From positions 1-40,468 of the forward strand of contig JAQURX010000016.1 in NCBI GenBank assembly GCA_028715415.1: a stretch of 40,468 nucleotides of DNA. The letters run 5' to 3'. The position numbers and the translations under genes were made by a program. The notes beneath the pieces were generated by a model, which did no database searches, had not been told where the DNA came from, and saw nothing but the letters and a program-made list of their open reading frames with translations. Source of the DNA: Candidatus Omnitrophota bacterium (GTDB lineage: Bacteria; Omnitrophota; Gorgyraeia; Gygaellales; Profunditerraquicolaceae). Numbering within the stretch: the first letter of the stretch is position 1; each line of letters begins with the position of its first letter. Shown here piece by piece: positions 1 through 40,468 of this stretch.

Positions 1-1185
1 GGCGGGAGTAATGCGGGGCATACAGTTGTAGTCAAGGGCAATGAGTATATATTTCATCTTATCCCCTCGGGAATATTACATAAAGGAAAGATTTGCTGTA
101 TTGTAAACGGCGTGGTAGTTGACCCTGAGATGCTTGATAAAGAGATTAAAAGCTTAAGCCAATGGGGGATTAATATTGACGGCCGGCTTAAAATTTCTCC
201 TTTAGCGCATGTGATACTGCCGTATCATCGGGTATTAGATAAGCTGCGAGAAACAAAAAGAGCGAATAAGATTGGCACGACCGGAAAAGGAATCGGTCCG
301 TGTTACGCCGATAAGATCAACCGCTGCGGTATCAGGATGGTAGATTTGCTCAATAAAGAAGTCTTTAAAGAAAAATTAAACGATAATCTTAAAGAGAAAA
401 ATGAGATTTTTAAAAAGGTTTATAATCATCCGGGATTTTCCTTTGGAGAAATCTATAAAGAATATTTAGATTTCGGTAAGCTGTTTGAAAAGTATATTTT
501 TGATACAGTGAAACTTCTTAACGAAGCAACTCTTGAAAAGAAAGATATCCTTTTTGAAGGAGCGCAAGGGACATTTTTGGATATTGATTTTGGAACGTAT
601 CCTTTTGTAACTTCTTCTTCGGCGATTTCCGGAGGGGCTTGTATAGGGACCGGTGTTCCTCCTGTAAAGATTGATAAAGTTATTGGTGTTGCAAAGGCTT
701 ATACTACAAGAGTAGGAGAAGGGCCTTTTCCTACTGAGTTTGTTTCTCCTTTTCAGGAATTTATCAGAAATAAGGGCCATGAATTCGGAGCGACTACCGG
801 GCGCCCGCGCAGGTGCGGTTGGCTTGATAGCGTTATGTTAAAAGAAGCTGTTTTGTTAAATGGGATATCGGAGCTTGCAATAATGAAGATGGATATCCTT
901 GAAGGCCTGAAAAGTATAAAGATCTGCACTGCCTATAAATATAAAGGTAAGCTGTTTAAGGATTTCCCTTATGATTTTGAGGCTTTGAAGAATGCCAAGC
1001 CTGTTTATAAAGATGTTCCGGGCTGGGATAAAACTGTAAATAAAACAATAAGTTACGGTAATTTAACTGCTAATGCTAAATCGTATCTTATGCGTATCAG
1101 TGACATGCTTAATACCAGGATTTCAATTGTTTCAGTTGGTTCTTCCCGCGAAGACACTATTTTCATCGGTAAAAACCAGCTGTAG
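1..1185 (+). CDS. purA: Adenylosuccinate synthetase, 5' truncated by window edge
   Basis: Catalyses GTP-dependent joining of IMP and aspartate to adenylosuccinate, the first committed step to AMP, in the cytosol. The reading frame is open from base 1, and the first visible residues GGSNAGHTVV are the family's substrate-loop motif (usually GGNNAGHT). An ATG at 112 is internal, not the start. Further family blocks are GTTGKGIGPCYADK, the QGTFLDIDFGTYPFVTSS segment and TTGRPRRCGWLD. About 394 residues are visible, so roughly 35 N-terminal residues carrying the GDEGKGK P-loop are missing upstream, consistent with the usual ~430 aa. The gene ends 20 nt before a promoter for the next gene, so it probably closes its own transcription unit. 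Identification is secure. Confidence 0.96.
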   Translation, partial: GGSNAGHTVVVKGNEYIFHLIPSGILHKGKICCIVNGVVVDPEMLDKEIKSLSQWGINIDGRLKISPLAHVILPYHRVLDKLRETKRANKIGTTGKGIGPCYADKINRCGIRMVDLLNKEVFKEKLNDNLKEKNEIFKKVYNHPGFSFGEIYKEYLDFGKLFEKYIFDTVKLLNEATLEKKDILFEGAQGTFLDIDFGTYPFVTSSSAISGGACIGTGVPPVKIDKVIGVAKAYTTRVGEGPFPTEFVSPFQEFIRNKGHEFGATTGRPRRCGWLDSVMLKEAVLLNGISELAIMKMDILEGLKSIKICTAYKYKGKLFKDFPYDFEALKNAKPVYKDVPGWDKTVNKTISYGNLTANAKSYLMRISDMLNTRISIVSVGSSREDTIFIGKNQL

Positions 1186-1205
1186 ATTTCTTATAAAATC
1201 TTTTC

Positions 1206-1234
1206 TTGACTACAGTTATAGCTTGTGTTATAGT
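1206..1234 (+). promoter_or_regulatory. Sigma70-type promoter for the lipoprotein gene
   Basis: TTGACT (1206-1211), 17-bp spacer, then TATAGT (1229-1234) preceded by TGT, i.e. an extended -10. It lies directly after the purA stop. A strong Shine-Dalgarno GAGGAGGA (1253-1260) precedes the ATG at 1264, leaving a leader of about 20-25 nt. Seen by motif only. Confidence 0.65.
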
Positions 1235-1263
1235 AAATTTTCAAAGAAAAATGAGGAGGAAGT

Positions 1264-1917
1264 ATGAACAATATTTTTAAAACAATAGTAGTAATTTTTA
1301 TGGGTATTTCATTAGCCGGTTGCACCTTTATTTTCCAGACTGGCAGGCGTTCCGACGTAAAGAAAATTGAAGAACTTTCTTCAAAATTAAGCGAATTAGA
1401 GCAGGCGAAGAAGCTTCTTGAAGATAGGCTAAGCAGTGAAATTGGTGATCAGCAGGTTAAATTGCAGATGATGGAAAAAGGTTTGGTTATTACAGTTGTG
1501 GGAGACCTTGTGTTTGATTCAGGTAAGGCAAAGATAAGGCGTGAGGCCTATCCTATTATGGATAAAGTATCTGTTGTTTTGAAAGACAATGTTCCTCAGT
1601 ATAACGTAGGTATAGAAGGGCACACAGATAATATTCCGATTAGATCTTCTGGTTGGAAAACGAATTGGGAGTTGTCAAGCGCCCGCGCTTTGAGCGTGCT
1701 GCATTACTTAGTAAATGAAAAAGGTATTTCTCCTGAACGCCTATCCGCAATTGGTTATGGGGAATTCCGCCCGGTTGCTTCAAATGACACAAAAGAAGGG
1801 CGTCAAGCGAATCGCAGGGTTGAGATTGTTATTTTGCCTCAACTTACAAAAGTTAAAGATAATAAGCCAGTCCAGGAACAACCTGTAATGGCTGAGCCTC
1901 AGGAAAATCTTAAATAG
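1264..1917 (+). CDS. OmpA/Pal-like peptidoglycan-binding lipoprotein
   Basis: Probable outer-membrane lipoprotein that anchors the envelope to peptidoglycan. Residues 1-20 form a lipoprotein signal ending in the lipobox LAGC (Cys20). A short coiled-coil region (about 33-65) follows, then a C-terminal OmpA-like domain (about 75-200) with IEGHTDNIPI, NWELSSARA, LSAIGYGEFRPVASND and the terminal NRRVEIVI, which contain the diaminopimelate-contacting positions of the family. The 217-aa length fits a Pal/MotB-type lipoprotein with an added coiled coil. The start is set by the SD GAGGAGGA just upstream. The next gene follows after 15 nt and probably shares the transcript. There are no tol genes nearby, so a strict 'pal' assignment is not justified. 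Confidence 0.88.
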   Translation: MNNIFKTIVVIFMGISLAGCTFIFQTGRRSDVKKIEELSSKLSELEQAKKLLEDRLSSEIGDQQVKLQMMEKGLVITVVGDLVFDSGKAKIRREAYPIMDKVSVVLKDNVPQYNVGIEGHTDNIPIRSSGWKTNWELSSARALSVLHYLVNEKGISPERLSAIGYGEFRPVASNDTKEGRQANRRVEIVILPQLTKVKDNKPVQEQPVMAEPQENLK

Positions 1918-1932
1918 CGCTGGAGGTTTTTA

Positions 1933-2322
1933 ATGGATGAGAATGCCAAGAATAAGGTTATTATTATCCTCAGTGTTTTAACAGTAATATTTTTTCTTGG
2001 GAGTATTAGTTCTTGCAGTAGTTCTTTTCGTAATAAGTCAGAGCGTGACAAAGAGATGGCTAAAAGGCTTGATTCGGAAGAAAAGCTGAACAAGTTTAAC
2101 CAAGAGAGAATAACATTTTCGGATCAGATTAAGTCAAAAGATAAAGAACTTGAAGAAGAAAAAGCCGCAACGCAGGCAATGAAGAAAGCTTTGGTGCAGG
2201 AACAACTAGTCAATGAAAGTTTAAAAGAAGAACTTGAAAAAGTCACTAAAGTTAAAGAAGCCTTGGAAGAAGACCTTAAAGATGCTTTAACCGCGAAAAA
2301 AACAACTAAGCCTAAGAAATAA
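1933..2322 (+). CDS. Membrane-anchored coiled-coil protein, unknown function
   Basis: 129 aa. Residues 9-23 form one hydrophobic segment ending in ISSC (Cys28), which could be either a simple N-terminal membrane anchor or a weak lipobox. From about residue 34 to 115 the chain is almost entirely charged heptad-like sequence (Lys/Glu/Leu), a predicted long coiled coil, with a Lys-rich tail. SD GGAGG at 1922-1926 supports the ATG. It is 15 nt after the OmpA/Pal-like gene and before a terminator, so the two probably form a two-gene envelope operon. No known family is recognised; a periplasmic spacer or scaffold role is only inference. Confidence 0.75.
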   Translation: MDENAKNKVIIILSVLTVIFFLGSISSCSSSFRNKSERDKEMAKRLDSEEKLNKFNQERITFSDQIKSKDKELEEEKAATQAMKKALVQEQLVNESLKEELEKVTKVKEALEEDLKDALTAKKTTKPKK

Positions 2323-2384
2323 TAAATAATGTAATTAGTTATTTTATTATGATGATGAAACGGTAGAGAAGCCAATGTTCAAAT

Positions 2385-2410
2385 AAAGGGGAGTTTATCC
2401 CCTTTTTTAT
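2385..2410 (+). terminator. Intrinsic terminator after the envelope operon
   Basis: Stem AAAGGGG (2385-2391) / CCCCTTT (2399-2405), 7-nt loop, followed by a T-rich tail through 2410. It sits 60 nt after the stop of the coiled-coil gene and before the DUF4912 gene. Confidence 0.75.
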
Positions 2411-2453
2411 TAAATAAACAGAATAAGGTTTAGAGTTTCGAGGGAGGTGTTTT

Positions 2454-3482
2454 ATGGCAATCTTACGCAAAATAAAAGAAAAATTGAGCGCGATAACAAA
2501 AAAAAGCGTTAAGAAACAAAAGGAAGTTGTTGGTAAGGTTACAAAAAAAACACCCGTTTCCGAAATGAAAAAAGAAATTTTTGGTGAGCATGTTACTGCT
2601 GTTGAGCAGTCAAAATATTCGCATCCAGAGAGCCATCGTGCAAGAAGGCCTATGCCTCAAGATCTTCCTTATCAATACGGTAAGGATAGAATTGTCTTAA
2701 TGGTGCGTGATCCTTGGTGGTTGCACACCTATTGGGAGGTAACTGGCCCCACCTATGACCGCTTAAAAAACGATTTAAAGGATGATTTTTATAAAGCAAA
2801 AAGATTATTAAGAGTTTATGATGTAACCAATATTATTTTTAACGGATCAAACGCGCATAGGCATTTTGATGTTTATGTAAGCGAACAAACTACTAATTGG
2901 TATATTGATACTGCCGGGCCGGGCCGTTCTTGGTGCGTAGATTACGGGTTGTTGCTTCCCGATGGCAGGTTTATTACTATTGTCCGGTCTAATACAGTTG
3001 GTACTCCTATTGATGGGCCTTCATGGATAACAGATGAAGAATGGATGATCCCTGAAGAGATGTTCGCCCGGCTTTATGGTATGGGTTTTGGTTTGGGCCA
3101 GAGCTCACCGGTTGGTAAGGCTTGGCAGGAAAGAGTTAAGCAGGCTTTGTTTTCCGGAGTCCTGGCTTCACCTGGGATGGCTTCTATGGCAAGCCCCGTA
3201 AAGAAAGGTGAGAAAGAAAGAAAATTCTGGTTCGTTTTAGATTGTGAATTAATTGTATATGGCGCAACTGAGCCGGATGCGAAAGTTACTGTTCAGGGCA
3301 AAGAAATTAAATTACGGCCAGATGGCTCATTTACTTTAAGATATGCATTGCCAGATGGGAAGCAGGTTATTCCTGTTAAAGCGGTTTCTTCAGATGAGGT
3401 AGAAGAGCGTACGATCACGCCGATTGTTTCCAGAGAAACTAAATCAACAAATTTAGCCAAAGAATTCAGCAAAGAAATATAG
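2454..3482 (+). CDS. DUF4912 domain protein
   Basis: 342 aa, no signal peptide. A Lys-rich N-terminal tail (1-60) precedes a DUF4912 domain (about 75-220), recognisable from DRIVLMVRDPWWLHTYWEV, the RVYDVTNI segment and the aromatic-rich NWYIDTAGPGRSWCVDYG stretch. The C-terminal part (about 255-320) looks like a small beta domain. The biochemical role of DUF4912 is not established; the fold resembles carbohydrate-binding or Ig-like modules, which is inference. SD GGGAGG precedes the ATG. The following GH57 glucan branching enzyme, 81 nt downstream, suggests a joint role in storage polysaccharide. Confidence 0.85.
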   Translation: MAILRKIKEKLSAITKKSVKKQKEVVGKVTKKTPVSEMKKEIFGEHVTAVEQSKYSHPESHRARRPMPQDLPYQYGKDRIVLMVRDPWWLHTYWEVTGPTYDRLKNDLKDDFYKAKRLLRVYDVTNIIFNGSNAHRHFDVYVSEQTTNWYIDTAGPGRSWCVDYGLLLPDGRFITIVRSNTVGTPIDGPSWITDEEWMIPEEMFARLYGMGFGLGQSSPVGKAWQERVKQALFSGVLASPGMASMASPVKKGEKERKFWFVLDCELIVYGATEPDAKVTVQGKEIKLRPDGSFTLRYALPDGKQVIPVKAVSSDEVEERTITPIVSRETKSTNLAKEFSKEI

Positions 3483-3508
3483 GGGTTTATTCGTTAATAA
3501 TTAACTTA

Positions 3509-3553
3509 CACCCCGCGCTTATGCGGTGTTGCGCGGGTGCGCCCTTTCTGGGC
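3509..3553. other. GC-rich hairpins before the GH57 gene
   Basis: Between the DUF4912 and GH57 genes, CACCCCGCGC (3509-3518) can pair with GCGCGGGTG (3531-3539) with one bulged C. A small GCCC/GGGC hairpin (3541-3553) lies just upstream of the SD GGGAGA. An alternative pairing ACACC..GC / GCGGTGT also exists. There is no T-tract, so it is not an obvious terminator. A role in setting expression of the downstream gene is possible but unproven. Confidence 0.4.
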
Positions 3554-3563
3554 TGGGAGAAAA

Positions 3564-5144
3564 ATGAATAAAGGATATCTTTGTCTGGTTTTACATGGCC
3601 ACCTGCCTTTTGTGAGACACCCTGAACACGAAAACTTTTTGGAAGAAGATTGGCTTTATGAGGCTATTACTGAGACATATTTACCTTTAATCTCGGTCTT
3701 TGAAAAACTAGTTGACGATGGGATTGATTTTCGTATTACTATGACTTTAAGCCCTACATTAATTTCAATGTTGAGCGATCCTTTGCTGCAGGAGCGTTAT
3801 TTAAAGCATATTAATACGCTTATAGAGTTGTCGCATAAAGAAATTGAAAGAACAAATTGGCAGCCTAATTTCCAATCCTTAGCAATAATGTATCTGAATC
3901 TATTCTGTAAGGCCCGCGAAACTTTTGAGAAATACCATAGAAATTTAGTAAGTGCGTTTAAGCGGTTTCAGGATTTAGGTAAATTAGAGATTATCACCTG
4001 TGGGGCTACGCACGGGTATTTCCCTCTTATGGATGTCTGTAAAGAATCGGTAAGAGCGCAGGTTAAAGTAGCGGCTAATCATTATGAAAGCGTTTTTGGC
4101 AGAAAGCCCAGAGGGATATGGCTTCCGGAATGCGGGTATTATCCGGGGCATGATGAGATTTTAAAAGAAGCGGGAATACGTTTCTTTTTCTCCGACTCTC
4201 ATGGAATCTTACACGGCACGCCTCGCCCAAAATATGGCGTATTTGCTCCTGTTTATTGTAAGGGAACCGGGGTGGCTTGTTTTGGAAGGGACCTTGAGTC
4301 AAGTAAGCAGGTATGGTCTTCAATAGAAGGATATCCGGGTGATTATAATTATAGAGAATTCTACCGTGATATCGGGTTTGATCTTGAATACGATTACATA
4401 AGGCCTTATATTCATCCGGACGGAGTTAGGATTAATACCGGGATAAAATATTATCGGATTACCGGGCCGGGCAATATAAAAGAGCCTTATAATCCGGAAT
4501 GGGCAAGGGAGAGAGCAGCTCAACATGCGGGAAATTTTATGTTTAACCGCCAAAAGCAGATTGAGCATCTTAATGGTTTCATGCAGAAGAAACCTATTTT
4601 GGTTTCTCCGTATGATGCTGAATTATTCGGCCATTGGTGGTATGAAGGGCCCATGTGGCTTGATTATGTTATTAGAAAGATTTCTTGCGATCAGGATGAA
4701 GTGCGTTTAATCACTCCGAGCGAGTATCTGGAAGAGAATCCGCGCAATCAGGTTATCATTCCTTCAATGTCAAGTTGGGGTTGGAAAGGATATAGTGAAA
4801 TGTGGCTGCAGGGATCCAATGATTGGGTTTACCGGCATCTGCATGCTGCTTCTGATAGGATGACTGAATTAGTTAAGAGTTTTTCTAATGCGGATGGCCT
4901 GTTAAGAAGGGCTTTAAATCAGGCTTTACGTGAGCTTTTATTGGCGCAAAGTTCTGATTGGGCGTTTATTCTGGGGACCGGCACGCATATAAGTTATGCT
5001 GTGCGGCGCACTAAGGATCATCTTTTAAGGTTTAACCGTTTGTATGATGATATAAAGTCAAATTTTATTGATGAAGAATGGCTTTCTGATATAGAGTATA
5101 AAGATAATGTTTTCCCGGGGATAGATTATAGAGTACATCAATAG
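3564..5144 (+). CDS. GH57 1,4-alpha-glucan branching enzyme (DUF1957 type)
   Basis: Introduces alpha-1,6 branches into alpha-glucans such as glycogen. 526 aa from the ATG at 3564, which has SD GGGAGA; the frame also opens at a GTG at 3537 but without an SD. Family motifs in order: LVLHGHLPFVRHPE (N-terminal GH57 block), GIWLPECGYYPG containing the predicted nucleophile Glu, and YDAELFGHWWYEGP containing the predicted acid/base Asp. The helical C-terminal region (about 420-526, SSDWAFILGTG) is typical of AmyC/DUF1957-type branching enzymes. With glgA at 37447 and the neighbouring DUF4912 gene it implies glycogen-like storage. An alpha-amylase-type activity is the alternative reading of the family. 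Confidence 0.9.
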   Translation: MNKGYLCLVLHGHLPFVRHPEHENFLEEDWLYEAITETYLPLISVFEKLVDDGIDFRITMTLSPTLISMLSDPLLQERYLKHINTLIELSHKEIERTNWQPNFQSLAIMYLNLFCKARETFEKYHRNLVSAFKRFQDLGKLEIITCGATHGYFPLMDVCKESVRAQVKVAANHYESVFGRKPRGIWLPECGYYPGHDEILKEAGIRFFFSDSHGILHGTPRPKYGVFAPVYCKGTGVACFGRDLESSKQVWSSIEGYPGDYNYREFYRDIGFDLEYDYIRPYIHPDGVRINTGIKYYRITGPGNIKEPYNPEWARERAAQHAGNFMFNRQKQIEHLNGFMQKKPILVSPYDAELFGHWWYEGPMWLDYVIRKISCDQDEVRLITPSEYLEENPRNQVIIPSMSSWGWKGYSEMWLQGSNDWVYRHLHAASDRMTELVKSFSNADGLLRRALNQALRELLLAQSSDWAFILGTGTHISYAVRRTKDHLLRFNRLYDDIKSNFIDEEWLSDIEYKDNVFPGIDYRVHQ

Positions 5145-5174
5145 AGGAGAGAAAACAGGAATGCTTTTTTCTTG

Positions 5175-5206
5175 AAGCGTCCGCCTAAATAACCCGACGG
5201 ACGCTT
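5175..5206. terminator. Hairpin after GH57 gene, probable terminator
   Basis: Perfect 9-bp stem AAGCGTCCG (5175-5183) / CGGACGCTT (5198-5206), 14-nt loop, followed by TTGCTCTTTA. The T-run is imperfect, so termination strength is uncertain. A second small hairpin CTTTAC/GTAAAG (5211-5224) follows directly. It separates the glucan genes from the uppS operon. Confidence 0.5.
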
Positions 5207-5240
5207 TGCTCTTTACTCGTAAAGGTTAAAGTTAAATTAA

Positions 5241-5957
5241 ATGAATATGAATGTACCAAAACATATAGCGATAATCATGGATGGCAACGGCCGCTGGGCA
5301 AAAGAAAAAAAGCTGCCGCGTATTGCCGGCCATCGGGAAGGCATTGAAAGAGTAAGAGAGACTGTAAAAAGTGCAGCCGAGTTGGGAGTAAAAGTAGTAA
5401 CCTTTTTCGCATTCTCTACGGAGAATTGGGCAAGGCCCAAAAAAGAAATTGACGGGCTTCTTAAATTCCTGGATTATTTTTTAGAGCGTGAAGTAAAAGA
5501 ACTGGATAAAAATAACGTGCGGCTTAAATTTATCGGGCGTGAAAAACCAATTCCCGAAAATCTTCTTAAGAAAATGCGCCAGGGGGAAGAAAAAACCAAA
5601 GATAATACGGGGCTTGTTATGGTTTTAGCTTTAAATTACGGCTCGCGGCAGGAAATAGTTGACGCGGCGAAGAAATTTGCATCATTGGTTAAAAGTGGGA
5701 AAAAAGAGGTTGAGGATTTGGATGTGGATTTATTTGGCAGCTATCTTTATACACAGGCCCTTCCCGATCCCGATCTTTTAATCCGCACAAGCGGAGAGAT
5801 GCGTTTAAGCAATTATCTATTGTGGCAGCTTTCTTACGCGGAATTGTATTTTCCAAAGAAATACTGGCCGGATTTTAAGCGCTCTGATTTGGAAGAGGCG
5901 ATTAAGGAATTCCAAAAAAGAGAAAGAAGATTTGGAGGGATAAATGTTGAAGAATAG
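5241..5957 (+). CDS. uppS: Isoprenyl (undecaprenyl diphosphate) synthase
   Basis: Cis-prenyltransferase that elongates farnesyl-PP with isopentenyl-PP to the lipid carrier for peptidoglycan and other envelope polymers. 238 aa, usual length. It carries HIAIIMDGNGRWA with the catalytic Asp and substrate Arg, GHREG, FAFSTENWARP and the C-terminal PDLLIRTSGEMRLSNY / LLWQLSYAELYF blocks. A second ATG at 5247 is an equally possible start. The gene opens the conserved uppS-cdsA-dxr-rseP-ispG-proS order found in many bacteria and overlaps cdsA by 14 nt, indicating translational coupling. Confidence 0.95.
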   Translation: MNMNVPKHIAIIMDGNGRWAKEKKLPRIAGHREGIERVRETVKSAAELGVKVVTFFAFSTENWARPKKEIDGLLKFLDYFLEREVKELDKNNVRLKFIGREKPIPENLLKKMRQGEEKTKDNTGLVMVLALNYGSRQEIVDAAKKFASLVKSGKKEVEDLDVDLFGSYLYTQALPDPDLLIRTSGEMRLSNYLLWQLSYAELYFPKKYWPDFKRSDLEEAIKEFQKRERRFGGINVEE

Positions 5958-6753
5958 GCTTTTTAGTTTTGTTATTCTTATCGGGATTATTTTCGGTGTT
6001 ATTTTTGTTGACTGGCTTACCGGGGTTTTTGTTACCATTTTCATCGCATTCTCTTTGTATGAATTTTTTACCATGCTTGAGAAGAAAGGGCTTCATCCTT
6101 ATAAGTATGTGGGTATTTTAATTGGCGTAATTATTCCTCTTTCTATGGTTATGCGTTTTGAGTTGACCAAGAGTTGGGAGCTTTTATTCGCAGTCGTTCT
6201 GCTTTTGTTTTTGTTCTTAATGCAGTTTAGGCGCAGGAAAAACCAGGGGGCTGTCGTAGATATTTCTACAACAATTTTTGGCATTCTTTATGTCTCATGG
6301 TTTTTTAGTTTTTTAATTAAAATCAGGTACCTCCCCGGCGGCCTTGGACTTTTGGGAGCAGTGTTGCTTATCACTAAATCAGGGGATATTGGAGCTTATC
6401 TTGTGGGGTCTCGTTTTGGAAAGACTCCGTTTGTCCCGCGCATAAGCCCTAAAAAAACAGTTGAAGGTGTTGTAGGCGGCTTAATCTTTAGTTGCCTGGG
6501 GGCATTAATAAGCAGGCCTTTTTTAAATGTCAATACTGAGAAGCTTATCCTTTTAGGTTTACTTTTTGGTGTATTGGGACAGCTGGGGGATTTGTCTGAA
6601 TCTCTTCTTAAGCGCGACTGTGGTGTTAAAGATTCCGGAAAGATCCTTCCGGGAATGGGAGGGGTTCTTGATGAGATTGACAGTTTGATTTTTACTGCTC
6701 CTGTTTTTTATTTTTATATGAATGCAATATTGAATAATGGCTTAATTAAATGA
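5944..6753 (+). CDS. cdsA: Phosphatidate cytidylyltransferase
   Basis: Integral membrane enzyme making CDP-diacylglycerol from phosphatidate and CTP, the branch point of phospholipid synthesis. 269 aa with about seven or eight hydrophobic segments. The C-terminal family signature is present as KRDCGVKDSGKILPGMGG followed by VLDEIDS. The common PGHGG reads PGMGG here, a variant I believe also occurs in some other bacterial lineages. SD GGAGGG lies inside the end of uppS. It overlaps dxr by 4 nt (ATGA). Confidence 0.94.
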   Translation: MLKNRLFSFVILIGIIFGVIFVDWLTGVFVTIFIAFSLYEFFTMLEKKGLHPYKYVGILIGVIIPLSMVMRFELTKSWELLFAVVLLLFLFLMQFRRRKNQGAVVDISTTIFGILYVSWFFSFLIKIRYLPGGLGLLGAVLLITKSGDIGAYLVGSRFGKTPFVPRISPKKTVEGVVGGLIFSCLGALISRPFLNVNTEKLILLGLLFGVLGQLGDLSESLLKRDCGVKDSGKILPGMGGVLDEIDSLIFTAPVFYFYMNAILNNGLIK

Positions 6754-7907
6754 AGCGAATTGCAATCTTAGGCTCAACCGGCTCAATAGGCAAAAGCACA
6801 TTAGATGTAATAAGGGCGCATCCGGAAGAATTTCGCGTTGCGGCATTAACTGCAAATTCAGATACTGGAACATTAATGCGCCAGATTAAAGAGTTTAAAC
6901 CGCGTTTTGTTTGTATTAATGACAAGTCGCTTGCTTTAAAGCTAAAAATTGTTGCTGGGAATAAAACAAAAGTCCTTTCCGGCGAGGATGGTTTATCGGA
7001 GATTGCAGGGGAGGGCTCAATTGATTTAGTTTTGCTTGCAGTCAGTGGAATCGCGGCATTAGGCCCTTTATTAAATGCAATTGAGCACGGGAAGAGTGTA
7101 GCATGCGCTAATAAAGAAGCCCTGGTTGCTGCAGGGGAAATTATAATGCGGCGTGCTAAAAAGAATAATGTTTCAATCATCCCTGTTGACAGCGAACAGT
7201 CGGCAATCTGGCAGTGCCTTTTGAATAATGATAGTTCAAAAATAAAAAACATTTATCTGACTGCTTCCGGAGGGCCTTTTAGAAAGGCAAGTTTAAAAGA
7301 TTTAAGAAACGCTACTCTTGAACAGGTATTGAAACATCCGCGTTGGAAAATGGGGAAAAAGATTACCGTTGATTCGGCAACGTTAATGAATAAGGGCTTG
7401 GAATTTATTGAGGCAATGTTTTTGTTTAATCTTCGCCCGCAGGAAATTAAGATACTAGTGCACCCGGAGGCTTTTATACATTCTATGGTGGAATTTATTG
7501 ATGGCGTTGTTATGGCTCAGTTATCCGAAACGGATATGCGTATTCCTATCCAGTATGCTTTATCATATCCTTTGAGGCTTAGTGGAAGCCATCTGCCGCA
7601 CCTGGATTTTTATAAATTAAAAGAATTGCATTTTGAGAAGCCGGATGTTAAAAAATTCCCTTGTTTGGGTTTGGCATATAGAGCGGCAGTTGAGTTAGGG
7701 ACAATGCCTGCTGTTTTAAACGCGGCTAATGAAGTTTGCGTAGAGAGATTTTTGGAAAGAAGCCTTAGGTTTGGCTCTATCCCTTTAGTAATTGAAAAAG
7801 TGATGGATAGGCATAAGAATGGGAAAAATCCTGATTTGGAAACCATAAAGCAAGCAGATAGCTGGGCTAGAGTTGAGGCTCAAAAAATAATTGAGGATAA
7901 ACAATAA
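6750..7907 (+). CDS. dxr: 1-deoxy-D-xylulose-5-phosphate reductoisomerase
   Basis: Second enzyme of the MEP isoprenoid pathway, NADPH-dependent, producing 2-C-methyl-D-erythritol 4-phosphate. 385 aa, standard length. N-terminal Rossmann motif ILGSTGSIGKSTLDV; metal-site and substrate blocks PVDSEQSAIWQC, LTASGGPFR, HPRWKMGKKITVDSATLMNK and HPEAFIHSMVEF. Its stop overlaps the rseP start by one base (TAATG). Together with ispG in the same run it shows that isoprenoids are made by the MEP route. Confidence 0.96.
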   Translation: MKRIAILGSTGSIGKSTLDVIRAHPEEFRVAALTANSDTGTLMRQIKEFKPRFVCINDKSLALKLKIVAGNKTKVLSGEDGLSEIAGEGSIDLVLLAVSGIAALGPLLNAIEHGKSVACANKEALVAAGEIIMRRAKKNNVSIIPVDSEQSAIWQCLLNNDSSKIKNIYLTASGGPFRKASLKDLRNATLEQVLKHPRWKMGKKITVDSATLMNKGLEFIEAMFLFNLRPQEIKILVHPEAFIHSMVEFIDGVVMAQLSETDMRIPIQYALSYPLRLSGSHLPHLDFYKLKELHFEKPDVKKFPCLGLAYRAAVELGTMPAVLNAANEVCVERFLERSLRFGSIPLVIEKVMDRHKNGKNPDLETIKQADSWARVEAQKIIEDKQ

Positions 7908-8986
7908 TGATAACTTTGCTTATTTTTCTTGCGGTCTTAAGTTTGTTAATAGTAGTGCATGAATTCGGGCATTTCTTGGCAGCCAGATTAACCGGTGTCA
8001 GAGTGGAAAAGTTTTCTTTAGGTTTTGGCACGAATCTTTTAAAGAAGAAAAAAGGGCATACCGAATATTCTATTAGCGCTATTCCTTTGGGTGGTTATGT
8101 CAAGCTTGCAGGAGATAACTTGGAAGAATATAAAGGCAAGCCGTATGAATATTTGTCAAAACCAATCAGTAAGCGTTTTTATATTATATTTTGCGGGCCA
8201 CTATTGAATTATGTTCTTGGTTTTTTATTTTTCTGGCTCATATTTTTTGTAGGTTATCCTTCCTTTACAACTAAGGTCGGCGGGCTTTTGGATGGGTATG
8301 GCGCTAAAAAAGCTGGGCTTCAGATTGGGGATAAGATTACTGCAATTGACGGCCAGAAAGTTGCATTTTGGGAGGAGTTGCAGAAAGTTATTCAGGAAAA
8401 GAACGAGTCAAATAATGTAAATTTAACAATCCTTAGGGATAGTAAAGAATTTAATGTTAGTGTTGCAATAAGAGAAACTAAACTAGATGATCAGCTTGGC
8501 TCAAAACGCAAAGTTGGGCTTCTCGGTATTACCCCTTTTGATGAAATTGTAAAAGTAAGGCATGGTTTTTTTGAATCATTTGTTTTAAGCCTTGAGAAAA
8601 CATGGTTTTTAACAGAAATGACTTACAAGGGGCTTTGGAGGATGGTTACCGGCAAATTATCCGTCCGGGATTCGGTAACCGGGCCTTTGGGGATTTTTGA
8701 CATAACTTCAAAAGCAGCCAAGGTAGGGCTAATTGCGATTTTGCAACTCGTAGCTGTTTTAAGCATAAGCCTCGGGATATTTAATTTATTGCCGCTTCCG
8801 GTTTTAGACGGCGGGCATATTTTTCTTTTAGGTATTGAGAAGATAAGAGGAAAGTATTTAGGCGTAAAAGCAGAGAGGGTTTTATCTCAAACAGGTTTTG
8901 TTCTAATAATATCCTTAGCTTTATTTGTGACCTATAACGATATCATGAGGATGTTTGGGGAGAAAATAGTCAAGTTTTTTAAGTAA
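7907..8986 (+). CDS. rseP: RseP-family intramembrane zinc metalloprotease (M50)
   Basis: Site-2-type protease cleaving transmembrane segments such as anti-sigma factors or signal peptides. 359 aa. The zinc motif HEFGH lies in the first membrane helix (His18, Glu19, His22) and the third ligand in LPVLDGGH near residue 300. A single PDZ domain occupies about residues 125-195 (GAKKAGLQIGDKITAIDG), with four membrane helices in total. E. coli RseP has two tandem PDZ domains; one is common in shorter homologues. It sits in its conserved place between dxr and ispG. Confidence 0.94.
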   Translation: MITLLIFLAVLSLLIVVHEFGHFLAARLTGVRVEKFSLGFGTNLLKKKKGHTEYSISAIPLGGYVKLAGDNLEEYKGKPYEYLSKPISKRFYIIFCGPLLNYVLGFLFFWLIFFVGYPSFTTKVGGLLDGYGAKKAGLQIGDKITAIDGQKVAFWEELQKVIQEKNESNNVNLTILRDSKEFNVSVAIRETKLDDQLGSKRKVGLLGITPFDEIVKVRHGFFESFVLSLEKTWFLTEMTYKGLWRMVTGKLSVRDSVTGPLGIFDITSKAAKVGLIAILQLVAVLSISLGIFNLLPLPVLDGGHIFLLGIEKIRGKYLGVKAERVLSQTGFVLIISLALFVTYNDIMRMFGEKIVKFFK

Positions 8987-8997
8987 GGTTTGGAGCA

Positions 8998-10059
8998 ATG
9001 AAAATAGAAAGACGAAAAACAAAAATTATTAAAATTGGCGATGTTTCCATCGGCGGGAATCATCCGGTTGCTATCCAGTCTATGGTTAAAATTAAGACTT
9101 CAAGAGTTGAGAAAGTAGCTAAGCAGATTAAGGAATTGGAGGCCGCTGGATGCGAGATTGTGCGTCTTGCCGTAAAAGATCAGGATGATGCTTTGGCGCT
9201 AAGAGAAATTAAAAAATACTCTTCTATTCCTGTGGTTGCAGATATCCATTTTGATAAAAACCTGGCTTTGACTGCAATTGAAAGCGGGGTAGATAAAATA
9301 AGATTAAATCCCGGCAATATCTATAAGAAAGAGCATGTTAAAGAGGTTATCCTTGCTGCAAAGTCAGCCGGTATCCCTGTTAGAGTGGGGGTAAACTCTG
9401 GTTCAGTTCGCGGCTCTCAAGATAGCAGGCAGGTCCAGAGGATGCTTAAGAGCACGGTTAACTATATTAAGATATTAGAGTCTTTGAAATTTTATAATAT
9501 CGTTGTTTCTTTGAAGGCATCAAATGTTTTGGATACGATAGAAGCTTATCGCAGGATATCCAAGCTTATTGATTATCCTTTGCATCTGGGGGTTACGGCT
9601 ACCGGTTCTCCATATAACGGCGCTATTAAATCAAGCATCGCTTTAGGGGCTTTGCTTTTAGGCGGGATCGGTGATACAATTAGGGTATCTTTAACGGATC
9701 ATCCCGTGCAGGAAGTGATTGCCGCAAAGAATATTTTGGAATCATTGAACCTGCGCAACTTTGGGCCGGAGATTATCAGTTGCCCTACTTGTGGCCGCTG
9801 CGAAGTTGATTTAGCTGGCATTGTAAAGAAATTAGAGGAAAAATTTTCAGTTATGCGTTCTGTCCCGGGCGCTAAACGATTAAGAGTGGCGGTAATGGGT
9901 TGCGTGGTTAACGGTCCGGGAGAAGCCCGCGAAGCTGATATCGGGGTTGCCTTTGGTAAGAAAGAAGGTTTGTTGTTTAAGAAAGGAAAAGCAGTAAGAA
10001 AAGTTTCTTATGATAAATGCGTTCAAGTTTTACTTGATGAGGTTTTAAGGGAGAGTTAA
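8998..10059 (+). CDS. ispG: 4-hydroxy-3-methylbut-2-enyl diphosphate synthase
   Basis: [4Fe-4S] enzyme of the MEP pathway converting MEcPP to HMBPP using reduced ferredoxin or flavodoxin. 353 aa. TIM-barrel part with VAIQSMVKIKT near the N terminus and RVGVNSGSV; the cluster ligands are visible as CPTCGRC (two of the Cys) and MGCVVNGPGEA (third Cys plus the conserved Glu). This is the compact bacterial form without the extra insert domain of plants and some other bacteria. It starts 11 nt after rseP with SD-like GGAGCA and is followed 2 nt later by proS. Confidence 0.96.
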   Translation: MKIERRKTKIIKIGDVSIGGNHPVAIQSMVKIKTSRVEKVAKQIKELEAAGCEIVRLAVKDQDDALALREIKKYSSIPVVADIHFDKNLALTAIESGVDKIRLNPGNIYKKEHVKEVILAAKSAGIPVRVGVNSGSVRGSQDSRQVQRMLKSTVNYIKILESLKFYNIVVSLKASNVLDTIEAYRRISKLIDYPLHLGVTATGSPYNGAIKSSIALGALLLGGIGDTIRVSLTDHPVQEVIAAKNILESLNLRNFGPEIISCPTCGRCEVDLAGIVKKLEEKFSVMRSVPGAKRLRVAVMGCVVNGPGEAREADIGVAFGKKEGLLFKKGKAVRKVSYDKCVQVLLDEVLRES

Positions 10060-10061
10060 TT

Positions 10062-11312
10062 ATGCTTTGGTCAAAAACATTTATTCCTACACTAAAAGAA
10101 GCGCCTCAGGAAGCAGAGTCTATCAGCCATCAACTTCTTTTGCGCGCAGGTTTCGTACGTATGCTGATGGCAGGTGCTTATACATATTTGCCTTTAGGCT
10201 TAAGGGTATTGACTAACATTGAAAGAATAATCCGGGAGGAGATGAATTCATGCGGTGCCTCCGAATTATTAATGCCGGCGCTCCAGCCTCAAGAATTATG
10301 GCAGAAAACAGGAAGAGATAAAGATATAGGCGAGGTAATGATTAAATTTGTAGATAGAAGAGGTAGAAAAGTCTGCTTAGGCCCTACACATGAAGAGATT
10401 GTCACTGATTTAGTCCGAAGCAGTGTTTCGAGTTACAGGGATTTACCTTTAGTTTTATACCAGATACAGACTAAATTCCGCGATGAGATGCGCCCGCGCT
10501 TTGGTTTGGTGCGCGCCTGCGAATTTATTATGAAAGATGCTTATAGCTTTGATAGGGATGATGCCGGACTTGATAAGAATTATCAGTTAATGTTTGAGGC
10601 TTATAAAAGAATATTCTTAAGGTGCGGTTTAGGTATCGTTACGACAGAAGCGGATTCCGGTGTTATGGGAGGAAAGGTCTCCCACGAATTTATGGTGCCG
10701 GCAAAAGACGGAGAGGATATGGTTTTAGTCTGTCCGCAATGCAAGGCTGCCAAGACATTTAAAGAGGAAGAAAAGGATGTTTGCGCTAAATGCAATACCA
10801 AAATGAATAAGTTAAATACGATTGAAGTAGGGCACATTTTTAAATTAGGGACAAAATACAGTTCTCTTTTAGAGGCAAACTTCCTTGATGCAGACGGTAA
10901 ATCCAAGCCCATCATAATGGGTTGCTATGGGATTGGCGTCTCAAGGCTTATTTCTGCGATAATTGAGCAGAATAATGATGCAGATGGTATTATCTGGTCC
11001 AAAGAGACAGCTCCATTCCAGGTGATTTTGGTTCCTTTGGATGTTACGCAATCTGCAATTATGGATTTGGCAAATAGTATGTATAAGGAATTAGAAGAAA
11101 AGAATATCAGTGTTTTATTGGATGACCGAGACCAGCGAGCAGGGGTTAAGTTTAAAGATGCTGATATCTTAGGTATTCCCCTGCAGGTAATTATTGGCAA
11201 AGATTATTTAAAGAATAATACGGTAGAATTAAAAGTACGTAAGACGAAAGCTAAAATTATCAAATCAAAAGAGGAAGTTTTAAACCAGATTATAGGAGAG
11301 ATTCATGGATAG
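10062..11312 (+). CDS. proS: Prolyl-tRNA synthetase lacking the editing insertion
   Basis: Charges tRNA-Pro with proline. Class II core is complete: motif 1 around LMPALQPQELW, GPTHEEIVTD, motif 2 FRDEMRPRFGLV, motif 3 IIMGCYGIGVSRL, then an anticodon-binding domain (about 320-416). At 416 aa it is about 150 residues shorter than the usual ~570-aa bacterial enzyme, because the INS editing domain between motifs 2 and 3 is absent. In its place is a short loop with two CxxC pairs (Cys224/227, Cys241/244) that could bind zinc. In motif 2 the usual REF triplet reads CEF (Cys153), a single-base change from CGC. It overlaps rimP by 8 nt. Confidence 0.94.
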   Translation: MLWSKTFIPTLKEAPQEAESISHQLLLRAGFVRMLMAGAYTYLPLGLRVLTNIERIIREEMNSCGASELLMPALQPQELWQKTGRDKDIGEVMIKFVDRRGRKVCLGPTHEEIVTDLVRSSVSSYRDLPLVLYQIQTKFRDEMRPRFGLVRACEFIMKDAYSFDRDDAGLDKNYQLMFEAYKRIFLRCGLGIVTTEADSGVMGGKVSHEFMVPAKDGEDMVLVCPQCKAAKTFKEEEKDVCAKCNTKMNKLNTIEVGHIFKLGTKYSSLLEANFLDADGKSKPIIMGCYGIGVSRLISAIIEQNNDADGIIWSKETAPFQVILVPLDVTQSAIMDLANSMYKELEEKNISVLLDDRDQRAGVKFKDADILGIPLQVIIGKDYLKNNTVELKVRKTKAKIIKSKEEVLNQIIGEIHG

Positions 11313-11769
11313 GGATCAATTAACCGCGCAATTACAGGAGATTACCAGAGATTTTCTTAAAGATAGAGAATTGGATTTAGTGGATCTTGTGTGTAGGTAT
11401 GAAGGTAATGAATTGACCGTGAGGATTTTAACGGATAGGTTTGAGGGAGGGATTACTGTTGGAGAGTGCGCAAGCGTTAACAAAGAACTTGGGCTTTTAC
11501 TTGATGAAAAGGACATATTGCAGGAAAGATATGTTTTAGAGGTATCCAGCCCCGGTTTAGACAGGCCGCTTTCAACTAAGAATGATTTTCTAAGGAATAA
11601 AGGGAAGTTGGTAAAATTCTTTCTTAGAGAGGCTGTGGGCGGAAAGATTGAATGGGATGGAGTAATTCTAAGGATAGAAAATGAATCTGTCTTTATTCAG
11701 TTAAAAAATGGCTCAACGCTGGAATTGCCATTAGCCGTGATTAATAAAGGGAAAAGAATATTAGAGTAG
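11305..11769 (+). CDS. rimP: Ribosome maturation factor RimP
   Basis: Assists late 30S subunit assembly. 154 aa, the usual size. An N-terminal alpha/beta domain contains the diagnostic LEVSSPGLDRPLSTK block near residue 85, followed by a small SH3-like C-terminal domain. It overlaps proS by 8 nt and lies immediately before nusA and infB, the classical rimP-nusA-infB order. SD TAGGAGAG lies within the end of proS. Confidence 0.94.
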   Translation: MDRDQLTAQLQEITRDFLKDRELDLVDLVCRYEGNELTVRILTDRFEGGITVGECASVNKELGLLLDEKDILQERYVLEVSSPGLDRPLSTKNDFLRNKGKLVKFFLREAVGGKIEWDGVILRIENESVFIQLKNGSTLELPLAVINKGKRILE

Positions 11770-11819
11770 GATAAATAAGACAGTGATCTTGCATAGATTG
11801 TTGTTTTAGAATTGTTAAC

Positions 11820-11858
11820 CCCTGTTCCTATCGGATGGAACAGGGCGGGCTGGTGCCC
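11820..11858. promoter_or_regulatory. Two consecutive hairpins in the nusA leader
   Basis: A perfect 9-bp stem CCCTGTTCC (11820-11828) / GGAACAGGG (11837-11845), 8-nt loop, is followed at once by GGGC-TGGT-GCCC (11847-11858). The nusA SD (GAGAGG, 11862-11867) comes directly after. There is no T-tract, so a terminator is unlikely. The position in the only sizeable gap of the rimP-nusA-infB run suggests an RNA processing or regulatory leader; this is inference. Confidence 0.45.
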
Positions 11859-11872
11859 AGGGAGAGGTTATC

Positions 11873-13066
11873 ATGAGTCAGGAAATATTAGCAATAGTTG
11901 AACAGATAGAAAGAGAAAAAGGAATAAAAAAAGAAGTTTTGGTTGAGGCGATAGAGAGCGCTCTTTTAAGCGCGGCAAAAAAAGTAATTGATGTTAAGCC
12001 GGATGATGAGCTAACTGTGGAGTTTGATTTAAATTCCGGTAAGATCCGCGCTTTTCGGAATAAAGAAGAGATTACTTCTATTGATTTCGGCCGTATTGCC
12101 GCTTCCACCGCCCGCCAGGTGATTATTCAGAAATTACGCGAAGCGGAAAAAGATGTTGTTTTCGGAGAATTCCAGAGTAAAGTCGGAGAAATCGTAAGCG
12201 GGACAGTATATCGTTTTGAAAAAGGTAATATTGTTATCGATCTTCTAGGCAAGGCAGAAGGCCTTCTTTTGAAACGCGAGCAATCCCCTAAAGAGGAATT
12301 CAAGCAGGGGCAGAGGATTCGTGCTTTCATAGTTGAAGTAAAAAAAGACGCAAAGGGCCCGCAGATAATACTTTCCCGCGCCCATGCCAATTTCGTAAAG
12401 AAATTATTTGAGTTGGAAGTTCCGGAAATTTATGAAGGTATTGTTGAGATTAAATCTATTTCCCGCCAGCCGGGGGATCGCACTAAGATTTCTGTTTGCT
12501 CAAAGAATGATAAAGTTGATTCTGTGGGGGCTTGTGTCGGTATGCGCGGTAACAGGGTGAGGAATATTGTCAATGAATTGCAAGGAGAAAAAATTGACAT
12601 AGTCCGTTATAATGAGGATATAAAAGAGTATATTAAAAACGCCCTTTCTCCAGCTGAAGTTTCTGAGATAAAGCTTGATAAAGAGAAGATGAAGGCTGAA
12701 GTTATTGTTGCTGATGATCAGCTTTCTCTTGCTATCGGAAAGCATGGGCAAAATGTCAGGCTTGCTTCAAAACTAATTGGATGGGAGTTGGATATCCGTA
12801 CAAAGACCACCTCTGCTGCAGCAGGAGCAAAAAAAGAAGAGGCTAAAAAGGAAGTTGTAGAGCAAGCGCAAGAAGTAAAGGAAGGAACGTCTATAGAAGA
12901 ACTTCCGGGAGTAGGAGAAAAAACACTTTCTAGTTTAAAAGACGCCGGAATTAATTCGGTTGAAGATATTTTAAATTCAAACCCTGAAGATCTGACAAAG
13001 ATAAAAGGTATTGGCCAGAAGAAGGCTGAGAAACTGATTGAAGAGGCCAAGAAATTAAAAAAATAG
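11873..13066 (+). CDS. nusA: Transcription elongation/termination factor NusA
   Basis: RNA polymerase-associated factor controlling pausing, termination and antitermination. 397 aa. Domain order: N-terminal polymerase-binding domain (1-125), S1 domain (about 130-200, VGEIVSGTVYRFEKGNIVIDL), two KH domains (about 215-345, including GACVGMRGNRVRNIVNEL and LAIGKHGQNVRLASKL). The C terminus is a helix-hairpin-helix region (about 340-397, LPGVGEKTLSSL and IKGIGQKKAEKL) in place of the two acidic repeats of E. coli NusA. A 103-nt gap with hairpins precedes it; infB follows after 30 nt. Confidence 0.96.
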   Translation: MSQEILAIVEQIEREKGIKKEVLVEAIESALLSAAKKVIDVKPDDELTVEFDLNSGKIRAFRNKEEITSIDFGRIAASTARQVIIQKLREAEKDVVFGEFQSKVGEIVSGTVYRFEKGNIVIDLLGKAEGLLLKREQSPKEEFKQGQRIRAFIVEVKKDAKGPQIILSRAHANFVKKLFELEVPEIYEGIVEIKSISRQPGDRTKISVCSKNDKVDSVGACVGMRGNRVRNIVNELQGEKIDIVRYNEDIKEYIKNALSPAEVSEIKLDKEKMKAEVIVADDQLSLAIGKHGQNVRLASKLIGWELDIRTKTTSAAAGAKKEEAKKEVVEQAQEVKEGTSIEELPGVGEKTLSSLKDAGINSVEDILNSNPEDLTKIKGIGQKKAEKLIEEAKKLKK

Positions 13067-13096
13067 ATTTTAAAAGCCACAAAAAGGAATAAGCAA

Positions 13097-15319
13097 ATGG
13101 TAATATCAAAAAAAGAAAAAGTTGTTTTAAAGAAAACTGTTCATGATAAGGAAAAAAAGACGGTTAAAAAAACTGTTAAGGTGAAAGTAGTAAAGAAGCC
13201 GGCTAAGGCTGTTGCTGCGCCGAAAATAAAGAAAATTGTTTTGCCTAAACAGAAAGAACATATTAAGAAAGAACCGGTAAAGGTTGCCGTGAAAGAACAG
13301 GTTTCTCCAAAACCCGTTTTTGCTAAGAAAATAGAAGTCGAGGTTCTAAAGCCATCGCCTGTTGTTGAAGAGCCAAAGAAAATTATTAAAGAAACCCCAA
13401 GTCCTGTTGTTAAGGAAGAAGTAAAGAAAACTTCTTCTCAGGTCCCCCCTAAAATTACTCCAAAGGAGCAGGTACATACAAAAATAGCTCCGGCTAAGCC
13501 TAAGATAGAAGAAGTAAAAGTTGCCCCTCCGGTTCCGCCGGCTCCAGTGGTTGATTTAAGGCAATTAAAAGAGATAGAGATAGAATTGCCAATTACTGTC
13601 AAAGACCTTTCGATAAGGCTACAGGAGAAACCTTCTATTGTAATTAAGAATCTAATGAATATGGGGATAATGGTTGGCATTAACCATTCGTTAGATGAGG
13701 AAACCGCTGTAAAAATCTGTGATAAATTTAATTGTAAAATAAAGAAAGCCCCGGACCAGGAAGAATTGGCTTTAGGGGTTCATCAGGAAGCAGAAAAAGC
13801 AGAGAATCTTCATCCAAGGTCTCCGATAGTTACTTTTATGGGCCATGTTGACCACGGTAAAACGTCTTTGTTGGATGCAATCAGAAAAACTAAAGTTGTT
13901 GATAGCGAGCACGGAGGGATTACTCAGCATATCGGAGCATACAAGGTTAGTCTTCCACACGGAGAAATCACATTTTTAGATACTCCTGGGCACGAAGCGT
14001 TTACTGCTATGCGGGCCAGGGGGGCTAGTATTACAGATATTGTAGTCTTGGTAGTTGCCGCGGATGATGGCATTATGCCTCAGACGCAAGAAGCTATTGA
14101 CCACGCCAAGGCTGCGGGGGTACCGATAATTGTTGCGGCGAATAAAATTGATAAACCACAAGCAAATCTTGACAGGGTAAAAAAACAGCTGGCAGAATTT
14201 GATCTTCGTTCGGAGGATTGGGGCGGAAAAACTATTGTTGTCCCTGTTTCTGCAAAGACCGGGGAAGGAATAGATAGTTTGCTGGAAATGATCCTATTAG
14301 AGGCCCAGATGCTTGAATTAAAAGCAGATTCCAAACGCCTTGCCCGCGGAATTGTAATTGAAGCTAAGATGTCCAAAGGCAGAGGCCCAGTGGTTACGCT
14401 CCTTGTAAAGAATGGCACGCTTCATTTGAATCAAAACATTATCGTTGGCAATCTTTACGGGAAAATTAGGGCGATGTTTAATGATAGAGGTGCTTCGGTT
14501 ACCCAGGCAGGGCCAAGTGCGCCGGTTGAAGTCCTTGGTATCTCAGGTATCCCTGAAGCTGGAGAACAATTCTTTGTTATTAGTGATGAGAAGCAGGCAA
14601 AAGAATTAGCCGCCTTACGCATGGAAAAAGAGAGGCAACAACAGATAAAAACTGTAAAAAGAATCAACCTTGAAGATTTGCATGCCCAAATCAGCGCGGG
14701 CAAGCTAAAAGAGTTAAAGATTATTATTAAAGCTGATGTGCAGGGGTCTCTTGAGGCGATCAAGGATGTATTAAGCAAGCTTGATGTCCCCGAGATTAAA
14801 GTGGATATTATCCATATCGGGGTAGGAAATATAAATTCTTCGGATGTAATCTTAGCTGTTGCATCAAATGCGTTAATAGTAGGTTTTAATGTTATAGAGG
14901 ATGATTTGGCTAAAGAAGCAGCAGTAAAAGAAGGCATTGAAATCAGGAAATATAATATTATTTATGAGCTTGGGAATGAAATTAAAGCAGCGGTTGTAGG
15001 TATGCTTGAGCCGAAACTTAAGAAAGTTTTCTTAGGCCGTGCTGAGATAAGAAAAGTCTTTAAGCTATCGCGCTCCGGGATAATCGCCGGTTGTTTTGTA
15101 ACTAAAGGGAAATTCCATCGCAACTGCAATGTAAGCTTGGTAAGAAATGGCGAGGTAATTTTTGAAGGCAAACTTTCTTCTTTGAAGCGGTTTAAAGACG
15201 ATGTTAAGGATGTGGCGGAAGGTTTTGAATGTGGGATGAGCATAGCAGGGTATGATCAAGTGCAGGATGGCGATATTATAGAAGGATACGAAATAGAAAA
15301 GATATTTAGGAAAATATAA
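13097..15319 (+). CDS. infB: Translation initiation factor IF-2
   Basis: GTPase that places initiator tRNA on the 30S subunit and promotes subunit joining. 740 aa. A Lys/Pro/Val-rich low-complexity N terminus (1-150) is followed by an IF2-N domain (about 155-210), the G domain with [12 protein letters not shown] (G1), DTPGHEAF (G3) and NKID (G4), then domains II-IV ending in the [12 protein letters not shown] block. SD AAGGAA precedes the ATG. Genes that often follow infB (rbfA, truB) are absent; trpS begins 1 nt after the stop. Confidence 0.97.
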
Positions 15320-15320
15320 T

Positions 15321-16301
15321 ATGAAGAAAAGAATACTTAGCGGCATGCGTCCGACTGGGAAGCTTCATCTGGGGCATTTAGTAGGCGCTCTTGATAATTG
15401 GAAGAAACTACAAGATGAATACGAGTGTTTTTTTATGGTGGCTGATTGGCATGCTTTGATGGGTGAATATGAGAATACGGAAAATTTAAAAGATAATGTG
15501 ATTGATAATGTGGTTGATTTCCTTGCGTGTGGGATTGACCCTAAAAAAGCACATATTTTTATTCAGTCTCATGTAAAAGAGCACCTGGAGTTATATATGG
15601 TTTTCTCTGTGATTACTCCTTTAGGCCTGCTGGAGAGATGCCCAACTTATAAAGAGCAGTTGCGCGAGGTTACCAACCGCGATTTAAGCACGTATGGTTT
15701 CTTAGGGTATCCGGTTTTGCAGGCTGCCGATATTTTGCTTTATAAAGCGGAGGCGGTTCCTGTCGGTGAAGACCAGCTGCCGCATCTGGAACTAACCAGG
15801 CAGATTGCCAGGAAATTTAATAATATTTTTAAAAAAGAAACCTTTGCTGATCCGCAGGCTCTTTTAACCAAGTCAAACCGTTTGTTGGGCTTAGACGGCA
15901 GGAAAATGAGTAAGAGCTATAATAATTACATTGCTCTTTCTGAAGAACCGGAAGTAATACGTAAGAAAATAAAAAGCATGTTTACCGATCCTTTACGGAT
16001 TAAACTTTCTGATCCCGGGCATCCGGAAAAATGCAATGTGCATAACTATTATTCAGTATTCTTCCCCGAGAAAAAGAAGGAACTTGATGAGAAGTGCCGC
16101 AGGTCGCAAATTGGGTGTACTGAATGCAAAAAGGAATTATCCGAGCTGCTCATTAAATTCTTAGAGCCTATCCAGAAGAAAAGGCACGAATTATTAAAAG
16201 ATAAATCAAAGATAATGGATGTATTAGAGCTTGGCGAAAAGAAAGCAAAAGAGACAGCTTGTGCTACGATGGATGAAGTAAGAAAGTTGATTAATCTGTA
16301 A
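15321..16301 (+). CDS. trpS: Tryptophanyl-tRNA synthetase
   Basis: Class I synthetase charging tRNA-Trp. 326 aa. The HIGH motif is HLGH in MRPTGKLHLGHLVGAL, and the KMSKS loop is LDGRKMSKSYNNYI. A C-terminal segment carries Cys residues (CRRSQIGCTECKKEL), a feature seen in a subset of bacterial TrpRS. It begins one base after infB stops and ends 2 nt before scpA, so it is embedded in the operon. Confidence 0.96.
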   Translation: MKKRILSGMRPTGKLHLGHLVGALDNWKKLQDEYECFFMVADWHALMGEYENTENLKDNVIDNVVDFLACGIDPKKAHIFIQSHVKEHLELYMVFSVITPLGLLERCPTYKEQLREVTNRDLSTYGFLGYPVLQAADILLYKAEAVPVGEDQLPHLELTRQIARKFNNIFKKETFADPQALLTKSNRLLGLDGRKMSKSYNNYIALSEEPEVIRKKIKSMFTDPLRIKLSDPGHPEKCNVHNYYSVFFPEKKKELDEKCRRSQIGCTECKKELSELLIKFLEPIQKKRHELLKDKSKIMDVLELGEKKAKETACATMDEVRKLINL

Positions 16302-16303
16302 AT

Positions 16304-17065
16304 ATGGGATATAAAATTAAATTAGAAATTTTTGAAGGCCCGTTGGACCTTCTTTTATATTTGGTAAAAAAAGACCACTTAAATATTTATGATATACCTA
16401 TAGCAAAAGTAACCGAGCAATACATGCAGTATTTAAATCTTATGCAGCTTATGGATTTAAATATTGCTGGAGAATTCTTGGTTATGGCAGCGACCCTTAT
16501 GCAGATTAAATCAAAGATGCTGCTTCCTGCGCCTGAAACTCCAACCTTAGAGGAAGAAGAAGACCCGAGAGAAGAGCTTGTTAAGAGGCTTTTGGAATAT
16601 GAGAGGTTTAAGCAAATAGCTGAATCGCTGCGTGAAAAAGAGAATATGCAGAAAGAAGTCTTCAAGCGCCCAAAGATTGAAATAGAAAAGGAATTATTTA
16701 CGGAAAAAGACGTTTATTTTGAAGCAAGTATCTTTGATTTGATTAATGCTTTTTCTCAGGCACTTAAAGACGTGCCGAAGGAATTATTCTATGAGGTTAT
16801 AAAAGATGAATTTACCGTTGAGCAGAAGGTTCACGAGCTTTTGCATCTTTTGTTGGTAAATTCCAGTATTCGGGTTTCCGAGTTATTTAAGAAATCAAAG
16901 AATAAGATAGAGATCGTAGTTACATTTTTAGCCGTGTTGGAATTAATCAAGATGCGGGAGATTGTCGCCGCGCAAAAAGATCTTTTCTCCGATATTGAGA
17001 TCTTAAGAAATAAAAATAATATTATTCCCTATGAACAACGAGCAGACGAGACAAGCGCTTCTTAA
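16304..17065 (+). CDS. scpA: Segregation and condensation protein A
   Basis: Kleisin subunit bridging SMC heads in chromosome condensation. 253 aa with the diagnostic N terminus YKIKLEIFEGPLDLLLYLVK, the acidic linker (TLEEEEDPREELV) and the C-terminal winged-helix (about 185-235). The usual partner scpB does not follow here; ruvB starts inside the last 35 nt in another frame. Confidence 0.93.
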   Translation: MGYKIKLEIFEGPLDLLLYLVKKDHLNIYDIPIAKVTEQYMQYLNLMQLMDLNIAGEFLVMAATLMQIKSKMLLPAPETPTLEEEEDPREELVKRLLEYERFKQIAESLREKENMQKEVFKRPKIEIEKELFTEKDVYFEASIFDLINAFSQALKDVPKELFYEVIKDEFTVEQKVHELLHLLLVNSSIRVSELFKKSKNKIEIVVTFLAVLELIKMREIVAAQKDLFSDIEILRNKNNIIPYEQRADETSAS

Positions 17066-18080
17066 GGGTAACCCCGTAGTTGCCAATATCAAGGAATCCG
17101 AAGAGGATGTAGTTTTGAATATGTCTCTTCGCCCGAAAAAATTGGGGGATTTTATCGGCCAGAAAGAAGTAGTTGATAATCTGAAAGTTTGTTTTACTGC
17201 CGCAAAACAAAGAAAAGAACCTCTCGAGCATGTGCTTCTGTCAGGGCCTCCGGGGTTGGGAAAGACTTCACTGTCCCATATAATTGCACATGAGATGGGT
17301 ACAAAGATTACCGCGACAAGCGGGCCTGCAATTGAACGCGCAGGCGACTTAATTGGCATTCTTACCAACTTGGAAAAGGGAGACGTTCTTTTTATTGACG
17401 AAATTCACCGGCTTTCTAAGGTAGTTGAAGAATTTCTTTATCCGGCAATGGAGAATTTTCAGATTGATTTTATTATTGATAAAGGGCAATTCGCGCGAAC
17501 GATAAAATTTAATTTAAAACCTTTTACTTTAATCGGGGCTACAACCCGCACAGGACTTTTAGCTGCCCCGCTTCGTGGAAGATTCGGGATATTTTATAAC
17601 CTGGATTTCTATAAAGTAGAGGATTTAGCTAAGATTATTAAGCATTCTGCAAAGTCTTTGGGTGTAGAGATAGATGATGAAGCAAGTCTTGAAATTGGCA
17701 GGCGCAGCAGGGGCACTCCTCGTGTTGCCAATAGGCTTTTGCGTCGCATAAGAGATTATGCACAGGTAGCTAACACAAAAAAGATTGATTGTTTGATTGC
17801 ATCAAAAACTTTGGATGAGCTTGGTATTGATAAGGCCGGGCTTGATGATTTGGATAGGAAAGTGCTAAAGCTAATCTTGGATTCTTATAGCGGGGGTCCC
17901 GTAGGTATTGAAGCTTTGGCAGCCAGCCTTAATGAGGAAGTTGATACGGTTGCAGATACTGTTGAGCCGTATCTGCTTAAGGCCGGATTCTTGAAGCGCA
18001 CCTCGCGTGGAAGGCTTGCCACTAAGCTTGCATTTGAGCACTTCGGAAAAAAATACGAAAAACAAGAAGAGATGTTTTAA
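17031..18080 (+). CDS. ruvB: Holliday junction branch-migration helicase RuvB
   Basis: Hexameric AAA+ motor that drives branch migration with RuvA. 349 aa. Walker A GPPGLGKTSLSH, Walker B VLFIDEIHRL, sensor 1 ATTRTGLLAAPLRGRFG, arginine-rich RSRGTPRVANRLLRR, and the C-terminal winged helix with GPVGIEALAASLNEE. The chosen ATG gives about 30 residues before the conserved SLRP block, matching the family, at the cost of a 35-nt overlap with scpA; no clear SD is visible, suggesting coupling. No ruvA or ruvC is nearby. Confidence 0.95.
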   Translation: MNNEQTRQALLKGNPVVANIKESEEDVVLNMSLRPKKLGDFIGQKEVVDNLKVCFTAAKQRKEPLEHVLLSGPPGLGKTSLSHIIAHEMGTKITATSGPAIERAGDLIGILTNLEKGDVLFIDEIHRLSKVVEEFLYPAMENFQIDFIIDKGQFARTIKFNLKPFTLIGATTRTGLLAAPLRGRFGIFYNLDFYKVEDLAKIIKHSAKSLGVEIDDEASLEIGRRSRGTPRVANRLLRRIRDYAQVANTKKIDCLIASKTLDELGIDKAGLDDLDRKVLKLILDSYSGGPVGIEALAASLNEEVDTVADTVEPYLLKAGFLKRTSRGRLATKLAFEHFGKKYEKQEEMF

Positions 18081-18098
18081 AATAACTAAGAGACAGGG

Positions 18099-18629
18099 AT
18101 GAAAATACTATTACATACCTGCTGTGCGCCTTGCTTAATCTATCCCTTGGAGATATTAAGGGAAAATAATTTTACGGTAGTAAGTTATTTCTATAATCCT
18201 AACATCCATTCTTACGCAGAATTTGAAAAAAGAAGGCAGGCTGTAGATTCTTTCGCGGGAAATGAAAAGATTGATGCGGTTTTCCCGCCTTACAATCCGA
18301 TTGAGTTTTTCCACGCGGTCTATCAAAAGGAGATCGGCAAAGAAAGATGCTCAATCTGTTGGCGTTTACGCCTTAATAAGACAGCTCTTGCGGCTAAGGC
18401 TTTGGGTTTCGAATATTTTACAACTACAATGTTGGTTAGCCCCTATCAGAGTCAGGAGATGCTTAAGGAAATAGGCGAGGATATCGGAAGGAAAGAACAG
18501 GTTAAGTTTTTCTATGAAGATTTCCGTCCGGGTTTCCGTAAAAGCCATGATCAAGCAAAGGCTAAAGGCATATATTGCCAGAAATATTGTGGATGTATTT
18601 TCTCGGAGATCGAAACTTGCAAGAAATAG
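18099..18629 (+). CDS. queH: Epoxyqueuosine reductase QueH (DUF208)
   Basis: Last step of queuosine synthesis, reducing epoxyqueuosine to queuosine in tRNA; the QueH family is the cobalamin-independent alternative to QueG. 176 aa. The ligand pattern is clear: HTCCAPC at the N terminus, ERCSICWRLRL in the middle, and YCQKYCGC near the C terminus, which hold an iron-sulfur cluster and a second metal site in this family. queA and tgt lie just downstream, so function and context agree. Confidence 0.92.
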   Translation: MKILLHTCCAPCLIYPLEILRENNFTVVSYFYNPNIHSYAEFEKRRQAVDSFAGNEKIDAVFPPYNPIEFFHAVYQKEIGKERCSICWRLRLNKTALAAKALGFEYFTTTMLVSPYQSQEMLKEIGEDIGRKEQVKFFYEDFRPGFRKSHDQAKAKGIYCQKYCGCIFSEIETCKK

Positions 18630-18832
18630 CCAAGACAATAATTTTACTCGGGATTATCTTAATTGCGATTGGAATAATTCTTTTCTTTGGCAAGAATATC
18701 CCTTTTATCGGAAAGCTTCCAGGGGATATTTGCATCCAGAAGAAGAATTTCACCTTTTATTTCCCCGTAGTTACATCTATTTTAGCGAGTGTGGCTTTGT
18801 CTCTAATTCTCTGGTTTTTTAACCGAAAATGA
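18617..18832 (+). CDS. DUF2905 small membrane protein
   Basis: 71 aa from a TTG at 18617, with SD GGAG at 18605-18608. The frame is open further upstream, but this start reproduces the usual DUF2905 N terminus (MQEIAKTIILLGIILIAIG). Two membrane helices (about 6-24 and 46-68) flank the family motif IGKLPGDICIQKKNFTFYFP. Function of the family is unknown. It overlaps queH by 13 nt and spoIID by 4 nt, so it is co-translated with both. Confidence 0.85.
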   Translation: MQEIAKTIILLGIILIAIGIILFFGKNIPFIGKLPGDICIQKKNFTFYFPVVTSILASVALSLILWFFNRK

Positions 18833-19968
18833 GAAAGATTAGTGTATTAGTATTTATCCTGATTGTTTTCTTGCAGGTTTCTTTGGGTTTTTGTTTCGCC
18901 AAAGAGCCGAATCCTGTTCGTGTAGCTATAGCACAGGATATTTCTGCTTTAAGAATTAAGATTGAAGGTTTTTACGAAGTAATTAATCCAAAAACTAACA
19001 AAGTTTTATACCGCGGCAGGCATTTGAATTCTACCGCAACCGTTTATAAAGGCGGAATTTTGCTCGCTAATGTAAGGCCAAAGTCAGATAGGCTTTTTAT
19101 CAGGACCTACGATCCCGATGAGATTATTATAAACGGAAGAAGGTTTAGAGGGGATATTGAATTGATCAAAGCTCCGGATGCGCATTTATTAGCGATTAAT
19201 CACATCGGTTTGGAATCGTATGTTAAGGGGATTCTTTTCCATGAGGTTTCGCATTACTGGCCGGTTGAAGTTTTAAAAACACAGGCGATTGTCTGCCGTT
19301 CTTATGCCTTATATCAATGCCAGGAAAACAAAAATAAAGATTTTGATGTTACCAATGATACATATTCTCAGGTTTATGGCGGGTTGACTTCCGAGAGATT
19401 GCGAACAAGTAAAGCAGTTGATGAAACTAAAGGAATGGTTTTATTTTTTAATGGTAAGATTCTGCCTGCTTTTTTTCATGCTACCTGCGGAGGTTTTACG
19501 GAGAATGTTTCAGCGCTTTGGAACCTGCAAAATTCCGCGTTAAGCGGGGTTAAATGCGATTTTTGTAAAGAATCACCGCATTTTAATTGGCACTGTTGTT
19601 TATCAGCAAAAGAAATTGAGGAAAAATTATTAAAAGCCGGAATTAAGATCCAAGGCATAAAAGATATATTAGTGGTAAGTAGGAATAATTCCGGCCGCGT
19701 TGTGAATCTTAAAGTAACCGGTAGTGAAAAAGAAATGGATATTTTGGCTAAAGATTTCAGGAATATTATTGGTTCAAATATTATAAAAAGCACAAATTTT
19801 AATGTTACTTCAGTAAAGGGAGATTTTATCTTTGAGGGGCTTGGTTGGGGCCATGGTGTTGGTTTGTGCCAATGGGGCGCATATTTTATGGCAAAGCAAG
19901 GGTCTAAATTTGAAGAAATTCTTAAGTTCTATTATCCCGGAGCAGAGATCATCTCGATTGGACAATGA
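18829..19968 (+). CDS. SpoIID/LytB domain protein (probable lytic transglycosylase)
   Basis: Exported protein of 379 aa with an N-terminal signal peptide (about 1-24). The SpoIID domain covers about 95-375: SYVKGILFHEVSHYWPVEVL (includes the catalytic Glu position), LKTQAIVCRSYALY, the FFHATCGGFTE block and the C-terminal GWGHGVGLCQWGAYFMA. In sporulators SpoIID cleaves denuded glycan strands. Homologues occur in many non-sporulating bacteria, where a peptidoglycan-remodelling role is assumed. A CDFCKES and HCC cysteine cluster (about 244-262) is present. It is coupled by 4-nt overlaps to both neighbours. Confidence 0.88.
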   Translation: MRKISVLVFILIVFLQVSLGFCFAKEPNPVRVAIAQDISALRIKIEGFYEVINPKTNKVLYRGRHLNSTATVYKGGILLANVRPKSDRLFIRTYDPDEIIINGRRFRGDIELIKAPDAHLLAINHIGLESYVKGILFHEVSHYWPVEVLKTQAIVCRSYALYQCQENKNKDFDVTNDTYSQVYGGLTSERLRTSKAVDETKGMVLFFNGKILPAFFHATCGGFTENVSALWNLQNSALSGVKCDFCKESPHFNWHCCLSAKEIEEKLLKAGIKIQGIKDILVVSRNNSGRVVNLKVTGSEKEMDILAKDFRNIIGSNIIKSTNFNVTSVKGDFIFEGLGWGHGVGLCQWGAYFMAKQGSKFEEILKFYYPGAEIISIGQ

Positions 19969-20954
19969 AATTAGCTAACTTTGATTATAATTTACCTAAA
20001 GAATTAATCGCGCAGCATCCTTTAAAAGAAAGGGACAGCGCAAAACTTATGGTCTTAAACCGTAAGGACAAAAGCATAGAGCATTGTGTTTTTAAAGATA
20101 TAGTTAATTATTTCCGCAAAGAAGATTTAATTATTTTAAATGACACAAGGGTTTTATCTTGCAGGTTAGAAGGTAAGCGTTTAACAGGAGGCAGGGTTGA
20201 GGTTTTATTATTAAATCAAGAGAAAGGGATGACTTTTAAAGCCATGATTAAGCCTGCAAGGTTAAGATTGAATGAAGAAATCAAATTTAACAATGGCTCT
20301 CTTGTTGGAAGGTTAACTGAAAGAAACAGGATTAGTTTTAGCGCAAATTCCGTCCAAGAGGTTTATTCTCACGGCCAAGTCCCGCTTCCTCCTTATATAA
20401 AAAGAATTCCTGATGAATCTGATAAGGATTATTATCAGACTGTTTATGCGATTAAGGATGGAGCGATTGCATCTCCAACTGCCGGGTTGCATTTTACTAA
20501 AGAATTGATGAAAGATATTCAAGGTTTAGGAGTAAATTTTGCTTCGCTTACTTTGCATGTCGGATTAGGTACTTTTAAACCGGTAAAAACCGATAATATA
20601 GAAGATCATATAATGGAGTCCGAATTGTTTAATATTCCTGATAAGACGATAAAGTGTTTGGAGAAAGCGAAAAAAAATAACGCGCGTGTTTGCGCGGTAG
20701 GAACGACTAGCTTACGCAGCCTTGAAACTTATGCTTTGGGATTAAGAGACGGCGTTACCAATTTATATATTACTCCCGGTTTTAAGTTTAATCTTGCGGA
20801 TTGCCTTTTAACGAATTTCCACCTGCCTTGCACTACACTTTTTATGCTGGTGTGTGCTTTTGCCGGGGAAGATTTCGCAAAGAAAGCTTATAAGATTGCA
20901 GTAGAGAAGGAATACAGGTTTTATAGTTATGGCGATGCAATGTTAATTTTATAG
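19965..20954 (+). CDS. queA: S-adenosylmethionine:tRNA ribosyltransferase-isomerase
   Basis: Transfers and isomerises the ribosyl part of SAM onto preQ1 in tRNA, giving epoxyqueuosine. 329 aa. Conserved blocks: FDYNLPKELIAQHPLKERDSA, ILNDTRVLSCRLEGKR, the PLPPYIKR segment, AIASPTAGLHFT, LHVGLGTFKPV, GTTSLRSLET and the C-terminal LLTNFHLPCTTLFMLVCAF. It overlaps spoIID by 4 nt. A strong inverted repeat separates it from tgt. Confidence 0.96.
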   Translation: MKLANFDYNLPKELIAQHPLKERDSAKLMVLNRKDKSIEHCVFKDIVNYFRKEDLIILNDTRVLSCRLEGKRLTGGRVEVLLLNQEKGMTFKAMIKPARLRLNEEIKFNNGSLVGRLTERNRISFSANSVQEVYSHGQVPLPPYIKRIPDESDKDYYQTVYAIKDGAIASPTAGLHFTKELMKDIQGLGVNFASLTLHVGLGTFKPVKTDNIEDHIMESELFNIPDKTIKCLEKAKKNNARVCAVGTTSLRSLETYALGLRDGVTNLYITPGFKFNLADCLLTNFHLPCTTLFMLVCAFAGEDFAKKAYKIAVEKEYRFYSYGDAMLIL

Positions 20955-20970
20955 AGTAAGCTGATGAATT

Positions 20971-22894
<1,924 letters not shown>

Positions 22895-22930
22895 AGTTTA
22901 TTAATCATTAACAAAACTAGGGAGAAAAGA

Positions 22931-23287
22931 ATGGAAAGAATAAAAATGATTGAAGCAGGGTTTGCCAAAAAAGATGTCCCAGCTTTTAATGTTGGAGACA
23001 ATGTAAAAGTTATGGTTAAGATACCGGAAGGCCCTGATAAGGTGCGTTTGCATCCCTTTGAGGGCGTGGTTATTTCAAAACAAGGCACTGGGATCAACCA
23101 GAACTTTACCGTAAGAAAAGTTTCTTATGGAGAAGGTATTGAACGCGTATTCCCTTTGCATTCACCCAGTATTGAACGAATTGAAGTTTTACGTTCAGGA
23201 AAAGTTAAGAAAGCAAAGCTGTTTTATTTAAGAGGCAAGGTTGGAAAGCGTGCAACAAAGATTGAATCCAAGGAAGAAAAAGCGTAA
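22931..23287 (+). CDS. rplS: 50S ribosomal protein L19
   Basis: Ribosomal protein at the 30S-50S interface. 118 aa. The diagnostic FTVRKVSYGEGIERVFPLHS and KLFYLRGKVGKR blocks are present and the basic C terminus is normal. SD AGGGAGA precedes the ATG. It follows trmD by 36 nt, its usual neighbour; the stop is 9 nt before the left arm of a palindromic element. Confidence 0.97.
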   Translation: MERIKMIEAGFAKKDVPAFNVGDNVKVMVKIPEGPDKVRLHPFEGVVISKQGTGINQNFTVRKVSYGEGIERVFPLHSPSIERIEVLRSGKVKKAKLFYLRGKVGKRATKIESKEEKA

Positions 23288-23296
23288 TTTTGCTTT

Positions 23297-23391
23297 ACCC
23301 CCACACCTTGTTAAAAATATTAAGATGTTATTTAGGATAAATTTAAGAATTATTTCTGTATGACTGTAAATTTAAAACAAGGTGTGGGGGT
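23297..23391. repeat. Palindromic element copy 1 (ACCCCCACACC arms)
   Basis: Perfect 16-nt inverted arms ACCCCCACACCTTGTT (23297-23312) and its reverse complement (23376-23391) enclose a 63-nt AT-rich centre. The outer 11 nt, ACCCCCACACC, are identical to the arms of the element inside the ferredoxin gene at 30320-30380. The right arm is read as residues of the annotated rnhB N terminus. No T-tract follows, so it is not a standard rplS terminator. Confidence 0.8.
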
Positions 23392-23989
23392 TTATTACGA
23401 ACGCAAACTTAAAAAGCAAGGGTACGATTTAATTATAGGTGTAGATGAAGCAGGCAGAGGCCCTCTGGCAGGCCCTGTGGTTGCTGCGGCAGTTGCATTA
23501 AAAACCTTCCATTTTAAAAATCGCATAGATGATTCAAAGAAGCTTACCTCCGATTTAAGAGAAAAGGCTTTTTTGGAGATTATCAAGAAATCTATATTTG
23601 GCATAGCAATAATCAATGAGCAGATTATCGACCGCCTTAATATCCTGGTTGCAACACGCATAGCTATGGAAGAGGCGGTTAGTTCTTTGTTAAAGAAAGC
23701 CAGCTGTTTAGGCTTAAAGAAAACCCATGTTATTGTAGATGGCAATATGAACCTTGATATAAAACTGCCAAATACTGCTATTATCAAGGGGGATGCGAAA
23801 TCAAAGAGTATTGCTTCAGCATCAATTTTGGCTAAGGTAACCCGCGACCGGATAATGAATATTTATGATAAAGTGTACCCTCAGTATGGGTTTGTAAAGC
23901 ATAAAGGTTATCCAACTTGCGAACACAGGGCCACCATAAAGAAAATCGGTTTATCTTTAATCCACAGAAAGACTTTTTCAAGTGTCTGA
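23360..23989 (+). CDS. rnhB: Ribonuclease HII
   Basis: Removes ribonucleotides and RNA from RNA-DNA hybrids. The catalytic block IIGVDEAGRGPLAGPVVAA holds the first Asp-Glu pair; the later Asp is in HVIVDGNMN, and the SIASASILAKVTRDR block is present. 209 aa from the ATG at 23360, but that ATG lies within the centre of a palindromic element whose right arm encodes KQGVGV. A GTG at 23384 would give a protein starting just before YYERKLKKQGYD, which fits the usual N terminus better. No clear SD exists for either, so the start is uncertain. It overlaps yraN by 8 nt. Confidence 0.93.
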   Translation: MTVNLKQGVGVYYERKLKKQGYDLIIGVDEAGRGPLAGPVVAAAVALKTFHFKNRIDDSKKLTSDLREKAFLEIIKKSIFGIAIINEQIIDRLNILVATRIAMEEAVSSLLKKASCLGLKKTHVIVDGNMNLDIKLPNTAIIKGDAKSKSIASASILAKVTRDRIMNIYDKVYPQYGFVKHKGYPTCEHRATIKKIGLSLIHRKTFSSV

Positions 23990-24359
23990 TAATTTAATCT
24001 TAGGGAATAAGGGCGAAGATTTAGCCGCCGGTTTTTTAAAAGAAAACGGTTATAAGATTATCATCCGTAATTATAAATCAAAACTTGGTGAAGTTGACAT
24101 TGTGGCTTTTGATAAAGATGTGCTTTGTTTCATTGAGGTTAAGACGAGGAATTCATTAGAGTTCGGCTTGCCGAAAGAAGCGGTTTCACCTTTTAAGCAA
24201 AGGCAGCTTGCCAAAGCAGCATTGCTTTTCCTGAAAGAAAAGAAGTTCTTAAATAAAAAAGCGCGTTTTGATATTGTTTCTGTTTTGTGCTCTCAAAGCT
24301 CTCCAAAGATAGATTTGATTAAAAATGCATTTGAATTGGATGAAAGTTTTTCTTTGTAA
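23982..24359 (+). CDS. YraN/UPF0102 endonuclease-like protein
   Basis: 125 aa from a GTG overlapping the rnhB end by 8 nt. The family pattern is clear: GNKGEDLAAGFLKENGYKII, then the nuclease-like core GEVDIVAFD and CFIEVKTRNS with the D-ExK arrangement, and FDIVSV. UPF0102 proteins resemble Holliday-junction resolvase-type nucleases, but their physiological role is unsettled. rnhB-yraN adjacency is common. Confidence 0.9.
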   Translation: MSDNLILGNKGEDLAAGFLKENGYKIIIRNYKSKLGEVDIVAFDKDVLCFIEVKTRNSLEFGLPKEAVSPFKQRQLAKAALLFLKEKKFLNKKARFDIVSVLCSQSSPKIDLIKNAFELDESFSL

Positions 24360-24381
24360 TGAACGAAAAAAACGATATAAT
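24354..24381 (+). promoter_or_regulatory. Promoter for fchA-folD, possibly giving a leaderless mRNA
   Basis: TTGTAA (24354-24359), 16-bp spacer, perfect TATAAT (24376-24381). The fchA ATG is only 8 nt after the -10 box, where transcription would be expected to begin, and no SD is visible. A leaderless or near-leaderless transcript is therefore predicted. The -35 overlaps the yraN stop. Confidence 0.55.
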
Positions 24382-24389
24382 CAATTCCT

Positions 24390-24953
24390 ATGGATTATAA
24401 ATCCCAATCTCTAGAAAAGTATCTTGTTGATTTAAGCGCTAAGCTTCCTGCTCCGGGAGGCGGGTCTGCCAGCGCACTTTCTGCGGCATTAGGCGCTTCC
24501 TTAATCAGCATGGTAATTAATTTTACAATCGGTAAGCCAAAATATGCTGCATTTGAAACAGACCTCAAGAAAACTCTTAATAAATCCGAAAAACTAAGAA
24601 TTGAATTCTTAAAATTAGTAGATTTAGATATCGTTGCATATAAAAGTAAGAATTTAAGGGATTCTCTTAATGTCCCTTTTATGATCTGCAGGCTTTGTTA
24701 TGAAGGCCTTAAGTTATGCCCAGCCTTAATAAAGAAAGGTAATGTCAATTTAATCAGCGATGTGGCAGTTGCTGCAGTATTGTTAGAGGCTGCATTCACC
24801 AGTGCATATTTTAATGTTGAGGTAAATTTAAAAAGTTTAGGGGATGAAAAGTTAGCGCAATCAATGAGAAAAGAATTAAATTTAGCCGGCAAGAATATAA
24901 AAAAAGTTAGAAAGCTTACGGAGGAGAAAGTTGGCAAGATTATTAGAGGGTAA
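24390..24953 (+). CDS. fchA: Methenyltetrahydrofolate cyclohydrolase (FchA/FTCD_C family)
   Basis: 187 aa, all-helical formiminotransferase-cyclodeaminase family. The N-terminal signature KLPAPGGGSASALSAALGAS is diagnostic, and the LISDVAVAAVLLEAAFTSAY block is present. In acetogens and methylotrophs stand-alone members hydrolyse 5,10-methenyl-THF to 10-formyl-THF or act in reverse; a cyclodeaminase role would need a formiminotransferase partner, which is not here. It is immediately followed by, and overlaps by 23 nt, a folD whose own cyclohydrolase lysine is replaced, so this gene likely provides that activity. Confidence 0.88.
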   Translation: MDYKSQSLEKYLVDLSAKLPAPGGGSASALSAALGASLISMVINFTIGKPKYAAFETDLKKTLNKSEKLRIEFLKLVDLDIVAYKSKNLRDSLNVPFMICRLCYEGLKLCPALIKKGNVNLISDVAVAAVLLEAAFTSAYFNVEVNLKSLGDEKLAQSMRKELNLAGKNIKKVRKLTEEKVGKIIRG

Positions 24954-25782
24954 GCCGATTGCTGAGGCGATAAAAGAACAAATTAAGAAAGATGTCCTAG
25001 CGTTAAAAAATAGGCCTGTATTGGCGAGCGTTATGGCCGGGGATAATGCCGGGGCAGAGGCATATGTTAAATCGCAGAAAAGAGCTGCAGAAAATTTGGG
25101 GATAGATTATCAACTCCATAAACTATCAGCTGATACCACTGAAGAATCTCTAATTTCATTTATTCAGAAACTTGATTCTGATAAATCGATTAATGGTATT
25201 ATTGTCCAAATGCCACTTCCAGCACAGATAGATTATAAAAAAATAAGCCAATATATTTTACCCGAAAAAGATATTGAAGGGATGAATCCAGCAAATATCG
25301 GAAAGATTTTAGTTGGGATTTTATCTGGTAAGGCTAAAATTATCCCTTGTACAGCGGCAAGTGTTATGGAGTTATTAAATAGCACAGGTGTAGATTTATA
25401 TGGTAAAGAAGTTGTTATCGTAGGCCATAGCGAGATTGTAGGAAAACCTTTAGCGCTTTTACTTTTAGAAAAATTCGCTACAGTAACGGTTTGCCATATC
25501 GGGACAAGCAAGGCTGGTAAGTTAGAGGAACATGTAAAGAAAGCTGAGGTTTTAATCGTTGCAGTGGGAAGAGCTGGTTTAATCAAGGGCGATTGGGTTA
25601 AGGAGGGCGCAATTGTTGTTGATGTTGGTATAAATCGGGTTGCTGAAAAGATAGTCGGTGACGTTGAGTTTGAAGCAGCTGAGAAACGGGCTTCCTATAT
25701 TACGCCTGTTCCCGGTGGAGTAGGCCCGTTAACAGTCACAATGTTAATGCGTAACCTAGTTGAGGCAGCAAAACTGCAGTAA
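24931..25782 (+). CDS. folD: Methylenetetrahydrofolate dehydrogenase FolD, cyclohydrolase Lys replaced
   Basis: 283 aa from a TTG with strong SD GGAGG. Overall fold is normal: NGIIVQMPLP, VVIVGHSEIVGKPLALLL (Rossmann), GDWVKEGAIVVDVGINR, ASYITPVPGGVGPLTV. The active-site segment reads AYVKSQKRAAENLGI. Aligned on Tyr (Tyr45), the position of the essential cyclohydrolase Lys (YVxxK in bifunctional enzymes) is Gln49. The downstream KDVDG motif reads KDIEG, with Glu for the second Asp. From established work on bifunctional FolD-type enzymes, losing that Lys abolishes cyclohydrolase while dehydrogenase can persist. The inference is a dehydrogenase-only FolD working with FchA. It is coupled to fchA by a 23-nt overlap. 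Confidence 0.93.
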   Translation: MARLLEGKPIAEAIKEQIKKDVLALKNRPVLASVMAGDNAGAEAYVKSQKRAAENLGIDYQLHKLSADTTEESLISFIQKLDSDKSINGIIVQMPLPAQIDYKKISQYILPEKDIEGMNPANIGKILVGILSGKAKIIPCTAASVMELLNSTGVDLYGKEVVIVGHSEIVGKPLALLLLEKFATVTVCHIGTSKAGKLEEHVKKAEVLIVAVGRAGLIKGDWVKEGAIVVDVGINRVAEKIVGDVEFEAAEKRASYITPVPGGVGPLTVTMLMRNLVEAAKLQ

Positions 25783-25791
25783 GGAGGAAAA

Positions 25792-26445
25792 ATGGCTTCA
25801 GAGAGTAAATTTTCCATAAGCGAAGCTTTTAGCTTTGGATGGAAGGCAATGAAGGAGAATTTTGTTTTCTTTCTCAAGGCTTTGATTACAACCGGGCTTA
25901 TCCAGATTATTCTTAATGCTTGCTATGAAAAAACAATTAAAACCTTTTTCCCAGCCGGTGTAATATTTTATATTGCATCTGTGCTGGCTGGATGTATTTT
26001 CTATATGGGGTACGTTACAATTTCTTTGAAATTCTGCGATAAAGAAGAGAAAAAATTCTCTGACATTTTTTCCTCATACCCTTTATTTTTTAATTTCTTA
26101 TTCGCTTCGATAGTTAATGGGATAGTAGTGTTTATTGGATTATTGTTGTTGATTGTCCCCGGGATAATCTTATTAATTAGGCTTCGTTATTTTGGTTACT
26201 TTATCGTTGATAAGTCTTGCGGGCCGATAGAGGCTTTGAAGAAAAGCTTTGAGTTGACAAAGGGCTCTACTTGGAATCTATTTGTCCTTGTCTTAGCGCA
26301 GATCGGCGTCGTAATCCTTGGTTTTATTGCATTATTTATCGGTTTATTTGCGGCTATCCCTACGACAATGGTAGCTGATGCTTTTGTCTATCGGGCATTG
26401 CTTAATAGTAAAGAGCCTTCACAGGGGGTTACTCCTTCGGTTTAA
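25792..26445 (+). CDS. Polytopic membrane protein, unknown function
   Basis: 217 aa with about five or six hydrophobic helices. The segment LLLIVPGIILLIRLRYFG followed by GPIEALKKSFELTKG resembles the glycerophosphodiesterase-type membrane domain and DUF975-like proteins, which are often of unknown function. SD AAGGAGGA is strong and the gene begins 9 nt after folD, so it is probably in the same transcript. There is no catalytic motif. Any link to one-carbon metabolism is positional only. Confidence 0.75.
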   Translation: MASESKFSISEAFSFGWKAMKENFVFFLKALITTGLIQIILNACYEKTIKTFFPAGVIFYIASVLAGCIFYMGYVTISLKFCDKEEKKFSDIFSSYPLFFNFLFASIVNGIVVFIGLLLLIVPGIILLIRLRYFGYFIVDKSCGPIEALKKSFELTKGSTWNLFVLVLAQIGVVILGFIALFIGLFAAIPTTMVADAFVYRALLNSKEPSQGVTPSV

Positions 26446-26468
26446 TTTGGCATCAAGTTGATATATAG

Positions 26469-26798
26469 ATGAAAACCGTAATTTTGCTGACAGTTTCTAA
26501 CGTATTCATGACTTTTGCCTGGTATGGGCATTTGAAATTCAAGAATTCGCCGCTTTGGATTGTTGTTTTGGTAAGTTGGGGGATAGCTTTTGCGGAATAT
26601 TGTTTTCAAGTGCCTGCCAACCGGATTGGCCATTACCGATATTCTGCGGCACAATTAAAAACAATCCAGGAAGTTATAACACTCGTTGTTTTTACGGTCT
26701 TTTCAATAATCTATTTAAAAGAAGAATTTAAATGGAACTACGCGGTAGGTTTTTTATGTATTCTGCTTGCAGTGTTCTTTATATTTAAAAAGTGGTAG
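26469..26798 (+). CDS. DUF486 family small membrane protein
   Basis: 109 aa with four predicted membrane helices. The characteristic DUF486 sequence is visible: TFAWYGHLKF, WGIAFAEYCFQVPANRIG, FSAAQLK-like YSAAQLKTIQEVITL and FSIIYLKEEFKWNY. The family resembles a small DMT-type transporter half; its substrate is unknown. It has no strong SD. It is followed by 332 nt of non-coding, highly structured DNA. Confidence 0.85.
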   Translation: MKTVILLTVSNVFMTFAWYGHLKFKNSPLWIVVLVSWGIAFAEYCFQVPANRIGHYRYSAAQLKTIQEVITLVVFTVFSIIYLKEEFKWNYAVGFLCILLAVFFIFKKW

Positions 26799-26807
26799 CT
26801 CTTTCTT

Positions 26808-26929
26808 AATGAATCTGCCGTCTTTTAAGTTTGAATTTTAGTGTTTCGCTTTCGGCGCTGAAAATTTTCTAATGCGCCTCCAGCAAAACACTAAAATTCA
26901 TATTCGCTCGAAAAGCCGACAGATTCATT
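26808..26929. repeat. Long inverted repeat, possible MITE-like remnant
   Basis: First part of the 332-nt gene-free stretch 26799-27130. Outer arms AATGAATCTGCCG (26808-26820) / CGACAGATTCATT (26917-26929) match at 12 of 13. Inner arms GAATTTTAGTGTTT (26833-26846) / AAACACTAAAATTC (26886-26899) match perfectly. The inner loop has a GCGC..GCGC hairpin. Short TTA repeats flank ATGAATCTG...CAGATTCAT (26806-26808 and 26929-26931), which could be a target duplication, though 3 nt may be chance. No open frame inside looks real. Confidence 0.7.
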
Positions 26930-26948
26930 TATAATAGTAAGCGTTTCA

Positions 26949-27106
26949 GCGGATGGCTTGGCTTGATTCTCGCAGCATGTAGTTTGTGCGAGCGGCCATG
27001 GTTCACCCGCTATAAACTCCAGTGAGAGCGAGCGCAAACTCCAAGCGAAGTCCCGCCACGGTGGGGCGGGACGAGCGGTGCTGCGAGAACAAGACAAGGC
27101 AGCCGC
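26949..27106 (+). promoter_or_regulatory. Large structured leader or repeat element upstream of metF
   Basis: Second part of the gene-free stretch. Closing arms of about 28 nt (26949-26976 with 27079-27106) include TTCTCGCAGCA / TGCTGCGAGAA, with one bulged A below it. Inside are a perfect GTCCCGCC (27050-27057) / GGCGGGAC (27065-27072) hairpin and an AGTTTG..CG (26981-26990) / CGCAAACT (27033-27040) stem, giving a cloverleaf-like plan. A TATAAT lies just upstream (26930-26935) without a good -35; if used, this whole structure would be in the metF 5' leader. It shares CACGGTGGGG and TTCAGCGG with the queA-tgt repeat, so it may instead be a dispersed element. It matches no riboswitch or housekeeping RNA I recognise. 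Confidence 0.55.
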
Positions 27107-27130
27107 GTAAGTAAAAAAGGAAATTATAAA

Positions 27131-28000
27131 ATGAATTTTAAAGAAAAATTGCAAGCTGGAAAGTTCTTAGTAACCTCAGAGATTGGGCCGCCAAAGGGGA
27201 TTGAGACGAAGTTACTTTTAGAGGATGCTGAACTTATTCGTTCAAGAGTGGATGCTATTAACGTTACTGACTTGCAGAGTTCGGTAATGCGCCTTGGTTC
27301 TTTGGCAGTCTGTGCTATGCTTAAACAAGCAGGCTTTGATCCAATCTATCAGTTAACCTGCCGCGACAGGAATCGCTTAGCTTTGCAATCAGATATTCTT
27401 TCTGCAGCCGCATTCGGTATTAATAATTTATTGATTTTAACTGGCGATCATCCAGCGCTTGGGGACCATCCTGAAGCAAAGCCGGTGTTTGACCTTGATT
27501 CTGTGCAATTACTGGAGGTTGTAAGGAAGCTTCAGGAAGGCACAGATATGAAAGGAAATAAATTAATTGGAGCTGCTCCGGAGTTTTGCGTTGGAGCAGT
27601 GGTTAATCCAGGAGCAGATCCGCTTGAGCCGCAGATATTGAAAATGGAGAAAAAGATTGCAGCTGGCGCACAATTTTTCCAAACCCAGGCAGTTTATGAC
27701 CTAAAAGTTTTTGAGAATTTCTTAAATAAGACCAAACATTTAAATACTACGATTATGGCTGGGATTGTGCTTTTAAAATCCGCAGGCATGGCGCGGTTTA
27801 TGAATAATAATGTTGCCGGAGTTTTTGTTCCGGATGATTTAATCAAAGAGATGGAATCGACTAAAGACAAACAGGCAAAATCTGTTGAGATTGCGGCTCG
27901 GCTGATTAAAGAATTAAAGCCGATGTGCAATGGAATACATGTTATGCCGATAGGCTGGGATAAAGTAGTGCCAAGAGTATTAGATGCAAGTGGACTATAA
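27131..28000 (+). CDS. metF: Methylenetetrahydrofolate reductase
   Basis: Reduces methylene-THF to methyl-THF, the methyl donor for the Wood-Ljungdahl pathway. 289 aa, TIM barrel: FLVTSEIGPPKG at the N terminus, INVTDLQ, YQLTCRDRNRLALQSDIL (folate/flavin block), ILTGDHPALGDHP, GAQFFQTQAVYD and HVMPIGWDK. It resembles the acetogen type rather than E. coli MetF. The zinc/Fe-S partner MetV often encoded beside it is absent from the window. SD AAGGAAA precedes the ATG. It lies 24 nt before cooS. Confidence 0.92.
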   Translation: MNFKEKLQAGKFLVTSEIGPPKGIETKLLLEDAELIRSRVDAINVTDLQSSVMRLGSLAVCAMLKQAGFDPIYQLTCRDRNRLALQSDILSAAAFGINNLLILTGDHPALGDHPEAKPVFDLDSVQLLEVVRKLQEGTDMKGNKLIGAAPEFCVGAVVNPGADPLEPQILKMEKKIAAGAQFFQTQAVYDLKVFENFLNKTKHLNTTIMAGIVLLKSAGMARFMNNNVAGVFVPDDLIKEMESTKDKQAKSVEIAARLIKELKPMCNGIHVMPIGWDKVVPRVLDASGL

Positions 28001-28024
28001 GTTTTTCTTCATAGGAGGCAGGTA

Positions 28025-29953
28025 ATGAGTGATGTTAAAACTAAATCAATAGACTTAGCAACGCAGGAAGTTTTGAAAAAAGCCCAGGAAGAAAATATCA
28101 AAACAACCTGGGATAGATTAGAGATGCAGCAGCCGCAGTGCGGTTTTGGGCAATTAGGTGTTTGCTGCACGGTTTGCAGTATGGGCCCTTGCCGCATTGA
28201 CCCGTTTGGCGAGGGTGCGCAAGTTGGCGTCTGCGGAGCGGATGCCGATACAATTACTGCAAGGAATTTAGCGCGTAAAATTGCTGTAGGAGCTGCTGCG
28301 CATTCAGACCATGGGAGAGATGTTGCAGAAGCCTTATGTCTAGTTGCCGAAGGGAGCATTAAACACAATCATCATGGGCACACGCATACTTATGAAATAT
28401 TAGATCCTGAAAAGCTTAAAGCCGTTGCTAAAGAATTTGAAATTGATATTAATAAGCCTCAAGAAGAAATCACAAAAGAATTAAGCAAAAAACTCCTTGA
28501 AGAATTTGGTAAGCAGCAGGGCGAATTAGTTTTTACTAAGCGGGCGCCAAATAAACGCAGAGAAATCTGGAAAAAATTAGGCATTACTCCACGCGGTATA
28601 GATAGAGAAGTAGTAGAACTGTTGCATACTACGACTATGGGCGTGGATAATGACTATAAGAATTTAATTAATACCGGTATGCGTTGTGCTTTATCCGACG
28701 GTTGGGGCGGGTCAATGGTTGCAACGGATGCGCAGGATATTATTTTAGGTAGTCCACAGCCAATAAGAGGCAAGGTTAATTTAGGTGTATTAAAAGAGAA
28801 TCAGGTAAATATTGTTGTGCATGGCCATGAGCCGGTTTTATCAGATATGGCGGTTAAGGCTATAAAAGACCCTGATTTATTAAAATTAGCTAAAAGTGTT
28901 GGAGCTGAAGGGATTAATTTAGCCGGTATTTGCTGTACGGCAAATGAAGTTTTAATGCGCCATGGAATCCCGATTGCGGGAAACTTCTTACAGCAGGAGT
29001 TAGCAATTATAACGGGTGCGGTTGAAGTAATGATGGTGGATGTGCAGTGTATTATGCCTGCTCTTCAAGAAGTAGCAAGTTGTTTCCATACAAAATTAAT
29101 TACCACAAACCAGAAGGCGCGTTTTCCCGGAGTAACCCATATAGAATTTAGCCACGAGAACGCCTATGAAACAACTAAACAGATTGTAAAAACTGCGATA
29201 GAAAATTTTGCCAATCGCAAAAAAGACAGAGTTAATATTCCTAAGCAGGAGATGGATCTCGTAGCAGGTTTTACTAAAGAGGGCGTCTTTCAGATGTTAG
29301 GAGGAAAGTATCGTGCAACTTACCGTCCCTTAAATGACGCGATTATCTCTGGGAAAATCCGTGGATTGGCAGGCGTTGTCGGCTGCAATAATCCTAAGCA
29401 AACACACGATTATTTTCATACGGCATTAGTAAAAGAATTAATTAAGAATGATGTTTTGGTTTTACAGACCGGTTGTTCTGCGATTGCCTGTGCAAAACAA
29501 GGGTTACTTATCCCGGAAGCGGCTAAAACTTATGCTGGAAAAGGATTGCAGGAGATTTGTGAGGCAGTAGGGATCCCTCCGGTTCTGCATTTAGGTTCTT
29601 GTGTGGATAATTCACGCATTTTAACCGCAGCTTCGCAAATAATAGCAGAAGGTGGATTAGGAGAAGATTTATCTGATATCCCGGCAGCAGGCTGTGCTCC
29701 TGAATGGATGTCGGAAAAAGCAATTACTATCGGTTTTTATTTTGTTGCATCAGGCGTTTATACTGTATTTGGCTCAACTCCTTTTGCAACTTTAGGAAGT
29801 AAGAATTTAACAGAATATCTTACTAATGGTTTAGAAAAAGTTGTGGGAGGAAGGTTTGAGTTCTGTGATGATCCGTTAAAGATGGCAAAGCTCATGATTA
29901 ATCATATTGATAAAAAACGAGAAGCGTTAAAATTAAAGCCTGCCGCGCACTAA
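28025..29953 (+). CDS. cooS: Nickel-dependent CO dehydrogenase catalytic subunit
   Basis: Interconverts CO and CO2; as AcsA-type subunit it supplies CO to acetyl-CoA synthase. 642 aa. The N-terminal cluster motif CGFGQLGVCCTVCSMGPCRI plus GVCGAD provides B- and D-cluster cysteines. C-cluster ligands appear in order: HGHEPV (His), NLAGICCTANEV, DVQCIMPALQEVA, VVGCNNPKQTHDYF, LQTGCSAIACAKQG and LHLGSCVDNSRI. All positions expected for an active enzyme are present. SD AGGAGG is strong. It is followed 1 nt later by a CooF-like ferredoxin and then an FAD oxidoreductase and acsB. Confidence 0.96.
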   Translation: MSDVKTKSIDLATQEVLKKAQEENIKTTWDRLEMQQPQCGFGQLGVCCTVCSMGPCRIDPFGEGAQVGVCGADADTITARNLARKIAVGAAAHSDHGRDVAEALCLVAEGSIKHNHHGHTHTYEILDPEKLKAVAKEFEIDINKPQEEITKELSKKLLEEFGKQQGELVFTKRAPNKRREIWKKLGITPRGIDREVVELLHTTTMGVDNDYKNLINTGMRCALSDGWGGSMVATDAQDIILGSPQPIRGKVNLGVLKENQVNIVVHGHEPVLSDMAVKAIKDPDLLKLAKSVGAEGINLAGICCTANEVLMRHGIPIAGNFLQQELAIITGAVEVMMVDVQCIMPALQEVASCFHTKLITTNQKARFPGVTHIEFSHENAYETTKQIVKTAIENFANRKKDRVNIPKQEMDLVAGFTKEGVFQMLGGKYRATYRPLNDAIISGKIRGLAGVVGCNNPKQTHDYFHTALVKELIKNDVLVLQTGCSAIACAKQGLLIPEAAKTYAGKGLQEICEAVGIPPVLHLGSCVDNSRILTAASQIIAEGGLGEDLSDIPAAGCAPEWMSEKAITIGFYFVASGVYTVFGSTPFATLGSKNLTEYLTNGLEKVVGGRFEFCDDPLKMAKLMINHIDKKREALKLKPAAH

Positions 29954-29954
29954 T

Positions 29955-30455
29955 ATGAAAAAACTGTATTATGAAGTAAAAAAATGTTTAGGCTGCAAGT
30001 CTTGCGAGATTAGCTGTAGTATCGCGCATTCAAAGACAAGCGACCTATTTAAAATGCTTAAAGAAGAAACAGTGCCTCTTCCTCGTAAAAAAGTTTTTTC
30101 TTCCGATAGCAAGAACTATCCGGTTTCCTGCCGTCATTGTAAGGAGGCTAAGTGTGTGGATGCTTGTATGGCAGTTGCATTAACTTATGATGCAAAAAAA
30201 GGCATTGTTAATCATGATGAATCACGCTGTGTTGGCTGCTGGATGTGCGTTATGGCTTGTCCTTATGGAGCAATCAGACCGAATATAAAAGCAAAGATTC
30301 CCGTTAGATGCGATAAATGTACACCCCCACACCAATTGCAAAATAATAAACATGAATTCCTCAATTGGTGTGGGGGTGTAGATGAGCCATCTTGCGTTAA
30401 GGCATGCCCTACACATGCAATTGTCTGGCAGGAAGAGGAGCTTACGAAAAAATGA
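29955..30455 (+). CDS. CooF-like four-cluster ferredoxin with an element-encoded insertion
   Basis: 166-aa polyferredoxin that likely takes electrons from CooS. Cysteine groups: CLGCKSCEISC, CRHCKEAKCVDAC, CVGCWMCVMACPYGAI, and CDKC (Cys119, Cys122) with CVKACP (Cys147, Cys151). Between Cys122 and Cys147 are 24 residues where relatives usually have about 7-11. Residues 123-142 (TPPHQLQ...WCGGV) are encoded precisely by a perfect DNA palindrome, 30320-30380, related to another in the window. Reading frame and all cluster cysteines survive, so the protein may still fold with an extra loop. It overlaps the next gene by 4 nt. Confidence 0.92.
   Translation: MKKLYYEVKKCLGCKSCEISCSIAHSKTSDLFKMLKEETVPLPRKKVFSSDSKNYPVSCRHCKEAKCVDACMAVALTYDAKKGIVNHDESRCVGCWMCVMACPYGAIRPNIKAKIPVRCDKCTPPHQLQNNKHEFLNWCGGVDEPSCVKACPTHAIVWQEEELTKK
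30320..30380. repeat. Palindromic element copy 2, inside the ferredoxin gene
   Basis: Perfect 19-nt arms (30320-30338 and 30362-30380) around a 23-nt centre, 61 nt in total. The left arm contains ACACCCCCACACC, and the 11 nt ACCCCCACACC are shared exactly with copy 1 at 23297. The two copies are read in different frames relative to their host genes (KQGVGV versus NWCGGV). This fits insertion or spread at DNA level rather than shared protein ancestry. Confidence 0.85.
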
Positions 30456-31717
30456 AACAATATCTGATTATCGGAAACTCTGCAGCAGGAATTTCTGCAG
30501 TTGAAGCAATCCGTGCAAAAGATAAAACTTCCAAGATTACCATCATCTCCGATGAGGATTATCCTTCTTATTGCCGTTGCCTTATCTCTTATTATTTGGC
30601 TGGCGATATTAAGGAAGAAAAAATACTCTTGCGCCCGGATGCTTTTTATAAAGAAAATAATATTGAGCTAATTTTAAATAAAAGAGTAGACCGGGTTAAC
30701 CCTAAGAAAAATCAGGTTGTTTGCGTGGATAAAACTTTAATTAATTATGACACGCTTCTTATCGCAACAGGGGCCCGTCCTAAATTCCCCGAAATTAAGG
30801 GGATAAAGAAAACAGGGGTGTTTGGTTTCAGGACAATACAAGACGCAAAGAAAATAAGCGAGCAGGTTAATTTGATAAAGAGTGCTTGTGTTTTAGGAGG
30901 GGGGCTTGTCGGACTTAAGGCAGCATATGGATTAAAGAAAAGAAAAGTTGACGTAAAAGTAATCGTTAAGTCAAAACAGATTTTATCGCAAATGCTGGAT
31001 GCTCAAGCAGCTTCAATGGTGCAGAAAAGGCTAGAAGAAAATGGCATTGATGTAATCTTAGGCCGGGATATAACAGAGGTAATCGGCGAAGGGGAAATGA
31101 AGGCGGTAAAATTAGATTCTGGAAAGGCTTTGGAATGTTCTTTGTTGGTTGTAGGAAAAGGTGTCCAGCCGAATATGGAATTAGTCAAAGAAACAGAGAT
31201 TAAGGTTGGTGAAGGGATTATTACCGGGAAAGATTTAAAGACAAATGTAGAGAATATTTTTTCTGCCGGGGATGTTTGTGAGAATTATGATTTAACTCTT
31301 GGAAAGCCTAGTATTAATGCTCTCTGGCCGGTGGCAGTTGAACAGGGGAAAGCAGCAGGGAGTAATATGGCAGGAGAGAATATTATTTATGACGGTTCTT
31401 TAGGGATGAATTCAATTGAGTTTTTCGGCCTTCCGGTTATTTCTTTGGGTATCTATAAAGTAGATGAAGCTAGTAAGGATTATGAGGTGATCAAAGTTAT
31501 AGATGATAAAGCAAATCTTTATAAAAAGATAGTTTTGCATAATAATAATTTAGTCGGCGCAGTATTTGCCGGCGACATAAGAAATAGCGGAGTTTTCTTG
31601 AAGCTGATAAAAGAGCGCGTCGATGTAACGCCTTTTAAGGATAAATTATTAGAGGAAAATTTTGGTTTTCCCGGGATTATAGATTTCCTGAAAGATAAGG
31701 AGCGGATATATGTCTAA
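30452..31717 (+). CDS. FAD-dependent NAD(P)-linked oxidoreductase
   Basis: 421-aa pyridine nucleotide-disulfide oxidoreductase-type flavoprotein. FAD-binding LIIGNSAAGISAVEAIRA at the N terminus, ATG motif LLIATGARPKFPEI, second Rossmann fold CVLGGGLVGLKAAYGLKKR for NAD(P)H, and FAD-closing FSAGDVCENYDLTLG. It uses the ATG at 30452 (ATGA overlap with the ferredoxin); a longer frame from 30404 would overlap the ferredoxin by 52 nt without need. Similar flavoproteins accompany cooS-cooF pairs and can pass electrons from ferredoxin to NAD(P) or to rubredoxin. Its partner here is inferred. Confidence 0.88.
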   Translation: MKQYLIIGNSAAGISAVEAIRAKDKTSKITIISDEDYPSYCRCLISYYLAGDIKEEKILLRPDAFYKENNIELILNKRVDRVNPKKNQVVCVDKTLINYDTLLIATGARPKFPEIKGIKKTGVFGFRTIQDAKKISEQVNLIKSACVLGGGLVGLKAAYGLKKRKVDVKVIVKSKQILSQMLDAQAASMVQKRLEENGIDVILGRDITEVIGEGEMKAVKLDSGKALECSLLVVGKGVQPNMELVKETEIKVGEGIITGKDLKTNVENIFSAGDVCENYDLTLGKPSINALWPVAVEQGKAAGSNMAGENIIYDGSLGMNSIEFFGLPVISLGIYKVDEASKDYEVIKVIDDKANLYKKIVLHNNNLVGAVFAGDIRNSGVFLKLIKERVDVTPFKDKLLEENFGFPGIIDFLKDKERIYV

Positions 31718-33893
31718 GATTGTGGCAACTCTTGCGATTAATGGCGCAAATCAGGTTTTTAAACAAGCATCTGATTTTCTAAATAAAGCGATAAAAGAAA
31801 AAGGCAAAGAGCAAAAGGTGGGCTTCCCGGAAACTGCATTTTATCTTCCCATGGCAAATGCTTTATTGGGGGCAAAAGTAGAAACTCTTCAGGATATGCT
31901 TCCTATATTAGAGCATGCTAAATTGCTCCTACCTAAAAGTGTGCCAACTGATAAAGTCTGGCTTCCTTATTTAGGGGATGTTTTAAATGCCGGTATGTCT
32001 ACTTTATTTAGCGAAGAAATTATTATGGCGCTGCGTTATCTTTACGCCGAAGAGCCGCAGAAAGATTGCAATGGATTTTTTAGCGATACAATTTTGCGGT
32101 CATTAGGTATACAGCTTGTTGATGGTCGTATGTCGGGGTTTGCCGCAATCTTAGGAGCAGCTCCTGATAATAAAACCGCAGTTAAAATTATCCGCGATTT
32201 GCAGGAAAGAAATATTCTTATTTTCGTCGGTTCATCTGTGGGGAATCGTTCCATTATCGACCAGCTGTTAGAAGAAAATGTGCAGATGGGCTGGGACAAT
32301 TATATTGTTCCTTACGGACGCGATACAATCTCTGGAATTTATGCATTGAATTGGGCAATACGTGCAGCTTTAACCTTTGGGGGGATTAAAGCAGGAGAGG
32401 CACAAAAATGCTTGCAGTATACTAAAGAGCGCGTTTTGGCATTCGGTTTGGTTTTAGGTGCATTAGATGAAATAAAAGTTGCGACAGGCGCCGGTGCGAT
32501 AAATATGGGTTTCCCGATTATTGCAGATACGGATATCCCGGAGATAAAAGCCTCGGGAATAACTACCTATGAAGCATTGGTTAAGGAATTGGATTATAAA
32601 AAATTAGTTCCTCGTTGTATTGAGGTAAGAGGGATAAAGGTTGCTGTGAGTAATATCCCTGTTCCGGTTGCATATGCTGCTGCATTTGAGGGCGAGCGTG
32701 TTAGAAAAGAGCAATTGCATGTTGAATTTGGCGGGAAGGCAAGCCTTGCTTTTGAATATTTGATTACAAAGAAATCTGAAGAAGTAGAAGATGGCTTAAT
32801 TGAATTGATCGGCCCTGATGTTGATAAATTGGAAGGCGATAGCAAATCTTTGCCTTTGGCAATTGTTGTTGAGGTTGCCGGGCGCAAGATGCAAAAAGAT
32901 TTTGAGCCGATATTAGAACGCCAGATTCACCGCTTTACAAATTACGCGATGGGCTTAATGCACGTCGGCCAGCGCGATATGAACTGGATCAGGATTTCAA
33001 AGGATGCTTTTGCAAAAGGCTTTAGGTTAAAGCATATAGGTGTAATTTTGCATGCGATGCTGCATCAGGAATACAGCGCAATTGTTGATAAAATTCAAGT
33101 TAAGCTTTATACAAAAAAAGAAGATGTGGAGAAATTGTTAACCGCCGCAAAAAAGAGCTATGATGAACGCGATGCGCGCCTTGAGGGGATGACGGATGAA
33201 AGCGTGGATACTTTTTATTCCTGTTTATTATGCCAGTCTTTTGCGCCGAATCATGTTTGTATAGTAAGCCCCGAGCGCTTAGGCCTTTGCGGCGCTTATT
33301 CCTGGCTTGATGCAAAAGCTTCATTTGAAATTACTCCAACCGGGCCGAATCAGCCGATTGAAAAAGGCCGCTTACTTAATGAAAAAATCGGGCAATGGGA
33401 TAATATAAATACTTTCATTAGAAATAAATCCAATAAAACTATTGAAACAGTGAGTATGTATTCTTTGATGGATTCTCCTCAGTCTTCATGCGGATGTTTT
33501 GAATGTATCGTCGCGATTATCCCTGAGGCAAACGGGATAATGGTTGTGCATCGTGATTACGCCGGAATGACTCCAAGCGGCATGACTTTTACAACCCTTG
33601 CAGGTTCTGTCGGAGGGGGGGTGCAGACTCCAGGGTTCTTAGGAGTAGGCAAGCTTTATATTTTAAGCAAAAAGTTTGTTTCCGCCGAAGGTGGGCTTAA
33701 GCGTGTTGTCTGGATGCCTAAAGAATTAAAAGAAATCTTAGGTGAAAAATTAACTAAGCGAGCGCAAGAATTAGGCATGCCGGATTTGATTGATAGGATT
33801 GCCGATGAAACTAAGGCTGTTACTTCCGAAGAGTTGCTGGGATTTTTAGAAAAGGCCAAGCACCCTGTTTTGGAAATGGAACCGTTAATTTAG
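31710..33893 (+). CDS. acsB: CO-methylating acetyl-CoA synthase
   Basis: Condenses CO, a corrinoid-bound methyl group and CoA to acetyl-CoA. 727 aa, full bacterial length with the N-terminal CODH-binding domain, unlike the shorter archaeal CdhC. A-cluster cysteines are visible as CLLCQSFAPNHVC, followed by ERLGLCGAYSW and the nickel-binding SSCGCFEC. Other strong blocks are GWDNYIVPYGRDTISGIYAL and HVGQRDMNWIRISKDAFAKG. It overlaps the flavoprotein gene by 8 nt. Corrinoid protein and methyltransferase genes are not nearby. Confidence 0.97.
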   Translation: MSKIVATLAINGANQVFKQASDFLNKAIKEKGKEQKVGFPETAFYLPMANALLGAKVETLQDMLPILEHAKLLLPKSVPTDKVWLPYLGDVLNAGMSTLFSEEIIMALRYLYAEEPQKDCNGFFSDTILRSLGIQLVDGRMSGFAAILGAAPDNKTAVKIIRDLQERNILIFVGSSVGNRSIIDQLLEENVQMGWDNYIVPYGRDTISGIYALNWAIRAALTFGGIKAGEAQKCLQYTKERVLAFGLVLGALDEIKVATGAGAINMGFPIIADTDIPEIKASGITTYEALVKELDYKKLVPRCIEVRGIKVAVSNIPVPVAYAAAFEGERVRKEQLHVEFGGKASLAFEYLITKKSEEVEDGLIELIGPDVDKLEGDSKSLPLAIVVEVAGRKMQKDFEPILERQIHRFTNYAMGLMHVGQRDMNWIRISKDAFAKGFRLKHIGVILHAMLHQEYSAIVDKIQVKLYTKKEDVEKLLTAAKKSYDERDARLEGMTDESVDTFYSCLLCQSFAPNHVCIVSPERLGLCGAYSWLDAKASFEITPTGPNQPIEKGRLLNEKIGQWDNINTFIRNKSNKTIETVSMYSLMDSPQSSCGCFECIVAIIPEANGIMVVHRDYAGMTPSGMTFTTLAGSVGGGVQTPGFLGVGKLYILSKKFVSAEGGLKRVVWMPKELKEILGEKLTKRAQELGMPDLIDRIADETKAVTSEELLGFLEKAKHPVLEMEPLI

Positions 33894-33904
33894 AGAAATA
33901 TTTC

Positions 33905-33932
33905 TTGACGTATACTGTTGGGTATGTATAAT
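33905..33932 (+). promoter_or_regulatory. Promoter for the TPR gene
   Basis: TTGACG (33905-33910), 16-bp spacer, TATAAT (33927-33932), beginning 11 nt after the acsB stop. The expected start point near 33939 leaves a leader of about 16 nt before the ATG at 33955, which has no visible SD. Confidence 0.6.
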
Positions 33933-33954
33933 ATTAGTATACAACAATTTAAAA

Positions 33955-34794
33955 ATGCAAAAACCCCACCAAAGTTACCCCAAAGAAATTAAAATAACAT
34001 CTAAATTAATATTAGTTTGTTTTGTTTCTTTGTTTTTTGTGCAGTATGCCTATGGCGATAATTTGCTTGCTGAATTGAAAGAGGGCTTTGGCAATAAAAC
34101 GCAAACCTCTTCAAATAAGAACAAGAAAAATAAGAAGGCAAAAAAAGAAGACGAACCTACTGCTATTGAAGAGCAGGCTATGATGTATAGGCAGCAGGGT
34201 ATAGAATTGCAAAGGATTGGAAATATTGATGGGGCGATGAGCTTGTATCAAAAAGCGATAGAATTAGACCCTACTTATGCTGTTGCATACAATGATTTAG
34301 GCGTTCTTTATGAAGCAAAGGGTTTTACCGACAGGGCAGAAGAGAGTTATTTAAGGGCGAATAAGATTGACCCAAACCTTTTAAGTGCTTATTCTAATCT
34401 GGCTTTAGTTTATGAATCAAAACGCGATTTGAAGAAAGCGGCTTTCTATTGGAAAGAAAGAGCAGCGTTAGGTTCTCCGGATGATCCTTGGACGGAAAAA
34501 GCAAGAAAACGCTATGAGGATATAAAATCTGTTTCTTCTGACACTCCCTATAAAGATGCAATAGAGCAGGAAGCAATTGGGATGGTTAAGGATATAGAGA
34601 ATCAAAAAGCTTACCTTAGTAAAGACGATAAAGCTCAGGCAAGGGTTACTTTTGCCAAGGCTAAGAAGATTTATAAGAAAGGCGATGAAGCAACTGCTAT
34701 TAAGTTTGCAATTGATGCAAACCAGCTCGATCCTTCTAATACTGAAATAGAGGAATTCATTGATAAAGCCACAAACAGGCGATTATCAAGATAG
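33955..34794 (+). CDS. Exported TPR-repeat protein
   Basis: 279 aa. A hydrophobic signal segment (about 17-33) ending in AYG suggests export to the periplasm. A Lys/Asn-rich linker (50-68) follows, then two clear tetratricopeptide repeats (about 78-145: GNIDGAMSLYQKAIELDP and GFTDRAEESYLRANKIDP), a weaker third, and a C-terminal helical part with a degenerate repeat (EATAIKFAIDANQLDPSN). TPR modules bind other proteins; no specific partner is evident. It has its own promoter, so it is independent of acsB. Confidence 0.82.
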   Translation: MQKPHQSYPKEIKITSKLILVCFVSLFFVQYAYGDNLLAELKEGFGNKTQTSSNKNKKNKKAKKEDEPTAIEEQAMMYRQQGIELQRIGNIDGAMSLYQKAIELDPTYAVAYNDLGVLYEAKGFTDRAEESYLRANKIDPNLLSAYSNLALVYESKRDLKKAAFYWKERAALGSPDDPWTEKARKRYEDIKSVSSDTPYKDAIEQEAIGMVKDIENQKAYLSKDDKAQARVTFAKAKKIYKKGDEATAIKFAIDANQLDPSNTEIEEFIDKATNRRLSR

Positions 34795-34801
34795 AATTTA
34801 C

Positions 34802-34869
34802 ATTTTATGTTTGTGTTCGGCTTAAAAGCTAACCCAGAATCCTTAAGCTGGAAGCCGAAGGGATAAAAT
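34802..34869. other. Inverted repeat in the gap before polA
   Basis: Arms ATTTTAT (34802-34808) / ATAAAAT (34863-34869) and TTCGGCTT (34816-34823) / AAGCCGAA (34852-34859) form a two-tier hairpin with a 28-nt loop. There is no continuous T-tract directly after the stem. It may act as a weak terminator for the TPR gene or as part of the polA leader. Confidence 0.45.
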
Positions 34870-34909
34870 CTCCTACCGTAAATTGATTTCCATGAATAAG
34901 TTTTAGTTA

Positions 34910-37450
34910 ATGAGTGATAAACGACTGTATTTAATTGATGCTACGGCTTTTTGTTATCGTGCATTTTACGCACTTTCTGGCCTTGCAACGTCTTTGGGCC
35001 AGCCAACAAACGCGATATATGGTTTTGTCGGTATTTTAAACAAGATACTAAAAGATAATAAACCGGATTATATTGCTGTTTGTTTTGATGTTTCCCGGGA
35101 TACTTTTAGGCAGAAGAAGTTCGCCGACTATAAACTTAACCGTCCTCCTATGCCGGATGGATTAAAAAGCCAGTTGTCTTTTATTAAAGATATAGTCCGG
35201 GCATGGGGATTAACAATCTTTGAAAAAGAAGGCTTTGAGGCTGATGATATTATCGCAACTTTAGCGAAAAAAGCCAAAGAGCATCATCTCCCTGTTACTA
35301 TTGTAAGTTCCGATAAGGATATATTGCAATTAGTTGATGAAAACGTTCTCGTGTATAGCCCCTATAAAGACACCGGTACGCTTTATGATAATAAAAAGGT
35401 TTTAGAGCGGTTTGAGATAGAGCCTAAACAGATTGCAGACGTAATAACCCTTATGGGGGATAGTGTTGATAACATCCCCGGAGTTCCCGGTATAGGAGAA
35501 AAAACTGCAGTCAGCCTTGTTAAGGAATTTGGAAGCAGCGAAGAATTGCTGAAGAATATTGATAAGGTTAAAAAAGAGAAAATCCGTGAAGCTTTAAAAG
35601 AAAATATTGAGAGGGTTAAAATAAATAAAGAATTGGTTCTTTTGGATAAAAATGTAGATTTGAAATTTGATTTAAACCTTCTTAAAGTAAGCCAGCCAGA
35701 TTCCAAAGAACTTGTTAAATTATTTAAAGCTTTAGAGTTCAGGAAATTTATTAAAGATTTGTCCCTTGAAAATGATTTACCCGAGGATGTGTTGGTAAAT
35801 CTGTTAAAAGATAAAGAACTAAGAGAGTATGTTTCTTGTGTTGATGAATTAGTCCTGTTCGGGAATAGCATTGATGACCTTGTATTTTTTGCGCGCGAGG
35901 AATTCTTCCGGGTTGAAGCCTTTGGGGAAAATATCAAACAGCTGTTGTCTGACCCCCGTGTAAAAAAGATTGGGCATGATCTTAAGAAGTTAAAGATCCT
36001 GTTTGCAAATAACGGGATTATTCTAGAGGGGATTAATTTTGATACAATGATTGCAGGTTACTTGCTTAATCCTGCTAAAACAGAGTATGGGCTCTCCAGC
36101 CTTGCCTGGGATTATTTAGATAGGACTGCACTGGATGATTTGACGGATAGCGCTCAGGCTGTAAAATTGATAGTTAATTTAAGGCCTAGGCTGCAAGAGC
36201 AACTTAAAGACAAGGGCTTAATTGATCTTTTTAATAATATTGAAATGCCTTTAGTTTCGGTTCTAGCGGAAATGGAATTATCCGGCATTAAAATTGATGA
36301 AGATATTCTTAAAAAACTTTCTTTAAGTTTAGAAAAGAGGTTAAACGAGCTTATTAAACATATTTATTCTTTAAGCGGGGTAGAATTTAATATAAATTCC
36401 CCTAAGCAGCTAAGAGAAGTGCTCTTTGAAAGATTAAAATTACCCGTAGGAAAGAGGACTAAAACAGGCCCTTCTACCGACGAAGAGGTTTTAAAGAATC
36501 TGGCAGTTAAGCATGAGTTGCCGGCTCATTTGTTGGAATATCGCCAGTTAACCAAGCTTAAAAATACATATATTGATGCTTTGCCTTTGTTGGTTGACAA
36601 GAAAACCGGTAAGATCCACGCCTCTTTTAATCAGACAGGAACTGAAACAGGCAGGTTAAGCTCAAGTAATCCTAACCTACAGAATATTCCCGTGAAGATG
36701 GAAATCGGGAGAAACATTAGGCGTGCGATTATTTCTTCTGGAAAAGATTATAGGCTTCTTTCTTGCGATTACTCACAGATAGAATTAAGAGTTTTAGCGC
36801 ATTTGTCAAAAGACGAAGTGCTAATTGATGCTTTTAAGAGCAATAAGGATATCCACAAAGCTACTGCAGCGTTAATTTATAACGTTGAAGAAAAAGAAGT
36901 TTCAAATGAGATGCGTGAGGTTGCCAAGCGAATTAATTTCGGGATTGTTTATGGGTTAAGTTCATGGGGACTTTCCCGTGATTTGGGGCTTGCGGTTAAC
37001 GAAGCGCAAAATTTTATTGACGCGTATTTCTTAAGATATCCAAAGGTGCGAACTTTTATTGATGAAGAGATTAGGCAAGCTTCTGAAAGAGGGTTTGTGA
37101 CTACTATTTCAGGCCGGAGACGGTATCTTCCGGAAATTAACAGTAAGAATATTGCGCTTAAGCAGCTTGCTCAGCGTCAGGCAGTCAATACTCCGATACA
37201 GGGTTCAGCAAGTGATTTGATAAAAATGGCAATGGTTAGCATTAATAAGGAAATTAAAGAAAATAAGCTACAAGCCAAAATGATTATGCAGATACACGAT
37301 GAGTTAGTTTTTGATTTACCGGTTAAAGAATCATCAAGAGTTGAAAAACTGGTAGGAAGTATTATGGAAAATGTATTAAAATTGGATGTTCCGATAAAGG
37401 TGGATGTTAAGAGTGGCCTTAACTGGCAGGAAATGGAGGAGGTCTTATGA
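34910..37450 (+). CDS. polA: DNA polymerase I with degenerate 3'-5' exonuclease domain
   Basis: 846 aa. The N-terminal 5'-3' exonuclease (1-290) is intact: FRQKKFADYKLNR, EGFEADDIIATLA, VSSDKDILQLVDE, GDSVDNIPGVPGIGEKTA. The middle domain (about 300-430) lacks the DxE of Exo I, and the Exo II Asp in the NLKYD-type motif is replaced (HDLKKLK), so proofreading is predicted inactive. The polymerase domain is complete: motif A DYSQIELRVLAHLS, O-helix KRINFGIVYG (Phe dNTP selectivity), motif C MQIHDELVFDLP. No SD is evident. It overlaps glgA by 4 nt. Confidence 0.96.
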   Translation: MSDKRLYLIDATAFCYRAFYALSGLATSLGQPTNAIYGFVGILNKILKDNKPDYIAVCFDVSRDTFRQKKFADYKLNRPPMPDGLKSQLSFIKDIVRAWGLTIFEKEGFEADDIIATLAKKAKEHHLPVTIVSSDKDILQLVDENVLVYSPYKDTGTLYDNKKVLERFEIEPKQIADVITLMGDSVDNIPGVPGIGEKTAVSLVKEFGSSEELLKNIDKVKKEKIREALKENIERVKINKELVLLDKNVDLKFDLNLLKVSQPDSKELVKLFKALEFRKFIKDLSLENDLPEDVLVNLLKDKELREYVSCVDELVLFGNSIDDLVFFAREEFFRVEAFGENIKQLLSDPRVKKIGHDLKKLKILFANNGIILEGINFDTMIAGYLLNPAKTEYGLSSLAWDYLDRTALDDLTDSAQAVKLIVNLRPRLQEQLKDKGLIDLFNNIEMPLVSVLAEMELSGIKIDEDILKKLSLSLEKRLNELIKHIYSLSGVEFNINSPKQLREVLFERLKLPVGKRTKTGPSTDEEVLKNLAVKHELPAHLLEYRQLTKLKNTYIDALPLLVDKKTGKIHASFNQTGTETGRLSSSNPNLQNIPVKMEIGRNIRRAIISSGKDYRLLSCDYSQIELRVLAHLSKDEVLIDAFKSNKDIHKATAALIYNVEEKEVSNEMREVAKRINFGIVYGLSSWGLSRDLGLAVNEAQNFIDAYFLRYPKVRTFIDEEIRQASERGFVTTISGRRRYLPEINSKNIALKQLAQRQAVNTPIQGSASDLIKMAMVSINKEIKENKLQAKMIMQIHDELVFDLPVKESSRVEKLVGSIMENVLKLDVPIKVDVKSGLNWQEMEEVL

Positions 37451-38835
37451 AGATTGCGATGTGTGCTTCTGAGGTTGTACCTTTTGCAAAGACTGGTGGC
37501 CTTGCGGATGTTGCCGGAGCTTTACCTTTAGCTTTGGAAGATTATAATCAGGAAGTAATCATCATTATGCCGCGGTATAAGGCAATAAGCGAGCAGAAGT
37601 ATAAGACCATAAAAGTAAAAGAAGATGTTTCTTATTCAATTATCGGGAATAATATTAAAGTTTATTTTATTGAAAACGAAGCTTATTTTAACCGCGATAG
37701 CCTCTATGGAGATAAAACCGGGGATTATAAAGATAATTTAGATAGGTTTTCTTTTTATTGCAAAAGAGCTTTAAAGTTGCTCAAAGAAATAAATTTCAAG
37801 GCCGATTGTATTCATGTGCATGATTGGCAGGCAAGCCTTATTCCGGTTTACTTAAAAACGTTATTCTCCAATGATGATTTCTATAAAAATATTAAAACAG
37901 TGTTAACGATACATAATATTGGATATCAGGGGCTTTTTCCAAAAGAAGAATTTCCTAAGCTTGGCCTTGATTGGAGCCTTTTTGATATGGAAGGCCTTGA
38001 GTTTTTCGGCAGGATCAATATTTTAAAAGGCGGGATGATTTTCTCGGATATCATTAATACTGTCAGCCCTACATATGCTAAAGAAATCCAGACTGAAGAA
38101 TTTGGTTTCGGGCTTGAAGGCGTCTTATTGAAAAAAAAGGACAGCCTTTTCGGGATATTAAATGGGATTGATTATTCTATTTGGAATCCTCAGACCGATA
38201 CTTTTATTGCTCAAGATTTTTCAGTGGATGACATAAAGGCTAAATATAAGAATAAAGAGAAGCTTCAAAAATCTTGTAAGCTTCCGGTAAAAAATGACGT
38301 GCCTCTTATTGGCATAGTCTCAAGGCTTGCTGAGCAAAAAGGATTTGATATTTTAGCAGAAGCCATTGATGATATCTGTAAAATGAAATTACAGCTGGTA
38401 ATTTTAGGGACAGGTAACCTGAAATATCACCTTATTTTGGAAGAAATGGTGAAGAAATACCCGAAGGTCATATCGCTTAACTTAAAATTTGATGATCCGT
38501 TAGCTCACAATATTTATGCGGGAAGCGATATTTTTCTAATGCCTTCAAGGTATGAGCCTTGCGGTTTGGGCCAGTTGATAAGTTTGCGTTACGGCTCAAT
38601 CCCCTTGGTTTTTAAAACCGGAGGGCTTGCTGATACGGTTAATAAAGATAACGGGTTTGTGTTTGATGAATATAGCAAAGATGATTTAATAGAAACGATC
38701 AAAGTTGCGTTAAAAACATATAAAACAAAGTCTAAGTGGCTTGCTTTAATTAAGAAAGCAATGAATTGCAACTTTTCGTGGGAGAACCAAGCTAAGAAAT
38801 ATATCCGTCTGTATGAAAAAGCCAAGACAAAATAA
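37447..38835 (+). CDS. glgA: Glycogen/starch synthase (GT5)
   Basis: Elongates alpha-1,4-glucan from ADP- (or UDP-) glucose. 462 aa. N-terminal KTGGLADVAGALP binds the nucleotide sugar; CIHVHDWQASLIP, LTIHNIGYQGLFP, ILNGIDYSIWNP, GIVSRLAEQKGFDIL and the acceptor-side PSRYEPCGLGQLISLRYG / FKTGGLADTV complete the GT5 pattern. SD GGAGG lies at the end of polA, with which it overlaps by 4 nt. It pairs functionally with the GH57 branching enzyme at 3564; no glgC or glgP is in the window. Confidence 0.95.
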   Translation: MKIAMCASEVVPFAKTGGLADVAGALPLALEDYNQEVIIIMPRYKAISEQKYKTIKVKEDVSYSIIGNNIKVYFIENEAYFNRDSLYGDKTGDYKDNLDRFSFYCKRALKLLKEINFKADCIHVHDWQASLIPVYLKTLFSNDDFYKNIKTVLTIHNIGYQGLFPKEEFPKLGLDWSLFDMEGLEFFGRINILKGGMIFSDIINTVSPTYAKEIQTEEFGFGLEGVLLKKKDSLFGILNGIDYSIWNPQTDTFIAQDFSVDDIKAKYKNKEKLQKSCKLPVKNDVPLIGIVSRLAEQKGFDILAEAIDDICKMKLQLVILGTGNLKYHLILEEMVKKYPKVISLNLKFDDPLAHNIYAGSDIFLMPSRYEPCGLGQLISLRYGSIPLVFKTGGLADTVNKDNGFVFDEYSKDDLIETIKVALKTYKTKSKWLALIKKAMNCNFSWENQAKKYIRLYEKAKTK

Positions 38836-39433
38836 GAATAGGATTATTTTAGGCATAACGGGAAGCTTTGGCACTGGAAAAAGTACTGTAGCTTCAATAA
38901 TTAAGAAATTGGCAAAAGCTAAAGTTATTGATGCTGATAAATTAGCGCGCAGGAATATTCAAAAAGGCACAAAGATTCAAGATAAAATAATTAAAGCCTT
39001 CGGCAGGGGGATATTAGATGGCAATGGTTGTATTATAAGAGCTAAGTTGGCAGGTATTGTTTTTAATGATAACTCTGCTTTAAGAAAACTAAACCGCATT
39101 ATCCATCCCGAAGTTATTAAAGAGATAAAATCTTTAATAGGTAAATCAAGTGCGAGGATTATTGTTTTGGACGCGCCTTTGTTAATTGAAGCAGGACTTG
39201 ATAACATGGTTGATGAGGTAATTGTAGTAGCCTCTTCTCTTACTAAGCAGCTTCAGAGGCTAAAGAAAAAAACGTCTTTAAGTAAGGAGGAAATCTTATT
39301 GAGAATAAAATCTCAGGTTCCCTTACGGGTAAAAACCCGTTTGGCGGATTTTGTAATAGATAATAATGGAAGTTTAAATGAAACAAGAAAACAGGTGAAG
39401 AAAGTATTACGAAAAATGAATTATCCTGCATGA
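38813..39433 (+). CDS. coaE: Dephospho-CoA kinase
   Basis: Final step of CoA synthesis, phosphorylating dephospho-CoA. 206 aa. P-loop [14 protein letters not shown], the [10 protein letters not shown] motif, [13 protein letters not shown] and the [15 protein letters not shown] block are all typical. The first ATG gives a 23-nt overlap with glgA, leaving about ten basic residues before the P-loop strand. polA-coaE-rho proximity is seen in other bacteria; the glgA insertion between polA and coaE is less usual. Confidence 0.93.
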
Positions 39434-39458
39434 AAGAGCAGGACATGAGGAGGAAGTA

Positions 39459-40468
39459 GTGGAAAAGTTAGACATTAAGAATTTAAAAGAAATGAAAATA
39501 ACGGAATTAAACAAGCTGGCCAAAGATTTCAACGTCAATGGCATAAGCGGTGTAAGAAAACAAGACCTGATTTTTAAAATACTGCAGGCACAGGCAGAAA
39601 AAGAAGGTTTAATGTTCGGCGAGGGAGTTTTGGAAATACTTCCCGAAGGATTCGGTTTTTTAAGAAGCCCGAATTATAATTATCTGCCTTGTCCGGATGA
39701 TATTTATATATCGCCTTCACAGATAAGAAAGTTCGATTTAAGGACTGGGGATACCGTCAGTGGGCAGATCAGGCCTCCAAAAGAAGGGGAGAAATATTTT
39801 GCCCTTCTTAAGGTAGAAGCTGTAAATTTTGAGAATCCTGAGGATGTTAAGGAAAAAATTCTTTTTGATAACTTGACACCGGTTTATCCTCGTTCGCCGT
39901 TTGACTTGGAAACCAAGCCGGATGAAATATCGATGCGGGTTATGAGTTTGCTTACTCCGATAGGAAAGGGACAGCGTGGTTTAATCGTTGCTCAGCCTTA
40001 TAGCGGGAAGACTGTCTTGCTGCAGAAGATTGCAAATGCAATAACGAGCAACAATCCGGACGTGGTCTTGATAGTTCTTCTTATTGATGAGCGCCCTGAA
40101 GAAGTAACCGATATGCAAAGAAATGTTAAAGGCGAGGTAATCTCTTCAACCTTTGATGAGCCGCCGGAAAGGCACGTTCAGGTCGCAGAAATCGTTTTGG
40201 AAAAAGCAAAACGCCTGGTTGAACACAAAAGAGACGTAGTTGTCCTTTTGGATAGTATTACCCGTTTGGCAAGAGCATACAATTCCGTCGTTCCCCACAG
40301 TGGTAAGGTTCTTTCAGGCGGTATTGATTCCAATGCTCTGCAAAAGCCAAAGAGATTCTTTGGCGCAGCACGCGCAATTGAAGAAGGTGGGAGTTTAACT
40401 ATTATTGCAACTGCTCTTGTTGATACCGGAAGCCGTATGGATGAAGTAATCTTTGAAGAGTTCAAGGG
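39459..40468 (+). CDS. rho: Transcription termination factor Rho, 3' truncated by window edge
   Basis: RNA-dependent ATPase that ends transcription. It starts at GTG 39459 with SD GAGGAGGA and runs off the window after 336 codons. An N-terminal helical Rho-N domain (1-45) precedes the RNA-binding cold-shock domain (about 52-120, [20 protein letters not shown]). The ATPase core has [33 protein letters not shown] with the catalytic Glu, and [15 protein letters not shown]. The P-loop reads AQPYSGKT instead of the common APPKAGKT; the Lys next to the P-loop is Tyr181. Q- and R-loops are partly visible ([17 protein letters not shown]). The end of the gene with the arginine finger lies outside. Confidence 0.95.

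Follow-up and report, generated by a model that had tools for sequence, protein, structure and literature searches.

An in-frame 53-bp palindrome in an Omnitrophota ferredoxin gene and its likely relationship to small GIY-YIG nuclease elements

The ferredoxin locus and its insert

The window analysed here is the whole 40,468-nucleotide stretch of contig JAQURX010000016.1 (assembly GCA_028715415.1) from a Candidatus Omnitrophota bacterium. It carries a gene for a CooF-like ferredoxin, and the adjacency of this electron carrier to CO dehydrogenase, which had been recognised from the letters alone, was confirmed by a profile match placing the catalytic subunit directly upstream. The features are as follows.

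23298..23390, no strand: second copy of the element, 93 bp, between rplS and rnhB, with exact TTTA duplications (23294-23297 / 23391-23394)
28025..29953, + strand: CO dehydrogenase catalytic subunit (Prismane/CODH; profile match), upstream neighbour of the ferredoxin gene
29955..30455, + strand: CooF-like four-cluster ferredoxin CDS (166 aa; Pfam Fer4_7/Fer4_11 and orthologue alignment), host of the palindrome
30320..30323, no strand: TACA, presumed decayed left target-site tetranucleotide of the TNNA type (from 4-bp duplications in sister copies; inexact here)
30320..30338, + strand: left arm, 19 nt, perfect, flank TACA included (sequence)
30324..30376, no strand: palindromic mobile element, 53 bp, in frame, CCCCCACACCAATTG...CAATTGGTGTGGGGG (tips form six inverted pairs in the genome; absent from orthologues)
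30362..30380, + strand: right arm, 19 nt, perfect, flank TGTA included (sequence)
30377..30380, no strand: TGTA, presumed decayed right target-site tetranucleotide (from 4-bp duplications in sister copies)
30452..31717, + strand: FAD/NAD(P)H-dependent oxidoreductase (profile match), downstream neighbour of the ferredoxin gene
31710..33893, + strand: CODH/acetyl-CoA synthase beta subunit (AcsB/CdhC; profile match), after the oxidoreductase

In a sequence-only reading, it was proposed that a palindrome with perfect 19-nt arms, spanning 30320-30380, had been inserted in frame into the ferredoxin gene. The two arms are indeed exact inverted copies separated by a 23-nt loop, but the repeated unit is smaller than the palindrome: it is the 53-nt CCCCC...GGGGG core at 30324-30376, reading CCCCCACACC...GGTGTGGGGG, while the outer TACA and TGTA are flanks that lie outside the repeat. 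These flanks share two of their four letters, and the mismatches lengthen the palindrome. Simulated Markov sequence is expected to contain inverted arms of at least 14 nt within 60 nt only 0.01 times per window. As RNA, the palindrome folds at -44.6 kcal/mol (z = -7.5), and not one of 200 shuffled sequences was equally stable.

Despite the insert, the ferredoxin stays in frame, keeps each of its 16 cluster cysteines and gains a further cysteine (Cys139), in line with what had been noted before. The gap between Cys122 and Cys147 is 24 residues, compared with 7 in nearly all relatives, which bears out the claim of a widened CxxC-to-CxxxC spacing. When orthologues were aligned, a check that had been suggested, the insert was missing from about 27 proteins of the host family as sampled (the closest 77% identical) and from 21 aligned relatives of other genomes; these have CxxC-7 residues-CxxxC or nearly so, and the usual CKDKDEP corresponds to C, 20 residues, DEP in the window ferredoxin. 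The net gain is 17 codons (51 nt, not 57), so a 6-nt loss or a later repair has to be assumed. Repair of an imperfect palindrome by template switching could give both the TACA/TGTA flanks and this loss. In the AlphaFold2 model (mean pLDDT 69, pTM 0.60), residues 123-142 have a pLDDT below 50, with most others at 60-87, which suggests a flexible loop that is probably exposed.

The repeat family and its full-length members

The proposed search for further copies showed that the palindrome is not confined to a single locus. Exactly 12 instances of the 10-nt tip CCCCCACACC are present in the 1.85-Mb genome; they form six inverted pairs, leaving none unpaired, and the reversed pattern, used as a control, gave no match. 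The pairs are the ferredoxin copy (53 bp), the copy at 23298-23390 (93 bp), which supplies the ATG opening the rnhB reading frame, two copies of 52 bp (C4 and C17, the latter flanked by an ompH-like gene and lpxD) and two longer ones (C7 and C15; 293 and 299 bp). In a diverged seventh copy (G000 C13:2577-2632, or L007:1501-1556), which makes up an in-frame stretch at the N-terminus of dapF, CCCACACACC is paired with GGTGTGTGGG, so both arms have been altered together by compensating changes. Among the copies of this genome the tips agree, and the inner parts of the arms vary yet stay complementary (AATTG, AATTT, AACTC, TTGTT).

Two other inverted repeats in the window fall outside the CCCCCACACC family: an imperfect 27-nt repeat between genes at 26832-26900, possibly a terminator, and a 16-nt repeat at 20989-21036 (CGGGGCAACCCCACCG / CGGTGGGGTTGTCTCG).

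The sole gene of both the C7 and C15 copies encodes a single-domain GIY-YIG nuclease, in each case matching PF01541 above the Pfam threshold (E = 1.4e-14 and 6e-19). These two copies are located at the trpC-trpF junction and at the junction of a transporter permease and ATPase, with exact duplications (TAAA, TAAT) that leave the stop codon of the upstream gene intact. Downstream, both end in GGAGTTGGTGTGGGGGTAA, with a Shine-Dalgarno-like GGAG and a GTG that, judged from the sequence, could be a start offered to the downstream gene. GIY-YIG copies of one genome are 72-90% identical to each other; their flanks are about 40-57% identical.

In a scan of 384 Omnitrophota genomes, the short palindrome was found in 27 genomes and 25 of 283 genera, and the control pattern gave no match in the 384. 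In the host family it was present in 13 of 97 genomes. Pairs of terminal inverted repeats (TIRs) about 260-310 bp apart were present in 16 of the 384 genomes. A GIY-YIG gene was found in 18 of the 23 pairs, and it is the only gene in the 18 full-length elements sharing the palindrome ends. Among the 12 genomes carrying GIY-YIG elements, 6 have short palindromes as well, which is above chance (p = 5e-5). The inner arms of the family are of two types, AATT/AACT and CCAG. In a tree of 29 nuclease sequences, the CCCCACACC nucleases group with one another (94/98), apart from a single one on a long branch, the CCAG-type nucleases form a single clade (93/99) and nucleases with GTTAGA ends lie elsewhere; the labels cluster by TIR type, to a degree that no shuffle out of 200 reached. 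Another palindrome family, CCCGTTAGA...TCTAACGGG, was seen in 86 of 384 genomes, with up to 53 copies in one.

Many copies lie in a larger arrangement, in which a palindrome or GIY-YIG element is bracketed by two inverted copies of another hairpin repeat (AAATGAG...CGAAYTTA; 65 of 96 copies, at loci including L167, L168, L170, L171, L176, L177, L217, L219 and L222), recalling BIMEs. About two-thirds of the surveyed copies are inside this composite repeat, in other genomes, where it may be either a favoured target of the element or a mobile unit of larger size.

Some candidates were set aside. GC-rich short palindromes of G371, G273 and G176, although they carry the same tips, were regarded as a different kind, and TIR pairs in G408, G356, G327 and G054 have no GIY-YIG gene and were left uncounted. 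The CCCCACACCTGC TIR pairs of G408 (L229, L230), 263-267 bp apart with ATGATG-like flanks and no GIY-YIG, probably belong to another element. Viral contigs gave 36 loose-pattern matches, none with AATT or CCAG inner arms, so a viral carrier was not seen.

Insertion sites and mode of movement

Six copies lie clearly within protein genes, namely those for the ferredoxin, enolase, threonine synthase (thrC), an RsmD-like methyltransferase, a ferredoxin-ETF alpha protein and 5-formyltetrahydrofolate cyclo-ligase, and all six are in frame and open. The enolase copy interrupts FYK and DGNY with TAAA duplicated, the methyltransferase copy sits directly after DPPY and that of the cyclo-ligase is close to the N-terminus. 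The core from CCCCACACC to GGTGTGGGG is 51 nt in all six, which corresponds to an element of 53 bp and, with the 4-bp duplication, to 57 nt; short-copy cores in general are mostly 45-57 bp. Lengths divisible by three were found in 6 of 6 in-gene copies and 31 of 72 elsewhere (Fisher p = 0.009, a test that counts partly related copies as independent). The earlier idea of a protein-coding palindrome in an unrelated lineage gains support from these in-frame copies in conserved genes, which would be translated with their hosts. Neither of the two outcomes named beforehand as refuting it was seen, since the orthologues have no such loop and the genome contains further copies.

Structured RNAs have also received copies. 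The C4 copy (G000, L066:1501-1552) forms helix P12 of RNase P RNA, and so does a CCAG-type copy in another genome (L187:1537-1582); the same helix was thus supplied independently by two different subfamilies. A further copy (L163:1474-1522) forms a peripheral helix of an FMN riboswitch.

Among 31 isolated copies, defined as those outside composite repeats, 8 have exact 4-bp duplications in their flanks, compared with 1.1 expected and with none of 5000 permutations as high; duplication lengths of 5 to 8 showed no significant excess in the same 31 copies. The target sites are mostly TNNA (TAAA, TAAT, TTTA, TCAA). A second kind of TIR in GIY-YIG elements, TCCYGTTAGAC/CCCCGTTAGA (ends CCCCGTTAGAGAT, TCCYGTTAGACC), is accompanied by exact duplications in 4 of 4 elements (TAAA, TGAA, TGAA, TGAA). 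The exact TAAA/TGAA duplications are also noted for GIY-YIG elements with ends similar to those of the CCCGTTAGA family (L143, L145, L148, L150). The likely autonomous GIY-YIG partner and the measured 4-bp target-site duplication are additions to the sequence-only reading.

We propose, with a probability of roughly 0.72, that the palindrome represents a non-autonomous form of a tiny GIY-YIG DNA element, cut and pasted by the nuclease of that element, and that the ferredoxin insert is translated. The full element (~265-310 bp), with CCCC(C)ACACC inverted ends and encoding the GIY-YIG nuclease alone, would be recognised by its own product, either at the ends or at the hairpin that they form. At a TNNA-type site the nuclease would make cuts staggered by 4 nt, into which full or palindrome-only copies would be pasted with duplication of 4 bp. 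As 53 bp and the 4-bp duplication add up to 57 nt, insertion of a copy of this length into a gene would not shift the frame. In the ferredoxin, translation of the copy would then yield a disordered loop (residues 123-142) next to one 4Fe-4S site, possibly with a near-neutral effect on the protein. Counting against the proposal are the inexact TACA/TGTA flanks and the 51-nt net gain of the ferredoxin copy, as well as the composite repeats of other genomes.

An unlikely alternative is that the palindrome is a MITE moved by an unrelated (e.g. DDE) transposase, with the GIY-YIG gene as a passenger. TIRs with a 4-bp duplication are a classical insertion-sequence signature too, and to our knowledge GIY-YIG nucleases are no established transposase class and are not known to act as transposases of cut-and-paste elements. 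However, every exact CCCCCACACC in the genome falls in a pair 52-299 bp long, which means that the assembly, 97% complete, contains nothing larger that is bounded by exactly these ends. The GIY-YIG gene as the sole gene of all 18 full-length elements, and a nuclease lineage that tracks TIR type, also argue against a passenger.

It is improbable that the element spreads as homing endonucleases do, by gene conversion at fixed cognate sites instead of transposition. GIY-YIG is a classical homing-nuclease fold, the two junction copies are at stop/start positions, and many copies of other genomes share one repeated context. Inverted ends, 4-bp duplications at differing sites and non-coding short derivatives, on the other hand, are not homing features.

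Still more improbable is that the insert is transcribed and never reaches the protein, being skipped by the ribosome (translational bypassing) or cut from the RNA. A hairpin of such stability within the mRNA would suit this explanation, and mobile bypassed hairpins are known in yeast mitochondria. Neither bypass nor removal requires open frames or a length divisible by three, whereas the six gene insertions have both, and translation is therefore favoured over bypass; the Rfam search of the window gave no match, such as a self-splicing intron. A lineage-specific loop that is palindromic by chance, or an assembly artefact, has nothing in its favour beyond the single locus and is refuted by copy number, with six paired copies on several contigs, an empty reversed control and counterparts in 27 genomes.

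Comparison with known systems

Knowledge of protein-coding palindromes dates back to 2000 and comes mainly from Rickettsia and Wolbachia. The Omnitrophota family resembles the Rickettsia palindromic elements (RPEs) in being a palindromic repeat with hairpin potential that lies in frame in conserved protein genes and is found in RNase P RNA too (PMC2229807, PMC10969869); RPEs occur in tmRNA as well (PMC2229807), and in-frame fusion has been described as unusually frequent in Rickettsia (PMC10969869). The analogy drawn earlier is thus borne out as a likeness of behaviour, seen in the in-frame placement within conserved genes and in the RNase P RNA copies, with no claim of homology. RPEs are ~105-150 bp long, compared with 53 bp for the ferredoxin element, and their host phylum is unrelated. 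The Omnitrophota family has target duplications and GIY-YIG full-length relatives, whereas the target duplication of RPEs carries a question mark in a 2007 review table (PMC2229807). In the accessible literature, no mobilising enzyme is named for protein-coding palindromes.

REP/REPIN sequences with their RAYT (TnpA-REP) are similar in that short palindromes share inverted ends with a nuclease gene and hairpins form clusters in some genomes. However, the partner here is a PF01541 GIY-YIG protein and not a Y1 HUH transposase, and the Omnitrophota family has target duplications, a low copy number and copies inside coding genes. Bacterial MITEs are also short, with TIRs, a target-site duplication (at family level; inexact at the ferredoxin) and full-length relatives with the same ends, but the full-length relative here is only ~265-310 bp and encodes no known transposase class. 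Free-standing GIY-YIG homing endonucleases share the fold and the small single-domain nuclease (PF01541), and differ from the present elements, which have inverted repeats, 4-bp duplications, differing sites and short derivatives. One study inferred that other bacteria have received GIY-YIG genes from Patescibacteria (PMC12455944). In the part of the literature searched, journal papers readable without subscription, TIR-bounded GIY-YIG elements were nowhere described.

Whether these elements make up a minimal class of DNA transposon (~265-310 bp), with GIY-YIG as the sole protein and at least two end families (CCCCACACC and CCCGTTAGA types), which mobilises palindromes into proteins and structured RNAs across one phylum, is to us an evenly balanced question. 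The family documents mobile DNA enlarging proteins in frame, and structured RNAs, in conserved genes. RPE-like behaviour is now seen in a phylum unrelated to the hosts of RPEs, where it is accompanied by full-length elements, a measurable target-site duplication and a candidate nuclease of fewer than 100 residues, which makes the mechanism of mobilisation testable.
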